From: Branchiostoma floridae
Taxonomy: Eukaryota; Chordata; Leptocardii; Amphioxiformes; Branchiostomatidae
Direction of reading: 5' to 3'
Length of the DNA stretch: 64,000 nt
Assembly (NCBI RefSeq): GCF_000003815.2
Contig: NC_049979.1
Location: 19,064,403-19,128,402 of the forward strand
Below are positions 1-64,000 of this stretch, piece after piece. The notes below the pieces were generated by a model. It had not been told where the DNA came from and did not search any database. It saw only the letters and a list, made by a program, of their open reading frames with translations. The position numbers were made by a program, and so were the translations under genes. Position 1 is the first letter of the stretch; every line of letters begins with the position of its first letter.

Positions 1-3
1 CAC

Positions 4-3000
4 CTTGGATGACATGTAGGTTCCTGTAGTTGTCTGCTGCTAGGATGTAGTTTGACACGTCCCCAGTAGAACTACACAGTCCTACTGCCAACAGACAACG
101 CACTGTGGGGACACTATTCACACCCTGGGGAAGAGGGGCCGGTTAGTTAGTTACAGTACACTGCTGCATAGCTTTTATTGTTTGGCTTGTCTATATAAGC
201 TACAACTTTGGACCCAGGCCAAACCAGCCTTCCCATCATGCAAGTCTCCAGTTACATTATTTTCTGCCAGCCAGCCCAACCTTGGACCTGCACCAGGGGA
301 AACAAACTACCACACTCACAAACAAACCTAAAACAATATCTCCGTTTTCACAGGTAATAAATGGCTTTCCTTACCCTTGTTATTCTGGTATCTTGTAGTC
401 TCAGCCTCCACAGAGTGCTGTATGGTAGGAAGGCATTCACTGTTCCACCTTCATCTCCAGCCACTATCATCAGATTCCCAACTGGGGAATAATGATGCAC
501 AGTTTAAAGACCTCTAAATTCCTCCCTAATGTATTCAATATACATTTTTCAGAAAATCTCAGAAAAGAATGGCTTCAATATCAAATGTTTTTTTTATGTT
601 GGGCACTTCGGCCCTTTACCAACTTGGCTCATGGCTAATCAGACCAACCTGGCCCAACACCCAGCCCAACTATTGGCACGAGTTGACTGGTACTCATCAT
701 GGGGACTACTGACAGAAACGAACAGCATATAAGGCAAAGGTCACAATTTTCCCCATCAACCTCTCCTTGGATAGTACTGACTGGGCCAAGTTAGTAAAGG
801 GCTCAATCATTCCCCTCTTCTAGTTTCCTTCCAGGGCTGGGATTTTATTTTGGCTTGTTGTTAATTTTTTTGGCTAAAATCAAAAAGACATAATTATGAG
901 AACCAAGAATATAGATTGCTGTGTGTAGCAGTCAGACTCAGACAGTCAGTCATTCAAACAACATCAGCCTCTAGTCTATAGAATCTCATCTCCTGGCAGA
1001 TGTTGGCATGGAAGGTCATAACATTTTTTGACTGCCAGGCTTCTCAGTTTCTATGTTCAAAGTCAACCAACTGTTGTCAAATCAAATGTGCTTGTCCAGT
1101 GGGTATGTTTGGGAGGACAGCTGTCAGCCCAGCAGTCAGAAATCCCTACAATCTTCCACCCAAACATCTGCTTGGAGATTCAACCTACTTGCATCTTCTT
1201 CTACGTCCAAACAGCTGATGCTGTGTTCTCCCAGACTGCACCTGGCCAGGATCTGTTCGTTACAGAAGATGGTGACTGTTCCCTGCGAGTCTGCTGCCAC
1301 CAGGTCCACAGAACCAAACCGTGTCACATTGTGGAGAGCCAGCTGCTGTATGGGTCCACCTTTGGTTTCAAGGGCTGACGTACACTATATGGGGTATTGA
1401 AATTCAAATTCAAAACATTGAACAACATCCATGTCGTACTTCAAGTCTTTGCAATAGACTCAAAGTATATATCACATAATCAGCCTAAAAATTTTCCATA
1501 TTATACACAACACATGATTGTATAGCCTGGTTTTCCTACCAACCTTTCATGTTCATTTTGCAGAGTTTCTACCACAAATGTCTTTAAACTGAGACAAAAC
1601 TGGCATGGCCCAAGGATTTCAATCTTCTACAGCTCTGTTTGACTTGGCTTGGGAGGTATTTTACAAGGGGTGGACAAGTAGAATGACAAATGACGAGGGT
1701 CAAAAGAAGCAAGCAAATCAAGTGACCTTTCCTTCTGCTGGTGTCTACTCTGGATACCTGTCACTCAAACAAGGACATAACTCACATTCTTCCAGCAAAC
1801 ATTTGCTGCCTTAGCTTTGAGCTATTTAATATGTACATATAGTCTTTTGTAAGGCGGCACCCAGATGTTGGTTTAACCTTATCCCTACTAAGGTAGCCCT
1901 TTGTCATCAAATTTGTATTGGTCACAAGGTTTGGAGGTTAACATTTTTATGTACATTTACTGTCTTTTCTCTTCACTATAGACAATGCAAGGAAGTAAAA
2001 GTATTAGAATCATATCATATATGCTTGAATATATAATGTATCATTATATATATTTTCCTGAAGTATATGTTGTAAATATTACATTCAAGGAGTATATCAC
2101 ATGTAGAAATATAGCATAACAAATTGTCACATTCATTTCGCCCTTTTTAATCAGTTCAACTATGCGTATTGAATCAGAAAATATATCTCAAAGACAAAGT
2201 TAACTGCTTTTTCACAAAGTTGTATGTCCTGAATACCATGTCAACAAAGTACTAGTAATGCCTGAGCCTACATGGAATTCATGTCATGCAAAGCATCTCA
2301 ACTCATATCTCAGCAGTACTATCACACATCTCATCAGGAATACTGGGTCCTTCTTCCTGTACAAGTTCGGGCAGGTCCCAGGGAGCAAGTGTCCAAATTA
2401 CCTCCCACCCAATGTAGGTCATGCTCTGTCTGCAGAACATGGCAAGAATAAAGTGTTTCTGAATTTCACAGTTGAAGTCGGGCAATCTTCAAAGACCCCT
2501 TTGAAGTCTGCATTTATAGCTTCATGGTAATGCCTGGGTCATTTCTAAAGATTTTAGGTGAAGTACCGTAACGCAGCTTCTAAATGCAACTTTGATGTAC
2601 AGAGCGTTCACTCTCATTAAATCCCTTTAAATCAAGCAGGCAGTACTAACAGTTTTGGTGTCCTTGATATGCACTTAAAACTACCATAGCTCAAGTTTAC
2701 ACTACATTTCTTACTTGCATTGACACATGTTGATGTTCTCTTCTAGTATTCTCTTCGATGAGCAAACTAGAAAGATGTATCTACTAGTAAGTAGGTCAGA
2801 AGATCTTAAGATGTACAAAATAGATTTGAGCTATGATTCATTGAAATGCAAATAGCCACATCTGCCTCCATCATGTTTGTGTCTCTGTGATACCATGTGA
2901 AAACACTCTACACTTGGGACAGCATTATGCTCATGGCAAAGGATCAAGACCTAATATCAGGGGAATAAAATATTCATTGCAATTAAGGTCTGAAATGGAT

Positions 3001-4728
3001 GTCTCATCGGGATAGAATTAAATCATAGTTCGGTTGGTGATGCTCTTGTGGAAAGGGGTAAGTTTGTAAGAAGAGACTTCAGGGTCAGGGTCAGGTGCAG
3101 GAATAACTAGATTAAACAGGAATTTGTCATCAGAAAATCTGATAGTAATGGCAAAAAAGCCATGTAAATTTGGTTCAAAAACAATATTTTAAGGTTTAGA
3201 TCAAACAGTTTGAGGTTAATAAATCTATACATAACTGTTAGCTGTACAAACACACTAAAACACACCAGAAGCAAGTTTTAAATCTGGAACAAGGATTCTT
3301 TAATGTTCAAACAACACTGTTACCTTTCATTTCCCTGTACTTTGCTGCAAAGCCATATGAAATTATGATATGTCAAGTAATGTGAATGGATCTAACCTTG
3401 TTCGCTTAATTCTGCTCACTTTAGTTGTGAATGTGGTTCAGTACCATGGACAGGGAAAATAGTAGTACTCTGAAAGTGGTTCAGTACCATGGACAGGGAG
3501 AACAGTGGTACTCTGAATGCGGTTCAGAACAATAAACAAGGAAAGCAGTGGTACTCTGAATGTAGGTCAAGTTTTTACTTCTTTTACAAAGGTCCGTCAT
3601 AGTTCAGGGCTCTCCCACTGCTTGAAAGTCGACAGCTTCACGACTCGAGTTTCATAACATCAGAAAATGGCATGTACCGATCTGTTCTGAATTCTGATAT
3701 ATAGGAACAATACTCTCCAGGTAGATCTACAGGTGGCATAAGGAGTTAAGCTGGCTAAGGAGTGTTCAGAGCCACAAAATTATGAGAGTTAATGTCCGCT
3801 AACTTGTTTATTCCCTGTAAAGTCTAATTTGTCAGAAAATTTCTCGAAATCCATCCTCGGGAGAGCCAACTCATACAACATAAATTAAAAAGCTGTAATC
3901 AACGATAACCATAGCGTATTCAGAACAAAAGATAAGCTGTTATCTTTTGTTCTGAATACGCTATGGTTATTGTTGATTTTGGTTTTTAACGTCAGATAGC
4001 TTTCTTTAACGTGCACAGAACAGTAGAATCGTCCTTATTGATGGGGAAGCAAAGCCAGCGGCACCGTGTATGAAGGAGCTTACAGTGTAAAACTTTTGCA
4101 TGTAAAGAACCCAAAATACTTATCAAAAAGGCTAGGGGTGACCTATTCTCCAAGCTAAGTTTTTTTGGTCCGGGGGCTAGTGGTTTTTCAATGAGTATCT
4201 CCCTCCATTTGTTCTAAACTCCGGGCGCCATACACTTCCCACAAACAGTAGATCTAAAAAGCCTTCCGTTTTGTGGCAGAGGTGGAGGAAATATGTAACA
4301 AATTATATAGCTGCATAAAATTGTGGGCAGTACTAACCCCAATCCGTATGGAGAACAGGGGTGACCCAGAGTGTTTTGCCAAAATACAAACGTCATAGTG
4401 AAGATGCATTTTACGACTAGCTAACAAAAAAGCATGATGCTTCGTCCTCAGACTGAGGGCACCTGCTTAACGTTAACGTTACTTTGCAAAGACCAATGAA
4501 AAGCAGGATAACGAAACTTTTCAGCCCCTCCTATTCATTCAAATCCTGAATCATAGGCTAATGTTTTACACTGCACAGACTGTATGTAACGTTACTTAGT
4601 TCTGACGAATATATTAAAATCTCCCTACTTGTAAACTTTTCTCCTTGCTTTTCTCTCCTGATGTTGGAAGGTCGTACAGCCGGATAACTCCATCCTCGCA
4701 CCCTAAGACAAGCAAGGCTTTGCCACTT
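4..4728 (-). CDS. Beta-propeller (WD/FG-GAP-like) protein, internal exons, 3' end off window
   Basis: Five minus-strand exons fit together by splice site and phase: 4629-4728, 2402-2429, 1189-1374, 375-481 and 4-124. Each has an AG acceptor and GT donor, and every junction keeps one open frame. The protein contains repeated propeller-blade strands: GCEDGVIRLYDL in the first exon, VDLVAADSQGTVTIF in the third, LMIVAGDEGGTVNAFL in the fourth and ILAADNYRNLHVI in the fifth. The D-G-x-[IV]-x-[LV] turns are typical of WD40 or FG-GAP blades, which usually form scaffolds. The 28-bp exon 2402-2429 is a microexon and is supported mainly because it joins its neighbours in phase (phase 0 in, phase 1 out). 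The exon at 4-124 ends in a donor at the window edge, so the gene continues to the left. The 5' end is uncertain. I do not recognise the orthologue and assign no function beyond a propeller fold. Confidence 0.72.
3428..3562. repeat. Short tandem repeat, ~52-bp unit, about 2.5 copies
   Basis: Three successive units share the pattern GGTTCAG..CA..GGACAGGGA followed by A(C/T)AGT(G/A)GTACTCTGAA. The third unit has diverged. It lies in a long intron of the minus-strand propeller gene and has no coding potential. Confidence 0.75.
3898..3977. repeat. 38-bp near-perfect inverted repeat (hairpin)
   Basis: Arms 3898-3935 and 3940-3977 pair over 38 bp with a single mismatch around a 4-nt spacer (GCTG). 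No flanking target duplication is evident. It lies in an intron of the propeller gene. It could be a miniature foldback transposon or, if transcribed, a very stable hairpin RNA. Confidence 0.9.
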
Positions 4729-5320
4729 CTGAAAAAAAATACACCCAAAAAACTGAAATGGCTTTCTTTACACCTCTTGTATTCAAGTTCCTATTCACAA
4801 AAATAGTACGTACACAAAATATTTCTATAAATACAAACAAAATTGAATAAGCGACAATAATATTCGCATATAATTTCTAGTTTCCGAAATATTGACTGCA
4901 TTTTGGAGAGACAAACATTTGCCCCCCTCCCCCACAAGTGAGCTACGTTGGTCGGTTTTGGACGGTTTTAGGACTCTATTGACGAAACTCATAACGTAGC
5001 TGAAACATGCGGATTAAAACAGTCTGGTTTGTGTACCTAAACACCTGTCCAACGGATAAAACGTTGAATTTCTTAGGAAATCTCCTTTCCCACAAACACT
5101 GCATGCCAATCTGCAACATGGTTTCACACGACGGTAACAGTAGCGTACAATTCGTCAACCGATTCGAATCAGAAAACTTTCGCGTTTCAATGCGTTATGG
5201 TATGTCGTAAATAATACATGTACTTTGAATACTGCAAATAATTTCTGCTATCAGACAGGTTCAAAATACAGGACCATCAATATACCTGTACTGCAGAATA
5301 TATACTACTTTTTTACTTAC

Positions 5321-5392
5321 TTGACGAAAGCGTGATGTTTCTATGACAAAAGATGAAAATGTAGCACTGGAGATGATGAAAACTTTCAGCAT
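5321..5392 (-). CDS. Possible first coding exon of the beta-propeller gene
   Basis: An ATG at 5392 opens 24 codons (beginning MLKVFIISSATF) that end at a strong donor, GTAAGT. It lies upstream of the first supported propeller exon on the same strand. It ends in phase 0, whereas the exon at 4728 needs two leading bases, so either an intermediate exon is missing or this is not the start. Placement just across from the plus-strand start at 6407 would make the interval between them a shared promoter. Confidence 0.3.
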
Positions 5393-6406
5393 GGTGTTGC
5401 AATCAGCACCGTCTTTTAATTGACATCGTCTTGAAAGCAGGGGTCAAAGTACTTCGTAATCATAGTAAAATTACTTGAAGTCTGAATAAATAGTTTTGTT
5501 TATGTTTACGTTCGTACGTGTTTCTGTCATTATCATCAATAAAGACCATGGGTTACTTTGTCAAAAGATAAAGTTCAGGTGACAAGTACGGAAACGGGTC
5601 GGGTCTGGTGTAAATGACTCAAACACACGACATTCATACTTTGCTAAGATATGTTACAACATAGAAAGGTTACATGTACAAATATGTACTACGACTGAAA
5701 GCACTGTCAGAATTTACTTAACGTTAGAGGGCTATGGGATTATTTCAGCGTCAACGAACTCCGGTTGAGTAAAGTTTTGGTTTGTTAACACACTTATAAT
5801 TGATGGGGCAGGTGTAAAACACATGCGGCACGCGGACACGTGCTATAGCAGCGGTTGCATATGCGGTCTGGATCATTTCGCTTCTGCTCTCCGTAAAAAG
5901 GGAGCATGGCGCACTTGGACTTCAAGAAATGGGGAGTGATCAGGATAAGGCCACGCCAGTTGATACTGGCTAACGCTGGCACTCGTTTATGGTCGTCGGT
6001 TATTTCTATACTAAATCTTCGAGCTGGCATAGTGAATGTCACAAAACAGCAGACACTAATGCGACAGAGCGCCATCATAAATTATTGAAATAGTGATCAA
6101 TGATATGATCAAACAACCACACACATACACACACACCGGTTCCTGCCAGCTGACGCCGGCTTGTAAACATGCATACGTCATCAAATGGAAATCGAAGGGT
6201 GCAGTTTCTGGAAAGTTCGCGGCTAGGCATAGGGGTAGTATCATCAGAGATACTAGTGGGGGTGGGCAGGCAGTGCAGTCATATATACGTCGCTCTCTTC
6301 CAAACACTGCATCAGAACTGAGAGGTCCTCGCAACCTACAGACGTCAGGCCACAGCAAGGGGTATCAACAGCTACAGCAGACGACAGCGTCCATTCTCGT
6401 GCAAGA

Positions 6407-7669
6407 ATGCCAAAGCAAGCTGGTGGCAAAAAGAAGGATCATCTGAGGTTCAATCCAAGCCATTTGGGAGAGTATGTAAGTGAATGTTCACGCTATACGT
6501 GCGATAGCAAGATACCTTCTCATGATTTTTAATCCCTCCATATTTATATATATATTGGAAGCATTATTGGCACAACAGTTGTTATAGGTTAGATGGGTTT
6601 GCATTGATTATGCTTGCGTATCCCTTGGCACGATTGGCATGCAATCTACGACGCTCCATCTGTACAAAACAGTGGGAAAATCTCGGTGTGGGAGGTTCTC
6701 TGTACCTATAGTAAACCACATAATTGCAGGGCATATTTCTGAGTCTATGGCGATTGCTACCTGTCACCCGATATATCTTCACCTGCACCAAAGGCCCTCA
6801 AAATTCATTTACATCCTCTTTGCTATCAACATGTTATTCGAAGCAGAGTGGAATAGATGCTACAGGGAAGGCTTCGTTTGCAGCTATATTCTGAGGGGAA
6901 AAAGTTATTTTTAAAATCACGCGTGTAAGAATGACACGTTTTTTGGTTGTGTTTGTGATGTTTATTCACATGGTGTTTGTAGTTTGTCAATGTTAGCTTT
7001 TGCAAGACTTTTCATGTGGGGAATTCGTTATAGCAGTTAGTTAATTACACACAGGTAAGTGTGGTTGCTACGATTTTTTTGCCGTATAGGAAATATATCC
7101 AGGATCAGATCTTGCAATATCATTGCACGATGCTAGAGACGGAGTTTTGTCTCTGGAGGTACTTATACTCAAGTTGAATGTGACTTGGGGCACTTTTGGC
7201 TGAAGCACTGGCGCACGGTAGCGCTTATACCGGCCGTGCCTTGACTTTGATCTCGCCGTAGTCGTAAGCGGGTGTATCCCTATTCTTGGGAATCATTATA
7301 TGTGATTATGAAGTACTATTAGTGCTATTAGTGACGACAAAAGTGCACGAGACCCGCACAGCAAAAGACTGGTGGTACTTTTAACTTGATGGTGTCTGTT
7401 GAGAGATATACAACTCACAGATCTTGAGTAGCCATTCATATTTGTGCAGCATGCGTCACGTTAAGAACTATATACGTAGCGTTTGTTTTCTTACCCATGC
7501 TTCATGTATTACATGCAGTGGTAGAAAATTCGCTTTTCTACTAGAGTGTGGTGGTGTCACGTGGTGAATTCTCACAGCTCGACTTCTCAAAGAACTCCGA
7601 ACACTACCTCTTCCTACCATCTCATCTCGTCAACTGCTGGACTGTCTTAGAGCTTGTAAAAAAACCATG
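6407..7669 (+). CDS. Putative 5' exons of an unrecognised gene
   Basis: An ATG at 6407 opens a basic 23-codon exon (MPKQAGGKKKDHLRFNPSHL...) ending at the donor GTAAGT after 6475; an alternative donor lies at 6472. About 125 bp upstream is a TATA-like stretch (CATATATACG, near 6279). Two further exon-like blocks follow. 7090-7158 sits behind a polypyrimidine tract and TATAG acceptor. 7578-7669 sits behind a CAG acceptor and ends in GTGCGT; one of its frames reads as an amphipathic helix-like peptide beginning RLLKELRTLPLP. The phases do not settle into one unique model: the helix-like frame needs one leftover base from the preceding exon. The promoter region faces the minus-strand propeller gene. 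I recognise no homologue. Confidence 0.35.
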
Positions 7670-10004
7670 GTGCGTGTGTGTGTTACTCTACTGACAATAC
7701 GTTCATCCTGCCCACCATTTTTCCACTAACTAATCGACCGTTGCAGTCAAATGTGACGAATCATTTTTACTAATGCAGCCTACTTGAATGCCATAATTGC
7801 AATCGCGTATGGGTCGATCAGTTACCAGTAATTCAATCATCAATTCTCAATTAAGGATGGCTGTGAAGTAAAAGGTCACAGGCCGTATGTTTTGAACTGG
7901 CTGATTCCGGTTCTGACTAATCTACGGCTTGTATAATACATTACATTTTACATTACTTGTTTCAGTGGCCATCTGAAGCACTACAGATAGATAAGTGGTG
8001 TTATCTGAACTGTTATTTATCCACGCATCTTGTTATCGCTTGTGTGGACATAGAAGAAAATTGCTTATATTGACAAGGATCCGACACAGCGGCAGAAGCG
8101 CTTATAACTGGTGGACGTGCATGATTGCATGTAAATCACATCAGACCCAGCAATAGGTCGGCGACCCTTAAGCGTATGTGTGTGAGTGGAGTTCGCCTGA
8201 CGGTCTGGCCGTAAGGAGACGGACCTTAACGTGACCTGCCATTAATATTACCGACTTCGTCTCCGGTCATGAGGTGTGCATGGGGTAACGTTATAAGGTA
8301 TAACGTTAACAACATCAACATTTGTTACTGCATTTTATCCCATGCTGCAGTTCGTTTATGATGATATAGGATCCTTCGTGATATTTTACAACTTACAGCA
8401 AAATGTTCCCATTACCAGGTACGGACCTTTATTTATGAATTCTTACCCAAAATTCCTTCTTGATATTGTGATGTAGTTCTACGGCAGAAGAAAATAAGAT
8501 AAAAATGTAATTGGCAGACATAATTTAAAATGACATATCGCAGTGGAGGACACGTGTTTTTTTACAACATGCACTGATGTGTATTTTTGTTTTTGCTCGA
8601 ATTGTTTTATATTATGGCTATTTTTCAACTTCATGAGAGCAGATACAAGGATGCGCTGTTCAATATTAAAATCATTAATGTTTATATTAATACACAAAAG
8701 TTACATAGTTTCGACATGGAAAACGAGTACGCAACTTCTCTACATATCTCGGCCCAGCAGCTTGCAAAGAAAGGATTTAGTTGTTGCGTACAAGATAAAA
8801 TTTGACAAGCGCTATCGAAAACATGTACAAATACTTCCGCCTAACTGCCGTGTTTAAATCCGTACCGGAGCAGTCCCAGGAGTGATAGCACGGCGGCATT
8901 TCCGGAATCGCAAACTGTTGATATCGCGTCACTGGGGAATTCGGCGCGATCCCAGTAAAATGTGTTAGCCATACTCCGAGTATATTGCATCCCATCATAA
9001 CCTTAAGAGGCTTGAGAAAAAGACTACTCGCGGACAGGCCTTAAGAATTTCAAGGAACGCTTAGATTAAAACACGTGGGAAATTACAACAGAAACTCCTG
9101 AAAACCTCCAGGTACCTACAGGGCGTTTTCATTCACTTTCCATACCGATGAAGCAGAAGGCACTGACGACCATGTTGGTGTCTCTATTTACATTTGAAAG
9201 GATCGTAGCTGAAGCGTATACGGAGAAATTTTCACATTATCGGCAACGATTTTAGTATTCTTCTGGTATTATCTTCTTCTAGATGTATACATTTATCAAT
9301 GGTTATTTGAGATTCAGAAGAGGTTTAGATATCCGAAAACGCTTTAAGTGAAGCTCTGTTTCCCGATTCCATGAAAAGCAAATAAAGACACCAACATGGC
9401 GACGGCAATGGCATCATGTGAAACATTCAAACTCGTTGGACATGTACTGTTCCACGATTCACCCGGTACCCATCCTCTGGTTTCCCCTGCAATACAAATT
9501 GACTCGTTCCGTCTAAGAAACCTTCGCTTGTTTCATCACATTACCGTTCAACTGATTAACAGCGATAAGACTATCATCTAGTAGAAAACTGGGAGACCAT
9601 TTACATGAGTCGATCTCTCTGAATCAGACCAAACCAGTCTAAGATGGGCGGACAAAAGATCACTTTTTGTTTTCCATTTACAACCGTTTTCTGTACTTAG
9701 AGGCTTAGTCATCGATCAAAGTCAATTCCACTCAGGATGGCAATCCCTCTTCTTCTTTTACACAGTCCAGGGGCTATTGGAGTGTGCTTTTCTTCGATTT
9801 CTTTTTCAATTTATGAGGTATTATCGGCTGATCCTTGCCCGTTTTTGATACTTATCTTCTAAAGCCATGTACCCGCACAGATAAGTGTCAGATAGCGGAT
9901 CCCCTGACTCCGTCTGTACTTCGTTTCTCGGCGCCAGTTTGTGACATCGAGGGCTGGTAGTTAGCACTATTTGGACTTCTGGGAACGCATTTTAAATGTC
10001 AACG

Positions 10005-10104
10005 NNNNNNNNNNNNNNNNNNNNNNNNNNNNNNNNNNNNNNNNNNNNNNNNNNNNNNNNNNNNNNNNNNNNNNNNNNNNNNNNNNNNNNNNNNNNNNNN
10101 NNNN
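10005..10104. other. Assembly gap (100 N)
   Basis: Exactly 100 N, the conventional placeholder for a gap of unknown size. Confidence 0.99.
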
Positions 10105-11269
10105 ACACACTTCCCTGCCCCACGGAAAATATAGTTTTTCTTACATTATTTAACCCATAGTTCCCCGTCATTAATAAAAGTGTTCTTTTCAAAAGGTATT
10201 TCTCATTCTACTGCATATGTTTGCAAACGTTATTAAATGGCGCACGTCGCGAAAACGACATATGCTACTCTTTTACTGATATTTATACATTTATAAAATA
10301 TCTAAACTGTAAACTTCTCACTTTGATCTTCACATCTTCCTCGTGGCCACTATGAAGGCGTGCAAACATACACCCAAAAGGTTGCCAAACTTCACCCAAA
10401 ATAGCACACCAGCTAATGTAAGATCTATCTCCTGTTTGCTGAGAAATTGTTCCCAATTCTTCTGCGTTCTACAACGCCCCGCCACTTTGTCTCTGTTCCG
10501 CGCCCTTAATCCTTCCAAAATTAGCTATTTCCGGAACTCGTTTCTAGATGTGTACGCCCTCCAAGTTGATTAAAGTCTCGTGCTTGGGGAATTGCTATCA
10601 TAAGTCTCATGTTAGACGCAATGGCCAGATAGTGAAGTTCGGGCGAAACGGCAGCCGTGACGTCATGTGCAAACATCCTCTCCCATCCCGCCTTCTCAAA
10701 ACACCATAAGGAGATTATTCCAGATCTTTCTTTGAACACTACAAAACAATTGTAACTAGAGTTCGGCGACCTCATACCTTTGTGAAATATTAAGAGCTTG
10801 TGCAGATTTTATGCAAATGGATTACAAATTTATTGGTTAACTAACACGTGTCACAAGTAAAAAAATTCCCATCATTTATCATTAAGCGGTTTTACCATTT
10901 TTGCATTAATCATGCAAATCAGTTCACCGTTTGCATGTTTGCTATCTGTTCATGTTCCACCTATCATGCATCACATGTGGTACGTACACATATTGAAGTC
11001 CATTTATGGAAAACGATGGAATCATGCAAATTATATGTTTTTTTTTACATAATTTTTATTTCATTTTGTACATTTCTTGTCTAAGTTACCTACATTTCGA
11101 AATTCATGAAAATCCATTATTCCTTTCTTGAGCTATCCTCTTCTGAATTTTTTTAGAAAAATGCCCCTACAACTCCAAACCTAGCCGCAAGGGGCCCAAC
11201 ATATGTCACTTCCTCCCGAGCACAAGAGCTATGTAACACACAAAAATCGTGACCAGATATGTACATACA

Positions 11270-11440
11270 GCTTGTTCAAAACACAAGATATCAAAACATG
11301 AAGTTCTGCTGCAGTACCAAGGAAAGCCACTAGGGAGGCCAAAATCTAATCACTTCCAGTGTTTGTCACACCCCACCAACACGCTAAGTATGAAACGAAT
11401 CTATTCAGCCCTTCTTGAGTTAACTTGTTGACAGACAAAC
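11270..11440 (+). repeat. Dispersed repeat copy, related to 35960-36110
   Basis: The blocks AGGAAAGCC, CACTTCCAGT, CCACCAACAC, GAAACGAATCTATTCAGCCC and GACAGACAAACAGA recur in the same order and strand, in diverged form, at 35960-36110. This indicates an interspersed element. It ends in a poly-C and CA-rich tail at 11450-11480. Confidence 0.6.
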
Positions 11441-13360
11441 AGATCTAGACCCCCCCCCCCCCTCCCACACACACACACAAACAAACGCTAGTGAATGTGT
11501 GACCTCCATGGATATTTCATGGATGTAACAATTCTGATATCATGAAATTCACTACTTTTTATATCATGAATCAAATCCATGGTTTGTTTTCAGTTGTGAC
11601 CTTTCAAAGTGCACGTACACTTCCGTTTAAGTCCCTCATATGACTTCCCTTTTTTATAAAGACGTTATGATGAATATGTACCGTGGTGATTTTCGTGCCC
11701 TCTTAAAAGGTGCTAATCACCCGATACCGACGACCAATGTCAGAGAGGAGTCATTTTGCTCATGACATTGGCCCACTCATTACGCCCTTTAATCCGTGCT
11801 ATTACGTGGTCTGGTCCACGGGCGTGGAAATAACATCAATCACTAATACATCGTACGTTTTTAGTTCATTCCCAGCGGAGTGCACACGTGTACCCCCTCC
11901 CCTTCCATCTCAGGTAGCGACCATTGCGCCACCAAAATGTCCATTGATTGAAGTGTACTTTGTAAGTTTTTGTGTGTTTTGCTGTCTTTGAAATTATATG
12001 CTATATTGATGGAGCATATTCCAGACATAGTACTTGCAAATTCTCAACGGCCTTCCTCCAGTGGAAAGTAGGCCTAATGGGTAGATCCTAAAATGGTCAT
12101 ACATCAGGGTAAATGCGATGATGCTTTCAGCTCTCTCCAGGGACGCCAGGCTACCTTTTGTGAAACGTAGGGGTAAAATGGTATTCTGCAGAAGGGTCGC
12201 TCGGAGGGCACCTATGATCCATGTTTTCAAGCACGCAAATACATGTATAGTTTTCCACTAATGTTAAATTCGATACGTAGATTTTTGTTTTGATACTTTA
12301 AAAGACGAAAGCGTAGTGATTTGAATGTTACACGAAACAATTTCTTAATTGTCAAGAAAACAAGAGGAAGATCAGAAACTAGGAACGGAAAAGATAAAAC
12401 TTTTGGTAGTAGTGTGGCACTAGTTAAATGTGACTTCTTCTTTTATGTTGACTTACATGTAGGTCCTCTTTGTACTAAATGAAGAGTCAGTGACTCAAAT
12501 TAGATTTGTATCACCTGTAAGTTATGGACCAAATGCTCCATGATGTAAAAGTACTATTTGAAAGGAAGGATAACACATTTAACTTACAAAATATGCTTTT
12601 TATCGATGAATCTCGTTTCAACTACATATGAGACTTTTGATCGTTCAACTGTTGGTGCCTCATTGGAAAGTAGAATAAATAAGAGTGCTAGTATCTCATA
12701 CCTCCGCGAGATATTTAGAGTTTCTTGTTATCTTATATGATTGTAGTTGTTCATCCATCATGCAGATAAGGTTTTTGATAACACTCAATGTGTCCATTGA
12801 TCACTCCCTCTCACTCTGCAGTAAACGTGACTGGCAAATAGAAATATATAGCTGCGAAAATACAGCCCACAAATAATACTTCAATTAATTAGTAGGCTCT
12901 TTTGTTGACCCTATGACCTGGAATGTCTTCAGTTGTCGTATCCACACAATGTTGATAAATTACTAATTCTTCCAACTCTGAACTCCAGTTCCTGTCACTC
13001 CCACAACTCTGACATTTCACCCTTCACTTCCTGTCACTGTCATAACGTATGGAAATAACAGCTAGCGGAAACACAGAGGGACAAACGGGCAGACACACCG
13101 AAAACAATACCTCTGTAGGTAGAGGAGAATGACAGAAAAACCTGTCGTGTGTGGCTGTATGTGTGTATAGTGGGGCATTTGGTGGATTGTTGGTTTTGTG
13201 TTTCACTGTCATTGAGGAGTGTATTAACAAGACGGTGCTTGACAAAGTCAGATATGTTTTGGAGTCTATATGGCTGACAATGGCCATTGCGTTGTAGCTC
13301 TGTGTTTTAACCTTCAAAGTCTAGTACTAAAACTTTTTATTACTGTGTTCGACGGACTAG

Positions 13361-13498
13361 AGCGATCAAGCCAAACCCCGATGTGCGCCCGTTGCTCCTA
13401 CTGCCTGTTTGTTCTGTGCCCCTGGAAGAAAGATTGAAAAGTCGGAGACCACCCCGTATGGCTTCGACATGGATAGCAAAGACAAAGAGTTAACATTG
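13361..13498 (+). CDS. Duplicated exon, copy 1 (PYGFDMD)
   Basis: The exon is bounded by a GACTAG acceptor and a GTCAGT donor, encodes 46 residues, and is phase 0 at both ends. It reads SDQAKPRCAP... and closes with TTPYGFDMDSKDKELTL. The exon at 14514 has the same boundary signals and phase, and aligns along its whole length, including the PYGFD core and acidic tail. The low-complexity basic middle seen in copy 2 is shorter here. No function is recognised. Whether this copy is still spliced, or is used alternatively to copy 2, cannot be told from the genome alone. Confidence 0.5.
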
Positions 13499-14513
13499 GT
13501 CAGTTAAACACTACCAGTTGCTCATGAGTGATGGAGAAGCAGCGGTGTTGGCCAGAGAAGTGCTATGTTTGGTGATTTGCAATGTTGCATTTTCCACGCT
13601 GCTACAGCTGCGCTAAACATTACTGGTGTTGGTCCAATAGTTGAATAAAGTCACGCACTAAAGTCTGGCTTGATACCCTCAAGTGTGGGGGCATTTGCTG
13701 GACCACAAATACATGAACTAAACATATTCTTCTTGATCTTCCCCTGCATTTTAATTCTTATTAACTGTTTTTGCAAACATGTCGTATTCACTGATGCCCA
13801 GTACATGTATGTTTAATAATCTGATTAAAGAGGTGGCTGTTGTACGGCAAAGCACTGCCAGTAGACTTTAGCCACAGTAGGCCTCCATGAATATACTTCG
13901 GGGTCAGATGCCAAAATGTTGTGCCCAACATAAAGATTACTGGCAGGCAGCCACATCTATTAATGAGACTCAGAGGGGGCCTAGGAGAATACCGGCACGA
14001 CGTCTTGACATTGAGCAACGTCGAGTCGAAGGAATTCCAATGTGTTTAGTTCATGTGTCGCAATGAGTCGGCATTTGTCCACATAACTCGGCATCGTTGC
14101 AGAAGGGATGCATTATAGAGTTTTTGCTTTGCGTGTGACCAAGCTTTTTGTGTAATTGATTTGCATTCGTGAAATACGATTCAGATTACGTATTTTTAAT
14201 TTGAATTCACCTGGCAACTCCAAGGATTAACGATTTAACATGGCTGACAATCGTTGAGCCATGGTCACGTGACTGCAAACACTATGGTTAATGATTTTAG
14301 CAAATGTCACAATTTGCTGTTCATGCTGGCTTTGTCATTGCGGAAGCGACTGTACGCCTTGTAGCCATGTAAGATTGCATTTATGAAATCATATATAAAC
14401 ATGATATTCTTGAAAACTTGCATGATGCATCACTACAGTTAATGGTTACTAACAGTCATTTTTGTAGTTTTGTGTCTGAGCAAACTTTCCACTGACGTTT
14501 GTGTGTTGACTAG

Positions 14514-14669
14514 GCCGACGCGACAACCCAACCTCGTCGCGCTCACGACACTACATGTACGCCCAACTGTGTGTCCTTTGCCCCAAATACTTCCAAGAAA
14601 GGGAAGAAGAAAAAATCTCAGAAGGGGCCGTATGGTTTCGACATTGAGGACATAGAAGACGAAGATCTG
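14514..14669 (+). CDS. Duplicated exon, copy 2 (PYGFDIE)
   Basis: The exon is bounded by a GACTAG acceptor and a GTCAGT donor, and encodes 52 residues in phase 0/0. A Cys/Thr-rich start is followed by a basic run (SKKGKKKKSQK), the core GPYGFDIE and a strongly acidic tail (DIEDEDL). It is the better-preserved copy relative to ordinary coding sequence. The basic-then-acidic layout resembles a disordered linker. Its upstream neighbour at 13361 is a paralogous exon. Later exons of the gene were not found. Confidence 0.55.
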
Positions 14670-14909
14670 GTCAGTTCTCCGCGCTGGTGAGCTTGCAAAT
14701 AGAAGCTGCTTTAAATTTTGTACATGGGAGTGAGGGCATGGAGATCATTGGTTGATGATGATTCATTTTCTGGCTGAATCAGTGCAGTTGCCATCTTCTT
14801 ATTTAAGGCCTATCGCTTGTATGTGCCAGGGCAATGGTTCCTTGGATAGGCAATGGCCCTGGAATGCAGGCCTGAGGTCCGACCTTCCCGGTGCACAAAC
14901 GCTGGTCAG

Positions 14910-14993
14910 CCAATCACACACTCCTTCTGTTGGAGGGAAAGATACCAGCCAATCACGTTGCCTCTGGACCGTAGGTGGCGACGTGATTGGCTG
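14910..14993. promoter_or_regulatory. CCAAT-box cluster with inverted repeat
   Basis: CCAAT occurs at 14910-14914 and 14949-14953, and its reverse complement at 14986-14990. The last two lie in perfect 13-bp inverted arms (CAGCCAATCACGT at 14947-14959, and its complement at 14981-14993) with a 21-bp spacer. Each has the flanks favoured by NF-Y (CAGCCAATCA). It could be a promoter element or the ends of a tiny foldback element. No nearby transcript start is established. Confidence 0.5.
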
Positions 14994-16335
14994 TTGACGG
15001 CTAAACAGCGCTGACGCAGTCAGAATGAGAATCACGGATCGCAGACCTGTTGTATGACACATGCACAAGTTCTATCCATGAATAAACGTCTAACGATAGA
15101 AAATGATAGCATACTTTAGAGCACATTTTGACACACACTGGCCGTTGCTGTTTAGTGATTCATGATAACAGTTATCCCAATTGTTGCATTTAGTTTGCCA
15201 TCGTGTAAGCTACGTACTACTATGCACTAGGTTAGCTTAGGGAATCTTGCAATCTTGCGCTTTGGATTTTGGAGATGATCATTTTTATATTCTCCTTGAA
15301 AAGCATGATTGTTCCCATAATCTATTGACCCACACATCCATTCGAAACCTCAACAGCAATAAATTAAGCTAACCATTAACAGTGAGCAAAAGAAATGCAG
15401 CAGAGCAAACTTTCATATCATGTAACGGACAATACATGCAGAATCTATATGTTCATTGTAAGATACTAGTATCACTTATCATCGTGAAAATGTGACATGC
15501 CACATCAAGCTAACATGTCTTGTATCGTATCTTATCGTACAAAATGTGTCTGAGCGAAGGATTGAAGGATTCAATAACTTCTAGTCTCAAAGTTCAGTTA
15601 GAGGATAATGGTTGTTATGATGTAAAGATGTCAAAATGTCAGAACATACTAAATCAATCAATCGGTCGCATGCATCATCTGTTGATGCATGGCGGCTACA
15701 GACAGTTCAGACAGTTCTCGCCACATTGTTCTGCATTTAGCGTAGACAGTCCAGTCGGATCTGGAGACCCCCAGCTCCTGGAGTGTGTTGAAACTCTGTA
15801 AAGCCCGGCGTAGGGCTTGCGACCCAACACGTATCTTTTTGCAGCAGAATCTAACGTTACAGAACATACTGAGGAAAGAATAATAATTGGCACGCACTGT
15901 TGGTAAAACAATGTACTCTGCTGTCCAGACTGCCCCGCGTACAGTCTTGAAGGGCTCTGCCCCTCTGATGACCAGCAACGATGGCATGCAGAATGCACGT
16001 GACAGTTTGACATCTGTCGATGAAAACATGTATCGCCATTTTCATATCCGTGTCGTTTTCAGTCACTGAGTCTGAGGCGACTACATCAATTTTGGTGGGA
16101 AACTGAAGATGCTTAGACAGCACATTGACGATCAGTTATTTGTGCGCTTTAACACAATTATTCGAGTTACCCAAAGCGTAAGACCAGTAGTTTTATGACG
16201 TTCCTTGACGAGATGCTATAAAGCGTAGCTCGCCATGAGCATGAACTTTTGATGGGGACAGGAAACGACATAACATGGCTTTCTGTCTACGTACTTCACA
16301 TCGTCAGACGACACCAGATCCCGCCGGCAGTCACT

Positions 16336-16348
16336 GTTGCCTAGCAAC
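16336..16348. promoter_or_regulatory. Perfect RFX X-box
   Basis: GTTGCCTAGCAAC is a palindromic X-box with a 1-nt spacer, matching the known RFX consensus GTNRCC(0-3N)RGYAAC. It is flanked by a GC-rich stretch (CCCGCCGGCAG... CTGCCGGG). X-boxes usually mark promoters of ciliary genes, but no supported gene begins within 1 kb, so its target is unknown. Confidence 0.6.
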
Positions 16349-19300
16349 GACTATCCTGCCGGGTCAAGGCCGTGGCGGGAACCATGACTCGCCAGATATC
16401 AAACATTGTCTGCCGTTTGAATAATTGGTCCGTTGTGTTACATCTCAAGAGAGTGAAAGAAATATGAACCCAATTTTCGTTATGGGATATTCTATTTGAA
16501 TCATATTACGTTGTAACCAGATGATATATGGCATTTCAGTTATTGGCTGTGTTCCGGAGTCATTTGTCGGAAATGCGATATTAAGAATTAAGGGACTAGT
16601 GACATTGGTAGTGCTTTCCGATGAGATAAGTGGATGTTCGTATAACTTGTTATTTGTATCAACTTTTAAGCTTTATGCAAAGCGGAGGCGGATATCATAT
16701 GTTGCAGCAAGCAGTAGCGGCACCTAGCTGCTGGTTCTTTTATTGCACTGAATAATACGACTATACATGATGTATTGATCTATATGTACCACATTTCTTG
16801 TCTGTAGGCGATACTATCATTCATCGACTATTGCCGTGTGAAGATAATGAGCTTAGAACATTCACCCCTGTACTAGTTATGGAAATATTCGACCTTCTTT
16901 ATATGCAAGCGATATCATAAGGGTTATTAGCCATTTCCATGTTTTTTTTAGGCTTACACTGTTAGGTAAAGCAGCCATTTTCCGATGTTGAGGTGAAACG
17001 TGATGTTTTGTCGAGTAGCTATTAAGTAATGTAATGCGGCTTCCCTGCGCATGCGTGTTCGGTTTTCATCCAAACGGAGCAGGTCACGACGGCTTTACGC
17101 CCCCTGTCCGAAAGAACCATGGCAACCCAACCAGCCGTGCCAAGCGGGGCTCAAACCTTTACCCTCTAGATCCGCGGAATTTGGCCCATGTGTCGAAGCA
17201 ACAAAACTTTTTTTTATCGTTCGTAGAATATGATTGTGTATATTTGTGTGCAAAATTACTGATGGCCTTCAAATCACATATCATACTCATATGTCAACGC
17301 ACCCTCATATATTTCCTTGGAATCATGTAGTTGTGAATAATTCTAATGAACAAACTGCCTCGTTTATTAGATTTCTATTGGCTGGAGCAATTGGGACGGC
17401 CTGTCGGATCCAACACGCTTGGATATTACACCAGAGAGCGTTCTGTCACCTGGAAACCCATTAAGCGATGTTGGTGGTGCTGCGTTGGGGAATAAATCTG
17501 ACTCGACACACTACTATGTTTCACATATAGTGCAAAAAACAAGCATGCGGTTCATATAACACGCTGTGGTGAAAATAAAAATTCTACAAATACGTTGTTG
17601 TCGACTCAATTCAATTAATTACAAATTCTGCATTCATGTAATGTCCAAGCGGATGTTGGAAATCGTTCCATTTTCAACTCTCACTTCCCATTTCTTTTAT
17701 GCCGTACTATACGACCCTCTCCTTAAGAAAGGTGGACAGTTACCAGGGGAAAAAGTACTGATGATCGGGAGATATCGTCCAATGGTAGAGTAACACTTTT
17801 CAATCTTTCCGTTTTACTCGATCCATAAAAAATGCTCCCCTTCTGCGTTCGTGAGATGAGCGGAGATGTAAAAGGGTACATGGATGTTTTGAAGAAATGA
17901 GCTTGCTTGATGACACGGGTGCGTGCTTCTGTACTGATGATTCATAATCCGTGAGATTTCAATAATCGCTTGACATTTGCAGCAAAATCTCTCGTGTCTC
18001 TAATACCTCCATATACTTGTATGTAGACAGCACTTTGCGGTATATCACTTTATTTGACGCTGATGTTGTATATCATGTTAGAACGTCCTACATACAATGG
18101 CTCGAGGAGGGGTAAAACCTTTGCTTCGTCCAGGATTATCAGGGCAGAGCCCCGCCCATTGGTTTACGAGAAACTGTACATTGATTGATTATTTTCTTTT
18201 ATCAAAATAAGGGGCAAAAGAATTGTATAGCTGGTATATTTACTAACGTTAGACGTATATTCGGATGAAGTCCTCTCCATTTGCAAAAGAGAATCCATCT
18301 GTTCATTTCAATTTCGCAAAAAAAACGTCCCTTCCCCCTAAAAAATTGAGTCATTTCCTTGTATTGGATAGTATCACCACAGAATACTAATCATGATATA
18401 CTAGTATATGTTTGCACTGTTTTTGTGACTCTGATTTGAGTGATGCATGTATGCATGTAGCAACATGTGTATTACATGTATTATGTGCGTGTTATTACAT
18501 CAGCCTACACAATACAGACAAGCACAATATTTACAATGTCTAGCTTCTGGCAACTGTTTAAGAAGTTACCATTTTTCGGTACGTGTAACACAGTATAAGG
18601 AGAATACATTCGCCCTGCTTACGGTTATAAATCATGGACCATGTGACGCAAAAGTGCCACAGTTGATGTGGGTAATTCTATCAGAATAGGACAAATTTGG
18701 TTCGTGTTATGATAGATTCAGGCGGTGGCCCACGCTGTGCCATTACTTTAATGCATTTGTTATCAGCTTAGTAAGATAAAACCCATGGGACGAGGCCTTT
18801 CCTCATATCCATTAGCGTTTCTTTCTCTTTTTCCTGAGGAATTTGAGTTATGGTTCATAAAAACATGTGCATATGTGCGTGATTAAGCACTTCGTAAATT
18901 TTCCATGGATTTTATTTTTCTATTTATTTTTCTATCAATATATTTTCCGTATTGTACAAACATGGCGTTTTCTAATGGATTAATAATCGTTACAGTGCAA
19001 GTGTGTTTTAATGTACATACCACCATAGTGCGCCTCCTATGTCCATTATGTAGGTCATAGTACCAGTCAGTTTTGCTGCAATGCGCCACTGTATGTTAAA
19101 GGACGTATTTGGTCATTAGGCCCTGCGCGCGCACTGAGTTTTCCTCAGTTATCGAGGGACGGGGGTGTCTTACTGGTCTAAATCCTATAATGGGAACCTG
19201 GGCCTGCATTTCTTCCAAAATTGATCACACCAAGTTGGAAAATCATTTTAAACAGCGCGGGGGCGGAATATGGCGTTTCTTCATCACATTACCTCACATA

Positions 19301-20337
19301 GACGCCGCACGTGTGGTGGGACCATTTTCTCTGATCTTGAGACTCGAAAGAGGGAAATTAAAGAGACCAGCGATTCTTCTCAGTATATTTGAAATTTACA
19401 GACTTCTCAGTTTCGTAACTACTAGGACATTTTCTTACCCTTTTAATCGGTTTCTGTGAAGGAAATCTTCTTAGATCCCGATTACATAGGTTACATGTAG
19501 ACGTCTATAGAGCGCTGTACGATCTTCGGAACAGAAAATTTACCTGGAAGCAAAAAAACAAAAACATTCTGAAATATTAAGCTTTGCTCTCTGTGCTTTC
19601 CTAATGTGTTCTGGCACAGGTGTGTTTGCATTTACTTCACGGTGAGAGGGAAGCTATCTACAGTTGTCAAACTAGCTGCGACACAATTCTAAAGGGCAAC
19701 ATCTCTCACGAGAGAGCTGTAAATATCGCATATGTATATATTAATGTCTTAAACGAGACCATTTTGATATCCGTTAATTTTCAGGGGTTCTGTGACACGA
19801 GACAGAATAGGGACCGCTATTTGTCAGCAAGAGATTGTGTCATGATGACTTCCAGAGACGCGCATTTCTGTCCTAAATGTATCATAGGCTCCTTCGCATC
19901 ACAAATCACTGGATGTCATCCTTTATCAAGTATTTTGTATTCCGCCACGTATCTCCATCACGTAGTAGCAAGATCGATATAACGTTTCTTGTAAATCATC
20001 AAACTTTCTTGGAACGCTAAGGAAAAAAAACGAAACATTTGGACAGCTTGACCAGTCCATGAACATATGACTTCCTATAGGTTTTCATCTCTTTTCCCAT
20101 AAACTAAGCTTTTAATGCACCAGCTATGTCGTCAAGGTACCTAATCAGCATTCGAAAGATGAGAACTTAGAAGACCCATGGGGTAGAATGCAATTACCAT
20201 TCTCTCTGTGTGTGGGTATTTGACGTCAAGCTACCGAGGCCGCTATGTTGTTGCTGTGCAATCAAATGGATATACAGCGCAATGATGTTTGTATAGTACG
20301 TGCACCATGTACCAAAATGCTACTGCAAATGTATTTT

Positions 20338-20492
20338 TCAAGCAGAGGTTAGGTCGCGGAGATAATAATCGTCGGGATTTTTACTGGATCGCTTCCTCCC
20401 AGCAGAGGTTGCGTCGCGGAGACAGTAGTCGTCGCAGTCCAGTAAAATTCCCGACGACCGCTATCTCCGCGACCCAACCTCTGCTTGGAGAA
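20338..20492. mobile_element. Foldback MITE, copy 1
   Basis: The terminal inverted repeats begin CAAGCAGAGGTT and continue with a GTCGCGGAGATA block. The right end mirrors this (TATCTCCGCGACCCAACCTC...). An internal, partly repeated copy of the GCAGAGGTT(G/A)(C/G)GTCGCGGAGA block lies near 20401. There is no coding capacity. The same ends occur at 31444-31532, so this is a family rather than a chance hairpin. Confidence 0.8.
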
Positions 20493-21682
20493 TAACTGCA
20501 ATGTAGTACAGTGTACAAGTGTCAATATAGTGAGATTGATTACAAAGGGAAACGCCAAGAGTTGTAACCTATACACTGATCGTGTCGTTTTATTCTTGCA
20601 ACCATCAAACATATATGGTACAGCATGTTCAGACAATTAGGCAAGCTTAGAGGAACCGATGAATATATAAATGTTTTTTTTTTAAATATTTATATACATG
20701 TATGCTCTTTCAACCCCCTCCCCCAAACACTGCAACTCAAAGCATATTCATTTCTGTAGTATCATGTATAATCGTGATAGCTGGGGTCAAAATTCTGGTT
20801 TTATTATCATTTCCTCTGTTTTATCGCATTACTAACTCCCAGAGCCGTTCAATACCTATATTTGTCTTGATTTATTTTACTTTGTAATCCTATATAGCTT
20901 GTCGCCTTACGTCACAGCTTGAGCTATCAGCGCTAAAACCGTCATAAAACACACCCCGTGGTGTAAATGTCGTTACAGATTATCATCGAATATTCTTTTA
21001 TTACCTGTAATATTACAAACCCCATCTCCTGTATAGGCAGGTGGTCGCTATACTTCTATCGTTCCTGTAAGGCGCTGCTTTGTGAGTAGTATTCCAAAGA
21101 CCTTCTTAGTCCAATTTTGATTTTAAACAATTCATTCTCGGAGGCTTGCGGGCAAAGCAGACAGCCTTTGCTCTGTGAAGAAAGGCATTCTTTGCAGTTT
21201 GCAGAAGCAATTTGAAAATGAAAGAGAGCATTGAATGCGTGAAGCAGAGAGCCCCTTTGTGTGACCACTTCAATTTGACCGGCTCAAGATGCCGACAATA
21301 CCGAAGAGGGCTTCAGAATTCTCTTCACATTTGAGCTGCGCTGTTTATGATACAGCAGGTGTAGATAAGTGGCTGGTGAGGGAGAGGAAGGCGAAAAAAA
21401 ACAGGAGAGGAGAGAAGCCTTTTCATCGATCCACTAAAATGCGACAGCCCGCCTGTGGCGCGTGATGAAAAATTCATAATAACAAAACATCGTCTGCTGG
21501 CACCTTGCGTTTCCTGCGGCAGTAATTTCTTTACGTGTGTACAGTCTCCCTGAAGGCTAGCAACCAGAGATCGGTTCCAGAGATTTCCAAATAAATGTAG
21601 GATTTGCGAGTACGGGAATGTTTAGTATTCGCAAGAGTGGTATTATAGGCTCTAGGCCTGCTTTTCGGGGGGGGGGGGGGGG

Positions 21683-21782
21683 NNNNNNNNNNNNNNNNNN
21701 NNNNNNNNNNNNNNNNNNNNNNNNNNNNNNNNNNNNNNNNNNNNNNNNNNNNNNNNNNNNNNNNNNNNNNNNNNNNNNNNNN
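21683..21782. other. Assembly gap (100 N) flanked by poly-G
   Basis: 100 N lie between a run of G ending at 21682 and another run starting at 21783. The homopolymer probably caused the break, so the true missing length may be small. Confidence 0.99.
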
Positions 21783-24700
21783 GGGGGGGGGGGGGGGTAT
21801 AAAAAACACAAATTCAGTTTTTGTCTAGTAGACCAGGTGGCTTGATCGCCATGTACGTGCTATCATTTCATTATCGCAGAACACCACACATGGTGGGCGT
21901 TAGGCTTGTCACGAATACTGTGAAATGCCTGTTGTGTGTGTGTGACCTAACTGCCTTGGACGTACCGTATTGTTTGTTTTTTAAAATTTACATGTATATC
22001 TCCGTATACCTCCATGATCTGGCATCATAATGTTTTATATATTTACCGATATATCCTTGAAACACAGTCGCTCGGAGTATGGGTACTAAAGTGTTTGGTG
22101 TTTGAAAGAATGCTTCGGTCAGGTCAAATCTCCAAATGTCAATGAATGTTATTGGAAACAAATTGGTCTACCAAACAAAGGGGGCGGGTATGACTGGAAG
22201 GTCGTGTTGATTGACAGATGTCACAAGTGACCAAGGAGGTTGACATCCTAGTGGTAACATACACACTGATAAAATGCTTTATAATCCAGTAGATTAAGCT
22301 GGCGTTGTGAAATGGAGGAGGGTACTTTTGTGAAATTTTCTTCTTTGAATCAAATGCTATGTCACAAAAATTGAGATCAATTTCAAAAGAATGACCTTGT
22401 CATTTTTGTCAATCTCTTAAATAATGCAGGAAAGTATAGATGCTGTTGAATTGAATAATTTTCAATAAACAGCCAGAGAAATATAAAAAAAAGCACAGAC
22501 AATGGTCAAAACTCAATAGATCTAGCAGAAGTATGAAAACAAAAGACCGGTAGGGCCTTGCTTTTTGAATCAGTGCCTTTGGTTTGAAATACTGCAAGTG
22601 TGTCCTTCAAAACAATGCGATTAGAAATAAACTTGGCCAATTTTCTTTTGTATATTTTCCCCTTTCAGTTCTATTGAGCGCCTAGATTTTTAAACATGAA
22701 TTCGCCGTAGAATTTTGCTTAAGTACAGACGCCCCTAATGTTTTTTTTTTCTTTCCATGGCCTTCGTGCACGTGAACGTGGCAACACCAGTCACTAATAA
22801 AATTGTATTTGATTTGTGTCATTTTTACTACTAGCTATGTACTCTCTCTTGTCAAGGGTCAATAAATTCATACAATAAACAATGAAACATTCTTACAACA
22901 CTTCAGTTTTGTGTACAAAAGATTTATGACGTCATGGCGTACCAGTGACGTCATAACAATCAAAGAGAGGGAAGGCAACCTGCCCTTTTACACGTAGTGC
23001 CCTTCAGCCTCGGTCCACTTTCAGAGAAATTTAAAGCTCCCTACGTGTGAATCCCGGACTTGACCTTTGCGAGCGAGCATATGCCCTTGGCAACAGCAAT
23101 CGACCACTTTTAAGAAATCAATATCACGGGGCTTACATAAGTGACTGCTACAGCTTTTCGCACAAAACGTTGTTATCCACAAGAAATTAGATTTTGTGTG
23201 TGTGTGTTTATTTTTTTAAGAGCCTGAGACGATATTTACTTGGGAGAGGGGGTATACGTAGAAAGTATAGATATTCTACAAAAAACATCAAAACACGCAT
23301 CCATCTGCTTGGAGCTTGGCGAAGAGAAACTGCATGTCAACCATACAAAACGATGGTATCTTTCCTGCGGCACACAATTCAAGTCATGCATAGAGGAGAA
23401 CCTATTGACGATATGGAAAAAGCCATATTCGAGGCTAACGCCCTCATTTTTACTGATATTACGAGAATGTGATTTGCATGTGATGAGACACGGGAAGAGT
23501 TTCCGTTTGAAGCCTACTGTTTTATAGACGATATGAATTCTGAGGAGTGTAACGTTAACGTTTGACTCATTCATTTATCAGTGGCTGTGATCGCGGGCAC
23601 TACCCTAAAGGCCAACAAAATAGAACGTTATAGACAAGGCCAACGTTGGCCGGAAACGTTATGCATAAAATGAGCATATCAAAAGAAAATCTCTAATAGA
23701 TCACACTGTGGGAATGGCGACTCTTGGCGAGCTTCAAGCAGATGTTGGGGCTCTGAACTTTACTTTCTTTTTCGAATAGCCCTGGTTACAGAGTCCGTTC
23801 TAAATCGCCACAAGGATTTACCAATCATATTCGTGATAATTTTGAACAATTTGTAGTAAAAATGTTTTATGTTAAGTCTCTAACTTATGTATTAACGTTA
23901 GATCTGGTGAACATTGAAATTTAAATAGATTTGAATCAATTTTGATTTTTGGAAACATTTTGAAAGTGACTGTACAATAATCCTTTAACAAAAACCTATG
24001 TGATTGTTTCACTTATAGAATGATTTGCGATTATGGATTTCCAACTTTCTATATGGTAACGTTAGATTACTATTGTATTGCAATGTGACAATAAGTTTCT
24101 TTATTTGGTCTTTAGAAAACAAAAATGAGCTAAAATGTGTGGAAATGTCACTGTTTCTTTTTTCTTATTTCATATTCCCAGCAAATAAAAAAAATACTAT
24201 CAAACATATCCCTGGCGCCTTTGGAAACAAGTTGAAAAGTCAAATGGTGTCAAAGATCCTGAAGAGTGGGAGTGATGTCCAGGAAAGCTGTTTTTATGAC
24301 TGTTTATTTGTGACGAAATAGACAGAAAATGGAATGGAAAATTCCAATGATATCATTGACATTCAATAGTCAATACTCTCTACAACAGCCGGCCCAAATT
24401 TATCCCAAACCAAACTGGCCCTCCGCACCATCGGAATTTTAAATTTCCCGCGTATATTCAAAGCATTGCATGCTGGAAGGGGAATGCGGTGCAGGGGTTT
24501 GACGCATTGCAGGGTTACGCTGACCAATGAGCGGGCGGGATTGTGTTGGCCACACCCATGTGTATTGGCGGGTAAAACAGACAAAGCCGCACCACCCCCA
24601 TCACCAGAAATTATTCCACTGCACAAATGAGTCCCCGCGGTTCGTCACAGTAAAAATAGTCACAACGTTTCACTATTCAATAGTAGCTGCCACAGACGAG

Positions 24701-24927
24701 TATGTCTTGCTGTTGTTATCCAGTAGTTCATGTATAAACAATCACTGCGGCAACGGAGGATAGGCAGGTTAGCGGCGAGTAGCGCTGAGTGCGCAACGAT
24801 ACGGGTTCAGTGTGAGTCGGCTTCGCATGGTCTTGAGGTGTTGCATAGGACCGTTACTTGTTTTGCAGTGCCTACGCTGGTGGTTTTTTCGCGTCTATAA
24901 CCCCTACACAAACTTCATCTTTCCACA

Positions 24928-30501
<5,574 letters not shown>

Positions 30502-31333
30502 AGAGCACATCTGTTGTCGAGCCAACGTTCCATCTTCTGTCTTTCACTGCTCTTCAGCATCTCTGTCCAATTTATCCCCTCTCCTTGTGGGTCCAGTGTA
30601 GCTGTCCCATCTTTGGTGATTGTTTAGCCTGTGAAATGTCTGCTGTACTTTAAAAAACGAGAAGGATCGGTTGCTCCCACTGTCCAGATTCCTCTATTTT
30701 TGTTGTGACGAAAAGGAAAAGGTAAAAAACAGAAGACCCTCCTATTCTTGCACTGGTGATTTTGTGGACAAGAGATGTCGTTAAGGTCGTCTGGACCTTT
30801 AGTGCAGCACTATTTGGTGACAAAGAAAAACTAAAACTCCCTCACATCTGGCCCTTCTCAATTTGTGTTCTTGTAAAGTTTTATACATATCTTTATTGAG
30901 CTGAGTTTTCTTGTAAGTACATGACTGCGTTAATGGCTACTGTATTGTACTCTCTGGCAGATCAGGAACTACTGTAATGATGACAGAGTTGTATGAATGT
31001 CCATTTTGGTATTCACTAAAGATGTTTACATTTTTATGAGAGTAAATATTGACAGGCTGCTAGGCCATAAAAGCAGTGCTGAGTGACCAAATGATAGCCC
31101 AAAAAGCCCTGGGCCCAGTCAGTTGTGTGTTTTAAACTGATTTTGGGACTGGTTACCACTGTGCGTCCTGACACAGGCTGTGATAGATCTGTGTGTCTTG
31201 GTTGTAAATCTCCTCTACTGTAGTGATCCACTTGTGTGAAGTGTGTTCACTTGAGTTGTAGTCTATGAGCCTGTGGAGGACGTCGTGGTCCTCGCAGTCA
31301 GCTCAGCAAATGTATTTGTGCGACATCTTTACT

Positions 31334-31339
31334 AATAAA
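31334..31339 (+). terminator. Calmodulin poly(A) signal
   Basis: AATAAA about 830 bp after the canonical stop, the first clear signal downstream of either terminal exon. Confidence 0.65.
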
Positions 31340-31443
31340 ACTAGCTCCACCTATACAGCTTGGTTTTGTGTTCATGTGTCAATGTTTATGCTTATGATGC
31401 AAGTGTTGGTTTACATTGGACACAAGAGATGTTGGTATTCTTC

Positions 31444-31532
31444 AGGCAGAGGTTGAGTAGCGGAGATATAGAAAAGCAAGCTGGCAAAAATATAAACTAC
31501 TACTATATCTCTGTGACTCAACCTCTGCTTGT
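31444..31532. mobile_element. Foldback MITE, copy 2
   Basis: It carries the same ends as the element at 20338: a GCAGAGGTTGAGTAGCGGAG left arm and a CTCTGTGACTCAACCTCTGC right arm. The interior is shorter and AT-rich. It lies just beyond the calmodulin poly(A) site. Confidence 0.8.
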
Positions 31533-34500
31533 AGAAGATGTTGGCAGATGGGTGCTTTAGTGACAGTATACCAGTTTCATTGACTGCATATACCTATTGA
31601 CTTGCACTTTTGACTTTGATCTGCCCTGGTAACCTGACATGAAGGATAACAACCAAAACTGTAAGTGTGAGGGTATGGCAAACAGAAATGGATGTAAGCC
31701 ATATCACGAAGAAAGGAACTTGACAAGGACAAATTAATATTGGCCTCGTGATGACATCCAGCCCTCGGCCTACATGATTGGGCCCAGTCACTAACCTTGT
31801 GAACTTAGTGTGTTGAGTCATGACCAAATAGACGGCGCCGTTCCAAAACGTGTAGCAGCGGTTGGATCATGAAGTATCGATGGGTGAAATGGTTACATGC
31901 TTCAACGTAATCGAATTACACCGGAAAGTCGTCGTTGAGGCCAACACGGAAGACAGTGTCTCAGCTACTGTGCAGGCTTAACACTGGCGACAAGGGCTTT
32001 TATGGTGTACTAAGCGTTCCAAACATTGACACGGTATGGTGTGTGGTAATCAGTAAAGAAAGAATTCCCTTTCTCGACGCCAGCCGGTTCTTGGTAAATG
32101 GACAAACGAAGAATATCTTCAGTATAATGTGGTACAATTTCACGTCATTCGATCACAGAGCAACGCTCTAAGAACAATCACTTAAGTCCTTGGATTCGGA
32201 AGCTCTTATCCATTGAAAACAGATCTAGAGTGAAACGCAATGTCAACACCCATACTTTGTGTCACGTAAAGACTGTTAGGATGTGCGCACATTCAATGAT
32301 AATGAGATACAACTATGCACGCCTTTCGGCAACTTCAGTGTTCACAACCTGACATTACCCAACAACATTGCCTGTAGCATTGGTAAAGGCCAGTCCTGAC
32401 GACAATGCATGCTGGATAGGACACGAGGTTAGCATCAATCGGAGGGCACGCACGCACACGACTGTCAATCTCAACGCCTGGCAGGGAAAGATGAAATAGC
32501 CCTCTGTTCCCAGAAGATTGCATGCATGAGCCCTGCCCTTCCTTCTTGCCTTAAGATATGTTCCCTGTTTTGACGGGACACCATTGGAATTGAATTACGT
32601 GAGAATCTATAAATGCAAAGTATCCTCAGGCTCATAACATACACGAATGCCCGGTCACAGTCGTGCGATAGGTTTACACAGCAGACTGGTAGCATCCTCG
32701 GGACAGTCGTGGATATGTCAACAAATATCAGCTGTACTGTGACGGATCTATGACTTACCTTGTCGAAGACCAGTTGTCTCATGGTCCGGCTAAAATTCAA
32801 CTTAACCGTACGACAAATATGACCTCGAATAAACTTTCTACTTCTGGTTCGTCCTTGAGGACAAATCGACAGAAACCTCTATTTGAAGTTCTGAAGAGTT
32901 CTTTGGAATATGGCATTAAATATGATAAATCGAAGTATTATCAAACGCAGCATCTCATTACTAGACATTAGATTTGCATACATATGGTGACGAGTGTCAT
33001 TTGTTGAAATATCAGCACACATTATGCATCGAAGTACGAATTGTGACTTAATTACCAGGACTGATATCGGTTGACAGCCTGGTATTCCAGACTCCCTTCA
33101 TGGCTCAGTAGACACCTGATAAATCTTAGATAGCTTTGATTGATTCTTGGAAACTAATTACATGGTCACTTTCCTGGTCTTCGATCGTGGAGGGCATTAA
33201 TATGGCACCTTCTATTGGATTCGTCCCGCTTGACTTGTGCGTTTTAAACCGTTCAATATTCCCGAGAATGATAAGTGCCGACATGGGACCAGCCCTCGGC
33301 CTGTAGCTGTCACACCGCCGTCTAGTTATCCACCGGGTTGTCAGATTGATGTGCTATGTAATCACTGCATGATGAAGGAATTGATGTTCGGTCGGCGCCG
33401 CCAGGAGTCGCGACCTCTGGCGGCGTTATCGATCTCTGTCGGCCTCCCGTCGGACAACATCGGCTTCTACACGCGCCCGCCGACCGCCGGCAGCTAGCAC
33501 ATTCATCATCACACAAACTGGATCCAACTTGTTCAAGCCGCCTTCCTAGTCGTGCGTTAAAAAAAGGAAAGAAAACGGAAAAGGCTTCAAAATACGACGG
33601 AACTTTAAATCAACTCCTAATTCCGATGGGTACCATAAAACCGCCACGTACGTTGTAGAAAGAAAAGAAGGAAAATCTAAACGAAGAAATCTAATATGAA
33701 TACAGCATCAGTAACCACCGAGGTTGGCACACCTCAGAAATCCAGGTGTTCAAGACCTCCTCGATAGAAGACATCAATAACACCTTTTTTTACGCCCGGG
33801 GAAGTATGAGAGTTAACATTCCATTTGCTTGGATTAAGTCAGCTCTACCGACTATAGACTAGCCTGATTTAATCGCGCTTCTCAGGCCCGTCGTACATTG
33901 CCGCGCCTATCGCGGGGAGGAGTCTTCAAGCTCCGGATAGCGGAGTTTGCGTTACACAGAGACGTTCGTTGATCAATCTCCAAGCAGATGTTAAGGAGGA
34001 AGACGATGTCAGAGAATCCAGTCCCGACTAGAAAACGTTACGATCCTTCACCCCAACATCTGGTCGAAGATTACTCATTTGCATGGGTTTCTAAGCTTAT
34101 GTGTGAAGTACATATATATTTCCAAGGAAACAGTTTTCTGGTGTAGACATGGACAGTTAGACATTTTACAAGCATTTTGAACAAATTGTTGCTGAATTCG
34201 AGATGCCACACACAAACCAAATAAGGACAAACCCTCCAGAATAGCCCTTTACAACATCCCTTATACAACATCCCTAAAGGCATTGCGATGGAAGAACCTG
34301 AAAAATAGCAGCACGTATCGAACCGGAAGACAGCTACTCGACAGAGACGCAATGCTTCCGTTAGTAAAGACAGCCCTCTTCCTTTTTCTCCTTTGGCGCA
34401 GATGGAAGGGAAAAACTCTGATGTAATTATCTTTGTCCTTCCGCTGGAAAAGGACAGTTGAGACGTAGGTTGTATGACAAGTTCTGGGACGGCTGCCCAA

Positions 34501-35122
34501 GTCTTCAACCGTAAAATTACCATATTAGGAAAAGCTGAGAGAAGGCCCAATGAAATTGATCGTGATTGGTTGTGATTGAAATCGTTGCGACGTAACGAAA
34601 TGAGAAGTAATTAGATTACAGCTTCGTACTCATTTACCCATTATACGGCTTTTGGCTCTTTTTCAACTTTTTAATGTGGTTTTCTGAAGAAAAAAAGGAG
34701 AAAGACACAATTACAACAACCACTTAAAATTGTTTGGATTTGGTATTTGATAACAAAGATTGCATCAAAAGCTTAGTCACTATCAGACTCCCGCCTGGCC
34801 GAATAGTAATAGGGGAATTTGGCCAAGTTAGGAATAAAAGTCTAGTTGGAGTTATAATTGGCCTAGGATTGAACTGTTCGGCCGGTCCATTCGCAAAGCA
34901 ATAAAAGTACTTGGCACCTATTAGAAACTCATTAGCAGACTTCAAAGACGGCACCGGGAAATAGCAGACGTGTTGGCTGGATAGACTGCAAAAGACTGAC
35001 TGAAAACCCATTGTAACTTATTTGGCCAAATTCTTCTTTTTTTTTATCCAGCTGACACATCTGCCTGGAGACTATCAAAAGCTCAGTCACATCGAAAATG
35101 TTTATCTAATTGCAATCGTGAA

Positions 35123-35255
35123 TAGCCTGGGTACCATTCGGGCAGTAGTTCGAATTCGCTTCTATGTTCACTAGTGCTGGAATAGCAGAGATGCGACTGT
35201 ATATAGTATATATCAAACGTCGGAGCGAACTACTATCCGGATGGTACCCAGGCTA
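35123..35255. mobile_element. MITE with 30-bp terminal inverted repeats and 9-bp target duplication
   Basis: The left terminus is 35123-35152 (TAGCCTGGGTACCATTCGGG...) and the right terminus is 35226-35255, its near-perfect reverse complement. The direct repeat AATCGTGAA occurs at 35114-35122 and again at 35256-35264. The element is 133 bp with no ORF. A 9-bp duplication is usual for Mutator-like elements; that class assignment is inference. Confidence 0.92.
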
Positions 35256-35624
35256 AATCGTGAATGGTTCGATGTCAAATCTGTGCAGCAATTGCACGGT
35301 GGCGTAGACTAACGCTCCCAATAGACCATTTAATCTTCAAGCAGATAGGGGAGGGCTCTTTGCGTGACTTAAACCGACAATTTTGTTTAGGTGGCGGATA
35401 CGTACAGGAAGTCAAGAACGCAACAGTATCTTACAAAGAAAGACGTAGCGCTGGAGAAATAAAAAAATGTTATTTAGGACATTACAGGCTCGATAATGAT
35501 ATGTCGCTTTTATTTTCTTTTTTTTACCTCTGTATCTGTATCTGTATCTATATAGCCGGTATAACCGCCCTTCGGCGTAACACACCAGCTTCGTAGGCAC
35601 GCGGCGCAGCAGCAGCTGGTTATA

Positions 35625-36020
35625 TTACACTGAACGATCCGTCACACCTAACTTTTGCACATCTATCTGCAAGCGTTCCTTAAAACTATCTAGAGAAGAT
35701 GCCCCTACTGTGCTTGGTGATAACAAGTTCCACTCTACGATAGTTCTGGGAAAATACGAGTTTTTGAACACATCAATCCTAGGTTGGTAACTCTTGTATT
35801 TTAAGTCATGGCTGTTTCTTGTTCGTTTTTGAGCTGGTATTAGATACTTATCAGTCGGTACGTCCACCAGTTTATTGGTCATTTTGTACATCATGCAAAG
35901 TCTGGACATTTTCCTTCTGTCAACATGTCGCATGTCAACAAAGCTGAATGGATTTAGATACACAACAAGGAAAGCCGCCAGAATCTTATCATTTCCAGTT
36001 TTATCACAGCCTACCAACAC
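35625..36020 (-). pseudogene. Non-LTR retrotransposon (LINE) reverse-transcriptase C-terminal fragment
   Basis: The minus-strand open frame reads RRKMSRLCMMYKMTNKLVD..., then KRTRNSHDLKYK, FKNSYFPRTIVEWNLL and SLDSFKERL. This is the conserved C-terminal tail that follows the RT domain in CR1/Jockey-type LINEs. The RT catalytic part is absent and the frame begins abruptly, so this is a 5'-truncated remnant. It accounts for about 130 residues. Confidence 0.8.
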
Positions 36021-36110
36021 CCAAAATAGGAAACATTCTATCCAGCCCCTTTTGACTTATATTTTTCAGCAACAGACACACAGACAAAGAAAATATCGAT
36101 TTTCGTAGTG
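35960..36110 (+). repeat. Dispersed repeat copy, related to 11270-11440
   Basis: This is a diverged copy of the element at 11270-11440 on the same strand. It shares AGGAAAGCC, CATTTCCAGT, CCTACCAACACCC, TATCCAGCCCC and CAGACACACAGAC. It overlaps the start of the LINE fragment frame, so it may be the LINE's upstream coding part read on the opposite strand. Confidence 0.55.
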
Positions 36111-36610
36111 CCAAATGGCGTCAGCGTCCTTGGCAGTTAAGAGTGTAGACTGAGAGGGTATCAGTCACAATAAAACATTTGTCAAAGTCTCAACTATGTT
36201 GCTTTTAAAAACAAGGCAAATAAAAGAATACCTAATTACAACGTACGAACGAAGAAAATCGGTATTCATACAAATAGATTATTTTATTATTTCAAGATTG
36301 TACGAATATCAATTGTGTCAAACTAGCCAATTGCAGTGACATGTTCAGTTTGGTCCCGTGACGTTGAGTGGTAATCATTTCACGAAAAGTTATGTCTGAA
36401 CAATACCACAAAAACGGTCGATTATAATCTATAACTGGGGCATAACCAACCATATGTTTGCACATTGGCAGAAAAATGTTGCACCATATAAGGCTTTTCA
36501 TGTGTTTGGTCTAAAATAAACATTGCGTATCATTTGCTGCCGTCGCTGTTTGAATGTGGTGTAGCTATTGGCTAATATTTTTCTCCCAATGGAACAATAA
36601 CATTTGGCAT

Positions 36611-36621
36611 CGCCTAGCAAC
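36611..36621. promoter_or_regulatory. X-box-like half site upstream of STPG4 exon 1a
   Basis: CGCCTAGCAAC, whose reverse complement GTTGCTAGGCG resembles the RFX X-box, lies about 275 bp before the exon 1a ATG. It suits a gene of ciliated cells or sperm but is an imperfect match. Confidence 0.45.
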
Positions 36622-36895
36622 TCGCGTCAATTTCAACCTCGGTTCAGTGATAATGAACTGCTTTAGTGCCATAGAAGGTATCACGTAGCAGTTGGACTTC
36701 AATGTTTGGGAGAACACAATCACGTGTAGCATTCACCACATCGGCCACGTCTTCAATCGAAGTGGACGGTTCTTGAGAAAAGGAAATTCCTCTAACTGAA
36801 CCGTGGTATTTCAAGAAACTTGAAAAGGGACGATGTTTTGTTAAGATGCAGCCGTGTTGTTCAGAACAGTTTAGGAAAACAGCGAGAGAAGAAAG

Positions 36896-36985
36896 ATGTC
36901 GGCGCGCACGGCTTCTGCCCCGTCAACTACGTACGACAGCAGTCTGGAACAGGTGACCATGGTCAGCGCCGCACCCATGAAGAAG
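36896..36985 (+). CDS. STPG4: STPG4 alternative first exon 1a
   Basis: The ATG at 36896 opens 30 Ser/Thr-rich codons ([20 protein letters not shown]...) ending in KK before the donor GTAATG, phase 0. It can join the exon at 39534 directly. No acceptor was found before exon 1b, so 1a and 1b look like mutually exclusive starts from two promoters. Confidence 0.7.
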
Positions 36986-39900
36986 GTAATGTTTTATAAT
37001 AAAGTCTTGGTCACTTTCGTCGCACGACCGCCGTAATGGACGGAAAGGAAACTAAAAACTGAACACATGATAAGATAAGTATAGTTGTGCAGAATTCAGC
37101 TAGCAGGCAATGTTGCGGAAAAAGCTGTCTTAGTTCTTTATCGGTAGTGCCGCCACAATACAGTTTAAGATTGTACGATACATTCACTGACTGCAATGAC
37201 TGCCCTAAAATCTCCATTCTGCTTGGAGATTAGTCCTAAGCTGTCAGCCTATCGTATGACTAACATGACTGGGATCTTCAACTGTAATTATGTGGCAGCC
37301 AACTTGAAATATGTGGCAGGCAGACTTGCAGAACATGTGACGGAGAAAGTTTCATTTTTTCTGTACGGTGTGGCAGACTCCATTTCTTTCATTTATACAA
37401 ACACTTGTCCCCGTGTTTGGTGTGTTTTGTGTAAGGCTTGTCCGCAATGTTTCGTAAACTGGATTAGTCTTTGTTAGATCAAACACTCTGGTCGCCAACG
37501 GAGAAGATTTGCTGATCTTTAAAAGGTGTCCTTTGTGACTGTTTCACTGTTTACACTAAATGATGTTTGTAAAACTATCTGAGTTTTTCGGCCTCTTAGT
37601 TACAGATCTGTGGAAATTCATTGAGATGACTCTTGAAGTCCATTTTTCCAGACTGGGCATGTGCACGTGCACTGGGATGTGTTCAACGAATCTTGCGTTG
37701 AACCGCCTCCTAAAATGTACAAGAAAAAAAATCAACACAGTTTGGCCTTAAAACGTTTAGTGATATCTGTGATTACATCGAATTCACTTGGAATGGAGTT
37801 AACTCGTAGTACATATTAACTCAAATAGCATCATTTGGATCCTGCAAAAACTTTCAATACATCAAATTAAAAAAAGAAAGTTTCTAAATGTTAAAAAGAT
37901 AAAACAAAGAGAAATTTTCAGATATTTCTTGAAGCCTCTTTGTTGCTGTCTTGTAAAAGGCAAATTCATGGCGTACTTCATATGTTGAAATGTGAAGTTC
38001 AGAACGCGCATTTGTGCAGCGTCAACAAACAAGTTATCATATATCCGCCAGTGAAAGGGCTTTTTGGCTTTACTTTCTACCATACTGTAAGCGAAAACAA
38101 TTCTGGTTGGGTCTTATGTTACTAAGCTCCTTGTTTATTCTGTTTAGAACGTTTTGGGGCACTGTTTTGAGCATAAAAACAGCTTGGTGATTCTTGGTAG
38201 AAACTGTGTAGCCTTGGTACTATTCTATTCAGATGACCAGAGCTCCCATACTCACTCTCTCACAAGCTTAAGATTTTCTGCAAGCATGGTAGCCCCGATA
38301 AACTAAATAGGACTCAGGGTATAAACTGTGTGGTAGTTCAAACAGTTATACACTAGACATGGATTGGTGTTGAAAACATGGATTGGTGTTTGATTGGAAA
38401 TTTTATACACTTTGACTACCTGAAAAGACGGGAAAATGACACAATGCTTCGCATATGCAGAAAAGTGCCCCAGGGCCCGTTGGATGTTACAAGCTTGTAA
38501 TATATGGTTTGAAATACGCTACCTTTTCAAGAAAGCTGCTAGAGGGCCAAGGGTCTAGCACATAAAGTTTAACAAAGTATGGAACTACATTCATAACTTG
38601 AGTTTATACTCTGTGTACAAACAAAAGTAGCCTCTACCAGACTCCACATATAGGTCGCTGGAAAAATACTTGGAACAGGCAAATAGCAGATGAGTTTGCT
38701 GGCCTGAGAGTACAGTGTCATCTGTCTTTTTGGCCAATTCCCAGTTTTTTCAGCGACCTTTGGAGTCTGGTAGAGTGCGTGGAAACATATAACTCGACGT
38801 GGGAGGTGCAAAAAGTAACAAGTTGTCAACCTTGTATTTGCCACGACTGTGTAAAACTAACACTTGAACGGCCTATGACGTTTTAACGTTGTGTACATAT
38901 AGATATAGTGAGACAGTGCGGGCGATTCCATTTCTTTCCGTCCCCAATTCTGTTTCAGTTTTTCGTGGTAGTTTGATTTTTACGTTTACCCCAAAATACA
39001 CCTGTCCCAAACCACCTGCCTCTCTATACCTGTCACTCAACATTCTTTCTGTCCTGTCGGACGACATCAAACCTTTAAATATCTCTAAGCTATCCACCCC
39101 CTTCTGCCAGTCGTTCAACAAGACCTGCCAGGTTGGGACACCCGCATACATACATACATGTATGCAAATGTACTGCCTATTGTGTTACCACCGTTGCCAC
39201 GGACGCCCTGACCTGACAAAGAAACCCTATTCGCTAGCCGCGCGGAAGTGAGCCACGAGTTGGTTTTCATGTAAGGGTGAACACTACAGAGGGAGGGGTA
39301 CAAACATGTCTGCTACCGGGTCCCATCCTTCCCGGGCCCCGACCAGGGAACGGTCCGGGTCGGTCATGACGAAAGACACCATCGCTACAGACATCGATTC
39401 TGGAAAGGTAAGCCGATTAGAACAACCAATCAAGCAGGTGTGTCGAAACGGTAGACTGAGCAATCATCGTGTTGTTGTGGTATAACGTAGCACCCACTAA
39501 TTCTACCTTTATCCCCCCCCCCCCTTCTCACAGAGAAAGAAGAGCGAGAACATGATGTGGGAAGGGCCCAGGTCTGGCCGAGAATGGTGGCGTTCTTGGT
39601 TAAAGGTACGTGAGTGAACTATAATACACGGTTGTTTATTTCAAGGGACAGGCAGATTTGTGTAGAGTATATGTTGACCTCGAGTATTTACCATTTGACA
39701 TTTGGGTACAGTAGGGTGGATATCAGACGCCCTATAGGCAACAACTCACAGTTTACCGGGACTATAACCATCAGTTTTATACCGATGATAAAACAAGGGA
39801 AACATTAAACAATGTTTGTGTGTGTAAGGCGTTTTCTTCTTAAGTCATTTCACGGCTTATTGAGCTATATGTCAATCCTCTCCAGATTAAGTTGTTTACT

Positions 39901-42900
39901 TTACTTCTTAACTGAACCCCTCGACACACTACGACGGACCAGCAAATACCTTTCTGAAGACGTTTAACACCCTGGTTTACTCAACTTAAGTGGGAACCTC
40001 GACACATTCGTATTTCTATATATCACCTGTGCATTTGCTTCTCATTTTAACCACGAGTATTCACATAATAACCGTCTCGTAGTATGAGTTCTTGTCGGAG
40101 TCAACAATACCATTAATTATATGTTGGCCTCGTTGCTATGTGGCCAGATTTTGAGGTCAAGAAGTGAAAAGCTAAGAGACGGCTTTTATTTCGCACTGAC
40201 TCGTTAGGAATCTTCGATATGAGGAAAGACAGGTAGAAATCAAAGAAGTCAGCCGAAAATGATCTAAGATTTCTGCTGAGTATGTACCACGTTCTCGCCT
40301 ATGTTACTATCACGAGAGTCAATATTAGCCGTCTAAATGTGTTTGATCTCTTTTTGTGTCCGTTTCTATACCAAATAGTAGCTAGGACCGAATTCAAGTG
40401 ATATGGCCATCAAAGGTTTTCTGACTGTTTTTTGATTGTATGTCCCAGGTAAAATTGCAAATAACCTAAATGCATACGCTGTATGTATTTTTTGGTCGAT
40501 GAAGATCAGACATGTATTTTGGGTCTTTGGGCTCTCTAACTGCAAATAGTCTCTAAAACGAAGTTTTCCAAATGTTTCCAACTATAACAACTTGTTATAA
40601 ACACATGTCACATTTCAAGTGTTTATCTAAGGTGAAAAACAACCCGCATTTTTACTTGTTCAGCTAGTCAGGACCAAAACAAATCCGCGATTCGTAAACA
40701 AATCTTTATTTTTCGACTCGCTGGTGTAATATTGCAGTGAATATGCAATTCATCTTATCATGTAAAGAAATGATCAAATTTTCATCCCATGATACTAGAT
40801 AGCTATAATAAAGATTTGAAAAAACTAAAAACTTGAATTTTTCCCTACGACAGGAGACCCCGGTGCCTGGGACGTACGAAACCCGCGACTTTCTCGAAGA
40901 CCAGGAGCTGAACCCGGTGCCCATCACCTACAACTTCAAGAACGAGGGGCGGAAAAAAGACGCTGACGTGCTAAGACGAGGAGACACCCTCCTTCCCGGT
41001 GCCTACAATCTTAAAGACTTTCTGTACCCCATGCAGAAGTCTCTGTACACCTACTCCTTCAAGAACTCTAACAGAGACAACAACAGGGTTCTCATAGGGG
41101 TCAGGGATAAGGTAAGGACAAACTCTGATGATGTTCAGTTCAACAACAACTAACTTTTCATTAAATCTCAGAGCCGACATAAGTGCCCTGGGCACCTTAC
41201 ACTAATTGGTACGTTTTATATGCAGAAAACTATAGCAGAGAAAAGTTATATTCAGATATAGATGAAGGTAGAAGTTGTTGTAATATACTTAGAAAACTTA
41301 AAGTTAAAAATTGTGGGATAATTTCTGTTGTACATTCACAGGACCACAGAGTTGCTCCATGGGAGTATGAGACGAGATTCCCTCCTGTCCAGAAGTCTGG
41401 GTCAAAGTAAGGATTCCAACATTTCTTTTCACATATTTTCAATATCAAAACATCGACGGGGTGGCGGTTTTCTTGATAACACCCTGCCCTACATATCATA
41501 AAGTTGCACATAGCTGCAAACCCATGTTTAGTAGTTCGTCTAGATTCAGAACTCATACGAATGATTAGACGACTTCTAGTATTCGTGACCATGTTCTTTC
41601 AATTCACAATTTATTAAACTGTCGAATGCTTTTTGTTCATCACAGAAACATTTGTTTTTATATTTGCAGGCACTCGATGTTCAGGTCCAGTAGCCAGAGG
41701 GTCCCTAAGTATTTCGTCCCGGTACGTACACATAAATTTTGTTGTTATTCAGGTACAATGGTGAAGGGAGAATAAAATACACATTTCATGCAGAATGTTA
41801 CAACTTGGCCTTTTCTACAGCTTTAGAAAACGCATGGACATGTCTCTTAAGAGATACCTAAATATTTATGGACAGTAGTAAACGTTGTAAGCTAAACTTA
41901 AAAATACATTAAAGGTAGAACGTCTTTAAAACATCGGACAGGGCTGCAAAGAAAGGGTCACAGTAGAATAAATGTGATTGGATTTCGTTAAGTTCATCTT
42001 TTAAGCTTAATTTCATTGATGTTTACAAAACACATGAAAAGATTAAAGCACACGAGGCATTTTGTAACCCTAACCGCCGGTGAAAAACAACTCCCGTAGT
42101 TGAGCTGCAAGCAGGCGTCGTCCCTGGATACCGGGGTAGGCAGGAGGCAAAAACAGGTCCACATATGAATGGGGGACAAAGCGTCGAGCTGTAGCGGAGT
42201 ATCCATTTCGGACTGCTCTTTGTCCTGAAGGGTTTTTAATCTATACCCTCCCTCCAAGCGTACAAAGAAAAGAGAGTAACAATGTTCTATATAGGTCAGG
42301 AAAGGGCTCTCTCCGTCTTTACTATTCATTCTGCCCTTTCTGTTGTGGGTGTGGACAAGTTAATCAGGATTGGCCCATTTCAAGTGTCGAGTGGGGCACA
42401 GGCTTCAATTTTCTTGCTAAAAAAAAAGTCGTTTCGATGAACAAATGGCGGTGGTTGAGTGAAGACGTCTTTTCTTACGAAAATGTCAATCAACTGTCCA
42501 TTGTCGCAGTTTGCCTTCAGGCATGAACTTACAAAACTATACTACGTTCTATATCATTATTCAAGTAAAAAGTCTTTCAGACCCCCTTGAAAGTTGACAT
42601 AGTACAATCCAGTTAAAGTTACTGTTTAGTAATAGTTAAGTAGGCGAAACGATGAAGAAAGTATAACTACAAATGTTTAGGTGAGAGGCTTTTATTTCAA
42701 ATGCTCCTTGTTTAAGATTATTATTTCCCTCCTCCTAACAGAAGGACGGCCCGGGCCCAGGGGAGTACGAGTACCGCCCGCCCTCCACAGCCAAGACGGT
42801 CACGTCAAGTTTCCGGTCCAGGACACCGAGATTCCCTACCTCACATACCGTACGTTCACGGCACACGTTTAACGTGAAGACATGAAAATAAACTTTAAGA

Positions 42901-43366
42901 AAGAAATAGAATATGGATAGCAGCGAAGAGTAGACGTACACCACTGCACGGTTGATGTCTTAACTCTTAAGAATATTACAGATGTCTTAAATCTTATGAC
43001 ATCAGAGCAAATCAGGGCGCATGAACGGTTTATTAGAAAAGGGTACAGAACATGAGGATGTCATCTAGAAGAAGGCAGCATGTTTATAAATGCGTTACAA
43101 TGTTTTCCTGATTAAACCCCAAGAGCGTTTAGACGCGTACAACAGAGATGTTGCTGACCGGAAGAATACCATGCTTATTATTTTTTTCCATAAGAAAATG
43201 GCATCGTTATTGACGACATTATTTTGTACATTTATCTTAACAGAAGGTACCTGGACCTGGATCGTACGAGTCGACCTACCAGTACCCGAAACAGCCCGGA
43301 ACTGTGGCGAAGATGGGACGGCATCACGGACTCTTCTTCAACAATAGTTTTGACGTCGTGGTCTAA
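36896..43366 (+). CDS. STPG4: STPG4, sperm-tail PG-rich repeat protein
   Basis: The exons are 36896-36985 (1a) or 39306-39407 (1b), then 39534-39605, 40854-41111, 41342-41406, 41670-41721, 42742-42849 and 43244-43366. All have GT-AG borders and matched phases. Isoform a has 255 residues and isoform b 259. PG-rich repeats are visible: [35 protein letters not shown] and [11 protein letters not shown]. The block [16 protein letters not shown] and the ending [21 protein letters not shown] closely match what I recall of vertebrate STPG4 (C2orf61). The family is expressed in testis and linked to sperm-tail or germ-cell chromatin roles; its mechanism here is not shown by the sequence. It follows calmodulin on the same strand and converges on TTC7. 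A poly(A) signal, AATAAA, lies at 44294. Confidence 0.93.
38632..38775. mobile_element. MITE in STPG4 intron 1
   Basis: Inverted termini start with CTCTACCAGACTCCA and end with its exact complement. A second matched block (AGGTCGCTG / CAGCGACCT) lies further in. The element is 144 bp and noncoding, with no clear target duplication. Related sequence (AAATAGCAGA...GGCTGG, TTTGGCCAA) occurs near 34955-35035. Confidence 0.75.
39193..39206. promoter_or_regulatory. X-box-like motif upstream of STPG4 exon 1b
   Basis: GTTGCCACGGACGC, about 100 bp before the exon 1b ATG, matches the left half of an RFX X-box with a degenerate right half. Confidence 0.4.
39306..39407 (+). CDS. STPG4: STPG4 alternative first exon 1b
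   Basis: The ATG at 39306 opens 34 codons ([20 protein letters not shown]...) ending in SGK before GTAAGC, phase 0. It is similar in composition and length to 1a (both begin MSA), which suggests an old duplication of the first exon. Confidence 0.75.
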
Positions 43367-46300
43367 ATATTCCGGCAGCTAAAGTGATATATTACTTACC
43401 ATACGGTACGGTATAGCAAGCAGGTTGAAAAAAAGGAAAGCTATTCTTTTTCAATCTCCTTGTGTATAGCAAAGACTTCACAAGCAGTGCCGGAATGACT
43501 CTCAGTATACATAACGTACTATAGTAACTTGTACGAATTGAATCTCCTTGCTACAGCCAAGCCTTGGGACATTTTGTACTACATATAGATACTATAAGAA
43601 AACATCGACTTAACAACTCGAATGTCATTATACCATAATCTAAGCTAAGTATTGGTTTGTTGTAAGGAATAGATAAAAGGGCCAAACTTGGGTAATACAT
43701 TGCGACTAGAAGCAAGAGAAATACATGCAATTCTCGTTCTAAATAAGCGGTAACGTTACTGTTGGATATGATACTTCTGGCTTCCAACATTCGTTGATTT
43801 GTCCGTAGTTCTAGGAGTTGGAAACTCTTATGTTTATTTGTCGACCTTATTTAAGTCTAGACTTTGAAGTCTTCTAGAAGAGGGCTGTTCCATTGAAGAT
43901 TTAAGGGAAGGAAAATACAGGAAGTTCTTGGAGTATAAGGAGACTGATAAGAAACGCTGATGTTGGAAAATATTACGGAAAAGAAACGGCCCCTTCCCAA
44001 TGTCTTGTAATGGGCTGATCTTAAGCCATTTCCAAACCTGCATTTGGCTGCTAAACCAAACTTTTGTACATTGTTATTTTATTTGTGGAAGGAAATAGAT
44101 GTACTTTTCTTTGCTGTGAATGCTGCTACATTAAGTCTTGATACGATATTTTGTTGTTGCTGTGTGTTATATAGGCACATGTACACACACAAGTCTCAAT
44201 TATAGTATTATTATGGACCTTATTTTATGATAAGTTCATGTTGAAATGTTTTTTCTAATTGATAACCACAAGTGTTTATGTACATTGATTTGTAATAAAA
44301 AATATCCACACAATGAACTGTTGTGTGGTTGTGTTGTATTTCATGATGTATTGTTGTCTTTGCTACGCAAGTTGAGAGGGAACTGTTAAAATCTGTCCAA
44401 ATAAAAATTATTGTGCACGTTTATGATATCTGCAACTATCAAGGTGAAATTCTTTGAACCTTTCTGTGTCTAAGATGGTGCCCATCTCCATTAGCGTAGC
44501 CCATGGGCCACAAAGCCCTTTGTCCAATCACTACAGCAAGAGGCTGGCCCACTGGTAGTGGTGTGTTCAACTACCTGATACTCTTTATCAAACTCAAGTG
44601 CTGGATGGTAAAACAAAGAAGATATTACCATGTTTCACGATGGAATGACCTGGTCTGGGTTTGAAGCCATGACCTTGTAAACAAAGAGTAAACACTCTAG
44701 TTACTAGTGTCTGATAATATGTAACGTAAAACATTGGTTGTCCAAATTCCTTTTAATTTTCATGGACTTGTCATGAACAAGGAAGAAGTGAGAGAAGTTT
44801 GGACTGACAGAAATGACCACAATGGAAATGTTCCTTGTATATCAACATTGCATTTTCCACACAAGCTCTAGATCTGGAATGTGAGGTACATCGTGGTTTA
44901 TCAACATTTCATCAATTTCTACATTTGGCGACTTTCTATAATTTAATTACGCTCTCGACAAATGGTATGACAGCAACATTAAAATCAAGCATTTCATGAA
45001 CAACGTGCAACTTTGTACAATCAATATCAATACGCCATTTAACTATTATTAGCAGGACAACAGTGAACAAATACATTCAAGCAAAATCACATTGAGCATG
45101 AGTTTGGATCAATTTACATTATAATTGAGGTGATGTACAATTCCTAAAGTCAGTATTCTAGTTCCACATATCATACCTTCCATAGAACTTTGGGATCTCA
45201 CTAAAAATACTTCACTTTGATTCTATCATCAAATATACCTTCTTCCACCCTGTTTTAATTCCACAATCATTACCTAACATTCAACATGCTAACTGACCAT
45301 TCTGACAGTACCAGGTTGGTACGTAAGATTTCCTTGGCATGTTAAAGGTTAAGGACCATGTGCTAACATTGTGAGTATCAACTTTTCTGAGACAAGGTAT
45401 CCTATTTCACGGGATATAGCAGGAATGTTACATTGCATCATGAAGTGCTACAAGCAGGAATCTGTACATCTTGTAGTGCACCATATGTCTGGCTACTATA
45501 TTGCACTCTATGCAGCTTTTTTTCTACATTTGTACATAAAATTGTCGTATTCTTTACTGCACAATTTTTACAGCGTGGGTCTCTGAAACACAACAAATTG
45601 CATTGAAGCTGCCTGAACATCTACATAACAAACAAAAAAGTGATTTTTGCAGGGTTGTAGCCAGCCTGAAATCATTTTCAGTCCCCTTGATTTTGAATGG
45701 TAATCCTATCGAGCACCAAAGGCATGGCGTGACGTTGCGCGTCATTTCTCGGGCCAGTCAAGACCATCTGAAACACTATTTCCTGCATTTTGAGGTGCAA
45801 ATTTTGCTCGTAGACTAAGCTGTTCAATGGCATCTGTTTTGATTAAGAAGAACACATGGGTTTCAGTTTTTTTATATCTTTACATATCAATTTTTGTCTG
45901 TCCCAGGGGACGGAATGGGGAAAACTTTTTTCAGTCCCCAGCTGCAAAATTCCTTCAAAGGACTGAAGGTGCTGGCTACAACCCTGGATTTTTGCACCAT
46001 TCCGCAATTGATAATTGCTACAATCATTATGTAAGAATTGAGAAAGAAGAGAACAGATTTGACACATCTGGTTAAAATGGCCTTGCCACTCTGACAAGAA
46101 CATTGACATCTGACATTAAAAACAGTCCTGTATGTACAAGGCATTAACATAACAGAATGGCTAAATAAAATGCCCTCAATAAACTACAGCACAGGGAAGC
46201 CTTTCCTTTTGTTTTAGCCTACTTTCCTGATTAATACTTTTGACTACCAGGGGTAATTGTCTGGGTATCAGATAACCAAAACATACCATGAAACACAAAA

Positions 46301-47164
46301 TGCCTATTACATGTATGTACATGTACAATGCACATTTCGCTGGTGCTGTCTGTACTAGCCGGGTACCCAAAGACTAAGAAATCTAGGCATGCACACTGCA
46401 TGTTGTGAGATAAATAAACAGTGCACTGTGTATAATTTCCAAAAACAAAATAATGAAAAGCACTGTCTGACATACATGACTATTTACAAACATAATGTTC
46501 TACTAATTTTTGTTAAATGTAAAAAATGGCTGGTCCCAAAGGGACAGAAAATAAGGCTGCCACATGGACAAGTTTATTTTCAGTAGTTGCAATAATGAAA
46601 TCCAATCTTTCATTACATTCCTAGTCTTTTATCTTCTTACATTTCAACTTCTTCCCTTTTCAAAAGTTGATTGACATTTCGTCTCAAACACACGAGTCAT
46701 GAAAACAATGATCATATTTACATCCTGAAAGTATCCTAAGTGAATTTTATTGCAACAAAACAAAAATAGACATATTGCTATCTACATGGCTTTCAATGCA
46801 TAACCACAGCATCACAATTGACAGTTGTATACATACTGCTGATTTCTTCACGTTTGGCACACATAGAGCACCAATAGAAATCATCATCACTATCTCTACA
46901 TATTGCTTAGGGGTTTACAGTCCTTTTTCATAGAACCAGCTCAGCTATATTTTACACCCATTCTCTTTAATGTTCTACTATACATGTAGTATTGTTCCAA
47001 AATTTTCACGTTATGTCAACAGTGAGCGTTTTTGGCCCTGTCATCTTCTGAAGATCTTTTAAAATCTCTCTGAAAATTGTCTAAATCCAAGTGTTCCCCA
47101 TCCAAAACTCAATGCACTAGCCCTAGGAAGAAGCCCTGTGTGGCTCCAGTGATGTAAGACACAT

Positions 47165-47293
47165 GGCACGAAAACTGATCTTTAAGCAGTGCTTAAACCT
47201 AACGTAAAGGACACTTAAATGCACAAGAGTGCATATAAGTATCCTTTACATGTACGTTAGGTTTAAGCGTGCTTAAATATCAGCTTTCGTGCC
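47165..47293. mobile_element. Foldback element in TTC7 3' region
   Basis: The left arm begins GGCACGAAA and contains GCTTAAACCTAACGTA. The right arm contains TACGTTAGGTTTAAGC and ends TTTCGTGCC. Nearly the whole 129 bp folds back on itself with small bulges. There is no ORF. Confidence 0.8.
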
Positions 47294-47606
47294 GTGACAG
47301 TCACTGTTGTTTTGACTTCATACAGGATTAATACTGTAAAGCAGCAGGTGAGGAAACAGGTGAACAGTGCAGATATTAAAGGTGAGACAGAGGGGCGCTA
47401 TGCACAAGGACAGCAGACTGGTGATTATGTACTGGATGAAAGCATTCTATGATGTTGGGAGAGGCATTTCATGGGGCAGACAATATCTAACATAGGTAGT
47501 AGAACCAAATAGCTATTTTTCTGATGATGTAATGCAAGCCCAGTGGGCACAGCAGCTGTTTCAGGTAACTGTTGGGATCATAGGAGATGAATGGGTGTAT
47601 GAGGGG

Positions 47607-47748
47607 NNNNNNNNNNNNNNNNNNNNNNNNNNNNNNNNNNNNNNNNNNNNNNNNNNNNNNNNNNNNNNNNNNNNNNNNNNNNNNNNNNNNNNNNNNNNNN
47701 NNNNNNNNNNNNNNNNNNNNNNNNNNNNNNNNNNNNNNNNNNNNNNNN
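47607..47748. other. Assembly gap (142 N)
   Basis: 142 N just downstream of the TTC7 stop codon, so part of the TTC7 3' UTR is missing. The non-round length suggests an estimated gap size. Confidence 0.99.
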
Positions 47749-47816
47749 CTTGCTGTCTGTATAGCTGCTTTGAACCTGGCTATGCTGTAATGATAACAGG
47801 GAACAGCAGATGCTGT

Positions 47817-50800
47817 TCAGTGCAGCTGTTTCGGGATGATGGAGAACTGTACCACGGGGCTGGAGGCCTCCAGCTCCAGTGCTGTAAAGTAACAGTCTGT
47901 AGCTGCCAGGTGATCACCCTGGGCCTCCAGCACCTTACCGAGGTTAGCCCTGTGGCATGATGACAGAAGATGAGAAATAAAAAAAAAACAACCTCAAATT
48001 CAATTATAAGATGGAATAAAAACACTACAATGAAGATGTTCTCTTTCTGTTCATAAATACACAATGTCATGTAGAATGGATTTTTCTGTCTTCAGCAGAT
48101 TGATAGTTCCCTAATAGATGACAAATTTCCGATGTGGCATGTAACGGATACATGCGTGAAGGTACATCACAACCACACATGATGACTACCATGACTGATT
48201 GTCTGATTAATGGTTATGCCACAGTGTTGTTCGTTTGGCACATAAAATCCTATATAACATACTCCACCCACCCACCATCTGTCTTAGCCAAAGGACTCAT
48301 ACGCTGGAATAATTTTGTAATCTGCTATCTGGTGCTAGTAATCTCAGAGCCTATGATAATTTGGGCCCACTAAATCCCACAAGACTCTTCAATGCAATTA
48401 CATATGGAAGATATTAAAGATTACTCTGCTGTAAGGAACTTAGAATCAATGGGGGTATTAAATAGCCAAGTATTTAACCCCCTCTGTGCTGCCTAATGCG
48501 GTAACCAATGGAGAACTAGTAGCCAGAAGATACAAGCACGTCAGTGTGAAGGTTTAAAAGACCTAGGAAGCAGGGACTCACCAAGCCTCGTGTGCAGTGT
48601 TATCGATGTTGACAGCATCTCTCAGAGCCTTCTCCCCCTGAACAAGGTTCCCTAGATGGTAGTTAGCCATGCCCTGATACGAGGAGAAAAAAAAAAAAAA
48701 AATTGAACAGTCTGACCTGTACCAGTACCATGACCTGTGTATAAGGTCCAACTGACTAAGATGCCCACTTTACAATGACCTCTAGCTCCTTCTCAATTGA
48801 CACAACCATTACGAATCTTATTTACAGCGGTCATCAGTGTCTACTGTTACATTTTCTTCGGTAAGTCACTACAGACTGAGGTTTGATTATATTACAACTG
48901 TTACAGGAGAGTAATATTTTTGTTGTGGATCACACTGAAAACGAAGCACCTGTTTCATAGACTTATATATCAATATTGTTGTTAAATGTTCATGGATTAG
49001 AATTGAGCTGTCAATAAATGATAGGCAAAGATGATGCCTTTGATCCAAGTTTTTGATCCAAGGACAAAACCATTATTTGTCTGAATATGAGACCTGGCAT
49101 TTGGAATGGGGAATATGGACATCATATCTGACATAGTAATTATGTACAGTTATAAGACAAATTTGCCCAGCAGCTGCAAATAATACTAATAAATAATCCC
49201 TCTTATGATGTTGATATTTTTCATTTCACAATATTACGAGACAGCCAGAATGCCCATGGGGCAAAAAAATCGCAATCACAACCTATGTATAAAAAGATGA
49301 TATGATTATTGATGATTTATATGGAAAATCATAAATATGTAAAGCTCATGAACGACTTTTCAGCAACACTTCAAAATTTGTCTGGTCTTGATAAAAATAC
49401 ATGTAGTAACATCTACACTAACACATACACGCACATGTACTTCTTGTATGGTTAAGTGTAGAGTTGGTGACTAAAAGAAAAGAAAAGAAAATGCATGCTA
49501 ATAGAAGCGGCAGTGTAAAGAGGGATATTTTCAGATATGAATGCAGTAATCTTATTTCAATGCAAATCCAACCAGATGCTGCTTGTGTCAAAAAAGCCTG
49601 GTCACTCAATAGTGCTGACCCACTTTCCCTGTAATATAATGTGTCATGAGTAGATCACGTTGCTTGTATATCGTAAGGATTTATGTCAAATCTCTTGATC
49701 CTGCACGGCTAGAACCACCCGGTAATTACCTGCGGCTGAAATGGGCCACCTACTGTTATGTGGAGTGTCCAATGAGAGATGAGCATGATGTATGTGTTTA
49801 AGTGTTCTACTACTGTAAACGCATTTAAGTTTGTGCGGATTTGATTTTGCGGTAGCGAGAAAAAGGACTTTTCGCGGTGGTTTTAAGTTTGCAGTAGCAC
49901 CATGCACTGTAGTCTCTTACTGCCATAGAAATATGTTTGCAGCGGTTTTAAGTTTGCGGTGATGCGACCACTGCGAAAGTTTCCGCATTTACAGTATTCT
50001 AGCAGATGAATAAGTCGGGGTTATTTTCTTTGTTTTGATGGTATTTCTGTGTTGCAATAGCTTTTTCTAAATGATGCAAACGTTCTTGGGAAGCATGCCC
50101 TTCCATATTCAAATGCAATTCAATCCCTACAACTGGATAAAAAACAGATTTTATTCCGGATGTTTTGAATGACATCCATCACTCTTCTTCAGCGTCACTA
50201 GAATGAACTGGCAGAACAATTCAACACAAGTACAGCTGACTGGAAAAAACTGTTGTATACGTCAATTCACTAACTCCTAAGGATCGTATGCAGAGTCACT
50301 GAAATGTAAATCATGTTTGCATATTTCCCCATGGTAAGGCAATACCATAGGAAAAGCTATTGTCCTAGTTATTGTTCTAGTTAGCTGTACTTGTATTGAA
50401 TTGTTTTACCAGTTCAGAAGAAGAGTGATGAATGTCACTCAAAACGTCCGGAAGTAAATCTCCGTTTTTTATCCAGTTGTACAGATTGAATTGTATTTGA
50501 ATATTGTTTACCTGGATGTTGAACCTTCAGAAACATACCTTCAAAACATAATGCTAGAAGAGCATATCAAAATGTTGTAAAAACAGATGTAAAAGACTGG
50601 GAATGAGCTGTATCCTTCCCTCTGCTTGGAGATTGGAATGTTCCACTTACGAGGTGTTGTAGGCTGGGGACGTGGCTCGGGTTGATAGCTGTGGCGTCCG
50701 AGAAACATTTCTTAGCCTCCGGGTACTCGTGTTTCATCTCGTGGATGCAGCCCCTCTGTGAAATGATACAACATTGAGAACATCATTATTCCTTCTGTAC

Positions 50801-53800
50801 AATGGTTTAGGACAATTGTTCAAGAATAGTTTAATCTACACCAGGGTTCTAGCTAGCATCAGACCTTCTGTCCTTTGATGGAATTTTGCTGCTGAGTGAT
50901 AGATTAAAATTGGCAAGTAAAGGTCTAACCAAGCTGACTCTACCAGGAAAACTTGCCTCTCAAAACAAAGGAAATAGCATTTCAGAGGGTCTAAATTTTC
51001 ATAGATTTAAACATTTTCCCGGGGAGCATGCCCCCGGACCCCCCTAGGATCGTCGCGCCTTCGACAGGATTTCCATTCAAAATTTAGGGGACAGAAAAAA
51101 ATTAAGACTGGCTAGAACACTGATTTACTTTATCAACATGCACACAACATACTTGCTGAGTTTAGGTAATGCCTTCATGAGAATCCTGCACTAATCTGCG
51201 GTCAGACTACCAGAGATAAATATACACGTAAATGACATTGTGTATCCTTCTTGGACTGAGTTATTGCAGAAGTTTACAGAAAACAGTGAGGTGATATGGG
51301 TGTGTCCCTCTTGAATGACCTTTGATGCTTCTTTGACTTAAGAACCTAAGGCTGGTTATTGAATGCAAAACAGGCTGTCATAATAGGTGAGGGTATCACC
51401 TGTACACACGTCAGGGGAACAATACTTGATTAATGAGTTCAAGGTTTGGAAAAAAATCATGTTTTTCAAACTACAGTTCTTATTGCTCAAACCACACCAA
51501 GAGTATAGCATATGATATTTGATGCTGCTGATGTGTAAATAACACAGTAACCATCACTCAAACAAACTAACTTAAAGGTAAAAGGAGAAACCTAAAAATA
51601 ATCTTTTTTTGGTAAACACGTACGACTACAATGTAGCACTGGGTCACACAAGTTCAGACACACGGCTAAACATGATACCGATTCTGACATATTATCCTTA
51701 ACACAAACACACTTTATGTAAGGAAAACATAAGCCAGGATATAGTATGTCTGTGTTTGGTTTGTTTACAGGTAGAATAACAAGTCTGGTCTAACCAATAG
51801 TGGGAGCTTTCAGGAAAATAAGCTAAGCCTTGTTGTTTAGGCCCTGGATGTCGATTACAACTTACAACATCTCACCGTGGTTATGTCGTCACGGTTGCAG
51901 AACATACAAAACAAAACTGTCAAGTTTGGATTTTGGTGACATTTAAGGCTGTTTTCACTATGATAATCAAGGTCAAGATCAAGATTGATTAAGGTCAACC
52001 AAACTATAGTCATGTTTAATCTGACTGGGTTTTACCAGTTTTCATATCACAATGCTTTACACACACACAAGAAAATGACTGGGGGCTAAGCTAATGATTT
52101 ATAGTAGAAAGTTTCAATGACAATTTGTATTGTATGTGTCAGAACTTTATTTAGATTTTTGCTATCTAGTCAGTGTATTAATGACATTGAAGGATTACTG
52201 GGCTGTTACCTTGAAGATCACCAGGTGTGAGTAAGGGAAGATGGCGTGAGCCTCCTGTACACACGCCCGCGCATCCTCCACCTTCCCCATGGACAGGTAC
52301 ACATCAGCTGTACAGACAGGACACACTCATCAATGTTAACCTCAGGGGAAGGGGTTGTGTACAGACAGGACACACTCATCAATGTTAACCTCAGGGGAAG
52401 GGGTTGTGTACAGACAGGACACACTCATCAATATTAACCTCAGGGGAAGGGGTTGTGAACAGACAGGACACACTCATCAAATCAATGTTAACCTCAGGGG
52501 AAGGGGTTGTGGACAGACAGGACACACTCATCAAATCAATGTTAACCTCAGGGGAAGGGGTTGTGGACAGACAGGACACACTCATTAATGTCAATGGCAC
52601 ATTTTCTGTAGGTTCTTTCTGAAGGCACCCATGTAAGACACATGTTTTTACATTACTTTCAATGCAGTGAAATAACAAATGAACGAGACCTTTACTGACT
52701 TCAGCAACATACAGCATGCATGGATGGCACTTGTAATTAGACAACCTTTGCTTGGCAGTCTTAATCACACACATGGGTGATACCACATCTGTGTCACATG
52801 CAAGACACACATCATTTGCATGCTACTTCAATGCAACATTTTTTCTGCAAATAAACCCAAACTTTTTCTGAATAGTTTGTTTTCCAAAGCCCTTAGACAG
52901 TAAGCATCCCCTAGCAGAGACTGCTGAAACTGCATGCATAAATACAGACAGACAGACATACAGACAGACAAACCCACTCAACACTTCATTCCCTTGGGAG
53001 GAAGCATTAGAAATGCTCTACAATGCAATGAAACAGGAGTTCTTAATCATATACTAGTATACAGACAATGTTGATAACATTTCTCACCAATGTTGAGCCA
53101 TATGTGAACCTGCATGGCCCATGCCTGTTGAGGGCCAGGTTTGGGAGTATAACTGTTGAGGGAGGAGGCCACCTCTGACAGGGCCTTCTCTACTTTAGAG
53201 GCTGCCATGGAGTCTGCATATACTGAACCTGTGTAAGAGACGAACCCCAGGCACAGGAAAAGTTAACACGTCTTTCTTTAGTTTACAAATCTATGCGTAG
53301 CAATCTCAGCAATTCTGTTGGAATCAAATTAAATTGTTTTCAGAAACTGTTTCTGAGATAGAAATGTACATGTTACATCATATCAGCTTCATGAGGGACT
53401 TGTTTCCAGGTATTTACCTGCATGTATGCAGGTATGGTTTTCACGGGCGTGGGAACTTTTGGAAGCTGGGGATTTAGGGCGCTGTATCTCAAGAACGGAT
53501 GATGCGAGCACGACGATTTTTGGTACGTGGGTTGGGGGTGGTGGCCTGACACTCAGGTTTGATTTTGGGCCTCCTGGCGCTTGAACTTGATATTGCAGGT
53601 GGCATTTTGGTGTTTTGGGGGCACTTTTGGCGCTCTGTGTCCGGAACGATACGCGCGATTGCGACGATTTTTGGTGCATGGGTGGGGGGTTGTTGCCTGT
53701 TGCCTAGGATTGACTTTGGGCCTTGTCGCGTTTGAACTTGACCCGGCAGGTCGAATTTTGTGTCCGGGAGGGGTATTTCCGGAGTTATATCTTCTGAACG

Positions 53801-56800
53801 GTTGGTGCTGGCGCGATGATATTTGGCACATGTGTTGGCGGTGGCTGAATAATTCTCAATTTTCATTTTGGCGCCCTTGGTGCTTGAACTTGACATTTTA
53901 GGTTACTTTTTGTGCGGGCACGGGGCGTGCGCTGTATCTCCGGAACGCAAGGTGCCATTGTGTTGCTATTTGGTCCTTGAATTGTTGGTGGTGTCCTGGT
54001 GGTCAGGTTTGATTTTGGGCCTCCTAGTGCTTGAACTTGATACTGTATAGGTTGACCCTGTTTTTGTGTGGTTGGGGCATCCTCCCAATATCTGCTTGGT
54101 TGTAAAAACAGGTGACGTTTGGGTTTATATGTAGAACCATCATCTGTTTTGGTAGATTGAGAGGTCTTTAAGTTTACACCTTAAACCATCATCTGGCCTG
54201 GGCCACCTTCAATGTATCAGGTTACTTTGTATCAACAGTGTCTGACCTGCCAGATGACATACCTAGTCTAGCTAGTATCTGTTGCTGTATTTGTTAGGTA
54301 CAGTTTGAGTTTGCTTCTTAGTCCGAGTTTGTGGTGTTTTGAGAGCTGTGTAGTAGTACTGAGTTTAAAGTTCTGGTACAAGTTCCTTTACCCTGTTTGG
54401 CAATCAGCAGAAGATACAACTTTCTAAAAAAAAGTGGAGGAGAAATGTATAGAGCTTGAGTGTAAGACAAAGGTATGTGTATGATTTTTCCTGTTTCTTG
54501 TTGTTTCGTTGGGGATGCCATTTCCGTATTGTATGCAGGTAATTTGTAGTTTGGGCTAGTCATAATTTCGCTTGATTTTGGGGCCTGCTTAATCTAAAGT
54601 ACGGGCAGGGTTAAGTGGTGGAGGCTTTGTTTTGTTTTAAATTTGGTATCGTTTGTTGTATTTTGTCACTGCAAAAATATGATGAAATTGTTTCCTCCTC
54701 TAAGCAACTGCTCATTGATTTTGGGGGATGTTTGCTGGGTGTTCACTCTGACTGCATCAGCTTTCTGAACTTTTTAAAGTTGCCAGCAGCTTGCCATTTA
54801 TGAATGGGATTGACAAGGACATTTTGAGTAGTAAATTCTGCTGTAAAATTTGGTACTTCAGGAGATTTAGGTTTTAGTTGGACGGATTGAATAAAATATC
54901 ATACCACCCTAATGCTGCTGGATGGGGCCTACCACTATTCATATTGTCTATGGAACTACTGTAAAAATATAATTTTTCAAATTATGCAATTAACCTTCCA
55001 GTGTCAAGTGATATAATACTCCAGAAATAAATCTTTAATGAATATCATTGGTACAATAAGGATATTTAGCAGCTGCATTAGGTCAGTACATTGAAATAGG
55101 AAGATATCAGTACTGAATATATCATATGTGACAGAATAACTACATGGGCCATCTGACTCTGAGACCAAAAAAGGTAGGAAAAGTCGTCTCAATAACTTTA
55201 AGGTACTGTGGTTGGTTACATGCTTAAGAAATCCAAAATAGTTAATGTTCATCCATGCCCAAACTTACACATTCTGAAAATGGAATTTCAGACTTTTGCA
55301 TGGTGCACAACCAACACGGTAAAAACCTCACTTTTCCAACCACGCAACCAGGGACGAAAAGGAAAACAAGAAATCTTTTTAAAAAAGCTGTGCCTTGCCG
55401 CGTATTTTATGTTATTTTGGTAAGATAGACTAGATTCTACGCTTAAAAATCCCGAGTTCCACATGTCGCCCCCTCCCCCCTCATTATCATAATTTATGTC
55501 AGATGAATTATTGGCACATTAAACAGGTTTTGTAAAACTTTTTGACCCACAATGAATATGCATTATTTTTTATTACAAACTAAGTTCCTTCTGATGCAAT
55601 TTGTGATATATATTTATATAAACATGGTGAGTTAAAGCGTAGATTTATTACGCTGGACCACATACAGTAACATGCGTCTAGAAGAGCGTTTTAATACTCG
55701 CCTGGAATGTACTATTGTCTAACTAAGCCATGAAACTCGGCAAGGAAAGAAGGGCCTTTGGAAGGGGCTTTGGAAGGGCTGGGTTAAAAGGTCCGTCCAT
55801 TGATCCATGGAAAAAAGCTGGCGTAAAGCCTTGCCTGGCGGCAAGGCAAAAAATACACAATAGGTCTACAGACACCTAATACATTTCATGCAGGCCTGAG
55901 GTCTACGAACTCTTGTTCAATATGGTTTACAGAACTTTGAATCTGATTTCTAAAAAATTGAATCTGGTTTTGAATACGTACATATCCAACAACATACACA
56001 TAATATATGGCAATAGAATCTCAGTATTCCATTGAACTTAAAATCAAATCCTGATGATGACGTGTCAGTGTGAAGTATTTTGAATTCTCTATGTCACAGT
56101 TAATGTCATCTGAGATTTCACCTGCCATTTCTGCAATACACATGCCATCACTCCTGCCCAACTACACTTGTTCATGTACAAAATGTACAACACATTTAAT
56201 TTAGCTTCATAGTTCTCATAATACTACTGTAAGTTCATTTATGTTCGCGAGCACTTAATTTCGCGAGTTTGAGCAAATCGGGAGTTCGCGAGATCTTTGA
56301 GTTCGCGAGCGGGTGTTTCAATTATTTTTTCGAAAGTTACGTTACGATCATGTAGCGAGTGCCCCCCTCCCACCCACACCGCAACACTAGTCATGCCGTC
56401 AAAGGCGGCATTTACGCCAAACAGTTCATAGTTCCCCTTCAAACAATGTCTAAAGTTGGTGTACTCAATAAAAAATGTGTTTCTACCGAGCCACTGTCTC
56501 ATTGTTGAGCTCATTTCGGCCGTGATTTGACGACAGCGCACGGAACGCAACAGGGTCAATGACCTCTGTTATGTCGCAATCACATTTGCCGCATAGGCTG
56601 ATGGGATACCCACGCCAAGCCAAGCGACGCGGGCGCCATTTTGAATTTTTTTCAGCGTGAAAGACGGCGCTAAGTTTTAAACTTTCAGCGTAATTTGTGG
56701 ACACAAGTTGTACACAAGAAGGTGAAGAGTTTATCTCTCCCATATTTACAGTAGTTCTAACTTAGAATTATGAAACGGACGTCTTACTTTCGGCATGTAA

Positions 56801-58042
56801 GCGGAATTGTGTTTGTCACATTTTCTAGTCATAAAAAACATTCCCCGGCTGTTATTGTTGTAAACCTGCTGCAATTCCATAGCCTTCCTTGTATTTGTAA
56901 AGACCAGAACTCAGTTTTGTTTTTTTGTTTCGTTCGTAACTTGTAGAAATCTAGTAAAACTAGGACAATGTACTAAGTAAATTGTTATCGCAGCCATGTC
57001 ACGGCGTGTACGTACTAGTAAACAAAGCCGACATGTTTCTTTTTTCTCCGTTCGCCAGTGGCACATTTCTATACAACAATGACTCCATGTATCGTATATG
57101 TGTTGAATTAACTTTTATTTCGGTTTGAAAAGAATAAATGATCTGTTATCAGTTGAGTCTTGTCATTGGTATAAGTTGCTATTATAGTAAACACGTAGTT
57201 GAGACTGGATCATTTGGACGGAAGGTGTGGGGAGGGGGACGATGTTGAACATGCATGTTCGCGAGTAGATGACTTCGCAAAGAGAAGGTCTCAGCGAAAT
57301 ACGCGAACTTAAAAATCTCGCGAACTTTAAATGAACTTACAGTAAGTCTAAATCACTGAATCAAAGGGAAATTTATTGTAATCTGTAATCTAGAAACATT
57401 TTTGAAAATTGTAGTTGGGTTTGCAGCTCTGCTATACAGACAAGTCAGTTTTAGTGGGCCGGAGGATACAGGAGGAGATTGGAAATGTCACAATTTACTT
57501 TGTTTTCCGTAACAGTTATACTATTGTAGTCTTGCATGGCAAGTCACAAAATGTATTTAAGCCACATCACTTTATCTCATGGTTTTGCTTTCATGATTTG
57601 AAAAAAAAAAATCATATTTTTGGCACAAACAATAATGCCAAAATGTAATTTCAAAACAAGTCCTGATATTTAATTTCACCTGGCAGTGCTTACTTCATCA
57701 GTTTCCTGCAAAAATCTACAAAATGTACAAGTGGCAACAAAAAGGTAACAAAAACAGTGTAACTAATAGTATGTAACTGAACCACCCAAGAACTCAGAAC
57801 CACACATTTCAAGAATACAAAAATGGGAAAACAAGATTTGAAGTAAAAGTCTACCTTCTGTTATAATATAAAAGTGAACACAAGAGTGAAAATTAAAGTC
57901 AGACCCTAACCCAGTAATACCTGTGTCAGTTAAGTGCAGACCTGAGTCTCCGTCACTGAACTCCGTGATGTGGATCTGGGCCAGGCTGCGCTTGTCCGCC
58001 ATCACCTTGTCAATCAAACCACTGCCTCTCCTGCGCTCCTCC
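47817..58042 (-). CDS. TTC7: TTC7 (tetratricopeptide repeat protein 7), C-terminal six exons
   Basis: The minus-strand exons in transcript order are 57921-58042, 53088-53228, 52210-52307, 50651-50755, 48582-48673 and 47817-47949 (stop at 47817-47819). All junctions are phase-consistent and give 229 C-terminal residues. The TPR units are clear: [52 protein letters not shown] and [14 protein letters not shown] with HEAW. The ending [21 protein letters not shown] closely matches the vertebrate TTC7A/TTC7B terminus. TTC7 scaffolds the PI4KA-EFR3-FAM126 complex, which makes PI4P at the plasma membrane. The full protein is about 840 residues, so roughly 600 are encoded to the right of 58042, probably beyond the window. 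It is convergent with STPG4. Confidence 0.95.
49813..49994. mobile_element. Tc1/mariner-type MITE (TA-flanked)
   Basis: The ends read TA-CTGTAAACGCATTTAA... and ...CCGCATTTACAG-TA. The interior repeats TTTTAAGTTTGC and GCGGT motifs. TA duplications at both ends suggest Tc1/mariner mobilisation. It is noncoding, in a TTC7 intron. Confidence 0.75.
50105..50505. mobile_element. ~400-bp foldback element
   Basis: The arms 50105-50240 and 50390-50505 are inverted copies. Matched blocks include ATTCAAATGCAATTCAATC, CAACTGGATAAAAAACAGA, TCACTCTTCTTC and ACAAGTACAGCT. The ~150-bp centre is unmatched. There is no ORF. It lies in a TTC7 intron. Confidence 0.85.
50842..51122. mobile_element. hAT-like nonautonomous element
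   Basis: The ends are CAGGGTTCTAGCTAG and CTGGCTAGAACACTG, inverted with two mismatches. The 8 bp on either side (ATCTACAC and ATTTACTT) agree at 5 of 8 positions, a possible decayed 8-bp duplication. A GC-rich inner palindrome surrounds GGGGAGCATGCCCCC. There is no coding sequence. Confidence 0.65.
52309..52600. repeat. Minisatellite, 49-54-bp unit, six copies, abutting a TTC7 3' splice site
   Basis: The repeated unit contains ACAGACAGGACACACTCATC, AATGTTAACCTCAGGGG and AAGGGGTTG. Units start near 52309, 52358, 52407, 52456, 52510 and 52564. Units 4 and 5 carry an extra AAATC insertion. The array begins at the acceptor of TTC7 exon 52210-52307. On the transcribed strand each unit carries a CCCCTTCCCCT tract. 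Confidence 0.95.
52935..52972. repeat. CAGA/ACAT microsatellite
   Basis: An imperfect (ACAG)n run in a TTC7 intron. Confidence 0.8.
53480..54060. repeat. Diverged tandem array, ~140-160-bp unit, four copies
   Basis: Each unit follows the order GCGCT(G/C)TGT(A/C)TC..GAACG, then GA(C/T)GATTTTTGGT or an equivalent, GTGGGT/GTTGG..GGT, TTTGATTTTGGGCC and TTGAACTTGA. Units begin near 53483, 53630, 53786 and 53926. The order is kept but identity is moderate. It lies in a TTC7 intron. Long open frames run through it on both strands, as is common for a GC-rich repeat. Confidence 0.85.
56227..57342. mobile_element. 1.1-kb Tc1/mariner-type nonautonomous element
   Basis: The termini CTGTAAGTTCATTTA and TAAATGAACTTACAG are inverted and flanked by TA on both sides (56225-56226 and 57343-57344). 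Subterminal CGCGA motifs cluster at both ends (TTCGCGAG repeats on the left; CGCGAACTT on the right). No transposase-like protein is visible; the longest interior frame is about 100 codons. It lies in a TTC7 intron. It shares CTGTAA ends with the element at 49813. Confidence 0.85.
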
Positions 58043-58610
58043 CTAACAATAACAACAGGATGGCAAACATGACACTATGTTCCTTTAACCTTTAGTGCAC
58101 TGAAGAAGCTGTTAAGCTATCAATTCTTCTGTCAGAAGATGATTTTGAAACAGACTTTTGAAATAATATGGTATCCATAATAAGGTTTTTTACAGTTGGC
58201 AAATAGGTCATGCTGTGTGCTACTTTATGTACAATGTACTATTCTAACAGTACTTCAATGTTTGGTTTGCTTTCATAACAACTCATATCCTGTAGGTGTG
58301 GTTTCCGGAAGCTTAAGGAAGTCGAAAGTACATGTAAGTGGGTGGAAGGGTACCGTGATGAAGAATTAGTTTTCTGGCACCCACTCACTTTTTGAGAAGA
58401 CTACTATAATCACCAACTGTGGAACACATCTGAGTTCAGCAATCGAGTGATTCATCAGTCACAAGACTTGAGTGAAACTTTACAGCTCATTTGAATGAAG
58501 GGGAATCCCTATCATGCAACACCATCTAAACTTCACCATACAGTCAACACACTACTGAGATGAAAACAGTATTGCTTTAGTTTCACAGAATCAAGAGGAC
58601 CTGTAGGACA

Positions 58611-61087
58611 ATGCTGGACCAATATGCTGCCATACCCCCTCAAAATGACCAGACCAGACCAGTAGAGGAGTCCTGGTCACTAGCTGTCCTTCAGACTTCC
58701 ATTCTTGTTGTATTAGCTCTGGTGGTGGCGGCTGTACAAGTAACCCATCATCTCTTAAAGGTAACCTGTCCATTCTTACTTTTACTACGTCTCACAAAGG
58801 CTTATTTTCTCAAACATTTAAGTTAATGTAACTACCACGAAAGTGTGTTCCTGTAGAAATAGCTAGCCTATACAATATCAATTGAACCATGTTTATTTGT
58901 TTAGTCTGAGTACATTTCTATCAAATTAAGTGTATAACTGCAATACTGCACATTATTAGAGCACATACAAAAAGGTTCCTAATTATAAATGATACATGTC
59001 AAAATGTCTAATTCCCAATCACACAGAAAACCACAGACTCTGAAACATTTTAAACTCAGTTTGGCCTGATGTGTTGTAACTAGCGAACAGTAGTAACAAC
59101 TACATACATGTAGTGTTAAAGGTTAAGTAAATAGCCACTTTAATAGAGTTAGATACAGTCATGCATGTTATAGATCTCCTATCTGAAAATCCATCCCAAA
59201 TCAGAATGACATAAAGATGGCATGATTGCTTCAATTTACCATTAAGAGTTGTAAATTTGAGACAAGACAATTTTGGTGGACCTTCAATAACTTTTATTAA
59301 AGCACTCTTATGGAGACATCCGGATGACGCACAAGTCACAAGTCTTACACAAACAGTCACTACACCTTTCCCCATGTCCCAGAAGGGTCAGTCCGTCACC
59401 ATTTTTGAGTTGGAAAATGCTGGCTGAAGTGTTGATTTATTCTTCTTAAGTTTGAACTTTGGAATGATTGTTCTGCTATTGTCGATTCTGTGCATTATTT
59501 CTATTGCTATACAATGTCAAGTACTTACGCCATTTGCCAATACAGGCAAGTAAATGAAAACCCACATAGTAAAGATGTATACGAATTTCACATGCATGCA
59601 CATTACTACTACTGGAACTACACATATTACTACATGTAAGTAGTTAACTTAAAAAGGTGTTCAAGCTCACACTCCTGTACATTTAAGTTCTTTGTTGTTT
59701 AGACCTTACCTCTTACATGACATGTAATATCCAATATTTTCAACCATCATGTTTATATTTGGATGTAATTTTTATACTATGACAAATGTTTGACAAATGT
59801 ACAAAATGAAAAGAGAAGTCTCATCTACTCAGTGTAGAACACATACATCAGTACTCAAACGGGCAGTTTGATATATTGGGGCAATTCTATCTCGGATTCA
59901 ATTCTGGTTACACATTGTGGTTACCGTTTCATTCACTGTACCATTTTTTTTTTTTTTTGCAGACAATCTCACAGTCACAGACGTCATCACAATGTATCCA
60001 AGCTGACATCACAAATGAAACAACTGTGCAAGGCCATGGTAACATAACTGTCAATGCTGGTAGTGGCAGTACCATCAATATCATTACATGTCCTCATGAT
60101 GAACATCTTCCAAAAGAGAATTACTCCATAGGCACAAGACAAGAGCAAGAAGGAGAGACTAGGGCTCTTGTTCCACTTGTGCCCAAACCTGTTGGTAAAC
60201 CCTTACGATCGAACACACGGACACTGCTCACCTGTCACAAATTCATTGACAACATGATCATGTTGTCTGCAGAGGGAGAGATACTCAGATGCTGCAGCAT
60301 CGTTAAGAAGTTAATGAAGACAAAAACAGACCCGGACTCCCAAGTATCCCTCCGCCATGCTGCAAGTCTCAATGCCATTTATGGGGGGAATGTCACGAGG
60401 GCAAACCGTCTCCTTCGTGAGGCTATGGTACTCCTCCCAGAAACAATGCATGAGACAGAGCACAGGCTGTGGTGGAGCCGTCTGAAGTCGCTGGTGAAGA
60501 TGAGGGAAGGAAACTGCGATGTGGGGATAGTCTTTGCAGATGAGACCCTTCCGCTATTAGACACCATTGCACCTGGTTGTATGACAGGGTGGGTGCTCCT
60601 AAACCATGCCCGGCTCCTGACCCAGATCGCTGCAAACCAAGATGATGCAGATGACAGACAATTCCTAATGCTGAAGGCAGAGAGGGACTATCTGCTTGCC
60701 ATTGAACATGCAGAAAGTGAGTATCCCAACCGGATGCTTCACTCACAGTCACGAGTGCCACAGTTGGCCAAAATTCACCTCGCCCTACTGTACCTGGGCT
60801 GTAGGGAATCAGTTGACAACTTCAGGTTGGGAATCTCAGACATTTCTCTGGATGACATGAGGAAAGCCAAGAATGTCATTGTCACACTAGACAAGGAAGA
60901 ACTTGTTTGTAACTCATCCAAGTTCTGGCTAATGATGGCAAAAACCTGCCTGCACTATAGGCAGGGTAGTTACCTACAGGCCTATGACTTAGCTCAGAAA
61001 GCCAAAGTCTTTGCTACTGAACATTCTTTTGGAGGGTTTGTCACGTTTGCAGGCAGTACTGTGCAGTATTTACGGGATTATATTTAA
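58611..61087 (+). CDS. Membrane-anchored amyloid-motif/TPR-like protein, paralogue 1
   Basis: Two exons, 58611-58760 and 59963-61087, join in phase 0 to give 424 residues. Residues 24-45 (SLAVLQTSILVVLALVVAAV) form one membrane segment. Residues 71-92 hold a low-complexity beta-rich motif, VQGHGNITVNAGSGSTINI. From about residue 130 to the end the protein is helical and TPR-like, with blocks FIDNMIMLSAEGEI, VSLRHAASLNAIYGGNVTRA, GWVLLNHARLLTQIA and HAESEYPNRM. The second exon lies behind an 18-T tract and GCAG. The motif spacing V-N-x-G-x-x-S-x-I-x-I resembles RHIM-type amyloid motifs, but N-glycosylation sequons overlap it (NET, NIT), so topology matters. It lies tandem to the paralogue at 62248 and opposite TTC7. 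I recognise no named family. Confidence 0.85.
59275..59380. repeat. Duplicated noncoding block, copy 1
   Basis: CTTTCAATAAC-, AAGCACTCTT-, ACATCC(G/T)GATGACGCACAAG- and TCACAAG-like blocks recur in order at 61843-61945. Here the block lies in the intron of paralogue 1. Confidence 0.8.
60023..60088 (+). other. RHIM-like amyloid motif coding segment, paralogue 1
   Basis: It encodes residues 71-92. Alternating hydrophobic residues are separated by G, N, S and T, with a central NAG. It aligns with the corresponding segment of paralogue 2 without gaps, although the flanking sequence has diverged, so the motif itself appears to be conserved. Confidence 0.5.
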
Positions 61088-61842
61088 GATGTATATACAT
61101 GTATTGTCATGTGTGAATATTTGTTGCATTATACTGACAGTCTGACTTAAATATGCTTACCGTATTGTATTCATCTGATGTACACTAAGTAACATGACAT
61201 TTTATGATACAAATTTGTAGATAATCAATACAGCTCAATGGCACGAAGAACGGTCCTGCCACTGAAAAGAATGGAAAGCAGCCAATAGTGTTTAGAAACA
61301 TAACTGGTGAAATACTCTGAAACAATCACGAATCACGTCAAAGTTTACAGCACAACACTTGCAATAGGTAGTATTTTTCAGTTTGCAACATCGGCTAAGA
61401 AAAATATCTTTGCCTAGTATCAAAACTTCTGTGCTGAATTATGCACAACTCGAAATACATGTAAACCATGTCTTTAAAGATTCTGAAATGCACTGTAACA
61501 GAAAATTTTAAGTTACCGTGTGGACTTTGATAGTAACATTTTAAATTAGTCCTGATATTGTCATTGATATTGTCAAGTCACTACTATACATATTTATACA
61601 TATATGCAACGCCTTAATATATATTTGTACATTATTCCAAAGAAATTGAGTAAAAAGAAGTGTCATTGAATGGCTGTATTTTTTTTTGGTTATTGAAATT
61701 AAATCAACAATCAAACATGATGCCCTCCTGGCCACAGAAATATATGGCATCGTAAAAGTATGACACATCTGTGTAATGCTTTTAATACACCTTAAAAATT
61801 GCTCCAACTATGATTAGATCTGAGACATTGTCCCTTAGTTCT

Positions 61843-61945
61843 GATGGACTTTCAATAACTGACTGAAGCACTCTTCAGGAAACATCCTGATGACGCACAA
61901 GTCACAAGCCTTATGTAAACAGTAACACACCTATCCAGTCCCCTG
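61843..61945. repeat. Duplicated noncoding block, copy 2
   Basis: This is the diverged copy of 59275-59380. Here it lies upstream of the first exon of paralogue 2. Weaker similarity continues about 100 bp further in both copies (TGTTGATTT...). Confidence 0.8.
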
Positions 61946-62247
61946 AAACAATTACCAATCTGAAACAATTACAAAGGTCCCATATGTTTAGACTCTGTGC
62001 AAAATGAGTCCCTAAATTACTGGCTACAATTAATGTTGATTTGCTCATCACCAAACAGTGGTAATAACTGGCATTCACTTAATACTTTAACTATTATTTG
62101 CATCAAGGAAATGTCTAATGATGTTACATATTGACTTTCACATAACAGGTGCGGTCCAGTTGAAACTAATTTGCATAAGGGAACACCCCTTTATTTCCTG
62201 GTGTTCATTGCTGGTTTGCCCTTCCTACAGTTTGCTACAGTATAATC

Positions 62248-64000
62248 TTGGGTTGGAAATTTGATGGTTTTATGATATCAATTATGTCAGACCACCCTGT
62301 TGCTTGTGCTGTTCCCCCACAAACCCCCCATCCCATGTGGAGTGAAGAATGGCCTCTAGTTTTACTTCTGACAGCTATCCTGGCTATACAGCAGCTACGT
62401 TTCCATCTCATGGTGAGTATCTTAGGTCTTTCTGGGAGTCTCTTAGACTGAAGCTGGTCTCTTAGTTTCAGTCAATATGAGTAGCTAATTGAAAGGACTT
62501 TATTCCATGAGAAATAACACGGGCTTTCTAAAAAAAATATTTTACTGAATGTTGACCTGTCAGTGAAGCTTGTATTGGATCATTCATACCCCAAAATACA
62601 GATTGGAAAGGAAATATATTAGGCAATACCTGTGACTTGAAAAGGCTGTACATCATTAATCTATTAATTATCTTTTATGATCATAATCATTTTCTCTGAC
62701 ATATAGTGCATAGCATACAGTCTGACTTTTACATGTCCTGTATGAAATGATAAATACAGTGTATCAAGAGGTGTTGTATATGTGCACTTATTGTAACCGA
62801 CAAGCATTAAAAGCTTTGGGTAAAAACCAATAATGTCTACATTCAGAGATACAAAATAACACATGTACAGTCATACAGTTGCTTAATAGTGACAATACAT
62901 GACATTGTATGGTATCTTATCTATGCAGTGCTGTTTACTGCATGGCAATTACATTAAATGGTTTGTCATATTTATGAACTTTTATCAAAAACAAATGATA
63001 CAGTTAAACAGTACTCTCACTATTGTGCTAACAGTGTTATCTATGGGTCAAAGTCTAAATGGTGATTGTGCTCTTTGTTCACCTCCATTTGGGTGAGCCA
63101 TGACATGTAAAATATAATCAGCAAGAACACCTTGTCCTCAATGGGCCTAATAGCAGTTTCTGGAAATAGAATTTCTCATTTTCAAAACTTACTTCAGGAA
63201 AGGGTACAGGCTAAACAATCTGATGGAGTTGAAACCACCAACACCACAACAATTAATGGAAATGACAACATAAACATCAACACAGGAAACAACAGTACTG
63301 TTGTTGTTACTACAAAGTCTATGAACACTTCACAAGAATGTTGTGATAAAGATACACAGCCTACTCAACAACACAGATGGCGAGAAGAGGAGAACACAAT
63401 AAACTTTTTCTCTGTTTTGCCAAAGCCTGTTGGCAAGTTTCCAAGGTTGAACACAAAAACTCAAGTCACCTGTCGAAGATACATGGACAATTTGGCCCAG
63501 TTGTCAGCAGAAGGAAAGATTTACAAATGTGAGAGGACCATAGAAAGGTTACGAAAGGTAAAGATGGACCCAGATTGTCAGGTGTCCCTCCGCCACGCGG
63601 CCGCCCTTAATGCCATCAATGAGGGAAAATTCCAGAAGGCAAGTCGGCTGCTTGGTGAAGCGGAGATCCTCCTACCAGACACGAGAAACGAGGACGAACA
63701 CAGACTGCGGTGGTATCATCAGAAGTCCTTGCTAAAGTTACAGCAAGGCAAACATGCTGCTGGGATACAGTTAACAGAGGAGGCATTATCCTTAGTGTCA
63801 ATCATAGCCCCTGGATGTATCTCAGCCTGGCTTCTCATCAACCACGCCTGGTTTCTCACAAAGATCGCCGCAGACGAGGACAACACAAACGATAGACAGG
63901 CCCTCATAAAGAAGGCAAAAACATTTTACCAGCAAGCGATAGACCACGCAGAGAGCGAGTATCCCATGCCAGGGCTCGTGACTGCGACTAGATTTGGTCG
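62248..64000 (+). CDS. Membrane-anchored amyloid-motif/TPR-like protein, paralogue 2 (truncated by window)
   Basis: Exon 1 ends at 62412 with donor GTGAGT. Three in-frame starts are possible (62248, 62272, 62284); 62284 gives a start most like paralogue 1. Exon 2 starts at 63198 after TTCAG, phase 0, and runs off the window. A membrane segment (WPLVLLLTAILAIQQL) precedes the beta-rich motif INGNDNININTGNNSTVVV (63246-63311). The helical domain repeats paralogue 1 closely: YMDNLAQLSAEGKIYKC, VSLRHAAALNAINEGKFQKA, WLLINHAWFLTKIAADEDN and HAESEYPMPG. The layout of short membrane exon plus long exon is identical. Function is unknown. Confidence 0.85.
63246..63311 (+). other. RHIM-like amyloid motif coding segment, paralogue 2
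   Basis: The encoded stretch keeps the same positions as paralogue 1: T-[VI]-x-G-x-x-N-I-x-[VI]-N-x-G-x-x-S-T-[VI]-x-[VI]. Asn-rich substitutions replace Gly and Ser. Confidence 0.5.

Follow-up and report, generated by a model that had tools for sequence, protein, structure and literature searches.

What kind of protein is encoded by the neighbouring genes near the 3′ end of this stretch of Branchiostoma floridae DNA, and what might be done by a conserved motif placed between a predicted membrane anchor and a helical domain? The whole stretch analysed, called the window here, is 64,000 nt long, and both genes lie on its plus strand. Gene 1 (58611-61087) begins with a 50-codon exon (58611..58760), which encodes a tail at the N-terminus followed by a single hydrophobic segment (residues 24-42) and ends at the donor AAG/GTAACC (the slash marks the exon boundary). 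A phase-0 GT..AG intron (58761..59962) leads to the acceptor ttttgcag/ACA and to exon 2 (59963..61087), which encodes 374 aa plus the stop. In the predicted product of 424 residues the hydrophobic segment is followed by a beta-type Asn/Gly/Ser/Thr motif of 30 residues (exon-2 residues 14-43; 60002..60091) and by a TPR-like helical domain, for which 13 helices are predicted by a low-confidence model (exon-2 residues 85-373; 60215..61084). Gene 2 has the same two-exon, phase-0 plan, with a 43-codon exon 1 encoding the hydrophobic segment (62284..62412; donor ATG/GTGAGT), a GT..AG intron (62413..63197) and a long exon that starts at 63198 (acceptor cttcag/GAA) and contains the motif (63228..63317). 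A transposon of the inverted-repeat kind, 1307 bp long and marked by a 5-bp target duplication, splits this exon at 63970; the part 5′ of the insertion occupies 63198..63969, and the first 31 bases of the element, also on the plus strand (63970..64000), are followed by the rest of it past the window end (L009 1373-2679). The exon-2 proteins of the two genes are 46% identical. At the level of the sequence, the structure given in an earlier note (two paralogues, each with two exons, a membrane segment, a beta motif and a TPR-like part) is confirmed.

That note had also described a tandem pair; the tandem arrangement holds, but the genes form a cluster of six at this locus, with four more dispersed over three other contigs. 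Two protein searches of the same genome with different members (13 and 12 matches) recovered the same ten genes, which makes the shared plan more than a chance likeness. This number is a lower bound; the multi-gene family that had been suspected has at least ten members in its own genome. The motif and the TPR part lie in open frames in seven of the ten, and a scan limited to phase 0, with the gene at 19137491 left out, found in-frame acceptors 5′ of the motif at 8/10 sites. As the note had it, no named family fits: none was found in Pfam, PADLOC or PDB sequences, PADLOC returning three families that each matched one of nine members (best E 0.0049). The family is described in none of the titles and abstract openings of the literature matches listed for amphioxus, amyloid motifs, RHIM and tetratricopeptide.

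The assignment of a TPR-like domain stands in part. About six helix hairpins are predicted, with 39-58 residues between first helices, and the structures of Rap, LGN, KLC1 and STAND-TPR proteins were among the top fold matches (structure-aligned identity 6-16%); the model itself, whose alignment took in genes 1 and 2 only, is of low confidence (pLDDT 46.8), and no Pfam model, TPR or other, exceeded its cut-off in the nine members scanned. Pfam TPR_2 matched three of these below cut-off (best E 0.022), and the best Pfam match of any kind was ARM_TT21 in one (E 0.0037). A PDB sequence search with gene 1 exon 2 returned Cdc4 only (E 0.55), and one with the family profile returned nothing at E<=1. 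The TPR label used here is provisional, being based on sub-threshold Pfam matches and a low-confidence model.

The beta-type motif proved to be real and conserved, as had been proposed. G11, N14 and G20 are present in 11/11 peptides and N5 in 10/11, a count that leaves out a twelfth, degenerate copy. The gene at 19137491 has three copies in one frame, one of them degenerate. Self-similarity within the motif peaks at a lag of 9 (nominal p 0.005) and at one of 2 (nominal p 0.017); across all lags tested, the signal at lag 9 has p 0.094. The nine-residue spacing had prompted comparison with RTX-like Ca-binding nonapeptide repeats, whose consensus and usual copy number do not appear to fit. In the predicted structure the motif is coil, with a block-mean pLDDT of 35 or less. 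The sole Pfam match to the motif peptides was Spiralin (1/10, E 0.035); the sole PDB match to the motif profile, Cdc4 (E 1.6), was taken as chance.

Selection on the motif was estimated from the ten pairs formed by five members, which are not independent of one another. Within the motif dN was below dS in all ten, with dS saturated in one pair; the one case of dN above dS was the short linker in a single pair, and the pairwise ratios indicate constraint on the motif and TPR part and no diversification. Per site, the motif also had fewer amino-acid-changing differences than the linker in 10/10 pairs, by a small gap in two (0.326 v 0.351 and 0.369 v 0.398). These values bear on the possibility that the family consists of ordinary N-anchored TPR scaffolds or receptors of the Tom20/Tom70-type plan, in which the work would be done by the TPR domain, and the motif would be a conserved linker or a small structural cap without any polymerising role. 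Such an arrangement is a serious possibility, if a somewhat doubtful one; a plain linker would account neither for the smaller change in the motif than in the adjoining linker nor for its three copies in one member.

The position of the motif relative to the membrane was considered from exon 1 and from residues conserved across the family. Candidates for exon 1 were found for six of the ten genes by a scan whose thresholds had been loosened following earlier scans: seven plus-strand matches in 66,441 bases, six of which lie 0.3-1.2 kb 5′ of an exon with the motif, compared with three matches in the minus-strand control. The same scan found no exon 1 for the other four genes. For one of these, at C5:4288384, an assembly gap was rejected as the reason, the nearest upstream gap lying ~4.6 kb away. 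Beside the hydrophobic segments of the six genes, K/R residues number 1, 0, 0, 0, 0 and 0 on the N side and 1, 2, 2, 3, 1 and 2 on the C side, the C side being higher in five and equal in gene 1, and by net charge the C side is the more positive one in four, with ties in two. This charge bias points tentatively to a cytosolic C-terminus.

Other features could indicate the lumenal side, namely conserved cysteines (C91, C110 and C206 in 9/9 rows, C316 in 8/9 and C280 in 7/9, with truncated gene 2 a gap at both of the latter) and a mild enrichment of N-x-S/T sequons in the 12 motif peptides (21 against 13.9 in shuffles, p 0.014, which is overstated as the rows are related). They would suit a lumenal or extracellular glycoprotein held by a type II anchor, its juxtamembrane stalk N-glycosylated and its TPR domain disulfide-bonded. 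We consider a protein of this kind unlikely, since all six genes have K/R residues C-terminal to the segment and just one has any N-terminal to it, and since three of the 12 peptides have no sequon anywhere. N14 is present in 12/12 peptides and is part of a sequon in five only; its retention without a sequon in the other seven suggests that the Asn is kept for another reason. Functionless low complexity driven by composition, within a tandem array that is decaying, would agree with the transposon that breaks gene 2 and with the degenerate copy in the 19137491 gene, but is very improbable given dN below dS in every pair, the invariant G, N and G and the seven genes with open frames.

The reading that we tentatively prefer, at somewhat less than even chances, is that the genes encode membrane-tethered TPR adaptors that assemble homotypically, perhaps as an amyloid-like structure, through their juxtamembrane motif. 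The sequence gives the order hydrophobic segment, conserved 30-residue motif and about six predicted helix hairpins; the proteins would be single-pass and N-terminally anchored, with the short N-terminus probably toward the lumen or outside and the remainder cytosolic. The TPR domain would bind a partner, and clustering at the membrane would let the juxtamembrane motifs of separate molecules stack as a cross-beta or beta-arch structure, each motif contributing up to three short beta strands at a spacing of some nine residues, with Asn and Gly at fixed places. The stacked assembly would form a scaffold or signalosome bound to the membrane. The innate-immune role that the note had suggested, for a family that may be lineage-specific, found no support in this analysis, and an immune output of the family is a guess. 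A more specific proposal, that the motif is a so far undescribed signalling motif of the amyloid type in animals, separate from RHIM, in membrane-anchored TPR receptors that polymerise at the membrane on ligand binding, with the three-copy member nucleating the others, seems improbable. A receptor-effector amyloid pair is disfavoured because the RHIM tetrad is absent and the motif was found in no protein outside the family, all matches of two motif searches of limited sensitivity (8/8 and 3/3) falling within it. The search with eight matches missed four of the 12 family copies, so divergent partner proteins may be overlooked.

To our knowledge, signalling amyloids in animals are known mainly from RHIM proteins. 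A conserved Asn/Gly beta motif beside a membrane anchor in an animal family would, if it assembles, be a second type; if it does not, the genes still represent a TPR-like family that has no name, seems to be anchored and carries a defined motif. The motif resembles the RHIM, PP and BASS3 amyloid signalling motifs (RIPK1/3, fungal HELLP and bacterial BASS3) in being short, Asn-rich and of beta type, at ~20-30 residues. A G-x-x-N step is found at its core in 11/12 family peptides and also occurs in the RIPK1 and RIPK3 RHIMs. In contrast to the RHIM, PP and BASS3 proteins, no kinase, TIR, NACHT or other named domain was matched by Pfam in the exon-2 proteins. The RHIM core tetrad, given in PMC9444067 as (V/I)Q(V/I/L/C)G, occurs in 0/12 motif peptides, and identity with RHIM was rejected because of this absence. 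A Pfam scan of ten motif peptides at E<=10 gave no RHIM match, under HMMER filters that drop weak short matches. RHIM proteins are already reported from Branchiostoma (PMC9444067), and PMC8195603 reports an expansion of DED/TRADD-N proteins there. The present family is likewise expanded, in this case in B. floridae; unlike those proteins, it had no DED or TRADD-N match among the Pfam families listed for nine members at E<=1. Tom20/Tom70-type proteins are N-anchored TPR receptors, from which the family differs by its extra conserved beta motif, and the PDB search gave no sequence match to them. With TPR adaptors of the LGN, Rap and KLC type the family shares, in its low-confidence predicted model, an array of helix hairpins, and it differs from them in having a hydrophobic anchor and a beta motif ahead of the TPR part.

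Both genes in the window follow a two-exon plan, in which a short exon with one hydrophobic segment precedes a long exon carrying a 30-residue, beta-type Asn/Gly/Ser/Thr motif and a TPR-like part, and the coordinates and architecture proposed for them in the earlier note were correct on a GT/AG, phase-0 reading. With splice sites read from the sequence only, gene 1 comprises exon 1 at 58611-58760 (+ strand, 50 residues) and exon 2 at 59963-61087 (+, 374 residues), for a predicted protein of 424 residues; in gene 2, the short exon spans 62284-62412 (+) and the long one starts at 63198 (+). Elsewhere in the window lie a calmodulin-like exon with strong EF-hand matches (29501-29917, +; E 1.5e-22), a weak match under the cut-off to a sperm-tail PG-rich repeat (40812-41150, +; E 0.0056), and assembly N runs at 10005-10104, 21683-21782 and 47607-47748.

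The two paralogues, described earlier as a tandem pair, are indeed present but belong to a family of at least ten genes. Searching the genome (513 Mb, 431 contigs) with gene 1 exon 2 gave 13 hits assigned to 10 genes, and a distant member, C1:19137491, gave 12 hits in the identical 10; since only the best candidates were scored, this number is a lower bound. Six genes lie on one strand of the same contig, C1, spanning about 30 kb (19124365, 19127618 with 19129674, 19131491, 19137491, 19141662 and 19152189), and the genome searches placed the others at C4:30138069, C5:4288384, C5:4296068 with 4295521, and C219:584648 with 580690. Gene 1 is 29 to 72% identical to the other eight rows of a nine-row alignment, and none of the papers listed in the literature searches describes the family. 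A midpoint-rooted tree of 10 rows, one of them restricted to a C-terminal part and another being gene 2 with its flanks joined, places the four dispersed copies among the C1 members (two of the seven inner branches are weak), suggesting that they spread from the C1 cluster. About 4 kb separates the motif exon from the TPR exon of the C219 copy (C219:580687-585574), which may therefore carry an additional linker intron, and in the C5:4296068 member an N run (C5:4295695-4296069) takes out the middle of the long exon, between the motif and the C-terminal helices.

Gene 2 is truncated in the assembly by a 1307-bp inverted-repeat element. The insert begins in the coding exon at 63970 (63970-64000 in the window; 1373-2679 of the extracted locus), has inverted termini, CAGGGCTC-NN-GACT, and is flanked by a 5-bp target duplication, CATGC. 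As assembled, the long exon encodes 281 residues before a stop codon within the insert; joining the flanks restores a single open frame of 381 residues whose junction, by eye, agrees in length with gene 1 residue for residue. The CAGGG ends of the insert are reminiscent of hAT elements, but hAT elements produce 8-bp target duplications, unlike the 5-bp duplication seen here.

The motif is known in 12 copies in the 10 genes, three of them in tandem in the single 539-residue frame of the 19137491 gene (802-2418 of its extracted locus), where the middle copy has lost the first conserved Gly. With this degenerate copy omitted, all 11 remaining copies have G11, N14 and G20, and 10 of them have N5. 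Self-similarity peaked at lags of 9 (p 0.005) and 2 (p 0.017) residues, but with lag 9 at p 0.094 over all lags tested, a three-strand reading is suggestive only. Substitutions were compared among five members (10 non-independent pairs): amino-acid-changing differences per site were fewer in the motif than in the linker behind it in all 10 pairs, by a small margin in two, and exceeded those of the TPR part in eight. dN was below dS in motif and TPR part in every pair; one pair had dN above dS in its short linker. N-x-S/T sequons numbered 21 in the 12 motif peptides compared with 13.9 ± 2.9 in shuffled sequences (p 0.014, a significance overstated because the rows are related). Since Asn at N14 is kept in 12/12 peptides and its sequon in only 5/12, the pattern speaks for a structural role of this residue.

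A scan of 66,441 bases for phase-0 ATG-hydrophobic-donor exons, with thresholds loosened after earlier passes, gave seven plus-strand hits and three on the minus-strand control, so hits by chance cannot be called rare. Six candidates lie 0.3-1.2 kb upstream of an exon bearing the motif (those of genes 1 and 2, 19131491, 19152189, C4 and C5:4296068); the seventh (C219) sits between motif and TPR exons and was not counted. This phase-0 scan found no exon 1 for four of the ten genes, which assembly gaps do not explain. Peptides from C4, C5:4296068 and 19152189 share a start, M-[LF]-L-[ED], and an Asp-Phe pair ahead of the hydrophobic segment. Within 15 residues of the segment, Lys/Arg counts in the six genes were 1, 0, 0, 0, 0 and 0 on the N side and 1, 2, 2, 3, 1 and 2 on the C side, and by net charge the C side was the more positive in four, with a tie in two. 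This bias favours, without proving, an N-out, C-cytosol orientation. The rival reading, a lumenal TPR part, is kept alive by conserved cysteines: positions 91, 110 and 206 of gene 1 exon 2 are present in 9/9 aligned rows, and 280 and 316 are near-invariant (7/9 and 8/9). Five such columns would not obviously be expected of a cytosolic TPR domain.

The sequence establishes the genes, the family, the conservation of the motif and the disruption of gene 2, whereas the topology is inferred. Of the roles considered, the most likely is that of a membrane-tethered TPR adaptor with a juxtamembrane motif for homotypic assembly; that the motif would mediate such assembly, perhaps amyloid-like, is a guess, as is any immune output. 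A consensus motif peptide gave eight genomic hits, every one in the family, and a second peptide gave three, all within the triple-motif 19137491 gene; neither search found a partner protein carrying the motif, at a limited sensitivity, the first having missed four known copies. RHIM proteins have already been reported from Branchiostoma (PMC9444067). The RHIM tetrad is lacking in all 12 copies of the present motif, which therefore falls outside the RHIM family, although it might function similarly.
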